Position numbers and translations under genes: made by a program. Under the pieces are notes generated by a model that saw only the letters and a list, made by a program, of their open reading frames with translations, had not been told where the DNA came from and searched no databases. 35,061 nt of DNA from Oscillospiraceae bacterium (GTDB lineage: Bacteria > Bacillota > Clostridia > Oscillospirales > Oscillospiraceae): assembly GCA_017437095.1 (NCBI GenBank), contig JAFSBW010000028.1, forward strand, positions 1 through 35,061. Direction: 5' to 3'. Shown here piece by piece: positions 1 to 35,061 of this stretch (within the stretch, counting starts at the first letter, position 1; each line of letters opens with the position of its first letter).

Positions 1-129
1 AATCGTGCTGCTTCCGGCACAACTTACGAGGTAAGAGTACAGCGTGAACTGGATAGGAGTCAGTCCCAGGTCGAAGATCTTATTGGGCATGCGGAAGAAT
101 TCCTTTGTCGGCGGTTCATACAATTTCAT
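1..129 (-). CDS. HTH replication/regulatory protein, N-terminal part (partial)
   Basis: This reading frame on the minus strand starts with ATG at 129 and runs off the left edge, so only 43 residues are visible. They begin MKLYEPPTKEFFRMPN and continue with IFDLGLTPIQFTLYSYLVS. That opening resembles the helix-turn-helix domain (HTH_36 type) of replication-initiator-like proteins carried by integrative elements and phages in Firmicutes, where a winged helix follows. Its start codon overlaps the stop of the upstream excisionase-like gene (ATGA at 126-129), so the two are translationally coupled. The role as element replication or regulatory protein is inferred from this fragment and its neighbours; the rest of the protein would be needed to confirm it. 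Confidence 0.6.
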   Translation of the reverse strand, partial: MKLYEPPTKEFFRMPNKIFDLGLTPIQFTLYSYLVSCAGSSTI

Positions 130-335
130 TCTTCCACCTCCGTCTGCTGGTCGATCCACGCAAGGAACTTGTCCCTGGGCACAAGAATTCTTGTGCCGAT
201 CTTCATGTGAGGGAACCCCTTCGAGCGAACCAATTCGTATGCGGATGCTCTGGAGATCCCCAGGACTTCGCCTACCTCCGGCGCGGTCAAGGTCAGAGGC
301 AGGTCTTGATAACTTTTGAATTTACTTTCTCTCAA
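126..335 (-). CDS. Excisionase-like (AlpA/Xis, MerR-type) helix-turn-helix protein
   Basis: A 69-residue protein with the compact winged HTH pattern of excisionases and AlpA-like factors: LTAPEVGEVLGISRASAYEL forms the helix-turn-helix, followed by a wing with KIGTRILVPRDKFLAWID. Such proteins bind element ends and direct integrase toward excision, or regulate element genes. The start is TTG at 335. A ribosome site (AAAGGA) lies about 9 nt upstream, whereas the nearer ATG at 343 reads only three codons before a stop. It overlaps the next gene by ATGA. Position near the end of a tRNA-integrated element supports a mobile-element role, but no integrase is inside the window. Confidence 0.75.
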   Translation of the reverse strand: MRESKFKSYQDLPLTLTAPEVGEVLGISRASAYELVRSKGFPHMKIGTRILVPRDKFLAWIDQQTEVEE

Positions 336-907
336 TGAATCATTCCTTTCTTTTGTGTTTTTGATTTGATGCTCGCCGCTCTATCCAAGTCAGTTCCTAG
401 CCCAGGATCTCTGCGCCGTATCGCAGCCTTGGTGTGCTCGTATCATCGCACACTTCGCCAGCTGCATATCCCCCTTGGACGGTCATTCAGTTGTCAAGCT
501 GCACGGGAGAGACTCCCTCACTAGGTAGGCAGCGAGAACGGCATTTTGGTAACAGATTTTTGAAAATAATTAATTTTCAGATGGTTGCACAATTCATATG
601 CCGCTTCGCTGTGCACTTTGCTGATTGAATCCAGAGCACGCCGCTGGGGAAAATAAAAGCCGGGCACAAAAGACTGCCACACATCCGACAGAGAATCTGC
701 CAGTTATGTGGTAAACTTTTGCGCCCGGCTATTTGGTGGTTTCACATTACATCGCTGGGAAGCAATGTACCCCGGTGCTCGGTGACGACAAAATCCTTCA
801 TTCGAAGGTTCCTGGGTTCATTCAGTTGTGATAATATTTTAGCAAACAATCGTTCGTTTGTCAATATATTTGGCACTAATGACAGTTGCAATTTCCGGCA
901 ACCCAAG
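336..907. other. Non-coding region of the mobile element
   Basis: About 570 bases between the divergent excisionase-like gene and the DUF6809-like pair. I see no convincing gene. It holds one long imperfect hairpin (658-729) and AT-rich stretches (560-575, 828-880) that may contain the divergent promoters. I could not choose a -35/-10 pair with confidence. Confidence 0.5.
658..729. repeat. Long imperfect inverted repeat in element leader region
   Basis: The left arm begins AGCCGGGCACAAAAG and the right arm ends CTTTTGCGCCCGGCT. This gives 15 bp of pairing with one mismatch. More partial pairing lies inside (CTGCCACACA against TATGTGGTAA). The loop is about 25 nt. It is not followed by a T tract, so a simple terminator is unlikely. 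It could be a regulatory RNA structure or a protein-binding palindrome. Confidence 0.6.
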
Positions 908-942
908 GTAACATACCACAAATTTTAAAGGAGGTATGTTAC
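908..942 (+). promoter_or_regulatory. Hairpin around the ribosome-binding site of the DUF6809-like operon
   Basis: A perfect 10-bp inverted repeat, GTAACATACC (908-917) and GGTATGTTAC (933-942), encloses the Shine-Dalgarno AAAGGAGG (928-935). It ends one base before the ATG at 944. When folded in mRNA it would place part of the ribosome site in the stem and the rest in the loop. Translational control of the two downstream genes is an inference from this placement. Confidence 0.6.
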
Positions 943-943
943 T

Positions 944-1249
944 ATGAATCCATATTTCGAGAGCCTGAAAGCGCATATCAAAGCGAATCCACCCAACTTC
1001 GGGGACGGTGAATCTGTCCTGACCATGCTCTACGAGTGCTACAACGAAAACAATCCCTATGACAATGAGCAGATCCGCGCGGATTTTAACGAGCTCTACC
1101 AGCAGATGAACGGTATGCCGCTGCGGGAGATGGATCAGATCGTCTACCCGGTTTGCAGGCTCTGCCGGGATCATGAAAAAGCTGGATTCATCGAGGGGCT
1201 TCGCCTGGGGGTTCTCTTGGCGCATGAGTTGGGAGGGATGGAGCTATGA
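944..1249 (+). CDS. DUF6809-like small protein (first of two)
   Basis: A 101-residue acidic, helical protein. The opening MNPYFESLKAHIKANPP, then a YECYNENNPYDNEQIRADF segment and a late VCRLCRDHEKAGFIEGLRLG segment, match my recollection of the DUF6809 family. Those are small proteins of unknown function common on integrative elements in Firmicutes. Two cysteines (CRLC) sit in the C-terminal helix. A strong ribosome site (AAAGGAGG) lies 8 nt upstream within an inverted repeat. The stop overlaps the start of the next gene (ATGA at 1246-1249). The neighbour is a clear paralogue, suggesting a duplicated pair that may form a heterodimer. No function can be assigned. Confidence 0.75.
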   Translation: MNPYFESLKAHIKANPPNFGDGESVLTMLYECYNENNPYDNEQIRADFNELYQQMNGMPLREMDQIVYPVCRLCRDHEKAGFIEGLRLGVLLAHELGGMEL

Positions 1250-1563
1250 ACGAGATTGCTGCTCGACTGAATGCCTACATTCAAAACCATCCATTTGATG
1301 CCGGAGACAGCGGTTGCGAAACTGTCCTGGATCAGCTATATCAGGCCTATGCCGAGTCCCACGAAAGTGACCCAGCAGAGATTGGTGACGGATTTAAGGA
1401 GTTGGAAGAATATCTGCACATCTTGCCTCTGGAAGATAACAACGCAGTGTTTATCCTCTGCTGCCGCCTGTGCAGTGCCTACGAACGCAAAGCTTTCCGG
1501 GATGGCATCCTCTACGGAGTGCATTTGATTTCAGAGATAAAAGGCGAATGTATCTCTCCATAG
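1246..1563 (+). CDS. DUF6809-like small protein (second of two)
   Basis: A 105-residue protein sharing the layout of its upstream neighbour: a start region LNAYIQNHPFDAGDSGCET, a QLYQAYAESHESDPAEI segment aligning with the first protein's ECYNENNPYDNEQI, and a CCRLCSAYERKAFRDGILYG end segment aligning with VCRLCRDHEKAGFIEGLRLG. It is translationally coupled to the first gene by the ATGA overlap. A strong intrinsic terminator about 100 nt downstream closes the transcription unit. The two proteins have diverged well beyond a recent copy, so both are likely maintained. Family assignment is from memory of the family pattern; function is unknown. Confidence 0.75.
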   Translation: MNEIAARLNAYIQNHPFDAGDSGCETVLDQLYQAYAESHESDPAEIGDGFKELEEYLHILPLEDNNAVFILCCRLCSAYERKAFRDGILYGVHLISEIKGECISP

Positions 1564-1647
1564 TAGTGTGTAGTGAAGGGATTTTAATTGTTCACTTCGT
1601 TTTGATACCTACTGTCTGGCGGCAATAACCGATGCCGTCAGGTAATA

Positions 1648-1726
1648 TGACCCGAAATACAGTTTCAGCGCCTGGTTACTGGTTTAGTAACCGGGTGCTG
1701 TTTTTTGACCCAGATTCTGACCCAGA
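1648..1726. repeat. TGACCC direct repeats near the element end
   Basis: TGACCCAGA occurs at 1706-1714 and 1718-1726, a 12-nt period. A related TGACCCGAA lies at 1648-1656. Short direct repeats just inside a tRNA-type attachment site are the usual form of tyrosine-integrase arm-type binding sites. That role is inferred. Confidence 0.4.
1666..1706 (+). terminator. Intrinsic terminator after the DUF6809-like pair
   Basis: Stem CAGCGCCTGGTTACT (1666-1680) and AGTAACCGGGTGCTG (1686-1700) pairs over 15 positions including two G-T pairs. The loop is GGTTT, followed by six T residues. Confidence 0.8.
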
Positions 1727-1838
1727 ACAGGAAATTTCGGTATGGACGGGGCAGCACCAAGGGGAAAATATCTCTCAAATACTCCTATCGAACAGCACCA
1801 AACGGACGGAAAAGCACCCCAAAAACGCCCAGACCTAT

Positions 1839-1884
1839 CCTTCTAAGCAGTAGGTCGGGGGTTCGAGTCCCTCCTGGCGTGCCA
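1839..1884 (+). other. Attachment-site copy of a tRNA-Arg(TCT) 3' end
   Basis: The segment reads from the anticodon loop (CTTCTAA, anticodon TCT) through the T arm (GGGGGTTCGAGTCCCTC) to the acceptor end and CCA at 1882-1884. There is no matching D arm, and the anticodon stem does not pair with the preceding bases. It is therefore a 3' fragment and not a working tRNA. This is the expected footprint where a tyrosine-integrase element entered a tRNA-Arg gene. The intact gene should lie at the other element end, left of the window. Confidence 0.75.
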
Positions 1885-1927
1885 TTACAGCAGAGCAACC
1901 GAGAAGGGATACCGTATTACAGGTTCG

Positions 1928-2039
1928 TAGAGTCTTTCTTAGGACTCGAACAATTCAAATCACAACATGCCGGTGGCATGTTGGTTGCGACGGCTTGACG
2001 GAGCGACACCTTTTCTAACGAGTCCCTCCTGGCGTGCCA
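1928..2039 (+). repeat. tRNA-end repeat unit, copy 1
   Basis: A 112-nt unit starting TAGAGTCTTTCTTAGGACTC and ending with the 21-nt tRNA-Arg end CGAGTCCCTCCTGGCGTGCCA (2019-2039). Inside are two hairpins, ACATGCC/GGCATGT and GTTGC/GCGAC. GGACTCG near the left and CGAGTCC near the right can close the unit. Confidence 0.75.
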
Positions 2040-2083
2040 CTATTTAGGCAAATGTCAGGTAGGGCGATGCAGTTGCATAATGG

Positions 2084-2195
2084 TAGAGTCTTTCTTAGGA
2101 CTCGAACCATTTAAATCACAACATGCCGGTGGCATGTTGGTCGCGACGGCTTGACGGAGCGACACCTTTTCTAACGAGTCCCTCCTGGCGTGCCA
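2084..2195 (+). repeat. tRNA-end repeat unit, copy 2
   Basis: A near-identical 112-nt copy, 156 nt after the first, again ending in the 21-nt tRNA-Arg end (2175-2195). The stem GTCGC/GCGAC here is fully paired, where copy 1 has GTTGC with a G-T pair, so pairing is kept. The 40 or so bases before each unit differ more. In this copy they look like a tRNA 5' half (GGGCGATGCAGTTG then GGTAGAG). Confidence 0.75.
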
Positions 2196-2263
2196 CAGCT
2201 TCGCTGCCGGGTGCAGGCAGATTCAGCGGACGAGCGATGCTCGCCCCTACAATTTCTAAATAT

Positions 2264-2340
2264 GGTGGGTATAGTTCAATTGGCAGAGCACTGGATTGTG
2301 GTTCCAGGCGTTGTGGGTTCGAGTCCCATTACCCACCCCA
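2264..2340 (+). tRNA. tRNA-His(GTG)
   Basis: Complete cloverleaf. The acceptor GTGGGTA pairs with TACCCAC, and the extra G at 2264 faces the C discriminator, as is specific to tRNA-His. The anticodon loop is TTGTGGT with anticodon GTG, the T arm is GTGGGTTCGAGTCCCAT, and CCA is encoded at 2338-2340. Confidence 0.97.
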
Positions 2341-2342
2341 TG

Positions 2343-2375
2343 AAAAAACTCCGATGCATTCGCATCGGAGTTTTT
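2343..2375 (+). terminator. Terminator after tRNA-His
   Basis: A-tract, stem ACTCCGATGC / GCATCGGAGT (2348-2357, 2362-2371), loop ATTC, then T tract. It can act in both directions. Confidence 0.9.
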
Positions 2376-2380
2376 CCACT

Positions 2381-2550
2381 AAATTTGCCCTTGCGGGCAA
2401 GTGAAATTCCGCTAAAGCGGAGTGAAATTGCTCCGCAGTGAAATATTTGCTTCGCAAATATGGGCAAATTTAATTTTACTTTCTGCTTCAGCAGAAAATT
2501 TCACTTCGGCGAAGGCGAAATTTCACCGTGAGCAAAGCGACCGATTTCAC
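2381..2550. repeat. Branched hairpin array A (GTGAAAT / ATTTCAC)
   Basis: Small unrelated hairpins (TTGCCC-GGGCAA, TCCGCT-AGCGGA, ATTTGC-GCAAAT, TTTCTGCT-AGCAGAA) are joined by a constant spacer. The spacer is GTGAAAT at 2401, 2422 and 2438 in the left half. It is the reverse complement ATTTCAC at 2498, 2520 and 2544 in the right half. The halves can pair into a stem with side hairpins. The array begins directly after the tRNA-His terminator. It accounts for most of the gap between tRNA-His and the next gene. Confidence 0.85.
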
Positions 2551-2649
2551 TAAAATTCGCAGCCGTTTAGCGGATGCGGCGCAACCGCAAACCGCATTGC
2601 ATTATGTCCAGCAGCATACAAAATCCCGAGGAAAGGAGCGCAAGCTGCA

Positions 2650-3141
2650 ATGGAAGAACTGGAACAGATCCTGAAAGCGCAGGCCGCGCGCTACCGAAAA
2701 ATGCAGCCCGGCGATGCCGTAAAGCTGATCTATCAAAATGAATTTGGCGGAGGGCATTTGATCCGAAGCGAGCAAGCCTTCCTGGCGTATCTGCGGGCAG
2801 AATATGCCGCCACCGAGAAAGATCCCGCTGCGCCGCTGTACGAAAATATCGGCAACGGCATCTGCCGTGTGAATCTTGCGGCGGTAAAGCCGGAAGAATT
2901 GGATGCCCTCGGGCAAGCGTTTATCCGCTGCGCCGCCGAACACAAAGGCACCCTTGCAGGCTTTCTTAACAAGCTTGCCCTGCTGAAACGCCTAAGCGCC
3001 GAAGGCTTATTTGCTTTTGACAGCCAAGCGCTGGGCGACTATCTTGCCGACTACCAGAAGGCAGGCTACCCGGCGGTTTCTCACAGCGCCGAATATCGGC
3101 AGGCCTATAAGCCCGCCTATCGCATCGTAAAAAAGGGGTAA
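2650..3141 (+). CDS. Conserved-looking protein of unknown function (GGGHLI motif)
   Basis: A 163-residue soluble protein with no signal peptide or membrane segment. The most striking segment is near residues 21-38, DAVKLIYQNEFGGGHLIRS, with a glycine run and histidine that look like a conserved site. The C-terminus has alternating tyrosines (EYRQAYKPAYRIVKK) and is basic. I think similar proteins exist in other Clostridia but I cannot name a function. The ATG at 2650 has AAAGGAG about 11 nt upstream. Codon use fits the neighbouring core genes. It is monocistronic, between a hairpin array and the trmL promoter. Confidence 0.75.
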   Translation: MEELEQILKAQAARYRKMQPGDAVKLIYQNEFGGGHLIRSEQAFLAYLRAEYAATEKDPAAPLYENIGNGICRVNLAAVKPEELDALGQAFIRCAAEHKGTLAGFLNKLALLKRLSAEGLFAFDSQALGDYLADYQKAGYPAVSHSAEYRQAYKPAYRIVKKG

Positions 3142-3282
3142 GCTACGCGAAGCCGGCCCTGCTTTCTGCAATTTTCGCCCCGCACCCACAGGCCGCTGGC
3201 AACAGCCTGGCATTTGGCCGCTTTTTGTTGGAAATACTACCTAATCTTCTATAAAAAACTTGTAAATAGTAGCTTTTTTGCA

Positions 3283-3311
3283 TTGATTTTATGCCCAAAA
3301 TGTCTTATAAT
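3283..3311 (+). promoter_or_regulatory. Promoter of trmL-pgk-tpiA
   Basis: -35 TTGATT (3283-3288), 17-nt spacer, -10 TATAAT (3306-3311), in an AT-rich stretch about 33 nt before the trmL start. Confidence 0.75.
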
Positions 3312-3343
3312 ATACCGGCACTTTGAAATAGGCGGTGGATCTC

Positions 3344-3856
3344 ATGCTGAATATCGTACTGGTTGAGCCGGAGATTCCGCAAAACTGCGGCAACATTGCC
3401 CGCACCTGCGCCGCTACCGGCTCCCGGCTGCATCTGATCAAGCCCCTGGGGTTTGATATTTCTGAAAAAGCTGTTCGCCGGGCAGGGCTGGACTACTGGC
3501 ACATGGTAGATGTTCAGGTTTATGAAAACCTGGAGGATTTCTTCGGGCGCAATGAAGTAAAGCAAATGTGGCTGCTGTCCACCAAAGCGCCCCGGCGGTA
3601 TACCGAGGCTTCCTTTGAAGACGGCTGCTATCTGCTCTTCGGCAAGGAGACTAAGGGCCTGCCGGAGGATTTTCTGGAAGCGCACCGGGAGGCCTGCGTG
3701 CGCATCCCCATGCGCAGCGATGCCCGGAGCCTGAACCTGAGCAACGCAGTTGCCATTACCGCCTTTGAAGCGCTGCGGCAGCTGGATTTTCCCCAGCTGC
3801 TGGAAGTTGGAAAAATGGGGGCTGCTGCCCCACAAATAATGGAGGAATCATTATGA
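3344..3856 (+). CDS. trmL: tRNA (cytidine(34)-2'-O)-methyltransferase
   Basis: TrmL is a SPOUT-class (SpoU family) enzyme that methylates the ribose of the wobble base in tRNA-Leu, using S-adenosylmethionine. The three family motifs are present: NCGNIARTC near the start (N and R of motif 1), [10 protein letters not shown] (motif 2) and LNLSNAVAI (motif 3, trefoil-knot cofactor loop). At 170 residues it has the usual family length. I chose ATG at 3344 ([13 protein letters not shown]) because homologues begin this way. An in-frame GTG at 3335 lies in the ribosome-site region. The stop overlaps the pgk start (ATGA), so it is coupled to glycolysis genes, although its function is in tRNA modification. 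Confidence 0.93.
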
Positions 3857-5049
3857 ACTACAACAAGAAGTCTATTGAAGACATTGAAGTAGCCGGCAAG
3901 CGCGTTTTGTGCCGCTGCGACTTCAACGTTCCCACCAAGGACGGCAAGATCACTTCCGATAAGCGTATCGTAGCTGCCCTGCCCACCATCAAGTACCTCA
4001 TCGACAAGGGCGCAAAGGTCATTCTGTGTTCCCATATGGGCAAGGTCAAGGTAGAATGGGATCCCAAGCTGAGCCTGAAGGTGGTTGCCGCCCGTCTGAG
4101 CGAGCTGCTGGGCCAGGAAGTTATTATGGCTGCCGATGTTGCCGGCGAGGATGCCAAGGCTAAGGCTGCTGCCCTCCAGAACGGCCAGGTCATGCTGCTG
4201 GAGAACACCCGCTACATGAAGGGCGAGACCAAGAACGATCCCGAGCTGAGCAAGGCTCTGGCTGATATGGCTGACATCTTTGTAAACGATGCCTTCGGCA
4301 CTGCTCACCGCGCCCACGCTTCCACCGCCGGCGTTGCCGACTATCTGCCCGCCGTTTCCGGCTACCTGGTGCAGAAGGAAGTTTCCATCATGGGCAAGGC
4401 TCTGGCCAACCCCGAGCGTCCCTTCGTTGCCATTCTGGGCGGCGCTAAGGTCGCTGACAAGCTGAATGTTATCAACAACCTTTTGGAGAAGGTAGACACC
4501 CTGATCATCGGCGGCGGCATGGCCTACACCTTCGCGGCTGCCCAGGGCTACAATGTAGGCAAGAGCCTGCTGGACGAGAGCAAGATCGACTACTGCAAGG
4601 ACATGATGGCAAAGGCTGAGGCCAAGGGCGTAAAGCTGCTGCTGCCTGTTGACTGCGTAGTTGGCAGCTTCCCCTCCCCCATCGACGGCCCTGTGGATGT
4701 TAAGACCGTTTCCATCGATGCCATCCCCAGCGACCTGGAGGGCTTGGACATCGGCGAAAAGACCCGCGTGATCTTCGCTGAGGCTGTGCGCAACGCCAAG
4801 ACCGTTGTTTGGAACGGCCCCATGGGTGTATTTGAGAACCCCACTCTGGCTGCCGGCACCGTCGCCATGGCTCAGGCCCTGGCCGACAGCGAGGCTGTTA
4901 CCATTGTTGGCGGCGGCGACAGCGCTGCAGCCTGCGAGCAGCTGGGCTTTGCTGACAAGATCACCCACATTTCCACCGGCGGCGGCGCTTCCCTGGAGTT
5001 CCTGGAAGGTCTTGAATTGCCCGGCATCGCTTGCCTGGAAGACAAGTAA
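3853..5049 (+). CDS. pgk: Phosphoglycerate kinase
   Basis: Cytosolic glycolytic enzyme transferring phosphate from 1,3-bisphosphoglycerate to ADP. The 398-residue length is standard. Recognisable sites are [16 protein letters not shown] (substrate loop with the family's conserved Asp and Asn), [39 protein letters not shown] (nucleotide side), GPMGVFE and the C-terminal VGGGDSAAA / STGGGASLE nucleotide and hinge motifs. The ribosome site GGAGGAATCATT precedes the ATG, which overlaps the trmL stop. Codon use is strongly biased to highly used codons, as expected for an abundant enzyme. It is followed by tpiA in the same direction. Confidence 0.99.
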
Positions 5050-5082
5050 ATTAAGTTAAAACACCTCTGTTATCGCAACTAC

Positions 5083-5109
5083 GGCTGGGGGAAACACCAT
5101 CCCCCAGCC
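5083..5109 (+). promoter_or_regulatory. GC-rich hairpin between pgk and tpiA
   Basis: Perfect 9-bp stem GGCTGGGGG (5083-5091) / CCCCCAGCC (5101-5109) with a 9-nt loop and no T tract directly after. It may stabilise or process the pgk-tpiA transcript and is not a typical terminator. A second small hairpin CTCTC/GAGAG lies at 5126-5139. Confidence 0.55.
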
Positions 5110-5164
5110 CCTTACATTGAATTTTTTCTCTCTTTTGAGAGTGTCTATATTTAAGGAGTAAACC

Positions 5165-5941
5165 ATGAACAGAAAATACCGCAAGACCCTTATCGCAGGC
5201 AACTGGAAAATGAACAAGACCGCCACCGAGACTAAGGAATTCATGACCAAGCTGAAGGCCATTATGCCCAAAGGCCGCTGGTGTGACATTGCCCTTTGTG
5301 TGCCTGCCGTTTCTATCGGCACCGCAGTGCGTGCCGTGCGGGAAACCCGCATCGGCATCGGCGCCCAGAACTGCAACGCCAACCCCTCCGGCGCCTATAC
5401 CGGCGAGATCTCTACCGATATGCTGGTAGATGCCGGCTGCAAGTATGTGATCCTGGGCCACAGCGAGCGCCGCGCCATGGGCGAAACTGACGGCGAGATC
5501 AACGCCAAGGTACACGCCGCTCTCAATGCCGGCCTGATCCCCATCGTTTGCGTAGGCGAAAGCCTGGAGCACCGGGAAAACGGCATTACCGAGGAGTGGG
5601 TATCCATGCAGGTAAAGCTTGCTCTGAAGGATGTTGACGCAGAGAAGATCCGCAAGGTGGTCATCGCCTACGAGCCCATCTGGGCCATCGGCACCGGCCG
5701 CACCGCTACCCCTGAGCAGGCTGAGGCGGTTTGTGAGCATATCCGCGCTGTGGTGCGCAAGCTCTACACCTCTAAGCACGCCCGGGCTATGACCATCCTC
5801 TACGGCGGCTCTATGAACGAGAAGAACGCCTACGAGCTGCTGGCTCAGCCGGATATCGACGGCGGCCTCATCGGCGGCGCCAGCCTGGTGGCTGAAAAGT
5901 TCGTGCAGATCATCGAAGCTTCCAACCAGCCCATCGCGTAA
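5165..5941 (+). CDS. tpiA: Triosephosphate isomerase
   Basis: Interconverts dihydroxyacetone phosphate and glyceraldehyde 3-phosphate in the cytosol. The protein is 258 residues. The catalytic lysine is in GNWKMNK, the electrophilic histidine in GHSERR, the general-base glutamate in [11 protein letters not shown] (with the mobile loop after it), and the phosphate-binding glycines in LYGGSM and GGLIGGASL. The start ATG has TAAGGAG about 8 nt upstream. It follows pgk by 115 nt, with no clear promoter of its own, so it is probably co-transcribed. A strong terminator follows at once. Confidence 0.98.
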
Positions 5942-5944
5942 TAA

Positions 5945-5976
5945 AAAACGGAGCAGCTTAGCTGCTCCATTTTTTA
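5945..5976 (+). terminator. Terminator after tpiA
   Basis: Stem GGAGCAGCT / AGCTGCTCC (5950-5958, 5960-5968), flanked by an A tract on the left and six T residues on the right. It is likely bidirectional. Confidence 0.9.
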
Positions 5977-5978
5977 TA

Positions 5979-6230
5979 ATTGACAATTGACAGTTGACAA
6001 TTGACAATTGAAAATGGATAATGGTTAAGGATAATGGATCGTTGCGCTGATTATGAGTGCGTTGGGGCGATCATTGATCGCCCGCAAAGCCGCCAGGCTG
6101 CAAGATTGAAGAGTGAAGAGTGAAGAGTTAAGATGCCGAAATCTTCACTCTTAACTCTCAAATCTTCACTCTCCACACCCGTCCGCTTGCGCCGCACCCA
6201 GCCAATTTATAATTTGTAATTTGTAATTGA
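5979..6230. repeat. Nested AATTGAC, GAAGAGT and AATTTGTAATT repeats
   Basis: This gene-free stretch consists of tandem AATTGAC copies (5979-6010), a GGGCGATCATTGATCGCCC palindrome (6064-6082), and GAAGAGTGAAGAGT repeats whose inverted form (CTTCACTCTTAACTC) follows at 6143. It ends with AATTTATAATTTGTAATTTG (6205 onward), next to the ribosome site of the following gene. Similar AATTGAC and AATTTGTAATT runs recur at 25639 and 27594. Confidence 0.75.
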
Positions 6231-6245
6231 AAGGAGGAGATCAGC

Positions 6246-7280
6246 ATGGATACTCTGTATTTATCCGCAGACAATAAGGCTACTGCCTCTATCGCCGCGG
6301 ATATCCTGAAAAAAGGCGGCTTGGTAGCTCTGCCTACGGAAACCGTATACGGCCTGGGCGCCAACGGCCTGGATGAAAACGCCGTTGCCAAAATCTTTAT
6401 TGCCAAGGGCCGGCCCCAGGACAATCCTCTGATCCTCCATGTGGCTGACCCGGCACAAATGGAAGACATTTGCCATGACATTCCCCAGGCAGCCTGGCGC
6501 CTGGCGCAAGCCTTTTGGCCCGGGCCGCTTACCATGGTGCTGCCCGCTAAGGACATTGTACCCAAGGGCACTACCGCCGGGCTTTCTACCGTAGCGGTGC
6601 GCTGCCCGGATAGCGACCTGACCCGCAGCATCATCCGCCTTTCCGGCGTGCCCATCGCAGCCCCCTCTGCCAACCTTTCCGGCACCCCCTCTACCACCAC
6701 CGCGGCGCATGTGCTGCACGATCACAACGGCAAGATCGATGCCATTGTAGACGGCGGAGCTTGCCGGGTGGGCGTAGAAAGCACCATTGTAGACCTTACG
6801 GAGCAGCCCCCCCGCCTGCTGCGCCCCGGCGGCATTACCCCGGAGCAGCTGGTGGAAATTCTGGGAGAGCTAACTGTAGATAAGGCGGTCACCGCCCAGA
6901 TCGATAAGGACGAGGTGGTAAAAGCCCCGGGCATGAAATACCGCCATTACGCGCCAAAAGCCCCGGTCGTTATCGTTTCCGGCAGCCGGGAAGCGGCGGC
7001 AGGCTATATTAACCGCCACTATGAAAAGGGCCAGCGGGTACTGTGCTTCCAGGAGGAGCTGGAGCTGTACCGGGGCTGTGACCCCCTGAGCTACGGCTCG
7101 GAAGCAGACCCTGCCAGCCTTTCTGCCGGGCTTTTCGATGCCCTGCGGCAGCTGGACAGCAGCGCCGTTACCAAGGTATATGCCCGCTGCCCGGTGGGAG
7201 GCGGCATTGCCTACGCTGTGCAAAACCGGCTGAAAAAGGCGGCAGCCTTCCAGATCATCGACGCGGAGGTGGAAGCATGA
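6246..7280 (+). CDS. L-threonylcarbamoyladenylate synthase (Sua5/YwlC)
   Basis: Makes L-threonylcarbamoyladenylate from threonine, bicarbonate and ATP, the first step of t6A formation at tRNA position 37. The 344-residue length matches the two-domain Sua5 form. An N-terminal YrdC domain (about 1-205) carries LPTETVYGLGAN, KGRPQDNPL, SAPSANLSG-type (AAPSANLSGTPS) and VESTIVDL motifs. The linker has APGMKYRHYAPKAP, and the C-terminal Sua5 domain follows. The ATG at 6246 has an excellent AAAGGAGG site directly after an AATTTGTAATT repeat. The stop overlaps the next start (ATGA at 7277-7280), so it is coupled to coaE. Confidence 0.95.
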   Translation: MDTLYLSADNKATASIAADILKKGGLVALPTETVYGLGANGLDENAVAKIFIAKGRPQDNPLILHVADPAQMEDICHDIPQAAWRLAQAFWPGPLTMVLPAKDIVPKGTTAGLSTVAVRCPDSDLTRSIIRLSGVPIAAPSANLSGTPSTTTAAHVLHDHNGKIDAIVDGGACRVGVESTIVDLTEQPPRLLRPGGITPEQLVEILGELTVDKAVTAQIDKDEVVKAPGMKYRHYAPKAPVVIVSGSREAAAGYINRHYEKGQRVLCFQEELELYRGCDPLSYGSEADPASLSAGLFDALRQLDSSAVTKVYARCPVGGGIAYAVQNRLKKAAAFQIIDAEVEA

Positions 7281-9244
7281 TCATAGGGATCACCGGCGGC
7301 ACCGGCTGCGGCAAAACCACCGCTTTGCGGGCCATTCAGGCGCTGGGCGGCCGGGTTTTGGACTGCGATGCCATCTACCACCGCCTTTTGCAGGAGGACA
7401 AAGCCCTGGTTGCGGCCATTGAAAGCCGCTTCTCCGGGGTAACGGAGCAGGGCGTGCTTAACCGCAAAAAGCTGGGCGCCATCGTGTTTGAAGATGCCCA
7501 GGCCCTGCTGGATCTCAACGGCATTACCCACGCGGCGGTAAAAGCCGAGGTGCTGCGCCTTTTGCAGGACAAGCCCCGGCTTGCTGCCATTGATGCCATA
7601 GGCCTTTTTGAAGGCAGCCTGGCCCAGCTTTGCGATTTTACCGTAAACATCGCCGCTCCATACCAGGCCCGGCTAAAGCGCCTTATGGCCCGGGACGGCA
7701 TCTTGGAAAGCTACGCCCGCAGCCGCATGGATGCCCAGCGCAGCCAGGAGAGCTTCCGCTGGCTTTGCGACCATACTTTAGAAAACAATGCCACCCAGGA
7801 AGAGTTTTACGCCAAGTGCCTTAGCTTCTTCCGGGAAAAATACGAAGGAGGAAACCCCATGACCAACGAAGAATTGAAAGAAAAGCTGCTTGCCGCCCCC
7901 AAGAACGGCTTTGCCGGCCTGACTGAGGAGCAGCGCGCCGAAATGGAAAGCTACTGCCGGGGCTACATGGCCTTTATGGACGCATGCAAGACCGAGCGGG
8001 AAGCTACTGCCTGGACAGAAAAAGCTGCCATTGAGCATGGCTTTGTAGCCCTGCAGCCCGGCATGGAAGTTAAGCCCGGCGACAAGGTGTATATGAACAA
8101 CCGGGGCAAGAGCATTATTCTTGCCGTGATCGGTCAGGAGAGCCTGGCCAGCGGCGCTAACATCTGCGCCGCCCATGTGGATTCCCCCCGCATGGATCTG
8201 AAGCCCAACCCTCTGTACGAGGAAAGCGAGATCGCCTATTTTAAGACCCATTACTACGGCGGCATTAAGAAGTACCAGTGGGTAACCGTTCCCCTGGCCC
8301 TCCACGGCGTTGTGTACCGCAAGGACGGCACTGTGGTTACCGTTACCGTGGGTGAGGATGCAAACGACCCCATTTTGATGGTATCTGACCTGCTGATCCA
8401 CCTTTCTGGCGAGCAGCTGCAGAAAACCGCCGCCAAGGCCATTGAAGGCGAGCAGCTGAATGTGATCCTGGGCACCGAGCCTCTGGCCGGCGAAGGGAGC
8501 GAGCTGGTAAAGCTGAACATTATGAAGCTGCTCAACGAAAAGTACGGCATTATCGAAGAGGATTTCCTCAGCGCGGAGCTGACCATCGTGCCCGCAGGCC
8601 CCAGCCGCGAGGTGGGCCTGGACAGAAGCCTCATCGGCGCTTACGGCCATGACGACCGGGTATGCGCCTACGCCGAGATCCTGCCCCTGCTGGATATGGA
8701 AACTCCCAAGCACACCGCCGTGTGCATCCTGGCGGACAAGGAAGAGATCGGCTCCGTGGGCATCAGCGGTATGCAGAGCCATGCCTTTGAGTATTTTATG
8801 GGCATTCTGTGCGACAGCCAGGGTGTAAAGCTGGAGCATTGCTTTGCGTCTTCCTTCTGCCTCAGCGCGGACGTATCCAACGCTCTCGACCCCAACTTCC
8901 CCGGCACCTGCGATGCCCGCAACAACTCAAAGCTCAACTACGGCGTAGCCATCTGCAAGTACACCGGCTCCCGGGGCAAGGGCGGCGCCAGCGATGCTTC
9001 CGCCGAGGCTATGGGCCATGTGCGCACCACCCTGGACAACGCCGGCGTAAAATGGCAGATCGCTACCCTGGGCAAGGTAGACCAGGGCGGCGGCGGTACG
9101 GTAGCTGCCTACATGGCAAACCGGAACATCGTTACCGTAGATGCCGGCGTGCCGGTGCTGTGCATGCACGCTCCCATGGAGCTGGTAAGCAAGCTGGACT
9201 GCTACATGACCATGCTGGCCTGCAAGGCCATTTATCTGGCGTGA
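7277..9244 (+). CDS. coaE: Dephospho-CoA kinase, open in frame with an M18 aminopeptidase
   Basis: Residues 1-194 are a dephospho-CoA kinase, the last step of coenzyme A synthesis. It has the P-loop GGTGCGKT (7-14), DCDAIYH, and a lid/substrate segment RLMARDGI. No stop codon follows. The frame continues through GGNP into a complete 461-residue M18 aminopeptidase starting at 7859, giving 655 residues. The expected CoaE length (about 200) is reached exactly at the junction, where a full ribosome site is present. The sequence therefore allows both a fusion and a separately started peptidase. A lost stop codon or a sequencing error cannot be excluded. I know of no functional link between the two activities. 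Confidence 0.85.
   Translation: MIIGITGGTGCGKTTALRAIQALGGRVLDCDAIYHRLLQEDKALVAAIESRFSGVTEQGVLNRKKLGAIVFEDAQALLDLNGITHAAVKAEVLRLLQDKPRLAAIDAIGLFEGSLAQLCDFTVNIAAPYQARLKRLMARDGILESYARSRMDAQRSQESFRWLCDHTLENNATQEEFYAKCLSFFREKYEGGNPMTNEELKEKLLAAPKNGFAGLTEEQRAEMESYCRGYMAFMDACKTEREATAWTEKAAIEHGFVALQPGMEVKPGDKVYMNNRGKSIILAVIGQESLASGANICAAHVDSPRMDLKPNPLYEESEIAYFKTHYYGGIKKYQWVTVPLALHGVVYRKDGTVVTVTVGEDANDPILMVSDLLIHLSGEQLQKTAAKAIEGEQLNVILGTEPLAGEGSELVKLNIMKLLNEKYGIIEEDFLSAELTIVPAGPSREVGLDRSLIGAYGHDDRVCAYAEILPLLDMETPKHTAVCILADKEEIGSVGISGMQSHAFEYFMGILCDSQGVKLEHCFASSFCLSADVSNALDPNFPGTCDARNNSKLNYGVAICKYTGSRGKGGASDASAEAMGHVRTTLDNAGVKWQIATLGKVDQGGGGTVAAYMANRNIVTVDAGVPVLCMHAPMELVSKLDCYMTMLACKAIYLA
7859..9244 (+). 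CDS. M18 family aminopeptidase (internal start in the coaE frame)
   Basis: A zinc metallo-aminopeptidase of family M18, acting in the cytosol on N-termini of peptides. From its own ATG it is 461 residues, the usual family size. Expected metal ligands are visible: H106 in AAHVDSPRMD, D265 in GHDDRV, the E295-E296 pair in DKEEIGS, D338 in SADVS, and a C-terminal histidine in CMHAPME. AAGGAGGAAACCCC precedes the ATG at 7859 with ideal spacing. This argues that the peptidase is at least partly translated from here even though the upstream coaE frame reads through. A hairpin array and terminator follow. Confidence 0.85.
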   Translation: MTNEELKEKLLAAPKNGFAGLTEEQRAEMESYCRGYMAFMDACKTEREATAWTEKAAIEHGFVALQPGMEVKPGDKVYMNNRGKSIILAVIGQESLASGANICAAHVDSPRMDLKPNPLYEESEIAYFKTHYYGGIKKYQWVTVPLALHGVVYRKDGTVVTVTVGEDANDPILMVSDLLIHLSGEQLQKTAAKAIEGEQLNVILGTEPLAGEGSELVKLNIMKLLNEKYGIIEEDFLSAELTIVPAGPSREVGLDRSLIGAYGHDDRVCAYAEILPLLDMETPKHTAVCILADKEEIGSVGISGMQSHAFEYFMGILCDSQGVKLEHCFASSFCLSADVSNALDPNFPGTCDARNNSKLNYGVAICKYTGSRGKGGASDASAEAMGHVRTTLDNAGVKWQIATLGKVDQGGGGTVAAYMANRNIVTVDAGVPVLCMHAPMELVSKLDCYMTMLACKAIYLA

Positions 9245-9251
9245 TAAAACT

Positions 9252-9411
9252 AAGTTTGCCCTTTGGGCAAGTGAAGTTTACTTTGTAAGTGAAGTGATCC
9301 TGAGGATCGTGAAGTTTTGCCTGCGGCAAAGTGGGCAAACTTAACTTCACTTGTGCATCGGCACAAACTTCACTGCGCAGCAGCTTCACTTTTGCTTTGC
9401 AAAAACTTCAC
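9252..9411. repeat. Branched hairpin array B (GTGAAGT / ACTTCAC)
   Basis: Left spacers GTGAAGT at 9271, 9289 and 9309 alternate with hairpins TTGCCC-GGGCAA, TTAC-GTAA, GATCC-GGATC and TTTGCC-GGCAAA. Right spacers ACTTCAC at 9344, 9367 and 9405 (GCTTCAC at 9383) alternate with TTGTGC-GCACAA, TGC-GCA and TTTTGC-GCAAAA. AGTTTGCCC at the left edge also pairs with GGGCAAACT in the middle. Compared with array A the spacer has changed at one position, and the change appears in both halves. It ends directly at a terminator. Confidence 0.85.
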
Positions 9412-9460
9412 AAAAAAGAGAGAACATCCGGGCAAATTGCCCTTTTGTTCTCTCTTTTTA
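9412..9460. terminator. Bidirectional terminator between the aminopeptidase and the minus-strand membrane gene
   Basis: Long stem AAAAGAGAGAACA / TGTTCTCTCTTTT with an inner GGGCAAATTGCCC, A tract on one side and T tract on the other. The placement between converging genes fits bidirectional use. Confidence 0.85.
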
Positions 9461-9469
9461 TATTCTATA

Positions 9470-10393
9470 TTATACCTCAATTACCGAAAGCCGGTTGAAC
9501 AGCACCGCGTCTGCGCCGGTAACCTGAGGCCGGGCGTAAACCTCCAGGGCAAGATGCCCAAGAGCATACAGCAGGTAGCACAGCCAATAGGAAACCTGGG
9601 AGGGCAGCCCAAGGGATACGCCGCAAAGCTCCAGGATCATATCCAAATAGCAGATGCCAAGCAGCAAAATGCTCCCCAAATGGAACCACCAGAAGGAGAG
9701 ATCCAGCCGGATCAGATCCTTAACCATGCCCTTGGTCATGCCGCTGCTGGCCAGCATGGCAGGCAGCGCCTTATTCCAGCCGGAGATCAGGAACATTTCC
9801 GCAAACCGCAGCCGGTACATCACCGCCAGCACAGCCACCAGAACCAGCACGCCATAGATCACCAGCATAGGCACCATTTGCCCCAAAAGGGCCTCCATAG
9901 CCTCGGGGGAATCCAAAATCTCAGGGTTGGTAAGCACTGCGGTTTCCAGATTCATGGCCCAGGGCGTCATAGAAAAGATCAGCATAGCGGGCATGTACAT
10001 AACGATGGCCAGCGCCATTACGATCAGCGCCTTCAGCAGAAACAGCCGCAAAAACGGCCCAAACCGGCGAAAGCCGGTAAACAGCGTGCTTTTGTCGGCC
10101 TGCTCTGCCCGGATCAGGGCAAAGATGGCCGCCGTAAGGCCCACCGTCCAAAATACAGAGCTCAGCTGTACGGCAAGATCAACGCACTGCTCCAAGGTTT
10201 GCAGCAGGCTGGCCATACCCATGCCGGAAAGGCCGTCGCCTCCCTGATAGCCGCTGACGATCTCCCCCAAAAGGCCGGAGATGATGGCAGCCGCCAGGCT
10301 CACTCCTACGGAAATAAAGGTAAGCTTTGCCGGCAGCTTCCCCGCCGGGGCCAGGCGCTGGCGAGCTTCCTGTTTTAATTGCTTGATATTCAT
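9470..10393 (-). CDS. Polytopic membrane protein, DUF975-like
   Basis: A 307-residue integral membrane protein. It opens with a basic amphipathic segment (MNIKQLKQEARQRLA), as in DUF975 proteins, followed by about six hydrophobic segments: near residues 25-45, 75-100, 115-140, 170-195, a re-entrant stretch near 205-225, and 235-280. No catalytic motif is visible. DUF975 proteins are membrane proteins of unknown role, and I assign the family only tentatively from the N-terminal pattern and topology. It is transcribed alone, with its own promoter at 10426-10454 and a terminator on its 3' side. Confidence 0.7.
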   Translation of the reverse strand: MNIKQLKQEARQRLAPAGKLPAKLTFISVGVSLAAAIISGLLGEIVSGYQGGDGLSGMGMASLLQTLEQCVDLAVQLSSVFWTVGLTAAIFALIRAEQADKSTLFTGFRRFGPFLRLFLLKALIVMALAIVMYMPAMLIFSMTPWAMNLETAVLTNPEILDSPEAMEALLGQMVPMLVIYGVLVLVAVLAVMYRLRFAEMFLISGWNKALPAMLASSGMTKGMVKDLIRLDLSFWWFHLGSILLLGICYLDMILELCGVSLGLPSQVSYWLCYLLYALGHLALEVYARPQVTGADAVLFNRLSVIEV

Positions 10394-10425
10394 GGCTTTG
10401 CCCTCACAGTTTTTGTATATGCTAT

Positions 10426-10454
10426 AGCATACGCCATTTTAGGCGAAAATGCAA
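10426..10454 (-). promoter_or_regulatory. Promoter of the DUF975-like gene
   Basis: On the minus strand, -35 TTGCAT (10454-10449), 17-nt spacer, -10 TATGCT (10431-10426). Confidence 0.65.
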
Positions 10455-10468
10455 GCAAAAAGCTAACA

Positions 10469-10494
10469 GAGCCGCTGCCCAAAGGCAGCGGCTC
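10469..10494 (-). terminator. Terminator of the starch-binding protein gene
   Basis: Perfect 11-bp stem GAGCCGCTGCC / GGCAGCGGCTC with a 4-nt loop, just past the 3' end of the minus-strand gene. A T-rich stretch (CTTTTTG) follows a few bases later on that strand. Confidence 0.7.
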
Positions 10495-10515
10495 TCAAAT
10501 ACAGCCAATATAGTG

Positions 10516-12594
10516 TTAGATCAGCTTCTTCTTGCCAATGACCATAGCGCACATAGCCAGCGCGCTGAGCATCACCAGGCCGCCCAGCAGGGCGATGTTG
10601 GCGGTGTCGCCGGTGGCAGGCAGAACATCGGGCTTACGGGTGTAGATATCGTTGCCGTACACCCAGATCTCCATATCGCCCTCGATCAGGCCGGTATGCA
10701 GGTCGGCAGTCTGGCGCTTGCCGCTGAAGATAAAGTTGAAGCCGGACAGCTCGGTAGTAACCTCCAGATAGTACCAGCCGGGGTTGCTGTGGTCAACCTC
10801 TACCTTCTTGCCGGGCCAGGTCTTGTGGTACTCTTCGTAGCCGGGCACATCGCTGCCGCCGTTCCACAGCCAGGCGTAGATGGTATCGCCCCAGCTGGTA
10901 TAGGGAGCCATAAAGTGGATCTTTACGGTATTGCCCAGCTGAACCTCGTTCCAGCCGTCGGGAGCGGTGTAGGAAGTATCGCTGCCATCGATCCAGGCTT
11001 CTACCCGGCGCGCATCCTGCTGGGAAGCAACCTGCAAATCAGGGGTCTGGCTGCCGTCGCCGCTGTTGAAGATCAGGTTTACTTCGTCAGCAGGCACGGT
11101 AAGGGTAATGAAATACCAACCGTCGTTGCCCTCTACGGCGCTGGCCTGGGTGCCGGCCCAGGGGCCCAGCAGCTCGCCGTGATCGCCCCAGGTATAAGCA
11201 TAGACCTTAGGCCAGTTGTTGGTATTGTGGTAGTAAACGGTATAGTTATAGGTAGGAACGCCGGTCCACTCCTCGGGAGCGGTGTCGTGCCGGGTCTGGC
11301 CTACCAGCCAGATCTCCTGATCGCCGGACAGAGGGCCGGTAACCAGGTCAGCGGTCTGGTTGGAGCCGTCGTTGAAGATGTACTTAAAGCCGTTAGCATC
11401 GTCGGTAACTACGGTCAGGTCATACCAGCCTTCATGGTCGGCATTGGGGGTAATGGCCTTGCCGGGCCAGGAAATGTGGTAATCCTCGTAGCCGGGGATG
11501 CTGTCGCTGTCGTTCTTCCACAGCCAGGCGTTGATGGTATCGCCCCAGCTTTCGTCGGGCAGGAAATGGAAGGTAACGGTATACTCAGCGGGCGCGTAGG
11601 CTACGCTGGTGGTAATTTCCTTGGTATTGGCGTTGAAGGTGATGGTTACATCGCCTGCGCCGGTGAGGGTAACGGCAGCATCGCCGCTGCCTTCGCCCCA
11701 GGAGTTGTCCCAGCTGCCATCGGTTACCTTGAACTTATAAGTACCGGCAGCAACATCGGTGAAGGTGATCTCCCAGATGCCCTCGGAGGTCTCGGTCATG
11801 AGGTTCTCGGCAGGAGCCCATTCCACGCCGCACAGGCCGGCCTCGCCGGCTACGGTATACTGGGCATCGGTGGGTTCGGGAACTTCAGCGCCGGTATAAG
11901 TAACGGTTGCGGTAATTTCCTTGGTGTCGGCGTTGAAGGTAATGGTTACATCGCCTACCGCGGTCAACTCAACGCTGGCGTTGCCGCTGCCTTCGCCCCA
12001 GGAATTGCTCCAGGTGCCGTCGGTTACCTTGAATTCGTAGGTATCGGCGGGAATATTGGTAAAGGTGATCTCCCAGATGCCCTCGGAAGTCTCGGTCATG
12101 GCATTCTGCGCGGGATCCCACCCGGCGCCGCACAGGCCGGCCTCGCCGGCTACGGTATAGCCGGTAAATACGGGCTCATCCACATCGGGAGCGGTTTCCT
12201 TAGTGCCCCAGTTGGCGCTGCCTGCGCCGTCCCAAGTGCCCTCGGGGGCATAGAAGCAGTTCTTGCCGTCGGTGGGCAGAGGCAGATCCCCAGTCTGATT
12301 CCACTTATTGTCCCAGCTGTTGGTGGTGTTGCCGGGATTCATACGGCAGAAAATAACAGTAGCGCCGGCAGGCACATTGGCGCTGTAGAAGCCGCCGCCG
12401 GCATCGGTCATGCTCACCCAGCCGTCGCCTGCGTTAAAGTAATATACAGCGAAACGGGCATTGCCTTCCAGCCAGTTGGAGCTGGGCTTGAGGTACACAG
12501 TAACCTCATCCGCAGCCATAACCGCAGGAGCCAAAGCCAGGATCATAGCCAGCACCAGCAGCAAGCTGGCGATTCTGTGCATAATCTTCTTCAT
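10516..12594 (-). CDS. Sortase-anchored, non-catalytic starch-binding surface protein
   Basis: A 692-residue exported protein. Residues 1-28 are a signal peptide (cut near AVMA/ADE). Residues 30-130 form a beta-rich Trp/Asn-rich domain. At 146-233 and 246-334 are two copies of an X25-like module (YTVAGEAGLCG, MTETSEGIWEITFT, WGEGSG), exactly 100 residues apart. Three CBM26-like modules follow at about 336-445, 449-545 and 555-650 (SWGDTINAWLW, WPGK, GWYYLEV). LPATG is at 658-662, then a hydrophobic span and a KKK tail, a standard sortase signal. X25 and CBM26 modules bind starch and related alpha-glucans in family precedents. No glycosidase domain is present, so the likely job is to hold starch or cells at the surface. 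It has its own promoter. Confidence 0.88.
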   Translation of the reverse strand: MKKIMHRIASLLLVLAMILALAPAVMAADEVTVYLKPSSNWLEGNARFAVYYFNAGDGWVSMTDAGGGFYSANVPAGATVIFCRMNPGNTTNSWDNKWNQTGDLPLPTDGKNCFYAPEGTWDGAGSANWGTKETAPDVDEPVFTGYTVAGEAGLCGAGWDPAQNAMTETSEGIWEITFTNIPADTYEFKVTDGTWSNSWGEGSGNASVELTAVGDVTITFNADTKEITATVTYTGAEVPEPTDAQYTVAGEAGLCGVEWAPAENLMTETSEGIWEITFTDVAAGTYKFKVTDGSWDNSWGEGSGDAAVTLTGAGDVTITFNANTKEITTSVAYAPAEYTVTFHFLPDESWGDTINAWLWKNDSDSIPGYEDYHISWPGKAITPNADHEGWYDLTVVTDDANGFKYIFNDGSNQTADLVTGPLSGDQEIWLVGQTRHDTAPEEWTGVPTYNYTVYYHNTNNWPKVYAYTWGDHGELLGPWAGTQASAVEGNDGWYFITLTVPADEVNLIFNSGDGSQTPDLQVASQQDARRVEAWIDGSDTSYTAPDGWNEVQLGNTVKIHFMAPYTSWGDTIYAWLWNGGSDVPGYEEYHKTWPGKKVEVDHSNPGWYYLEVTTELSGFNFIFSGKRQTADLHTGLIEGDMEIWVYGNDIYTRKPDVLPATGDTANIALLGGLVMLSALAMCAMVIGKKKLI

Positions 12595-12637
12595 AAAAAT
12601 CCACCTTTCTCTCCAACAGAGATATTTTCACCCAGTT

Positions 12638-12666
12638 ATTATACTCCTTTATTGGCCGCTTCGCAA
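12638..12666 (-). promoter_or_regulatory. Promoter of the starch-binding protein gene
   Basis: Minus strand: -35 TTGCGA (12666-12661), 17-nt spacer, -10 TATAAT (12643-12638). The ribosome site AAAGGTGGA lies before the ATG at 12594. Confidence 0.75.
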
Positions 12667-12721
12667 TTCTCAGTTGTGCCAAATATTGGGGGCAAATTTT
12701 GTGCAGAAATATAGGCATAAA

Positions 12722-12761
12722 AATAGGGCGGTGTCCGCCTGGCGCGAACACCGCCTTTTTA
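12722..12761. terminator. Terminator between the XRE regulator and the starch-binding gene
   Basis: Stem GGCGGTGT / ACACCGCC (12727-12734, 12748-12755) with a 13-nt loop. T tracts or T-rich runs lie on both outer sides, so it can stop minus-strand transcription from the XRE gene. Confidence 0.75.
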
Positions 12762-12808
12762 GTTAAGCATCTGGCCTTTCCCGGCAGGTCTGCTCCGCCG
12801 CTGCGCCC

Positions 12809-13327
12809 TTAGCGCTTTGCCTTCTTTTTCTTCGTAAACTTATCCAGCGCGCCCCGCATGTGCAAAAAGCTCAGCAAAACTACGATCATGCACAGACTTT
12901 CCACCGTCACGACGATGGCGATGCAGATATTTTTCGGCACGATGCCGTAAAGCAGGCCTTGGGTCTTTCTTTGAAACAGCAGCGCGCTGACTACCAGTAA
13001 GACCGCCAGCCAGCCAAGCACAGTTGCTAACCGGTCACTCGTCTGCTTTTTTTCCTCGGCGGCATATTCCGCCACTTTTTTCAGGGTATCCTTGGTTTCC
13101 TTGTCCATATTCTCGCTTTTCCTTTCTCCTTCAATAATTTCTCGAATGCCTACATCATAAAAATCCGCAAGCTCGATCAGGGTGTCCAGATCCGGCATAT
13201 TATTGCCCGTTTCCCACCGGGAAACGCTTCTGGAGCTTACACAAAAATGCTCGGCAAGCTGCTCTTGGGTCAGCCCCCTCTGCTTTCGCAGGTGTTTCAG
13301 AAATTCACCTGTTTTTTGTTGGTCCAT
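12809..13327 (-). CDS. XRE-family regulator with C-terminal membrane segments
   Basis: A 172-residue protein. Residues 1-65 are a Cro/CI-type helix-turn-helix (LRKQRGLTQEQLAEHFCVSS followed by RSVSRWETGNNMPDLDTL). A charged linker follows, then two hydrophobic spans (about 100-117 and 127-150) and a very basic tail (KFTKKKKAKR). This DNA-binding head on a membrane anchor is a known layout in Clostridia, though targets are seldom known. ATG at 13327 is preferred because AGGAGG sits 8 nt upstream. An ATG two codons earlier is too near the site. A palindrome ACACACTGTGT (near 13417-13427) about 90 nt upstream may be its operator; that is inference. Confidence 0.85.
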   Translation of the reverse strand: MDQQKTGEFLKHLRKQRGLTQEQLAEHFCVSSRSVSRWETGNNMPDLDTLIELADFYDVGIREIIEGERKSENMDKETKDTLKKVAEYAAEEKKQTSDRLATVLGWLAVLLVVSALLFQRKTQGLLYGIVPKNICIAIVVTVESLCMIVVLLSFLHMRGALDKFTKKKKAKR

Positions 13328-13451
13328 TGTCATTTCCTCCTTTCGTGGCAATCATACCGCCCTTTTTTCCGAAATTACACGACACAAAGCGAGAAATGCC
13401 GCTTTTTTTCGAAAATGGACACACTGTGTCTATAACTATTCACTATTGATG

Positions 13452-13475
13452 AAAACACAAAAATGGGTGTTTTTA
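13452..13475. terminator. Small terminator-like hairpin
   Basis: AAAACAC (13452-13458) pairs with GTGTTTT (13467-13473) and is followed by T-rich sequence. It stands at the edge of hairpin array C. Confidence 0.5.
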
Positions 13476-13477
13476 TG

Positions 13478-13541
13478 ATTTGCCCTACGGGCATAAATTG
13501 GCTGACGCCATGAATTGCAAAGCATGAATTGCCTGACAGCA
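13478..13541. repeat. Short hairpin array C (ATGAATT spacers, one half only)
   Basis: Hairpins TTGCCC-GGGCA, GGC-GCC and two small GC-GC loops are separated by ATAAATT, ATGAATT and ATGAATT. No reverse-complement half is visible, so this looks like a truncated member with its own spacer variant. Confidence 0.6.
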
Positions 13542-13549
13542 TAAAGGCC

Positions 13550-14041
13550 TCAGGACTGGCTTAGGTCCGTAAAGGTGGCCCCCTCCGGGTTTACCACGGC
13601 GGCGTACAGCTTGTCGGTATAGCGGCCGGTGGCGCAGTAATGGTCCATGACGAACTTGGCAGAAAGGGGCATTTCCACCGGGCCAAGAGCGTCCAGGGAA
13701 AACCATTTTACATCCCCCTCTGCCGAGCGCAGCTCCTGGGGCGCGCCGTCACGCAGCCGGGCAAAGAAATAATAGTTCTGCCTGATCTCCCCCTTGGTGT
13801 TGCGCAGGGCTACATAGCGCAGCGTTAAGCCCTCCAGGTCTTCTTCTCCCAGGCCCAGCTCTTCCCGCAGCTCCCGCAGCACGCAGGCGCGGGCATCGTT
13901 GAGTTCAAAGCCTTCAAAATGCCCTCCGGCAGAGCCCGTCCACACATCGGTTACTACCCTGCCCCCTTTGCGGTACAAGAGCAGCACCTTTTCGCCCTTT
14001 AGTAAGTAGATGGCAGTCATATTCCGCAGCTTTCCCAGCAT
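13550..14041 (-). CDS. Nudix hydrolase
   Basis: A 163-residue Nudix hydrolase, expected to cleave a nucleoside diphosphate linked to another group (8-oxo-dGTP-type substrates are common for this subgroup). The Nudix box is GHFEGFELNDARACVLREL followed by REELGL. The REL-x-EE-x-GL core with its metal-binding glutamates is intact, but there are nine rather than seven residues between the first glutamate and RE. I have the impression that this longer form occurs in other clostridial Nudix proteins. Substrate cannot be told. Start ATG at 14041 has GAGGAGG upstream and a consensus promoter at 14071-14099. Confidence 0.88.
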   Translation of the reverse strand: MLGKLRNMTAIYLLKGEKVLLLYRKGGRVVTDVWTGSAGGHFEGFELNDARACVLRELREELGLGEEDLEGLTLRYVALRNTKGEIRQNYYFFARLRDGAPQELRSAEGDVKWFSLDALGPVEMPLSAKFVMDHYCATGRYTDKLYAAVVNPEGATFTDLSQS

Positions 14042-14070
14042 ATCTACGCCTCCTCGGTTTCTTTAACCCG

Positions 14071-14099
14071 ATTATACCACGGCCCTTTCCCCTTTGCAA
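14071..14099 (-). promoter_or_regulatory. Promoter of the Nudix gene
   Basis: Minus strand: -35 TTGCAA (14099-14094), 17-nt spacer, -10 TATAAT (14076-14071). Confidence 0.75.
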
Positions 14100-14138
14100 C
14101 GGCATATCCCCGGCAAAACCGGGCTGTTTGCTTTGCAG

Positions 14139-14167
14139 TAGACTTTGCCGGAAAGATGTACTATAAT
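14139..14167 (+). promoter_or_regulatory. Promoter of the sigma factor operon
   Basis: -35 TAGACT (14139-14144), 17-nt spacer, -10 TATAAT (14162-14167). The weak -35 could instead mean an activator- or sigma-specific element overlaps here. Confidence 0.55.
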
Positions 14168-14242
14168 TTTATTAGAAAATTTAGAAAAATTTGCAACCAA
14201 AGCCCTTCTTTTACGACTAGATAGGTACAGGAGGTGATCCCA

Positions 14243-14797
14243 TTGGAAGACAGCATGATCGTAGAGCTTTACTGGCAGCGCTCTGAGCAGGCGATCTATG
14301 AGACCCAGCGCAAATATGACCGCTTCTGCCTATCCATCGCAAGCAACATTCTACCCTTGCGGGAGGATGCCCAGGAGTGCGTAAACGATACTTATCTGGC
14401 CGCCTGGAACGCCATGCCCCCCAACCGCCCCAGCATTCTTTCCGCATTTCTCGGCAAGCTTACCCGCCGGATCTCCATTGACCGCTGGCGCAAGCTAAGC
14501 GCGGATAAGCGGGGCGGCGGCAGCGTTCCGGCCGCGTTGGATGAATTATCTGAGTGTATTCCCGGCGGCGCAGACCCTGCCGCCCAGGCAGAAGCCAAGG
14601 AGCTTGCCCGGGCCATCGACCGTTTTCTGGACACTCTGCCCCAAGCCCAGCGCAGGATATTTCTCATGCGGTATTTTGACCTTTCTTCCCTCCGGGACAT
14701 CTCCGCCAAAAGCTCCCTGAGCGAAAGCAAGGTAAAATCCATGCTGCACAGGATCCGGGGCAAGCTGCGCCTGTTTCTGCAAGAGGAGGGATACTGA
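14243..14797 (+). CDS. ECF-type RNA polymerase sigma factor
   Basis: A 184-residue sigma-70 family protein with only regions 2 and 4. Region 2 contains YDRFCLSIASNIL, REDAQECVNDTYLAAWNAMP (the -10 recognition helix area) and LTRRISIDRWRK. Region 4 contains LPQAQRRIFLMRYFDLSSLR then SESKVKSMLHRIRGKLR (the -35 recognition helix). I chose TTG at 14243 because AGGAGG lies 8 nt upstream. The GTG at 14234 overlaps that site, and the next ATG (14255) would leave too long a gap. The stop overlaps the start of the next gene (TGATG), a hallmark of sigma / anti-sigma pairs. Confidence 0.92.
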   Translation: MEDSMIVELYWQRSEQAIYETQRKYDRFCLSIASNILPLREDAQECVNDTYLAAWNAMPPNRPSILSAFLGKLTRRISIDRWRKLSADKRGGGSVPAALDELSECIPGGADPAAQAEAKELARAIDRFLDTLPQAQRRIFLMRYFDLSSLRDISAKSSLSESKVKSMLHRIRGKLRLFLQEEGY

Positions 14798-16227
14798 TGG
14801 ATGCTGATAAGCTGCTGGATGCCATCGGCATGATCGATGACCGACATTTTGAATGCGGCGAAAGCCCCCGCGCCATGACCTGGCGCAGAAAGCTGATCGC
14901 CTGCCTTGCCGCAGCGCTGATACTGGCCGGGTCTGTGGGTACGGCTATGGCTGTCAGCCCGGAGTTTCGGGCGCTGGTATTCTCTATCTTCCAGATCTCC
15001 ACCCATGAAACGCCTCCCGCCGCCGATCCCCCTGCCCCGTCCCAGACCCAGAGCGGCAGCCCATCCCCGTCCGGCCTGGGGCAGCTGGATACGCTCAGCA
15101 TTGACGGCATTGTCCACGCCCACTATTTTACCAGCCAGGGCGTAGTGCTTACCTACGAGGGCGGTTTTTACACCTGCTCCTACACCCAAAGCGGCGCAGC
15201 CCCTTCCGACGGGGCATTCTGGGAACTCCGGGAGGAGGGCATTGTAAACATCGGCGCCAAACGGATAGAATTCCCCCTGACCCACGGCGGCCGCACCCAC
15301 CAAATCATCTTCGACTACGCCATCTTAAACGGCAAGCTGAGCATCCGGGTATGGCCTCAAGGGCTGAGCCAAGACCCTGTGGGCAACGGCTGGAATGTGA
15401 CCGCCATCGATGGCCGTGCCGATATCGCTCTGCTGTCTGTGCCGGTGCTTACGGATGATCACTACTCCCACGATTATTTCCTGCTGGAGCTGGATACCCT
15501 GAAGAAAACCGACCTGCTGGCAGCCATTCCCCACGACGGCCTGATCCTCGACTACTGCCAGCCCACAAGCGACCTTCGTTATGCCTTTATTCTTGGCACA
15601 GATCTGCAAAACGGCAGCTACGGATATTGGCTATGCGATCTGGAGAAAAATACCCTTGCCACCCTGGATGCTTTGACAGGAAGAAACGCTTTCAGCCCCT
15701 ATTTTCTGGATAACAGCACCCTCATCTTCCTCGATGCCCTTGGCGGCGACCGTTTTCACCTGGTCAGCTACCATATCCCCACCGGAGCGCAAAAGGTGCT
15801 TCTGGAAGATACAACTTCCGCCTCCAAGTGCGGCGCCGGCTACCGGGGAATCCAGAAAAATGCCGGCGGCGGGAAGCACTGCCTGGTGTTCCGGGAGGAC
15901 GGCAGCGTAGATCTGATGGACCTGGGCAGCGGCGCTGTGCTGAATATGACCGGGCTGAATACGAAAAAGCTCACCACCTCCGAAAGCCCGGACGGCAGCC
16001 GCATCCTCATTGCCTACGAAGAAACCAACGACCGGGGGATCCTGGGCTACGGCTTTTCCAGCCTTGGCATCTTAAACCCGGATACCGGCAAGCTATATAT
16101 GCTTACCCGGGATGTAACCGGCAATCCGGAAACCTTCTGTGGCTGGCTGAATAACAGCTCGGTGGTCATTACCGCCCGGGATGCCGGTGGAGCGTATTAT
16201 GTGTATATCTACGAGTTTCCCAACTAG
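14797..16227 (+). CDS. Membrane-anchored anti-sigma candidate with extracellular propeller-like domain
   Basis: A 476-residue protein: a short cytoplasmic N-terminus (1-30), one transmembrane span (about 32-52, LIACLAAALILAGSVGTAMAV), a Pro/Ser-rich linker (about 72-95), then a long extracytoplasmic domain with repeated beta-strand motifs of the TolB/WD40 type (DLRYAFILGTDL, SPYFLDNSTLIFLDALGGD, SPDGSRILIAYEE). The overlap with the sigma gene and this topology suggest it holds the sigma factor at the membrane and senses an external cue. The usual zinc anti-sigma motif (HxxxCxxC) is absent, so sequence support for sigma binding comes from context only. Confidence 0.75.
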   Translation: MDADKLLDAIGMIDDRHFECGESPRAMTWRRKLIACLAAALILAGSVGTAMAVSPEFRALVFSIFQISTHETPPAADPPAPSQTQSGSPSPSGLGQLDTLSIDGIVHAHYFTSQGVVLTYEGGFYTCSYTQSGAAPSDGAFWELREEGIVNIGAKRIEFPLTHGGRTHQIIFDYAILNGKLSIRVWPQGLSQDPVGNGWNVTAIDGRADIALLSVPVLTDDHYSHDYFLLELDTLKKTDLLAAIPHDGLILDYCQPTSDLRYAFILGTDLQNGSYGYWLCDLEKNTLATLDALTGRNAFSPYFLDNSTLIFLDALGGDRFHLVSYHIPTGAQKVLLEDTTSASKCGAGYRGIQKNAGGGKHCLVFREDGSVDLMDLGSGAVLNMTGLNTKKLTTSESPDGSRILIAYEETNDRGILGYGFSSLGILNPDTGKLYMLTRDVTGNPETFCGWLNNSSVVITARDAGGAYYVYIYEFPN

Positions 16228-16251
16228 CCATAACGAAAGGAGGCGGGGGAT

Positions 16252-17211
16252 GTGAAAAGATCGGTGGTTCTTTTGGTTCTTGGGCTGGCGCTGTGTTTGG
16301 CCGGCTGCGCTTCGAGGGCAGAGCCGACAGTTTCTGCCCCCGGCCAGACTGCCCCGGCGGCTTCCGCTCCCAGCCTCAGCCCTCCCCCGGTTTCTACCCC
16401 GGCCCTCACCGCTCCGCCCGTGACCACTCCCGCGCCCACTCAACCGCCCCTGGAAATTACCCAGCCTGAGCCCCAGGACGATGATTTTGTCCGGGTTATA
16501 GACTATGTCCCCGATATGGCCGTGGAGCTTCGCTATGCTACAGAGCATAATTTCACCGGCCAGCGGATCTATGATTTCAGCCAGGTTTGGCTGCGCTACG
16601 GAACTGTAAAAAAGCTGATGGCGGTGCAGGAAGAATTGGGGCAACAGGGGCTTTCCCTGAAGCTCTGGGACGGTTTTCGCCCACCCTCCGCCCAGTTCCG
16701 GCTTTGGGAAGTTTGCCCCGACTCCAAGTATGTATCCAACCCCCACAAGGGCTTCAGCTCCCACAGCCGGGGCAATACCGTAGACATTACCCTGGTAGAT
16801 GGGAGCGGCAAAGAGCTGCAAATGCCCAGCGGCTTTGACGATTTCTCCCCCCTGGCAGACCGGGACTACAGCGATTGCCCCCGGGAAGCCGCCGAAAACG
16901 CAAGGCTGCTGGAGCAGCTTATGCTGCGCCACGGCTTCAAGGCCTACAGCGGCGAATGGTGGCATTTTACCGACACCCAGGCTTACCCGGTAGCGCAAGA
17001 CTTTGAGCCGGTAGAAGCGGCAGCCTGCTATGCCGATTGCAAGGAATATCTTACCCTGCGCACAGCGCCCAGCGCCAACGCCCCCGCCATTACCACAATT
17101 CCCAAAGGCGAGGGCTTCCTGCTCCTGGCCCTTCATGGGGATTTTGCCCTGGTAGAATACCAAAACCTGCTGGGTTATGTACTGCGCAGCTATGTCCAGA
17201 GCGCGCCATAG
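16252..17211 (+). CDS. VanX-type D-alanyl-D-alanine dipeptidase lipoprotein with SH3-like domain
   Basis: A 319-residue exported protein. The signal peptide ends in a lipobox (LAGC, Cys near residue 19), so it is probably lipid-anchored outside the membrane. A Pro/Thr-rich linker (20-68) leads to an M15D peptidase domain (about 75-255) with the zinc motif SSHSRGNTVDI (His and Asp ligands), the catalytic GEWWHF (Glu and His) and a substrate arginine in DGFRPPSAQF. A C-terminal SH3-like segment (about 260-319, LRTAPSANAPAITTIPKGE) could hold it to the wall. The GTG start has AAGGAGG upstream and lies 24 nt after the anti-sigma gene. Classical VanX is cytoplasmic; an extracellular form suggests peptidoglycan turnover instead of glycopeptide resistance. 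Confidence 0.88.
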   Translation: MKRSVVLLVLGLALCLAGCASRAEPTVSAPGQTAPAASAPSLSPPPVSTPALTAPPVTTPAPTQPPLEITQPEPQDDDFVRVIDYVPDMAVELRYATEHNFTGQRIYDFSQVWLRYGTVKKLMAVQEELGQQGLSLKLWDGFRPPSAQFRLWEVCPDSKYVSNPHKGFSSHSRGNTVDITLVDGSGKELQMPSGFDDFSPLADRDYSDCPREAAENARLLEQLMLRHGFKAYSGEWWHFTDTQAYPVAQDFEPVEAAACYADCKEYLTLRTAPSANAPAITTIPKGEGFLLLALHGDFALVEYQNLLGYVLRSYVQSAP

Positions 17212-17223
17212 CCAAATAATGCC

Positions 17224-17262
17224 AAAAAGGGCGCCGCATGCTGTGTGCGGCGCCCCTTAACT
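17224..17262. terminator. Bidirectional terminator between the VanX-like gene and the repeat protein
   Basis: Perfect 10-bp stem GGGCGCCGCA / TGCGGCGCCC (17229-17238, 17246-17255). On the minus strand it is followed by TTTTT, on the plus strand by a weaker T-rich run. Confidence 0.85.
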
Positions 17263-17272
17263 GTATTTTGTT

Positions 17273-17662
17273 TTATTCCTCAGCCTGGGCTTCTTCGGCA
17301 GTCTGGGCTTCCTCGCTTACCTCGGGAGCTTTACGGGAAAGTCTTGCCTTGGCCTGCTCCACAGATTCCCCTTCTCTGGCAAACAGCACCTCAACACACT
17401 TGTCGACAAGCTTGCCAAAGCCGTCTACAATGCCGTCCTGGAGCTTTAAGTAGCCGTTTACCACGCCGTTTTCTATCTTTTTGTAGCCGGCAACTACGCC
17501 GGTTTCGATCTTCTTGTAGCCGTTAACTACCCCTTTTTCGATTTTTTGATAGGCGCTAGCGCTGCCCCGGGCTACCGCGCCGGCCATTTCCTGCGCAACC
17601 TGGGGATCGATCCCGGTCATATCATGCTCGCGCGCCATTTGTTCCATCTGCTTGTTGTCCAT
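17273..17662 (-). CDS. Small protein with amphipathic 11-residue repeats
   Basis: A 129-residue protein with no signal peptide. After a polar N-terminus (MDNKQMEQMAREHDMTG) come five consecutive 11-residue units, about residues 38-92: YQKIEKGVVNG, YKKIETGVVAG, YKKIENGVVNG, YLKLQDGIVDG, FGKLVDKCVEV. The period, with one aromatic, two or more lysines and a GVV centre, is typical of membrane-surface amphipathic helices (apolipoprotein- or synuclein-like 11-mers). The C-terminal 35 residues are Glu/Ala-rich. ATG at 17662 has AAAGGAGC upstream; longer in-frame starts would run into repeat DNA. The function is unknown; binding to the inner face of the membrane is my inference. Confidence 0.8.
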   Translation of the reverse strand: MDNKQMEQMAREHDMTGIDPQVAQEMAGAVARGSASAYQKIEKGVVNGYKKIETGVVAGYKKIENGVVNGYLKLQDGIVDGFGKLVDKCVEVLFAREGESVEQAKARLSRKAPEVSEEAQTAEEAQAEE

Positions 17663-17781
17663 AATATTTAGCTCCTTTGGTTTTGATTTATGGGCATATT
17701 CTAACCAAAGAAGTTTTGGGAATGTTTTCTGAAATGTTTGGAAAATATTAAAAAGCACTCTGCCGCACCCATTGGATGACC

Positions 17782-17862
17782 GTAGGGACACCCCTCCCGG
17801 GGTGTCCGCCTGAGTTCTGCCGCAAATCGCCGCCCCGGACACCCGAGGACGGGTGTCCCTAC
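17782..17862. repeat. GTAGGG-ended palindromic element (81 bp)
   Basis: Ends GTAGGGACACCC and GGGTGTCCCTAC are perfect inverted repeats. Each end is also a hairpin (GGACACCCC/GGGGTGTCC and GGACACCC/GGGTGTCC). No gene inside. The rest of 17663-17976 holds nothing I can identify. Confidence 0.8.
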
Positions 17863-17976
17863 ATTCCCCGTCGGCAGACGGTTTGCCCGAGTAGGCATCG
17901 CCCTGCGTGCCGTTTCGAAAGGCAATGGATATTCGGTGCAGGGCGGTATTTGCCCCAAAACATTAGGCGAAGCCGA

Positions 17977-18038
17977 CATCATTCGCGTCAGCGGCATCAT
18001 TAGTGAAACGGCATCATTTGCCGAAGGCAAACATCATT
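17977..18038. repeat. Hairpin array D (CATCATT spacers, right half only)
   Basis: CATCATT at 17977, 17995, 18012 and 18032 alternates with tiny hairpins (CGC-GCG, TGCC-GGCA). This is the same spacer as the right half of array F. No left half (AATGATG) is found. The last spacer runs straight into a terminator. Confidence 0.75.
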
Positions 18039-18079
18039 GAAAAAACGCACCTTTGTCGCTAGACAAAAGTGCGTTTTTT
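18039..18079. terminator. Terminator next to array D
   Basis: AAAAAACGCAC / GTGCGTTTTTT with inner TTTGTC/GACAAA. It is directly followed by a degraded tRNA-Leu 3' end, as a tRNA terminator would be on the minus strand. Confidence 0.8.
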
Positions 18080-18127
18080 AGTTAGTGCCGGTGACAAGAT
18101 CAATTTGAAATTCTATTTCAGATGCAA

Positions 18128-18571
18128 CTATATATCAACATTCTCTATGCCACAAGTTTTGCAGAACTTAGCATCGGCCGGATTCTGACTCCCGCAAAAT
18201 GAGCATTCCCACCCGCTTTCTTTGCGTAGGCCCTTGTTTTCCGATTTTTTCTCCACTGTTTTAACAGGCATCTTTTCAGGCTTGTTATGTTTGACGCACT
18301 CAGGCATTTTGGTGTCAATGGAGATCAATCGATCCGCTATCTCACCGTATGTGTACAGTAGCATTACTTTAAGTCTGGAATAAACATATCCAAAAACAAA
18401 AAGACAAATAGCAATCAACAAGCCTATAAAACCAGCGCCATCGCCTATTGAAAATCCTATGATTAAAACAATACCGCCTAAAACAATAAATGTTCCCAAA
18501 ATTATATTTGCAATTACCGTTGCAAAAGATTTGAGTTCTTTGCCAACATTGTCAAACAGTTCTTTGCTCAT
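18128..18571 (-). CDS. Two-span membrane protein with C-terminal zinc ribbon
   Basis: A 147-residue AT-rich gene product. Two hydrophobic spans (about 19-40 and 46-66) are followed by a charged cytoplasmic region (DTKMPECVKHNKPEKMPVK) and a C-terminal zinc-ribbon of the form CSFC-x13-CKTC (residues about 123-142). The topology puts the zinc ribbon in the cytoplasm. I cannot assign a function. It is divergent from the small HTH gene at 18670, and palindromes lie in the shared promoter region, so the HTH protein may control it. Its base composition suggests transfer. Confidence 0.8.
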   Translation of the reverse strand: MSKELFDNVGKELKSFATVIANIILGTFIVLGGIVLIIGFSIGDGAGFIGLLIAICLFVFGYVYSRLKVMLLYTYGEIADRLISIDTKMPECVKHNKPEKMPVKTVEKKSENKGLRKESGWECSFCGSQNPADAKFCKTCGIENVDI

Positions 18572-18598
18572 CGTAAAGCATCCTTTCTTTATTTTAAT

Positions 18599-18657
18599 AG
18601 TATAATTATACTCAATATATTAGGTATAGTCAAGGGTTTAAGTATGATACTATACTT
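18599..18657. promoter_or_regulatory. Divergent promoter/operator region
   Basis: Contains the palindrome AGTATAATTATACT (18599-18612) and the partial palindrome AAGTAT...ATACTT (18640-18657) in AT-rich DNA between divergent genes. A -10-like TATACT at 18651-18656 would start transcription about 7 nt before the ATG at 18670, suggesting a nearly leaderless message. I see no Shine-Dalgarno there. Confidence 0.5.
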
Positions 18658-18669
18658 TTGGTGATACAA

Positions 18670-18870
18670 ATGATTAGCTACGAGCCTTTTTACCAAACTT
18701 TGTTTCAAAAGGGAATTACCGAATATTATTTGATTTTTAAGCAAGGCTTTTCCGCAAATACCTTTCATCGCATGAGAAAAGGGGAAGCGATCAGCACCAA
18801 AACACTAGATGCGCTTTGCTATGCACTCGATTGTGAAGTATACGAAATAATCAAGTTTGTAAAAGAATAA
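18670..18870 (+). CDS. Small XRE-like helix-turn-helix protein
   Basis: A 66-residue protein consisting of little more than a Cro/CI-type HTH. It has ISYEPFYQTLFQKGI, then the second helix region EYYLIFKQGFSANTFHRMRK, then ISTKTLDALCYALDCEVYEI, the usual third-to-fifth helix end. ATG at 18670 gives the normal family start; in-frame TTG and GTG codons at 18658 and 18661 are alternatives. No ribosome site is evident, consistent with a leaderless or near-leaderless transcript. Self-regulation and control of the divergent zinc-ribbon gene are inferred from the shared palindromic region. AT-rich, like its neighbour. A strong terminator follows. Confidence 0.82.
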   Translation: MISYEPFYQTLFQKGITEYYLIFKQGFSANTFHRMRKGEAISTKTLDALCYALDCEVYEIIKFVKE

Positions 18871-18911
18871 GCACCTGTTTGCAAAATTTGCAATCAGGTG
18901 CTTATTTGTTT
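18866..18911 (+). terminator. Terminator after the small HTH gene
   Basis: AATAAGCACCTG / CAGGTGCTTATT with inner GCAAA/TTTGC, followed by a T-rich stretch. The left arm overlaps the stop codon. Confidence 0.85.
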
Positions 18912-19019
18912 TGTAAATTTGTTACTCAAAAACATAGGCTATTGTATTTAGATAAGTTCGATCCCGTACGCTTAGCACAAAAGCCTCCGCATTGTTGCAA
19001 AACAAATCTCATGCATTCT

Positions 19020-19376
19020 TTATTGCTTGGGATCGCTATTTCCCTTTGCTGTATTGATAGAAGCGATCAATATGCGGCGAACTGTGCCGCATTGGTTGTA
19101 AAGATCAATTACAGTTTCTCTGTTCAAAATCTCGGATTTTACGAGCAACTCCAACCAATACTCCGTTTCGTAGCACTCCTTCAGAGCAATCTGTAGCTTT
19201 GCAATAAAATCAGGTCTTCCGTGGGCATAATTTGCTTCACGAATATTAGCGCCAATCGAAGTAGCAGAGCGCTCCAACTGATTCACAAGGGAATAATGCC
19301 CCTTGACATTTTCACAAAGTTTGATAATCTTAACCGCAAAATCAGTTGAAAGTTCTCGAAGTTTGGATTCTGCCAT
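19020..19376 (-). CDS. Four-helix-bundle protein (23S rRNA intervening-sequence type)
   Basis: A 118-residue, all-helical protein matching the four-helix-bundle family first seen in 23S rRNA intervening sequences. The family signature is present: LVNQLERSATSIGANIREAN (helix 2 with the conserved SIGANI) and DFIAKLQIALKECYETEYWL (helix 3). ATG at 19376 has GAGGTG about 8 nt upstream; the longer open frame has no better site. These proteins often travel in mobile or accessory loci, and nothing is firmly known of their job. The gene is AT-rich and sits beside tRNA-Leu-end copies, which fits an acquired gene. It is not inside an rRNA gene here. Confidence 0.9.
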   Translation of the reverse strand: MAESKLRELSTDFAVKIIKLCENVKGHYSLVNQLERSATSIGANIREANYAHGRPDFIAKLQIALKECYETEYWLELLVKSEILNRETVIDLYNQCGTVRRILIASINTAKGNSDPKQ

Positions 19377-19428
19377 AGAAACACCTCTTTCCAAGGCAAA
19401 TTATACTATATCGTTAAGCATATTAGAA

Positions 19429-19598
19429 GTGAAATATCCTCCGGATATGAAATAATGCCCTTCCGGTCATTGTGAAATTTGATGCTCTGGCATCAAGTGA
19501 AATGAAATAAATCCCCTCACGCCCACAGGCATTTCACTTGCCGAAGGCAAATTTCACACGCAAAGAGTATTTCACAAATCCCGCAAGGGATTTATTTC
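19429..19598. repeat. Branched hairpin array E (GTGAAAT / ATTTCAC)
   Basis: Left spacers GTGAAAT at 19429, 19472 and 19497 (ATGAAAT at 19447). Right spacers ATTTCAC at 19531, 19551 and 19569. The innermost left segment GAAATAAATCCC (19504-19515) is the exact reverse complement of GGGATTTATTTC (19587-19598) at the right edge. Hairpins include TTGATGC-GCATCAA, TTGCC-GGCAA and AAATCCC-GGGATTT. It shares several modules with array G. Confidence 0.85.
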
Positions 19599-19602
19599 GT
19601 TG

Positions 19603-19639
19603 AAAAAGGCACTAATTGTATCACAATTAGTGCCTTTTT
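19603..19639. terminator. Terminator next to array E
   Basis: Perfect stem AAAAAGGCACTAATTGT / ACAATTAGTGCCTTTTT with loop ATC, directly before a copy of the tRNA-Leu 3' end. It has the form of a minus-strand tRNA terminator but serves no intact tRNA. Confidence 0.85.
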
Positions 19640-19640
19640 C

Positions 19641-19777
19641 TGGTGCCGGTGACCGGGATCGATTTGCATTTTTGCCCTTGGGGGCAAAAATTAAGGTGTT
19701 GCCGCCATCGAGCTGGCGGCAAGCAACAGCCCACCGGGCTGTTGCATTTAGATGGGTTCGATCCCGGCACGGCACCA
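19641..19777. repeat. Three-hairpin element closed by tRNA-Leu 3'-end copies
   Basis: The left end TGGTGCCGGTGACCGGGATC and the right end GATCCCGGCACGGCACCA are inverted copies of the tRNA-Leu T arm and acceptor. Between them are three hairpins: TTTTTGCCC-GGGGCAAAAA, TTGCCGCC-GGCGGCAA and GCAACAGCC-GGGCTGTTGC. The whole folds as a cloverleaf-like tree. No gene inside. Confidence 0.8.
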
Positions 19778-19822
19778 AGAAAAGGGATACCCCCTGTTGG
19801 GGGTATCCCTTTTCTTGGTGCC
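19771..19822. terminator. Terminator of tRNA-Leu within a 24-bp perfect palindrome
   Basis: Both arms (19771-19794 and 19799-19822) match perfectly around the loop TGTT. The arms include the terminator stem AAAAGGGATACCCCC and the tRNA 3' end GGCACCA. The match continues past the arms into the T-arm sequence with two small gaps. Confidence 0.85.
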
Positions 19823-19902
19823 GGTGACCGGGATCGAACCGGTACGCTTTTTACGGCGAGGGATTTTAAGTCCCTTGTGTCTGCCTATTCCACCACACCG
19901 GC
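19816..19902 (-). tRNA. tRNA-Leu(TAA)
   Basis: 87-nt class II tRNA on the minus strand. The acceptor GCCGGTG pairs with CACCGGC, and the anticodon stem AGGGA/TCCCT holds loop CTTAAAA, anticodon TAA. A long variable arm follows (CGCCGTAAAAAGCG), then T arm CCGGTTCGATCCCGG and encoded CCA at 19818-19816. Its 3' end is the source of the nearby partial copies. Confidence 0.96.
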
Positions 19903-19984
19903 GGGGCTTACTGATAATAGCATATTTTTGCCATGCCGTCAAGGCGAATCCTGGCAAAGCGCCGGGATATCCGCCGGGCGGGCA

Positions 19985-20560
19985 TTAAAGCTGATCCAAA
20001 TTCAGGCCAAAAGCGGGCAGGCACTCGGCCATAAACCAATCCAGCTCCGGCATATCCAGCGCCTGCAGGGCCTGGTGGGTCTGCTGGGCGGCGGAGTCAA
20101 ACTCCGTATTGCCCGCCTTTTGCTCTTCCAGGCATTTGATATAGGCAGAAAGCTTGTCCGCCGCCTTAACGGTGGGCAAAACCTCCTCGTCCTCCTCCAG
20201 CACCAGGCGCTCGTAGCTGCCGCGCAGTTGCTGGGGCAGCATATCCAGCAGCCGATTGCCCGCAACCCGCTCCACCTGCTTATAGGCATGCTTGATATCG
20301 GGGTTGTAGTATTTAATGGGGGTGGGCAGGTCGCCGGTAAGGATCTCGCTGGCATCGTGGTACAGCGCGGCTACGGCGCACTTGTCCGGGTCAGCCCCCG
20401 GCAGGCCCAGAATATCCCGGCGGATGAGCGCCAGGGCATGGGCCAGCACCGCCACCTGGTGGCTGTGCTCCTGCACATTTTCGGAAAAAGTATTGCGCAT
20501 CAAGCCCCAGCGGGTAATATAGCGCATACGGCTCATCAGCGCGTAAAATTCATTTGCCAT
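19985..20560 (-). CDS. HD-domain 5'-deoxynucleotidase (YfbR-like)
   Basis: A 191-residue HD-superfamily phosphohydrolase similar to YfbR, which removes phosphate from deoxynucleoside 5'-monophosphates. Visible features are the opening FYALMSRMRYITRWGLMR, the first metal histidine in QEHSHQVAVLAHAL, the HD pair in LYHDASEILTGD, and a late aspartate in VKAADKLSAYIKCLEE. Start ATG at 20560 (MANEFYALM) matches the family; the longer frame would overlap the upstream gene. It is the last gene of the dnaD-dnaI-gph operon, 4 nt after the phosphatase stop. Substrate range is assumed from the family. Confidence 0.88.
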   Translation of the reverse strand: MANEFYALMSRMRYITRWGLMRNTFSENVQEHSHQVAVLAHALALIRRDILGLPGADPDKCAVAALYHDASEILTGDLPTPIKYYNPDIKHAYKQVERVAGNRLLDMLPQQLRGSYERLVLEEDEEVLPTVKAADKLSAYIKCLEEQKAGNTEFDSAAQQTHQALQALDMPELDWFMAECLPAFGLNLDQL

Positions 20561-20564
20561 AGGT

Positions 20565-21197
20565 TTATAACATCCTTTCAATGGCCATGGGCAGCTGCCG
20601 CGGCTCTCGGCAAAACCGCTGCGCCCCGGCCTTGGCCAGGGCATCCTCGTTCCGGAAGCCCCAGGTAACGCTCAGGCACTTTACCCCGGCGTTTTTTGCC
20701 GTTTGCACATCCACCTCGCTGTCGCCAATGTAGATGCAGCTTTGGGCGCCCAGCTCTTTCAGGGCGTGGCGCAGCATATCCGGCGCGGGCTTGCGGGGGA
20801 TGCCCGGCTGCTCCCCCCAGGCGGGTATGCCGGGGAACAGCTCAGCGCACAGCGCCTTTACCGCAAAATCCGGCTTATTGGACACGATGGCCAGCTTATA
20901 CCTTTGCCCCAAAGCCTGCAAGGCATCCAAAATGCCGGGGTACGGCGCGGTTTTGTTGCGGCAATTCGCCCCATAATAGGCCTGAAACCGGGCCAGCGCT
21001 TCTTCAAGGCCTTGCCGCCCCTCCGGCAGCGCCCGGCGCATAAGCAGCTCGGCGCCGTTGCCTACAAAGCGGCGAATTTCCTCCAAGCTGCGCTGGGGGC
21101 AGCCCAGACTTTGCAGCACATGGTTTACGGCGTCCGCCAGATCCTCCAAAGTATCCAGCAGCGTGCCGTCCAGATCAAAGATCAGCGCGGTTTCCAT
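20565..21197 (-). CDS. HAD-family phosphatase, phosphoglycolate phosphatase-like
   Basis: A 210-residue haloacid dehalogenase enzyme. Motif I is FDLDGTLLDT (nucleophile and acid Asp), motif II the Ser in IVSNKPD, motif III the lysine in RKPAPDML, and motif IV IYIGDSEVDVQTAKNAG. A helical cap lies between motifs I and II (about 20-85). This is the Gph/PGP layout, but the exact sugar phosphate cannot be read from sequence. Its stop is followed within 4 nt by the YfbR-like gene. Its start lies one base from the dnaI stop, so it is part of the same operon. Confidence 0.9.
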   Translation of the reverse strand: METALIFDLDGTLLDTLEDLADAVNHVLQSLGCPQRSLEEIRRFVGNGAELLMRRALPEGRQGLEEALARFQAYYGANCRNKTAPYPGILDALQALGQRYKLAIVSNKPDFAVKALCAELFPGIPAWGEQPGIPRKPAPDMLRHALKELGAQSCIYIGDSEVDVQTAKNAGVKCLSVTWGFRNEDALAKAGAQRFCREPRQLPMAIERML

Positions 21198-21198
21198 A

Positions 21199-22176
21199 TT
21201 AAAGGCCCTGCTTTTTCAGCTTGCGAATATCCGTACCCACAAAACGCAGCAGGGTAAACTCTCCCTCCATACGGGAAGCGATCTGGGGAGAGTAGCGGGC
21301 CTGGATCTCGGCAATGGTCAAATTGGTGGTAACGATCATGCCCTTGCCTGCCAGCAGGCGGCTGTTGAGCAGGCCGTACAGGGCGGCAATGACGAATTGG
21401 CCGGCAAATTCCGTACCCAAATCGTCAACGATCAGCAGGTCGCATTCTTCCAGCTCCCTGGCCCGGCGCAGATTGTCCTCAGTAGGGTTAAAGCGGGCCT
21501 TTTCCAGCTTGTCAAACAGCGCCAGCGCCCCTTCGTAGCACACGGTATAGCCCTGGGCGGCCACTTCCTTGCCCACGGCTACCGCCAAAAAGGTCTTACC
21601 CAGGCCGGTGCCGCCGTTGAACAGCAGATTTCCTGCCCCGTGGGCAAAGTTTTGGGCATACTGGGTGCAGATCTTCAGATTGTTCTCCATAACCTTTCTG
21701 GGGATGGCGCCGATGGCGTTGTTCCAGGCCTCGGAGTAATAGTCCAGCCGGAAGCCCTCCAGCTGCTGGCTGGCATCGCCCAGCCGGGCAGCTTCCTTAT
21801 CCTGCTCCTGGCGGCAGATGGCTTCCAGACACCGGCACATCCGCGCACCCACATAACCGCTGCCGGCGCATTCCCTGCAGATAGGCTCGTCCAGATAGCC
21901 CGGGCCGAAATGGGCGGCGATCAGCGCTTCCCGCTGGGCCTGCAGGGCCTGGTTTTCCCGGCGCACCGCCTCCATAGCCTGGGGCGCATCCTGGCCGCTC
22001 AGGGCAGCCTTTGCCGCCGCCACCATGGTGCGCCGCAGCTGCTTATCCATCTCCAAAACCTGGGGCAGCTTTTCGTACACCTGGGCCTGCCGGGCATTGT
22101 ACCGGGAGCGCACCATAGCGTTCTGCTCCTCCAGCCGCTTGCGGGAGCGGCTGATCACATCCATTGTATATCCCAT
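21199..22176 (-). CDS. Helicase loader, DnaI/DnaC-type ATPase
   Basis: A 325-residue AAA+ protein that loads the replicative helicase onto DNA in Gram-positive bacteria (DnaI type). It has an N-terminal helical domain, a cysteine cluster CRECAGSGYVGARMCRC (C100, C103, C114, C116) that may bind zinc, Walker A GGTGLGKT (188-195), Walker B DLLIVDDLG (about 246-254), sensor-1 VTTNLTIAEI, and an arginine finger region SRMEGEF. The ATG at 22176 has GGAGGAATAAC. That ribosome site overlaps the end of the dnaD-like gene, so the two primosome genes are coupled. Confidence 0.93.
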   Translation of the reverse strand: MGYTMDVISRSRKRLEEQNAMVRSRYNARQAQVYEKLPQVLEMDKQLRRTMVAAAKAALSGQDAPQAMEAVRRENQALQAQREALIAAHFGPGYLDEPICRECAGSGYVGARMCRCLEAICRQEQDKEAARLGDASQQLEGFRLDYYSEAWNNAIGAIPRKVMENNLKICTQYAQNFAHGAGNLLFNGGTGLGKTFLAVAVGKEVAAQGYTVCYEGALALFDKLEKARFNPTEDNLRRARELEECDLLIVDDLGTEFAGQFVIAALYGLLNSRLLAGKGMIVTTNLTIAEIQARYSPQIASRMEGEFTLLRFVGTDIRKLKKQGL

Positions 22177-22177
22177 G

Positions 22178-23053
22178 TTATTCCTCCATCATTGCCCGGC
22201 GAATGGCCTCTCGCTCGGCTTCGCCCATTTCGCCCAAAGCGCCCTGGGGAAGCTTCTGCTTCTGATCCCGGGCCATAACCTCCTGGGCAGTATGCCAGCC
22301 GCTTTCATGCCAGCGGGTAAGGATCTTGTTCATGTAAGGCCAGTTCAGCCCGCCGGTATTCAGGCAGGTGCGCTCATAGGCCAGGGAAATGGCGCTTTCG
22401 TCAAAGGCCATGGCCAGCCATTTATCGGCGTATTTTTCCTCGCCGGGGGTAAGGCTGCGGCCGTGGATCTGCAGCTGCTCCTTGAGCTTGCCCATGCGGC
22501 TGTTGCGCAGATTCTGGGCCTGGATAAAGGCAGAGGCATCTTCCAAAGTTTCAATGCCCCGCTCTGCCCAAAGGTAGGCTTCCTTTTCAATAGCCTGCAG
22601 GCTGGGCGGGCGCAGGCGGCCCTGGCGGCGGGCACGGTCCTTGCAGTAGTTCACCAAAATGCATACCACCTCGGCGCTCATGCCAAGGTAGCGCACAAAG
22701 CCCAGCAGGATCTCCAGCTCCGCGGCGGTAAGCACCTTGCCCCGAAGCCGCTCCACTTCCCCAACCAGGCTGCGAAAATCCACATCCGTTTCCATAGCCG
22801 TGCGCACATCGGCCTGGGAGTAGCTGGGCCGCTGCCCCGTGGGCAAAAAGCCCCGGCGGTCCTCCGGCCAAAGCCCCAGCTGGCGCAGCAAAGCGCTGGC
22901 GCAGTTTACGGCGCTTTCGGAAAGATTCAGCGCTTTGGCGGCCTGGTCAGCGCTGCCGCCGCTGGAAATATATAAGTATAGCAGCGCCCCATCGCCGCTG
23001 CCGGCAGCCAGCAGCTTGCGCAAGGCCTCCTGGGAAATGGTCAAGTCTTCCAT
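22178..23053 (-). CDS. DnaD/DnaB-domain primosome protein
   Basis: A 291-residue protein with an N-terminal winged-helix-like region (about 10-75; SGGSADQAAKALNLSESAVN) and a DnaD-like C-terminal domain (about 120-250). The DnaD signature region is TAAELEILLGFVRYLGMSAEVVCILVNYC and later TLEDASAFIQAQN / SLTPGEEKYADKWLAMAFDESAISLAYERT. Such proteins take part in primosome assembly during replication restart and initiation in Firmicutes. I place the start at ATG 23053, because the longer frame would begin upstream of the promoter found at 23088-23117. Directly followed by dnaI, which fits the function. Confidence 0.92.
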   Translation of the reverse strand: MEDLTISQEALRKLLAAGSGDGALLYLYISSGGSADQAAKALNLSESAVNCASALLRQLGLWPEDRRGFLPTGQRPSYSQADVRTAMETDVDFRSLVGEVERLRGKVLTAAELEILLGFVRYLGMSAEVVCILVNYCKDRARRQGRLRPPSLQAIEKEAYLWAERGIETLEDASAFIQAQNLRNSRMGKLKEQLQIHGRSLTPGEEKYADKWLAMAFDESAISLAYERTCLNTGGLNWPYMNKILTRWHESGWHTAQEVMARDQKQKLPQGALGEMGEAEREAIRRAMMEE

Positions 23054-23087
23054 AAGCGGGTTCCTCACAAAATATGTCGTAGTTTGT

Positions 23088-23117
23088 ATTATACCACATA
23101 ACAAGCCCCCGGGGCAA
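23088..23117 (-). promoter_or_regulatory. Promoter of the dnaD-dnaI-gph-yfbR operon
   Basis: Minus strand: -35 TTGCCC (23117-23112), 18-nt spacer, -10 TATAAT (23093-23088). It decides the start of the dnaD-like gene at 23053. Confidence 0.65.
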
Positions 23118-23215
23118 TGCCTCCGGAGGCTAGAAAATGGCCGAAATTTTTGGGGTAGTTTTGTGGGGCTACTGTATGTTGTGGTCAGCAGGCCACCGCC
23201 GCCCCAATTTGCCCC

Positions 23216-24589
23216 TTATTCATACATGGGCAAAACCTTCTGCCGGTAGATGCGGGCAAACAGTATCAGCGTGACCGCCAGGCTCACTACCTCCGCAATG
23301 GGGAAGGCCCACCACACCAGGTTTACATCGCCGCTCAGGCTCAGCAGCCAGGCTACCGGCAGCAGCGCGATCAGCTGGCGGCATAGGGAGATGATGCTGG
23401 AGTATACGCCGTTGCCCAGGGCCTGGAAGCTTGCTCCCAGGCCGATGCCAATGGCCGCCAGGGGGAAATGGATGGCCACGATGCGCAGGGCAGAAATGCC
23501 CATTTTACGCATGGAAGCATCGGCGTTGAACAGATCCATCAGCGCTCCGGGCACAGCTTCAAACACAATAAGCCCCGCTGCCATAAAGCAGGCTATGGCA
23601 AGCACTGAGAGCTTTAATGTCTTTTTCATGCGCTCGGGCTGGCGGGCGCCGTAGTTGAAGGCCAGGATGGATATGGTAGCGTTGTTGATGCCGAATACCG
23701 GCATAAAGAAAAGGCTCTGGATCTTATAGTACAGGCCGAACACGGCGGTTGCGGTTTCCTGGAAGCTCTGGAAGATCATATTCATGCCCAGATTCATTAC
23801 CGAGCCAATGGCCATCATCACCGTAGAGGGGATGCCCACCGCCAAAATAGGGCCGGTGGTGTATTTGTGGAAGCGCAGATTTTTCAGGCAGAAGGTAATA
23901 TCCCGGTTGCATTTCAGGTTGAAAAACACCGCCAAAACGGCCGCGATCCACTGGCCAATCACCGTAGCCACGCCGGCGCCGGCAATGCCCATGGCCGGGA
24001 TGGGGCCCCAGCCGAAGATAAACAGAGGGTCGAGAAGAATGTTGATCACCGCGCCGGTACCCTGGGTGTAAAGGGTGTAGATGGTCTTGCCGGTGGCCTG
24101 CAAAAGCCGCTCGCCCAGGATCTCCACAAAGATACCCAGGCTGCCAATGCAGCAAATGGCCACATAGGCCGCGCCGCCATCCACCGTAGCCTTTACATCG
24201 GACTGCATCTCAAAAAAGGGCCGGGCGCCGAAAATGCCGAAGAGCATAAAAAGCCCGGTAGCCATCAGGGCAAGCAAAATGCCGGTGCCTGCGGCCTGGC
24301 TGGCCCGCTCCCGGTTGTTCTCGCCCAGGGATTTGCTGAGCAAGGCGTTCACGCCTACGGCAATGCCGGTAGCAAAGCCGATCTGCATATTTTGCACCGG
24401 GAAAGCAAGGCCCATTGCGGTTATGGCGTTTTGGCTGATGCGGCTGACATAGAGGCTGTCCACCATATTGTAGCAGGCCTGCACCAGCATGCTGAGCATC
24501 AGCGGCCAGGCCATGGAAAGCAGAAGTTTGCCTACCGGGGCTGTGCCCATGCGGTTGGCCTTAGCCAGAGAAGAATTGGTATCTGCCAT
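23216..24589 (-). CDS. MATE family efflux transporter
   Basis: A 457-residue multidrug/toxin-extrusion (MATE) antiporter with about 12 membrane spans. It exports cationic compounds in exchange for sodium or protons in known members. Family marks are the opening MGTAPVGKLLLSMAWPLMLSMLVQACYNMVDSLYVSR, the internal pseudo-repeat at about residue 250 (LAVGIPSTVMMAIGSVMNL), and IQSLFFMPVFGINNATISIL. ATG at 24589 (MADTNSS) has GGAAAG upstream and is preferred to the longer frame. Monocistronic. Substrates cannot be predicted. Confidence 0.93.
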   Translation of the reverse strand: MADTNSSLAKANRMGTAPVGKLLLSMAWPLMLSMLVQACYNMVDSLYVSRISQNAITAMGLAFPVQNMQIGFATGIAVGVNALLSKSLGENNRERASQAAGTGILLALMATGLFMLFGIFGARPFFEMQSDVKATVDGGAAYVAICCIGSLGIFVEILGERLLQATGKTIYTLYTQGTGAVINILLDPLFIFGWGPIPAMGIAGAGVATVIGQWIAAVLAVFFNLKCNRDITFCLKNLRFHKYTTGPILAVGIPSTVMMAIGSVMNLGMNMIFQSFQETATAVFGLYYKIQSLFFMPVFGINNATISILAFNYGARQPERMKKTLKLSVLAIACFMAAGLIVFEAVPGALMDLFNADASMRKMGISALRIVAIHFPLAAIGIGLGASFQALGNGVYSSIISLCRQLIALLPVAWLLSLSGDVNLVWWAFPIAEVVSLAVTLILFARIYRQKVLPMYE

Positions 24590-24696
24590 GGAGAATGTAT
24601 CTTTCCTTTCAAATAAGCGTAACAGATACATTATAGCGAAAGCGCATAGCTAATTCAATAGCTGCCGCCTATTTTCTGCCTCCTGTTTTTCCCATC

Positions 24697-24725
24697 TTGG
24701 CAGCGGGCGTTTTGTGTGCTATACT
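24697..24725 (+). promoter_or_regulatory. Promoter of the GH25 gene
   Basis: -35 TTGGCA (24697-24702), 17-nt spacer, -10 TATACT (24720-24725). Confidence 0.75.
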
Positions 24726-24765
24726 GTAGAAAACCCAGGTTTTTGCCGAAAAAGGAGGGAATGCC

Positions 24766-25653
24766 ATGGCTACTGCCGCGAAAAAGAGAAGAAATAAGCG
24801 GGCCGCCCGCCGCCGCAAGGAGCTGATTGCGGGAGTGGTGGTGCTCAGCGTTATTTTCGTTGCGCTCTTAGCGGTAGCTGTGGTGCTGTTCCGGGGTCAG
24901 GCGCCCCAAACCGTGGCCAAGCCCCCTATGGAACCGCTGCCCCAGCTGCAAAGCCAGGCCAAAAACCCGTACAGCGCTTCTGATTTTATTGCCCAGGATG
25001 GCCGCATGGCTCTGCGCAGCGGCCAGGGCATTGCGGGCATTGATGTTTCCCGCTACCAGGGGGATATCGATTGGCAGAAGGTAGCCGATTCCGGGGTAAA
25101 ATTCGCCTTTATCCGGGTAGGCTACCGCACCTACGGCAGCGGCGAGATCACCGCCGATCCCAACGCCCAGGCCAACTACCGGGGGGCAAAGGCCGCCGGG
25201 CTGAAGGTAGGCGTGTACTTCTTCTCCCAGGCCACTACCGCCCTGGAAGCTATGGAGGAAGCGGATTGGACACTGCGCTCTATCGATGGCTGGCAGCTTG
25301 ACCTGCCCGTAGTCTACGACTGGGAGCTGCCCGCCCCGGACGCCCGCACCAAGGATGTTACCTCCGGCCAGCTTACCGCCTATACCCGCATTTTCAACCG
25401 CATTTTAAAGAACAACGGCTACACCGTTATGCTCTATTTTAACCGGCACCATGCCGGGGTGCGCCTGGATATGCACCGGCTGCTGGACATGCCCCATTGG
25501 TTTGCCATGTATGCCGACGAAATGACCTACCCCTATGATTTTGCCATCTGGCAGTACAGCCAGACCGGCCGGGTGCCGGGCATCGCCGGGGATGTGGATC
25601 TGAACATCATGCTCCCGGGCAATGCGCTGTGGGAGATAACAATTGACAATTGA
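24766..25653 (+). CDS. Membrane-anchored GH25 lysozyme (muramidase)
   Basis: A 295-residue glycoside hydrolase family 25 enzyme expected to cut the MurNAc-GlcNAc bond in peptidoglycan. The N-terminus is very basic (KKRRNKRAARRRKE), followed by a single membrane span (about 20-43) and a Pro/Gln-rich linker. The catalytic domain runs from about 88 to the end: GIDVSRYQGDIDWQKV, FAFIRVGYRTYGSG, VGVYFFSQA, the catalytic VVYDWEL (DxE) and FAIWQYSQTGRVPGIAGDVDLNIM. The missing cleavage site suggests a membrane-held enzyme facing the wall. The last codons (ITIDN and stop) lie in an AATTGAC tandem repeat, so a repeat has reshaped the C-terminus. Confidence 0.93.
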   Translation: MATAAKKRRNKRAARRRKELIAGVVVLSVIFVALLAVAVVLFRGQAPQTVAKPPMEPLPQLQSQAKNPYSASDFIAQDGRMALRSGQGIAGIDVSRYQGDIDWQKVADSGVKFAFIRVGYRTYGSGEITADPNAQANYRGAKAAGLKVGVYFFSQATTALEAMEEADWTLRSIDGWQLDLPVVYDWELPAPDARTKDVTSGQLTAYTRIFNRILKNNGYTVMLYFNRHHAGVRLDMHRLLDMPHWFAMYADEMTYPYDFAIWQYSQTGRVPGIAGDVDLNIMLPGNALWEITIDN

Positions 25654-25680
25654 CAATTGATAATTGGCAGTTGAAAGTTG
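25639..25680. repeat. AATTGAC tandem repeat overlapping the end of the GH25 gene
   Basis: Three to four copies of ACAATTG / AATTGAC followed by decayed copies (GATAATTGGCAGTTGAAAGTTGAA). The same repeat lies after tpiA (5979-6010). Confidence 0.8.
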
Positions 25681-25713
25681 AAAGCCGATGATACAGCCCA
25701 TTTGGGTGCGGTT

Positions 25714-25855
25714 GTAGGGGAGGGTCTTGACCCTCCCTAGATTTTCTGAGTATCTGTGCAGCTGTTAGAGCAAGGCGAGTTCTGAGAGCGATGCGCCTGG
25801 CGAATAGCTGCTGTTTGAAACTGAACTGCAAGGGAGGGTCAAGACCCTCCCCTAC
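25714..25855. repeat. GTAGGGG-ended palindromic element (142 bp)
   Basis: 24-bp perfect terminal inverted repeats at 25714-25737 and 25832-25855. Each contains its own palindrome AGGGTCTTGACCCT, around a 94-bp core without a gene. This looks like a miniature inverted-repeat element. The rest of the gene-free stretch up to 25922 shows nothing else. Confidence 0.85.
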
Positions 25856-25922
25856 TTTCCTCTCATTGCCCGCCACATACTCCCATTTTTCCGAGATTTT
25901 AAGAATTGTTCATACTCCCTCG

Positions 25923-25951
25923 TTTACTTTTGCCCCGGCTTATGCTATAAT
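25923..25951 (+). promoter_or_regulatory. Promoter of the rodA-like gene
   Basis: -35 TTTACT (25923-25928), 17-nt spacer, -10 TATAAT (25946-25951), then ribosome site AAAGGAGG. Confidence 0.75.
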
Positions 25952-25981
25952 AGTTGGTAACTTTTAGAAAGGAGGCGCGCT

Positions 25982-27136
25982 ATGTACCGGTTTTGGCAAG
26001 AATTTAAGAGATTTTTCCGCAAGGGCGACACCGTTTTGCTACTGCTGTGCATGGTGATCACCTCCTTCGGCATCGTTATGATCTCCAGCGCTACCAACCA
26101 CATGGGCAGCACCCGTTTTATCATTATCCAGCTGGCCGCTGCCGGTCTAGGTATTCTCATGTACGCCATAATCTCCAGCATCGATGCGGATGTTCTGGCA
26201 GAACGCCGCACATCGCTGGTTATGTTCAACCTTTTCATGCTTCTGCTGCTGATCCCCTTCGGTACGGACAACAACTCCGGTAACCGAAGCTGGCTGGACA
26301 TCCCCCTGATCCCCTTTGATATTCAGCCCGCGGAAGTCTGCAAGATGTTCTTTATCGTCACTATGGCTTCTGTTATGAAAGAGCATCAGAGCGGCATCTC
26401 CGGCATTAAGTCCATTTTGCACATGGTATTCCATCTGGGCCTGCTGGTAGGCCTGAATATGGCTCTGTCCAGGGACGCCGGCGTTTCTCTGATCTTCGTG
26501 TTTATCTTTATCGGTATGGCCTTTGCCGGCGGTGTCAGCCTGCTTTGGTATCTGCTGGCCGGCGGCGCCATCGCTGCGGCCTGGCCTTTTATCTGGAATG
26601 TTATGGACCAGCACCAGCGGAACCGTATTCTCATTCTGTTTGACCCTACCGTTGACCCTCTGGGCATCGACGAACGCTTCCACTCCAAGCGAAGCCTTTT
26701 GTCCCTTACCGGCGGCGGCACCAGCGGCCAGGGGCTTTTTGAGGGCATCCGTACCCAGTCCGGCGCGCTGCCCGCCCAGCATACGGACTATATCTTCTCC
26801 GCCATCGGCGAGGAGCTGGGCTTTATCGGCTGCGCATTGGTGCTGCTGGCTGAGTTTTTGGTCGTCGCCCGGTGCATCCAGATCGGCAACCGCACCAACG
26901 ACTATATGCGCCGCATGATCTGCTACGGCGCTGCCTCCGCTCTGATCTTCCAGGTGCTTAGTAATGTGGGTATGTGCATCGGCGTTACCCCCGTTATCGG
27001 CCTGACCCTGCCCTTCATCAGCTACGGCGGCTCTTCCATCGTTTCTCTGTACGCTATGCTGGGCCTGGTATCCGGCGTGCATGCCCGCCCGGAAAGCGAG
27101 ATCCACGAGCTGTATATCCGCCCCAGGCGCTACTAA
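25982..27136 (+). CDS. SEDS-family peptidoglycan glycosyltransferase, RodA/FtsW type
   Basis: A 384-residue polytopic protein of the SEDS family, which polymerises lipid II into glycan strands for cell elongation or division. It has about ten membrane spans. Family marks are NNSGNRSWLDI, FDIQPAEVCKMFFI (the QPAE/QPSE motif), SRDAGVSLIF (catalytic-region aspartate), GGGTSGQGLFEG, AQHTDYIFSAIGEELGFIG, and GLTLPFISYGGSSIVS near the C-terminus. RodA, FtsW and SpoVE are hard to tell apart. The missing long tail and the context (next to a lysozyme, no divisome genes) slightly favour RodA. Own promoter and terminator. Confidence 0.93.
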   Translation: MYRFWQEFKRFFRKGDTVLLLLCMVITSFGIVMISSATNHMGSTRFIIIQLAAAGLGILMYAIISSIDADVLAERRTSLVMFNLFMLLLLIPFGTDNNSGNRSWLDIPLIPFDIQPAEVCKMFFIVTMASVMKEHQSGISGIKSILHMVFHLGLLVGLNMALSRDAGVSLIFVFIFIGMAFAGGVSLLWYLLAGGAIAAAWPFIWNVMDQHQRNRILILFDPTVDPLGIDERFHSKRSLLSLTGGGTSGQGLFEGIRTQSGALPAQHTDYIFSAIGEELGFIGCALVLLAEFLVVARCIQIGNRTNDYMRRMICYGAASALIFQVLSNVGMCIGVTPVIGLTLPFISYGGSSIVSLYAMLGLVSGVHARPESEIHELYIRPRRY

Positions 27137-27142
27137 TATTTC

Positions 27143-27177
27143 AGCCCCGCTGCTTTTCGGCAGCGGGGCTTTTGTTT
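27143..27177 (+). terminator. Terminator after the rodA-like gene
   Basis: Perfect 11-bp stem AGCCCCGCTGC / GCAGCGGGGCT, loop TTTTCG, followed by TTTTGTTT. Confidence 0.9.
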
Positions 27178-27640
27178 GCCAACGGCAATTTCCTTTGCGT
27201 ATTTGAGGCCGCCAATGTAGAGCTGCCACCGAATTGCTGCCGCGCAAGATCCCGCTGCCACGGGCTGTCCAGGAGGCCAGCCCCTACGCGCCCGCAATCG
27301 GTACATTCGTAGGGGGCAGCGCCCTCGACGCCCCGCCCTAGGGCCGCCGAATTGCTGCCCTGCAAACCCCCGCTGCTACGGCGGCAGCAAGCCGCCGCCC
27401 TACGATGCCTTTGGGGCTTGCTGTAGGGCGGGGGCTTGCTCCCGCCGTTGCTGTTGGATATTTGCGCGGTATGTTTACAGCGGACCGCTGCCAGCCGCCG
27501 TTTACCATGCTGCCCGGCCTATTCAGCGGATCGTAGGGGCGATTCACGAATCGCCCGCAATTGGCAACCACGCAAGCGAGTGCGCAGCGCCGCCAATTTA
27601 TAATTTGTAATTGGTAATTTGTAATTTGAAAAATTCCCGG
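27178..27640. repeat. Repeat-filled intergenic region (GTAGGG hairpins, AATTTGTAATT)
   Basis: No gene seen. It contains several GTAGGG-led hairpins (27309, 27422, 27532, for example GGGCGATTCACGAATCGCCC), a duplicated GCCGCCGAATTGCTGCC-like phrase near 27230 and 27345, and a tandem AATTTGTAATTGG run at 27594-27628. The same AATTTATAATTTGTAATT is found at 6205. Confidence 0.75.
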
Positions 27641-27645
27641 GTACG

Positions 27646-27687
27646 CAAAAAGGTATGATCCCACAGCGGGATCATACCTTTTCCTTT
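27646..27687. terminator. Terminator downstream of the zinc-ribbon gene
   Basis: 13-bp perfect stem AAGGTATGATCCC / GGGATCATACCTT with A tract on the left (T tract on the minus strand) and T-rich sequence on the right. Confidence 0.9.
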
Positions 27688-27694
27688 TATTGCA

Positions 27695-28228
27695 TTATTG
27701 CAGCTTGTTGCCGCAGTTGGCGCAGAAAGCGCCCTCGCCTACCGGCGCGCCGCAGTTGGCGCAAAAGCGGGGCTTGACGGCTGCCTGGGCGTTGCCTGCC
27801 GGGGTTTGAGCCTGGGCTGCCGCCTGATTCCAGGCGTTTGTAACCGCGCCGGCTGCCTGCTGGGTGTAGGCCGGGATAGCGCCCATGCCATAGTAAGGCG
27901 CCGGGGCCAGGATCTGCTCTACCTGGCGCACCCGCTGCTTCCAGGGGCCTTTGCCGGCGCAGGCAACAAAGCCCTCCAGGCCCAGCTCGCTGCCGTATAC
28001 CCCGGGCAGGATAGCATAGAACATCCAGGTCTCCATGCGCACAAAGCCCTCAAAAAATGTAAACTTAAAGCAGGTAGGGGGGCTCACCCAGCCGTCGCCC
28101 TTTTTCAGCACATTTTCGCCGTTGAGGGTAGTTTCCGAATACCCCTCGGTCATCAAATACTGCCGCACAGCGCCGTACACCTGCTCCGGCGCAGCGCTCA
28201 ACGGAAAATCTCTTACATACCGTGCCAT
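27695..28228 (-). CDS. Protein with C-terminal zinc ribbon, function unknown
   Basis: A 177-residue soluble protein. Residues 1-105 form a compact alpha/beta domain (RYVRDFPLSAAPEQVYGAVRQYL, GDGWVSPPTCFKFTFFEGFVRMETWM). A Gln/Ala-rich linker (about 115-150) leads to a zinc ribbon with CANCG-x10-CANCG, four cysteines. This shape, a helix-grip-like domain plus ribbon, occurs in many uncharacterised Firmicutes proteins. I cannot name a role. Promoter at 28294-28322; terminator 27646-27687; monocistronic. Confidence 0.82.
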   Translation of the reverse strand: MARYVRDFPLSAAPEQVYGAVRQYLMTEGYSETTLNGENVLKKGDGWVSPPTCFKFTFFEGFVRMETWMFYAILPGVYGSELGLEGFVACAGKGPWKQRVRQVEQILAPAPYYGMGAIPAYTQQAAGAVTNAWNQAAAQAQTPAGNAQAAVKPRFCANCGAPVGEGAFCANCGNKLQ

Positions 28229-28293
28229 AAAAACCTCTCTCCTTCTCTTTACAAACCCAGCCGCCGGGATACCCCGGCGCTTCTTCTAAAAAC

Positions 28294-28322
28294 AGTATAC
28301 TGGAAATTAAAAAGAAACGCAA
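28294..28322 (-). promoter_or_regulatory. Promoter of the zinc-ribbon gene
   Basis: Minus strand: -35 TTGCGT (28322-28317), 17-nt spacer, -10 TATACT (28299-28294). Confidence 0.7.
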
Positions 28323-28408
28323 GAGGTATTTCTATTTCACAAAACAGCATCAAACCGAAGTCAACCCTGCTCTCCGTAAAGAAATTTTCTCCTGTTTTAT
28401 TTTTTCTC

Positions 28409-28437
28409 TTGCTCTCGCGGTATAATCGTGGTATAAT
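28409..28437 (+). promoter_or_regulatory. Promoter/operator of the toxin-antitoxin pair
   Basis: -35 TTGCTC (28409-28414), 17-nt spacer, -10 TATAAT (28432-28437). A second TATAAT at 28421-28426 makes a direct repeat GGTATAAT (period 11). That could be an antitoxin operator. Confidence 0.65.
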
Positions 28438-28459
28438 AAGGCCACAAGGAGGTGCTGTT

Positions 28460-28720
28460 ATGCCACAAATTATTCCTATTCGTGATTTGAAAAACACCAG
28501 CGAGATCTCCGACCGCTGCCGTGCAGCCCAGGAACCTATTTTTATAACCAAAAACGGTTACGGTGATATGGTCATTATGAGCCTGGAAACCTACGAAAAG
28601 CAGATGCGCCTGCTGGATGTGTATTCCAAGCTTGCAGTTGCGCAGGAGCAGGTCAAAACCGGCGAGGTAATATCTGCCGACGCTTCTTTGAAGGGATTGC
28701 GTGAGCGATATGGCCTATGA
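28460..28720 (+). CDS. Type II antitoxin, Phd/YefM-like
   Basis: An 86-residue protein with the Phd/YefM pattern: MPQIIPIRDLKNTSEISDRCR (N-terminal DNA-binding strand and helix), EPIFITKNGYGDMVIMSLETYEK (the family's strand-turn), and a C-terminal acidic helix that would cover the toxin. The ATG has AAGGAGG upstream. The gene overlaps the toxin start, as in many such operons. It is expected to bind its own promoter with the toxin; the doubled GGTATAAT may be the site. The partner is a RelE/ParE-type protein. Confidence 0.92.
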   Translation: MPQIIPIRDLKNTSEISDRCRAAQEPIFITKNGYGDMVIMSLETYEKQMRLLDVYSKLAVAQEQVKTGEVISADASLKGLRERYGL

Positions 28721-29021
28721 TCTGTTTGTAACACAAGCTGCCCATGAAGACCTGGAAGAAGCCCTTAGGTATATCGCCGGAGATCTGGCAAATCCCAGCG
28801 CCGCGGCCAACCTTCTGGATCAGGTGCAGGCCGTTTACGGGCAGTTAAAGGACTTCCCTATGCTGCATGAATGCTGCCACGATCTGCGGCTGCGGGCTTT
28901 GGGCTACCGCAAGGTGGTGATCGGTAACTTTTTGCTGATCTATCATCCCGTAGAAGCAGAAAACCGGGTATATATCCTGCGTTTTTTCTACGGCGGCAGA
29001 GATTACGAAAAACTGATTTAA
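28701..29021 (+). CDS. Type II toxin, RelE/ParE superfamily
   Basis: A 106-residue toxin of the RelE/ParE fold: YDLFVTQAAHEDLEEALRYI (first strand and helix), NLLDQVQAVYGQLKDFPMLHECC, LRLRALGYRKVVIGNFLLIYHPV, and YILRFFYGGRDYEKLI, with arginines and a late tyrosine in the expected places. RelE members cut mRNA on ribosomes and ParE members block gyrase; the sequence does not decide which. GTG at 28701 has AAGGGA about 6 nt upstream. ATG at 28710 gives the more usual N-terminus (MAYDLF) but a long gap to the site. Overlaps the antitoxin gene by 20 nt (or 11). Confidence 0.9.
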   Translation: MSDMAYDLFVTQAAHEDLEEALRYIAGDLANPSAAANLLDQVQAVYGQLKDFPMLHECCHDLRLRALGYRKVVIGNFLLIYHPVEAENRVYILRFFYGGRDYEKLI

Positions 29022-29026
29022 AACAA

Positions 29027-29070
29027 TAAGGGACTGTGCAAAACTTTTATTCTGCACAGTCCCTTAGTTT
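29027..29070. terminator. Bidirectional terminator after the toxin gene
   Basis: 14-bp perfect stem TAAGGGACTGTGCA / TGCACAGTCCCTTA with a 12-nt loop, placed between converging genes. Confidence 0.85.
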
Positions 29071-29698
29071 ATGCATTTTCCCGGCAGAAGCGCTTTAGGG
29101 CTTCTACGCGGCTATCGTCGTAGAGCAAGAAACGGGGCTCTTTGCGGGCTTCTTCCAGATTGTTTTCAATATTCTTTTCGCAGGTAACAACCATGGCCCG
29201 GCTACAGATCTCTTTGCCCATAGCGGTATTGGCAGAATTGATTTCTTCTTTTATAAACTCATCCAGCCCCATAATGAGCTGGCGTTCCTCCCCGTCATCC
29301 TTGCTTTCCTCATCGCCGTCTTCTCCTTCATCCCACCAGCCCCATTTTTCTTCCTCTGGGTTGTAGGTGAAATTGTAACAGCAATCAGAAATCAGTAGAA
29401 TCCCATTGTAAACAAACTTTCCTAACGATACAGCTTCTTTCTTCGGGTCTTGAAAATATTCGATAGGAAGCTCGTTTTCAGCGATCTCATTGTAAAGCTT
29501 AAACCCATCTCCCGTGCCGTCAAAAAAGCTATACTTTATCCGCTCGATTTTGTAATAGGGCGATCTTTTGTAGCGAATATAATCCACAGGAATATAGAAA
29601 ACAGCAAAAATGAAAAACAGAATCAGGCAAATCGTACCAATGATATAAAGAAAGACTGTGGATGCCGCATTCTTGATTGCTTCCATTATTCTTTTCAC
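29069..29698 (-). CDS. Single-span membrane protein of unknown function
   Basis: A 209-residue protein with one hydrophobic span (about 13-37, TVFLYIIGTICLILFFIFAVFYI). After it is a long soluble domain with no motif I know, a very acidic stretch in the middle (EEEKWGWWDEGEDGDEES), and a C-terminal helix region with two conserved-looking cysteines (EICSRAMVVTCEKNIENN). GTG at 29698 is chosen because GGAGG lies 8 nt upstream, while the GTG at 29707 falls inside that site. Lower GC than its neighbours, suggesting accessory origin. Function unknown. Confidence 0.7.
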   Translation of the reverse strand: MKRIMEAIKNAASTVFLYIIGTICLILFFIFAVFYIPVDYIRYKRSPYYKIERIKYSFFDGTGDGFKLYNEIAENELPIEYFQDPKKEAVSLGKFVYNGILLISDCCYNFTYNPEEEKWGWWDEGEDGDEESKDDGEERQLIMGLDEFIKEEINSANTAMGKEICSRAMVVTCEKNIENNLEEARKEPRFLLYDDSRVEALKRFCRENA

Positions 29699-29804
29699 GG
29701 TTTCCACCTCCTGCGCTTATCTGTGATTATAAAGTAACATCGAAATCTTCCCTTGTCAAGCAACCGCAGCTATAAAACAGGAGCAGCTGTTCCCGGATAT
29801 CTAT

Positions 29805-29882
29805 GTAGGGAATGGCCTATGTACCATTCCGATACAATGCCCATAAAACGCCAATCGGGGCGGCACATAGGCCGCCCCCTAC
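29805..29882. repeat. GTAGGG-ended palindromic element (78 bp)
   Basis: GTAGGG at the left and CCCTAC at the right enclose two hairpins, GGAATGG-CCATTCC and GGGGCGGC-GCCGCCCC (the latter with one unpaired base). It lies in the spacer upstream of the membrane-protein gene. Confidence 0.7.
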
Positions 29883-29938
29883 AGTAAAACAGGATAGTTT
29901 TTTAGGAGTGTCTTGTTCTTTTTGAGGCCTTCCTTTGC

Positions 29939-30514
29939 TTATCGGATCATATCAATGCCCTTTTGCAGGGTGTCGCTGCTGATGGCGCCGGAGGCGTAGG
30001 CCACCAGGTTGCCTTTCGCATCGATAAAGAAGGTTATGGGCAGAGAGTAGACCTCATAGGTAATGGCCCCCTCCATGCCGGTATCGTAAAGCACGGGGAA
30101 GGTATAGCCGTTATTGGCGATAAAGGCCGATGCGTCGGCCTGGGTTTCCTGGCTGCCGTCGGTCATGTTCACCATCAAAAACTGCACCTGCTGGCCCAGC
30201 TCCAAATATTTTTGCTGGAAATGGGGCATCTCGCTGCGGCAAGGGCCGCACCAGCTGGCCCAGAAATTCAGCACCACGGGCTTGCCCACAAAATCGCTGA
30301 GCCGCACGGGGTTACCTTCCGCATCGTAGGCCGTAAAATCCGGCGCGGAATACTGGGGCGTTTGATCGCTGCCGGTGTCTTCCGGGGGTGTGGTCTGCAC
30401 CGCCAGCTGCTCCGGCGCTGCCTGCTTCGCCAAATGCCGGTAGGCGATCCCCGCCCCCACCAGTATCAGTACAAAAGCCAGGGCTAAGATCAAAAGTGTG
30501 CTTTTCTTTTTCAT
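29939..30514 (-). CDS. TlpA/ResA-like extracytoplasmic thiol-disulfide oxidoreductase
   Basis: A 191-residue protein with one N-terminal membrane span (about 6-25), a linker, and a thioredoxin-like domain (about 55-191) with the active site WASWCGPCRSEMP. Other family marks are APDFTAYDAEGNPVRLSDFVGKPVVLNF and the cis-proline segment YSLPITFFID. Anchored outside, such proteins reduce or reshuffle disulfides using electrons from CcdA. It is last in the trxA-trxB-ccdA-tlpA operon, 16 nt after ccdA. No cytochrome c gene is nearby, so its client is probably another exported cysteine protein. Confidence 0.92.
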   Translation of the reverse strand: MKKKSTLLILALAFVLILVGAGIAYRHLAKQAAPEQLAVQTTPPEDTGSDQTPQYSAPDFTAYDAEGNPVRLSDFVGKPVVLNFWASWCGPCRSEMPHFQQKYLELGQQVQFLMVNMTDGSQETQADASAFIANNGYTFPVLYDTGMEGAITYEVYSLPITFFIDAKGNLVAYASGAISSDTLQKGIDMIR

Positions 30515-30530
30515 AATGCCTCCCCTCAGC

Positions 30531-31193
30531 CTAGCTCAGCAGGCCCAGGAGCTTGTCCCAAACTCCCGTAGCCATGAGGATGCCGATTGCGATCAGCAGC
30601 GCGCCGCTGACCCGGTTTACCGTTTGATAATGGCTCTTGATCCAATCAAAAGCGCCCTTGAAATAGTCCACCATCACCGCGCACAGCACAAAGGGGATGC
30701 CAAGGCCCAGGGAGTAGGCCAGCAGCATGAGCATTCCCTCCACCGCGTGGGCCTGCTGGGATGCCAGCATCAGCGCCGAGCCTAAAAACGCCCCTACGCA
30801 GGGCGTCCAGCCGATGGAAAAGGCCACGCCGAACAGCACCGCGGAGAAAAAGCCCATGTTATCCGTGCGGATGCTAAGGCGGCTTCCTTTAAACAGCTTG
30901 ATCTGAAACAGCCCCAAGTAGTTCAGGCCGAAGAGGATCACGATCAGGCCCGATACGATGTTTACTGCCACTGCATACTCCCGCAAAAAGCTGCCCACCG
31001 CGCCGGCCAGCGCTCCCAGGAGCATAAATACCGCCGTAAAGCCGGTTATAAAGCCCAAAGCGCCCCGCAAAGTCTTGGCTGTGCTGCGCTGGCCGCCGCC
31101 TGCGAAATACAGAAGGTACACCGGCAGCATAGGCAGCAAGCAGGGGGATATAAAGGTAATAATGCCCTCCAAAAAGGCGATCACATACTGCAT
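30531..31193 (-). CDS. ccdA: CcdA-family thiol transporter
   Basis: A 220-residue six-span membrane protein of the CcdA/DsbD-core family that passes electrons from cytosolic thioredoxin to outside thiol proteins. The two reactive cysteines are in the first span (FISPCLLPMLP) and the fourth (SIGWTPCVGAFLG), both with the usual prolines. The length is typical for CcdA. Its place between the thioredoxin-reductase gene and a TlpA-like gene matches the expected electron path: TrxB to TrxA to CcdA to TlpA. Confidence 0.94.
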   Translation of the reverse strand: MQYVIAFLEGIITFISPCLLPMLPVYLLYFAGGGQRSTAKTLRGALGFITGFTAVFMLLGALAGAVGSFLREYAVAVNIVSGLIVILFGLNYLGLFQIKLFKGSRLSIRTDNMGFFSAVLFGVAFSIGWTPCVGAFLGSALMLASQQAHAVEGMLMLLAYSLGLGIPFVLCAVMVDYFKGAFDWIKSHYQTVNRVSGALLIAIGILMATGVWDKLLGLLS

Positions 31194-31244
31194 TTCGGTT
31201 TCATTCCTTTCCGCGCCTGCCCCTCAGGCAGGCTTTGCCCGGTT

Positions 31245-32177
31245 TCAGCCTTCCCGGCCCGCCAGGTATTCTTCCGCCATAGCCACGGCCATGGCCCCGT
31301 CTGCTACCGCCGTTACCACCTGGCGCAGGGGCTTCGTCCTTACATCGCCTACGGCGTAAACTCCGGGAACGCCCGTTTCGGTGGTCTCCCCGGCGATCAC
31401 ATAGCCAGCTTCGTCCAGGGGCAGCTTGCCCTTTACCAGCTCGGTAGCAGGCTTTCTTCCGATGCTGACAAACAGCCCCTCGCATTCTACCAGGGTCTGC
31501 TCCCCGGTTTGGGTATTGCGCAGGCGGATAGCCTGGAGCTTATCGCCGTGGATCAGCTCCTCCACCTGACTGTTCCAGCAAAATTCCACATTTTCCTTTT
31601 CCAGCAATGGCTTGTGGTAGATCTGGGTTGCCCGCAGGGTATCTCTGCGATGCACCAGAATCACCTTCTTCGCCACCCGGCTCAGCAGCAGGGCATCCGC
31701 CGCCGCGGAGTTGCCGCCGCCTACTACGGCAACGGTCTTGCCCCGGTAAAACATCCCGTCGCAGGCGGCGCAGTAGGCAACGCCTCTGCCCACCAGCTGG
31801 GCTTCTTTTTCAATGCCCAGCTCTTTGGGGTTTGCCCCGGTAGCGATCACAACCGTTCTTCCCCGGAAGCTGCCCTCGCTGGTTTCCAGGGTCTTGATCT
31901 GGCCCTCCAGCTCCAGGCTGTAAACCTCCGCGAAGGCAGTCTTTGCCCCAAAACGCTCCGCCTGGGCCTGCATCTTCATGCCCAGATCAAAGCCGTCGAT
32001 CCCCTCTTCAAAGCCGGGGTAGTTATCTACCTGGTGGGTAAGGGCGATCTGCCCGCCGGGGGAAAGCTTTTCCAGCACCAGGGTGTCCAGCCCGGCTCTG
32101 GCGGCGTACAGCGCCGCGGTATAGCCTGCCGGCCCGCCGCCTACAATAAGCATATCGTATATACGGTTGGTATCCAT
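31245..32177 (-). CDS. trxB: Thioredoxin-disulfide reductase
   Basis: A 310-residue flavoprotein that reduces thioredoxin with NADPH. It has an N-terminal FAD motif (IVGGGPAGYTAALYAARAG), the redox active site CAACDG, an NAD(P) motif VVGGGNSAAADALLL followed by HRRDTLRA (the arginines favour NADPH), and a C-terminal FAD segment VYAVGDVRTKPLRQVVTAVADGAMA. The length is normal. Ribosome site GGGAGG precedes the ATG at 32177. It follows trxA by 15 nt and is followed by ccdA after 51 nt. Confidence 0.96.
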   Translation of the reverse strand: MDTNRIYDMLIVGGGPAGYTAALYAARAGLDTLVLEKLSPGGQIALTHQVDNYPGFEEGIDGFDLGMKMQAQAERFGAKTAFAEVYSLELEGQIKTLETSEGSFRGRTVVIATGANPKELGIEKEAQLVGRGVAYCAACDGMFYRGKTVAVVGGGNSAAADALLLSRVAKKVILVHRRDTLRATQIYHKPLLEKENVEFCWNSQVEELIHGDKLQAIRLRNTQTGEQTLVECEGLFVSIGRKPATELVKGKLPLDEAGYVIAGETTETGVPGVYAVGDVRTKPLRQVVTAVADGAMAVAMAEEYLAGREG

Positions 32178-32192
32178 ATTATTGACCTCCCA

Positions 32193-32516
32193 TTATTTTG
32201 CCAAAGCTTCTTCGATAAAGCGCTCCATTCTGGCTTTGGATTCCGGCGCTACGATGGAATCCACCGCCTTGCCCTCCTTGTAGAGGATCAGGGTAGGGAT
32301 CACCTCGATGCCCTCCGCCTGGGCCAGGCGGGGCTCTTCGTCAATGTTGAGCTTGACGATCTCCAGGCTCTGGCCAAGTTCCCGGGCCAAAGCATCGTAA
32401 GCCGGACCGATGCGCCGGCAGTAGCCGCACCAGGGGGCCCAAAAATCCACCAATACCGGCTTGCTGCCCTGAAGGAGTTGTTCGAACTGGTTTTTGTTGA
32501 TATTCATTGCTGCCAT
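32193..32516 (-). CDS. trxA: Thioredoxin
   Basis: A 107-residue thioredoxin with active site WAPWCGYCRRIGP (CGYC in place of the classical CGPC) and the cis-proline segment EVIPTLILYKEG. It carries electrons from TrxB to cytosolic enzymes and, given the operon, probably to CcdA. ATG at 32516 has AAAGGAG upstream and gives the normal length; the longer frame upstream is not coding. A -10-like TATACT lies at 32552-32547 on the minus strand, with a weak -35. Confidence 0.94.
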   Translation of the reverse strand: MAAMNINKNQFEQLLQGSKPVLVDFWAPWCGYCRRIGPAYDALARELGQSLEIVKLNIDEEPRLAQAEGIEVIPTLILYKEGKAVDSIVAPESKARMERFIEEALAK

Positions 32517-32695
32517 AACTGTCAGCTCCTTTCTTTGTTTGACCATAGTATACCGCAAGGAGCTGCTTTCTTCCGTGATAATATCACCAAAGCACCCATT
32601 TTGTAAAGTTTTTTCTGGGCTCTTCCGTTTTTTGGGAAAAGCCCCTGCCGGAAAAGCTCCCCAAAAGGCAGCCCTTCCCCATTTTATCAAAGAAA

Positions 32696-32724
32696 TTGAC
32701 ACGAGGGAAAAAATAGAGTATGCT
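32696..32724 (+). promoter_or_regulatory. Promoter of the Crp/Fnr gene
   Basis: -35 TTGACA (32696-32701), 17-nt spacer, -10 TATGCT (32719-32724). Divergent from the thioredoxin operon, with about 230 nt between the two start codons. Confidence 0.8.
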
Positions 32725-32748
32725 ATAACAAAACAAGGAGGGATCACT

Positions 32749-33405
32749 ATGGGTCTGGAAAGCTATTTTCCCGTATGGAGTAAGCTCACCCAGCTTCAGC
32801 AAAGCAAGCTTACCCAAGGGCTGGTCTACCGCCAGGTAGAAAAAGGCACTTTGCTGCACAACGGAAGCCTGGACTGTACCGGGCTGTTTCTTGTAGAATC
32901 CGGCCAGCTTCGGGCCTATATCCTCTCTGATGAGGGCAGGGAAATCACGGTGTACCGGCTGTTTGAGGGGGATATGTGCCTGTTTTCCGCCTCATGCATG
33001 ATGCGCTCCATCCAGTTTGACATTACCATCGAGGCGGAAAAGCCTACCCGCCTTTGGGTCATACCTGTAGAGGCCTACCAGAGCGTTATGGAGGAATCCG
33101 CGCCCCTGGCAAACTATACCAACGAGGTAATGGCCAGCCGTTTTTCCGATGTCATGTGGCTCATCGAGCAGATCCTCTGGAAGAGCCTGGATAAGCGCCT
33201 GGCGGCGTTTTTGCTGGAGGAAGCCGCCATTGAGGGCACTCTTTCTCTAAAGATCACCCATGAGACCATCGCCAACCATCTTGGCTCCCACCGGGAGGTG
33301 ATCACCCGGATGCTGCGCTATTTCCAAAGCGAAGAAACGGTGCGCCTCTCCCGGGGCTGCGTAACGATCCAAAACCAGGAAAAGCTGCGCCGGTTGGTGG
33401 ATTGA
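32749..33405 (+). CDS. Crp/Fnr-family transcriptional regulator
   Basis: A 218-residue regulator: a cyclic-nucleotide-binding-type beta-barrel (about 20-120; VEKGTLLHNGS, LFLVESGQLRAYILSDEGREITVYRLFEGD), a dimer helix (about 125-150), and a C-terminal winged HTH (ITHETIANHLGSHREVITRMLRYF). Cysteines lie at 43, 77 and 83, the last two in MCLFSASCMM. The pattern does not match the cAMP-binding phosphate cassette, so the signal may be redox. ATG at 32749 has AAGGAGG. It diverges from the thioredoxin operon and probably regulates it. A strong terminator follows. Confidence 0.92.
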   Translation: MGLESYFPVWSKLTQLQQSKLTQGLVYRQVEKGTLLHNGSLDCTGLFLVESGQLRAYILSDEGREITVYRLFEGDMCLFSASCMMRSIQFDITIEAEKPTRLWVIPVEAYQSVMEESAPLANYTNEVMASRFSDVMWLIEQILWKSLDKRLAAFLLEEAAIEGTLSLKITHETIANHLGSHREVITRMLRYFQSEETVRLSRGCVTIQNQEKLRRLVD

Positions 33406-33414
33406 AGGCAAAAG

Positions 33415-33450
33415 AGAAAACCACCACCCAGACGGGTGGTGGTTTGTTTT
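33415..33450. terminator. Terminator after the Crp/Fnr gene
   Basis: AAACCACCACCC / GGGTGGTGGTTT with loop AGAC, A-rich left side and TTTT right side. It serves both converging genes. Confidence 0.9.
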
Positions 33451-33487
33451 AGAAAATGGCAGATCATTATGGGCAATGGGTGGTAAT

Positions 33488-33946
33488 TCATATCTGCACA
33501 AAGGATAATATTTCAAAATATATAGACAGCAATAAAACCGCTATCCCAACAATATATGTGGCGTTCCGCTGCCAAGCTTTATCCTGCCCTGAATCCTTGG
33601 CATAGCCGCGCATAACGATCATAAAACAAAGCGGAAGGCAAGCCGGCAGAAAAAGCGCCGTTGATACTCCCTTGCTCAAAACAAACCGGATAGCTTCTAC
33701 GATCACAAGATCTAAGATAAGCGCAGCAGAGCAAAGCACCAAAACGGTAGTCTTGCTGTTGTTAAGGTAATCTTTAAAGCTCTTTTGCAGCAGTTTAATG
33801 ATAGTAACCACGCAAAGAACGCTAAAATAGCTATGGAGAATCACATCGGCCACAAAGGATTTTGTAACGATCGCAAGAATACTTAAAATCACCAAAATAG
33901 CAGCCGCTGCAAATATGAAGGGATAAAAAGATTTCTTTTCAGCCAT
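33488..33946 (-). CDS. Four-span membrane protein of unknown function
   Basis: A 152-residue protein with about four hydrophobic spans (near 9-28, 35-52, 66-87, 95-112) and a further hydrophobic C-terminal segment (130-148, TYIVGIAVLLLSIYFEILSF). No motif is recognised. Lower GC than the neighbouring core genes. ATG at 33946 follows an AAAAGAGATGATATT leader with a modest ribosome site. It stands alone between a terminator and a hairpin-array region. Confidence 0.7.
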   Translation of the reverse strand: MAEKKSFYPFIFAAAAILVILSILAIVTKSFVADVILHSYFSVLCVVTIIKLLQKSFKDYLNNSKTTVLVLCSAALILDLVIVEAIRFVLSKGVSTALFLPACLPLCFMIVMRGYAKDSGQDKAWQRNATYIVGIAVLLLSIYFEILSFVQI

Positions 33947-34046
33947 AATATCATCTCTTTTCGTTCATTATATCATATCGGCCGTTCAAAATCAACTGCA
34001 ATTGAGTAAAATATTCGCCTTGCGGCAGGCCGACAAGGGGAAGAAA

Positions 34047-34073
34047 AGACACCACCCCATTGGGGTGGTGCTT
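34047..34073. terminator. Stable hairpin, possibly a terminator remnant
   Basis: CACCACCCC / GGGGTGGTG with loop ATT, followed by GCTTTGAG. The stem resembles the terminator at 33415-33450, but there is no gene just upstream on the plus strand. Confidence 0.5.
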
Positions 34074-34119
34074 TGAGCTTACGCCACATAATGCAAACCG
34101 CTGAAAAGACATGATTTTA

Positions 34120-34294
34120 GTGAAATATTTGCCATACGGTAAATGTGAAATAATTCACCTTGTGAATTGTGAAATTTGATGCTATGCATCAAGTGAAATG
34201 AAATAAATCCCTTATGCGCCTCAGCGCATTTCACATTGCGAAGCAATATTTCACTGCCAAAGGCAATTTCACAAATCCCAAAGGGATTTATTTC
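34120..34294. repeat. Branched hairpin array G (GTGAAAT / ATTTCAC)
   Basis: Left spacers GTGAAAT at 34120, 34145, 34169 and 34193; right spacers ATTTCAC at 34228, 34248 and 34266. GAAATAAATCCC (34200-34211) pairs with GGGATTTATTTC (34283-34294). Hairpins include AATTCAC-GTGAATT, TTGATGC-GCATCAA, ATTGC-GCAAT, TGCC-GGCA and AAATCCC-GGGATTT. Several modules are the same as in array E, 15 kb away. Confidence 0.87.
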
Positions 34295-34297
34295 GTT

Positions 34298-34328
34298 GAA
34301 AAAAGACGGTTACAATAGTAAGCGTCTA
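34298..34328. other. Decayed copy of the tRNA-Asn terminator
   Basis: GAAAAAAGACGGTTACAATA is followed by GTAAGCGTCT, nearly the same as the working terminator at 34568-34600 but with a broken right arm and no T tract. It stands at the end of array G, as the intact one does at the end of array F. A weaker hairpin with T tract lies just beyond, at about 34341-34368. Confidence 0.6.
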
Positions 34329-34419
34329 TGGCTGTCGAGAAACCCTACCCAAAAGGGTGGTAGTTTTTAAGAAAGTAGCGGAACAATAAAGCTTTTTGTG
34401 AAGTATCGGCTGCGCCGAT

Positions 34420-34565
34420 ATGATGCTATGCTAGCGCATAATGATGTTGCTCGCTTTGCTCGCAATGATGCGATGTTTGCCACCAACATTAGGCGCAGCC
34501 GACATCGTTAGCGCAAGCGGCATCATTGGCGTAGCCAACATCATTTGCCAAAGGCAAACATCATT
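34420..34565. repeat. Branched hairpin array F (AATGATG / CATCATT)
   Basis: Left spacers (A)ATGATG at 34420, 34440 and 34464; right spacers CATCATT at 34521, 34539 and 34559. Hairpins are TATCGGC-GCCGATA (just outside), TATGC-GCATA, TTGC-GCAA, GGC-GCC and TGCC-GGCA. It ends directly at the tRNA-Asn terminator. With array G it fills most of the gene-free region from 33947 to 34601. Confidence 0.83.
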
Positions 34566-34567
34566 GA

Positions 34568-34601
34568 AAAAAGACGGTTACTATCGTAACCGTCTTTTTT
34601 C
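34568..34601 (-). terminator. Terminator of the 5S-tRNA-Asn unit
   Basis: AAAAAAGACGGTTAC / GTAACCGTCTTTTTT with loop TATC, directly after the CCA end of tRNA-Asn on the minus strand. Confidence 0.92.
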
Positions 34602-34677
34602 TGGCTCCCCTTGTTGGACTCGAACCAACGACCTGCGGATTAACAGTCCGTCGCTCTACCGACTGAGCTAAAGAGGA
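34602..34677 (-). tRNA. tRNA-Asn(GTT)
   Basis: 76-nt tRNA on the minus strand: acceptor TCCTCTT with AAGGGGA, D arm GCTCAGTCGGTAGAGC, anticodon loop CTGTTAA (GTT), T arm GTTGGTTCGAGTCCAAC, G discriminator and encoded CCA. Confidence 0.96.
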
Positions 34678-34706
34678 ATATTTGCCAAACCAAAGGCTTG
34701 GCTTAT

Positions 34707-34821
34707 GTTGGCATTACCTATTTTCCCGGCAAGTCACCCTGCAAGTATCGTCGGCGCACATGAGCTTAACTTCTGTGTTCGGGATGGGAACAGGTGGACC
34801 CTCATGGCAATCAATACCAAC
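34707..34821 (-). rRNA. rrf: 5S ribosomal RNA
   Basis: On the minus strand the sequence contains the universal 5S core (CCCATCCCGAACACAGAAG then TTAAGCTC) and GGGTGACTTGCCGGGA. The ends TTGGTATT and AATGCCAA pair as helix I. Length is about 115 nt; ends are approximate to a few bases. No 23S sequence precedes it in the window. It has its own promoter. Confidence 0.93.
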
Positions 34822-34883
34822 TCGTATGGATGGGTATTACCCATCATTTATGTCAAAAGCGCTGCGCGCTTCTAACGCCTGGA

Positions 34884-34912
34884 ATTATAACACCTTATGC
34901 TGCGTTTGTCAA
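34884..34912 (-). promoter_or_regulatory. Consensus promoter of 5S rRNA
   Basis: Minus strand: -35 TTGACA (34912-34907), exactly 17-nt spacer, -10 TATAAT (34889-34884). Perfect consensus, about 63 nt before the 5S start. Confidence 0.88.
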
Positions 34913-34920
34913 GTGTAAAT

Positions 34921-34995
34921 TGGTGACCCATACCGGATTCGAACCGATGTTAACGGCGTGAGAGGCCGCTGTCTTAACCACTTGACCAATGGGCC
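34921..34995 (-). tRNA. tRNA-Glu(CTC)
   Basis: Acceptor GGCCCAT with ATGGGTC, D arm region GGTCAAGTGGTTAAGAC, anticodon loop CTCTCAC (CTC), T arm ATCGGTTCGAATCCGGT, A discriminator and encoded CCA at 34923-34921. Confidence 0.95.
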
Positions 34996-34998
34996 ATT

Positions 34999-35061
34999 TG
35001 GTACACCTGCAGGGACTCGAACCCAGGACCCACTGATTAAGAGTCAGTTGCTCTACCAACT
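34999..35061 (-). tRNA. tRNA-Lys(CTT), 5' end cut by the window edge
   Basis: Visible from the D arm (AGTTGGTAGAGC) through anticodon loop CTCTTAA (CTT, Lys), T arm CTGGGTTCGAGTCCCTG... to TGTA and CCA at 35001-34999. The acceptor 5' strand lies beyond the right edge. Confidence 0.92.

Follow-up and report, generated by a model that had tools for sequence, protein, structure and literature searches.

The window, by which we mean the whole 35,061-nt stretch analysed (contig JAFSBW010000028.1 of an Oscillospiraceae bacterium), carries six separate elements (A-F) of about 170 nt each, E being a half, in which 7-nt words are joined by hairpins; we call them trees (Table 1). The first-pass annotation had treated positions 2381 to 9411 as one object, but ordinary genes lie between its two arrays, which are elements A and B. 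In A, the word GTGAAAT stands at 2401, 2422 and 2438 with a short form, TAAAT, at 2380, and the right half has ATTTCAC at 2498, 2520 and 2544 with one deviating copy, ATTTTAC, at 2473. In B, GTGAAGT stands at 9271, 9289 and 9309 with the short form TAAGT at 9251, and the right half has ACTTCAC at 9344, 9367 and 9405 with GCTTCAC at 9383. These positions confirm that A and B are built alike, with a one-base word change in all left and nearly all right copies, and the word pair given for F is also present in the sequence; the outermost word on the far side of F has the GTGAAGT form. Element B is flanked by the stop codon of a gene (7277-9244) on one side and by a hairpin (9412-9459) on the other, and the hairpin of element E (18040-18079) lies behind a tRNA-end remnant recognised by eye.

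Table 1. Tree elements and associated features of the window
Feature	Position	Strand	Method or profile
tRNA-His gene, proposed landing site of element A	2265..2340	+	ARAGORN
Terminator-like hairpin of element A, GAAAAAA stem-loop TTTTTC, immediately 3' of tRNA-His	2342..2376	+	sequence
Tree element A, word GTGAAAT / ATTTCAC; Gut-1 match at 2376-2449	2379..2550	+	
Tree element B, word GTGAAGT / ACTTCAC; no tRNA at site	9250..9411	+	
Element E, left half alone, word AATGATG	17961..18038	-	
IVP gene, partner protein of GTGAAAT trees	19020..19376	-	PF05635 23S_rRNA_IVP; TIGR02436 four helix bundle protein
Tree element C, word GTGAAAT, immediately upstream of IVP gene; Gut-1 match at 19526-19602	19429..19599	-	
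Terminator-like hairpin of element C, behind tRNA 3'-end remnant (~19641-19665, by eye)	19602..19640	-	
Tree element D, word GTGAAAT; Gut-1 match at 34223-34298	34120..34295	-	
Tree element F, word AATGATG / CATCATT	34398..34565	-	
Terminator-like hairpin of element F, immediately 3' of tRNA-Asn	34566..34601	-	
tRNA-Asn gene, proposed landing site of element F	34602..34677	-	ARAGORN

The arrays are genuine, with hairpins linking the copies of a 7-nt word. Searching with a three-word pattern yielded 8 matches vs 0 in 100 dinucleotide shuffles, and a word-free detector found A, B, C, D and F in the window and nothing in 20 Markov copies of it, missing E and finding a single half for A, C and F; chance sequence, raised earlier as a possible source of such arrays, thus yielded none. 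The whole genome contained 58 GTGAART pairs and 15 AATGATG pairs, with 0 and 0 for the reversed patterns. Trees from other genomes were gathered through Gut-1, word and IVP searches (described below) and are therefore not a random sample; 11 of 88 trees without clear orientation were dropped and 77 kept. The usual plan is a terminator-like hairpin, four left words (the first often shortened), a centre and four reverse-complement right words. Word number is nearly fixed (4+4 in 34/77 oriented trees, 3+4 with a shortened first word in 29/77, other in 14/77), and freely modular arrays are ruled out by the 63/77 trees of the 4+4 or 3+4 form. The terminator-like hairpin is usually at the outer-arm end of the element; B has its hairpin at the opposite end. 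Across trees, the plan is conserved and all words of one array change together, as the first-pass annotation had proposed, and words match between halves in the other genomes as well.

One half of the tree corresponds to a named family, Gut-1 (Rfam RF01706), which corrects the earlier statement that no named element class with this plan was known. Elements A, C and D scored 61.9, 74.3 and 73.9 bits (curated cut-off: 50 bits), with B, E and F below the cut-off. The human-gut-only range of Gut-1 in its 2010 description is contradicted by ruminant-gut loci above the cut-off, which was reached by 13/14 IVP-linked loci from named, mostly ruminant-gut genomes.

Hairpin sequences vary and still fold, and three-base loops are common, both as first described: 258/340 foldable hairpins were perfectly Watson-Crick (86/426 hairpin segments, not foldable by a simple rule, were left out of the counts) and 150/239 tri- and tetraloop hairpins had triloops. 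The closing pair was C-G in 107/110 left and 116/129 right tri- and tetraloop hairpins (25/64 in the control). Loops are mostly GNA or GNNA in the right half and TNC or TNNC in the left half, a rule mirrored on the two strands, with GNA on the 3' half of each. A d(GNA) loop with C-G closing pair is described as a stable DNA loop (PMC5815330), and 22/53 GNNA tetraloops break the GNRA rule of RNA; these loop rules favour DNA hairpins rather than RNA. G.T pairs were commoner than A.C pairs (38 vs 17 in GNA halves, p 0.006), and this excess and the GNRA-like loops also suit RNA.

Co-variation of the spacers had been offered as strong evidence that the two halves pair, and we reject it as such: nested left/right word pairs deviated in 105/267 cases over 77 trees (60 innermost, where the register overlaps the centre, and 45 elsewhere), and 0/105 were compensated. 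The suggested folding check gave a divided answer, in that programs permit cross-half pairing (2646/4068 word nucleotides paired with the opposite half under DNA energies and 2248/4068 under RNA energies) without support from covariation. A long left-right stem is possible energetically, but covariation does not show it. Changes affect the word as a whole and go with the clade to which the partner protein belongs; recognition therefore suffices as an explanation and pairing is not needed.

New here is the association of each tree word with a partner IVP gene encoding a four-helix-bundle protein. The IVP of the window matched PF05635 (E 6e-26), TIGR02436 (E 4e-29) and the solved relative 2rld (E 1e-24). 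One solved member of the family forms a homopentameric ring. Solved structures and no known function are what PMC4990558 states for the IVP/S23 family. A protein-only set comprised the 80 loci nearest the window's protein, including two duplicates of already sampled loci, and was reduced to 78 by dropping those with <250 nt upstream; a tree stood directly upstream of 76/78 IVP genes and downstream of 1/76. For more diverse IVPs, matches with the same residues 6-60 were collapsed, taking 110 domain rows to 98 records and removing along the way a real locus, L189 of G059, with an ATGAAAT tree; records with <300 nt upstream were then dropped (98 to 90). By a score of at least 5, a tree lay upstream of 44/90 of these genes (60 genomes), vs 1/1800 Markov sequences and 1/78 downstream stretches, and 46/90 had no tree by the score used.

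The word follows the protein phylogeny. On an IVP protein tree of 85 sequences (113 columns, poorly resolved; sequences <80 aa and two second-domain rows left out), the word changed 17 times vs a shuffled mean of 40.1, with 0/200 shuffles as low and 'no tree' treated as a state; word classes were hand-assigned, L155, L167, L193, L219 and L220 (score <5 or short flank) being classed by eye and L192 and L227 kept as 'none' despite scores of 5 and 6. Word clades span host families, and two IVPs, the same over 55 residues and 91% identical overall, come from hosts of families f1 and f24; statements on host families rest on few genomes because G049-G059 comprise one genome per family. In the largest tree-less IVP clade, tandem heptamers stand upstream of 24/26 genes, and lag-7 identity before the 26 tree-less IVPs was 0.64 vs 0.37 in shuffled and 0.36 in downstream sequence. 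For the rRNA-borne S23 gene of Coxiella, two to three GACAGAT heptamers are reported ahead of the start (PMC4990558). Gut-1 and IVP also co-occur, an IVP being found in 29/30 Gut-1 genomes vs 8/30 others (p 1.5e-8) and, outside the genus, in 12/13 vs 2/10. No IVP match of the GTGAAAT/ATGAAAT clade was found in three Gut-1-rich genomes (G039, G046 and G047, with 33, 31 and 27 matches), nor any IVP match in G049, which has Gut-1. Among the open-licence PMC matches listed, no title or abstract describes the tree-IVP linkage, which is no proof of absence.

Many trees lie behind tRNA genes, with a same-strand tRNA within 130 nt of 51/73 IVP-linked and 36/75 mixed-set trees; neither a tRNA nor a T-arm remnant was present at 33/75 mixed-set trees, and some, such as B, are away from any tRNA. 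Among 53 unit pairs at least 83% identical, 21 had a tRNA on both sides, and 17 of these 21 comparable pairs, with units 83-90% identical, stood behind different tRNAs. Homology ended on the right at the IVP stop (-10 and 0 bins) in 70/86 pairs of 80-99% identity, and 166/295 right ends of tree pairs fell where the last word ends or 5 nt beyond. Within the same genome, element A (tRNA-His) and a tree on contig 79 (tRNA-Leu) are 82% identical over 239 nt, from the tRNA 3' arm via the hairpin to the last word. Of the tRNA-His 3' ends in the genus, 3/17 bear a tree (the window's included; one of the three by eye). The hairpin apex TTTGTCTACC adjoins a tree in 15/17 matches (5 by script and 10 by eye; L379 and L386 are not such hairpins). 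The terminator is not the tRNA's own, because tree-free tRNA-Asn and tRNA-His ends have other terminators and the apex follows the trees, which rules out reading it as part of the tRNA gene.

Behind the orthologous aminopeptidase gene of relatives, array B did not appear at any of the 28 informative loci (39 relatives matched, of which 29 were fetched and one was lost to a contig end; three have <160 nt of flank), and a complete tree stood at the terminator in 0/13 of the relatives' tRNA-Asn 3' ends, with a tree fragment about 115 nt further on at one of them (L233). Non-coding flanks were too diverged for exact empty sites. Such flanks diverge between species anyway, which limits comparisons bearing on mobility. 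All comparisons were between species, and no movement was observed in them: neither two strains differing in the presence of a copy nor a target duplication turned up. As candidate movers, Y1 transposase (17/30 Gut-1 genomes vs 11/30 others) and reverse transcriptase (RVT_1 in 11/30 vs 14/30) were rejected, since neither tracks Gut-1; RVT_1 was not found in the window's genome, which is 77% complete, and we noticed no recombinase accompanying the unit, as judged without a profile search for one. Element D DNA had no match in phages or plasmids. Two unverified faecal phage contigs carry an IVP with upstream tree, which may be bacterial contamination.

Downstream of the IVP, unrelated genes start where unit homology mostly stops, at the IVP stop codon. 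We counted 52 downstream ORFs, which fall into 47 clusters; 26 of the 52 ORFs start at -4 of the IVP stop, and no ORF of 60 aa starts near the stop at 37/89 IVP genes. Cargo examples are a GNAT, a weak MazG match and immunity proteins, and PADLOC gave one weak match only (E 0.0099) for four window proteins. By eye, some downstream ORFs resemble resident genes or chance frames (MutY-like, SfsA-like). Units are sometimes in tandem.

We consider it probable that the elements are mobile cassettes that insert behind tRNA genes, with the IVP reading heptamers gathered by looped-out hairpins. This reading draws on the computed plan, the congruence between words and clades, the tree-IVP unit with the limits found for it, the different tRNA ends, the variable ORFs and the heptamers in other clades. 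A full cassette would run from the tRNA 3' end through terminator-like hairpin, tree and IVP gene to a variable cargo gene, often starting at the IVP stop codon (ATGA). Copies that lack the IVP, such as the solitary trees A, B, D, E and F, would be either miniature (non-autonomous) cassettes or remnants. The IVP, a small four-helix bundle, would recognise the 7-nt word and bind several in a row. On exposed strands, the tree hairpins would fold as DNA and loop out, bringing the words side by side in an arrangement equivalent to the tandem heptamers of tree-less IVP genes; the words would therefore be constant and 7 nt long, and hairpin sequences free as long as they fold. The IVP-word complex may then mark the element for insertion behind a tRNA, through a reaction that we can only postulate, and the element-borne hairpin would take over tRNA termination, so that insertion would be harmless.

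Two of the alternatives assign the trees a function without movement. An operator model, in which the IVP would regulate its own gene through the upstream tree or heptamers and solitary trees would serve as further operators or decoys, would fit the fixed position of the tree upstream of the IVP gene and the heptamers immediately before the start codon in another IVP clade. Solitary trees, however, often lie behind tRNA genes or between converging genes (B) and not generally at promoters, and the terminator-like hairpin, the sharp boundaries and the near-identical units behind different tRNAs would be left unexplained; we regard it as unlikely as a replacement for the mobile cassette, to which an operator role could be true in addition. 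A shade less likely is Gut-1 as catalogued, a transcribed 77-nt half forming a structured noncoding RNA family whose repeats are gene copies. The 2010 survey graded it as certainly RNA and not cis-regulatory (PMC2864571), and the Rfam scores in the window, the hairpins that vary yet keep folding and the excess of G.T over A.C agree with that; against it, the model accounts for a single half of the element, loop rules on the two strands are mirror images with many GNRA violations and a majority of triloops, the words track a protein partner, and terminator-like hairpins precede most elements.

Replication template switching at palindromes, in which the elements would be neutral repeats that ordinary recombination spreads and the IVP would merely hitch-hike, would account for the many perfectly paired hairpins and for one word common to both halves. 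We think it very improbable in view of the word-clade congruence across host families, the IVP linkage in 76/78 loci, the strict loop and closing-pair rules and the landing at tRNA ends. Returning to the mobile cassette, a more far-reaching claim, which we advance tentatively as a possibility, is that it represents a new class of gene mobility, in which IVP/S23 rings read a clade-specific heptamer code (tandem or hairpin-joined, on both strands) and cassettes insert exactly behind tRNA genes with their own terminator and swappable cargo expressed through the IVP stop, with no linked recombinase. On the mobile-cassette reading itself, the IVP family would gain its first likely DNA or RNA target, a clade-specific 7-nt word, and the Rfam "RNA" Gut-1 would be reinterpreted as half of an apparent DNA element. 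The cassette system may shuttle small accessory genes, encoding acetyltransferases, a deaminase and immunity proteins, between gut Clostridia, with tRNA ends acting as docking sites protected by a portable terminator.

Among known systems, Gut-1 shares sequence with the trees, the left half of GTGAAAT trees fitting the full 77-position model above cut-off; the model describes one half, whereas the element here is larger, mirrored, of many word families and tied to IVP genes, and Gut-1 is catalogued as a human-gut noncoding RNA, whereas record titles here also name goat, sheep, deer, yak and cattle samples. Integron gene cassettes have structured attC sites that are poorly conserved in sequence and one variable small gene per unit. 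The trees resemble them in being structured sites of variable sequence, in some tandem units and in GNAT-type cargo, and may do so in having one variable small gene per unit. The site here, however, precedes the gene on its 5' side and has a terminator-like hairpin as part of it, the unit contains a -10-like sequence (by eye), the landing site is a tRNA end and not attI, and the place of an integrase, of which none was noticed without an integrase model search, is taken by an IVP gene. TRAP is a ring-shaped protein that acts in attenuation and whose RNA target consists of triplets at regular spacing; the proposed mode here, in which every subunit of a ring reads a single repeat, would be similar, with an unrelated protein, heptamers and a role in mobility rather than attenuation. 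RAYT genes lie beside their own family of palindromic repeats, of which there are many solitary copies, and the IVP gene is likewise next to its own palindromic repeats with many solitary copies. The partner here differs in being a four-helix bundle, for which no enzymatic role is known, and Y1 does not track Gut-1; RAYTs are described as tyrosine transposases and REPs as 20-40 bp repeats sorted by GTAG or CGTC tags (PMC2817692, PMC3733652, PMC3116915). The intervening sequences (IVS) of 23S rRNA lie within a 23S rRNA helix and are excised by RNase III, and some suspect that they are mobile (PMC4990558). They share with the tree-IVP units the protein family, an inserted element with inverted repeats and heptamers before the S23 start (PMC4990558), whereas the units described here lie mainly behind tRNA genes and come with trees and downstream ORFs.

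Six tree elements, A to F, are present in the window (each about 170 nt, with 7-nt words joined by hairpins, a centre, and then the reverse-complement words). Arrays A and B follow the plan of the first-pass annotation, with one spacer in the left half and its reverse complement in the right, and are real, with two deviating word copies. The word pattern gave 8 matches in the window and 0 in 100 shuffles; a word-free detector matched A, B, C, D and F, and nothing in 20 Markov copies of the window; genome-wide word pairs numbered 58 and 15, against none in either case with the patterns reversed. Gut-1 (RF01706, Rfam) is one half of a GTGAAAT-type tree and was matched at A, C and D; the 2010 survey describing it (PMC2864571) graded it as certainly RNA, not cis-regulatory and from human gut only. 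D and F stand in tandem with similar hairpins (GACGGTTAC...GTAACCGTC), that at D being degenerate, and their likeness looks as if one had been copied from the other.

Coordinates of features in the window
Feature	Position	Strand
Near copies upstream of tRNA-His	1864-2198	
Element A	2379-2550	
Solitary tandem heptamer repeat	5959-6036	
Solitary tandem heptamer repeat	6201-6228	
Element B	9250-9411	
Element E (half)	17961-18038	
IVP gene	19020-19376	-
Element C	19429-19599	
Solitary tandem heptamer repeat	25636-25699	
Solitary tandem heptamer repeat	27592-27633	
Element D	34120-34295	
Hairpin at D	34298-34331	
Element F	34398-34565	
Hairpin at F	34566-34601	

To define the element, 88 distinct trees were gathered from loci of many genomes, 77 of them orientable. 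Reading inward from the outer arm, there is usually a hairpin with A- and T-tracts, followed by four words alternating with three hairpins; the centre contains the outer arm's reverse complement, after which come four reverse-complement words with three hairpins between them. Word counts in the 77 oriented trees were 4 left + 4 right in 34, 3+4 with a shortened first word in 29, and other in 14. Word families include GTGAAAT, GTGAAGT, ATGAAAT, AATGATG, ATGATAT, CGATAT types, GTTATAT, GCTAAAT, ATGAATT and others.

An IVP-family gene (23S_rRNA_IVP, a four-helix-bundle protein; PF05635, TIGR02436; solved relative 2rld) lies downstream of element C. Among the 90 IVP genes with enough upstream sequence, over 60 genomes, a tree was found upstream of 44, compared with 1/1800 Markov sequences and 1/78 downstream controls. 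In a second set, comprising the 80 loci in named genomes nearest to the window's IVP protein, a tree was present upstream in 76/78 and downstream in 1/76. Mapped on the IVP protein tree, with "no tree" treated as a word state, the word changed 17 times versus 40.1 when shuffled (0/200 shuffles as low), and clades sharing words mix host families. IVP genes co-occurred with Gut-1 in 29/30 Gut-1 genomes versus 8/30 others (outside the genus, 12/13 versus 2/10); a cognate IVP was not found in several Gut-1-rich genomes.

The co-variation of words had been read as strong evidence that the two halves pair with each other. The 267 nested word pairs of the 77 trees do not bear this out: 105 deviate, and 0 are complementary after the change (among the 105, the innermost pairs overlap the centre and the other 45 are clean). 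Left-right pairing is permitted by folding energies; the simplest reason for word agreement within one element is that something reads the word.

Pairing was perfect in 258 of 340 foldable tree hairpins, the hairpin counts omitting 86 of 426 segments unfoldable by the simple rule used. Among distinct triloop and tetraloop hairpins, a C-G closing pair was present in 107/110 on the left and 116/129 on the right, against 25/64 control hairpins of the window. Right-half loops are of the form G...A (36/64 triloops, 53/65 tetraloops; 5/64 in control hairpins) and left-half loops of its complement, T...C (65/86 triloops, 17/24 tetraloops); because the rule is mirrored, favourable loops sit in the 3' half of each strand. 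d(GNNA) is a DNA loop motif, and 22 of 53 GNNA loops have a pyrimidine in third position, contrary to the GNRA rule for RNA. The d(GNA) triloop with C-G closing is a stable DNA motif (PMC5815330). We regard these loop rules as evidence for DNA hairpins, short of proof since the excess of G.T over A.C in halves with GNA/GNNA loops (38 vs 17) would also be expected of RNA. A right-half hairpin in 15 of the 77 oriented trees (e.g. L074, L118 and A) fits a pattern of tandem G-A mismatches (TGAG...CGAA or similar); this is the main non-Watson-Crick feature of trees and may be a recognition point.

Of IVP-linked trees with flanking sequence, 51/73 lie ≤130 nt behind a same-strand tRNA (13 tRNA kinds), and trees occupy 3/17 tRNA-His ends read in the genus. 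A mixed set of parsed trees gave 36/75 behind a tRNA, 6 with a T-arm remnant and 33 with neither; by eye, many trees away from tRNA genes have a terminator-like hairpin or tRNA remnant. Units (tree plus IVP gene) were compared in 86 pairs that were 80-99% identical: 54 of the left ends are at -290 to -240, the region of most tRNA ends, and 70 of the right ends are in two bins (-10 and 0) at the IVP stop. The pairs with at least 83% identity number 53; a tRNA was present on both sides in 21, and the tRNAs differ in 17 of these. Two IVPs from hosts of different families share residues 6-60 exactly and are 91% identical overall. Element A, behind tRNA-His, has a copy in its own genome, on contig 79 behind tRNA-Leu; the two are 82% identical across 239 nt, with homology that includes the hairpin and stops at the last word. 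Across 295 tree pairs, the right end was at the last-word end or 5 nt on in 166 and 15 to 40 nt earlier in 102. An A/T-tract hairpin with a TTTGTCTACC apex adjoins a tree in 15 of its 17 matches, and the terminator-like hairpin therefore appears to travel with the element. No moving enzyme was found, neither Y1 transposase nor RT tracked the elements, and no direct instance of movement was observed.

Upstream of tRNA-His in the window, a sequence recurs in three near copies at intervals of 155-156 nt, and every copy has a fragment resembling a tRNA 3' end (CGAGTCCCTCCTGGCGTGCCA) at its end. By eye, an inverted T-arm-like ACTCGAA recurs just behind tRNA-His terminators elsewhere (L397, L399, L400, L407, L408, L410, L418), with hairpins (for example GTGTCCGGTGGACAC and GGGAGAGTCC) following it at several of these loci; it is possibly another tRNA-end element.

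Behind the IVP stop, an ORF (≥60 aa, start within -20 to +60 of the stop) was present in 52/89 genes, 26 of the 52 starting exactly at -4 (ATGA). These ORFs form 47 clusters; some of them are perhaps resident genes or frames open by chance. Pfam assignment of 19 gave 12 above cut-off (three acetyltransferases, cytidine deaminase, ASCH, pyrophosphatase, AAA domain, HAD, two WapI-type immunity proteins, DUF4288 and DUF6678), two below (MazG, DUF6304) and five without a match. Units are in tandem at L057, L101 and L321. The last codons ahead of the ATGA overlap are purine-rich, by eye, in many IVP genes (L292-L371), and to judge from sequence could act as a ribosome-binding site for the next gene.

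Solitary tandem heptamer repeats in the window (TTGACAA-like and TTTGTAA-like) are of the same kind as those preceding tree-less IVP genes elsewhere, and are perhaps a second repeat system of this genome. In a tree-less clade of 26 IVP genes, tandem direct repeats immediately precede the start codon, with a best lag of 7 or 14 in 24/26 and a mean lag-7 identity of 0.64 (shuffled, 0.37); in a smaller clade of nine IVP genes, lag-7 identity was 0.58 versus 0.38 shuffled. The IVP protein is the putative reader of the 7-nt word. A ring protein reading heptamers would treat tandem repeats and trees alike, because looped-out hairpins would bring the tree words side by side. The S23 protein of Xanthomonas forms a homopentameric toroid, and the Coxiella rRNA intervening sequence has two or three GACAGAT heptamers before the S23 start codon (PMC4990558).
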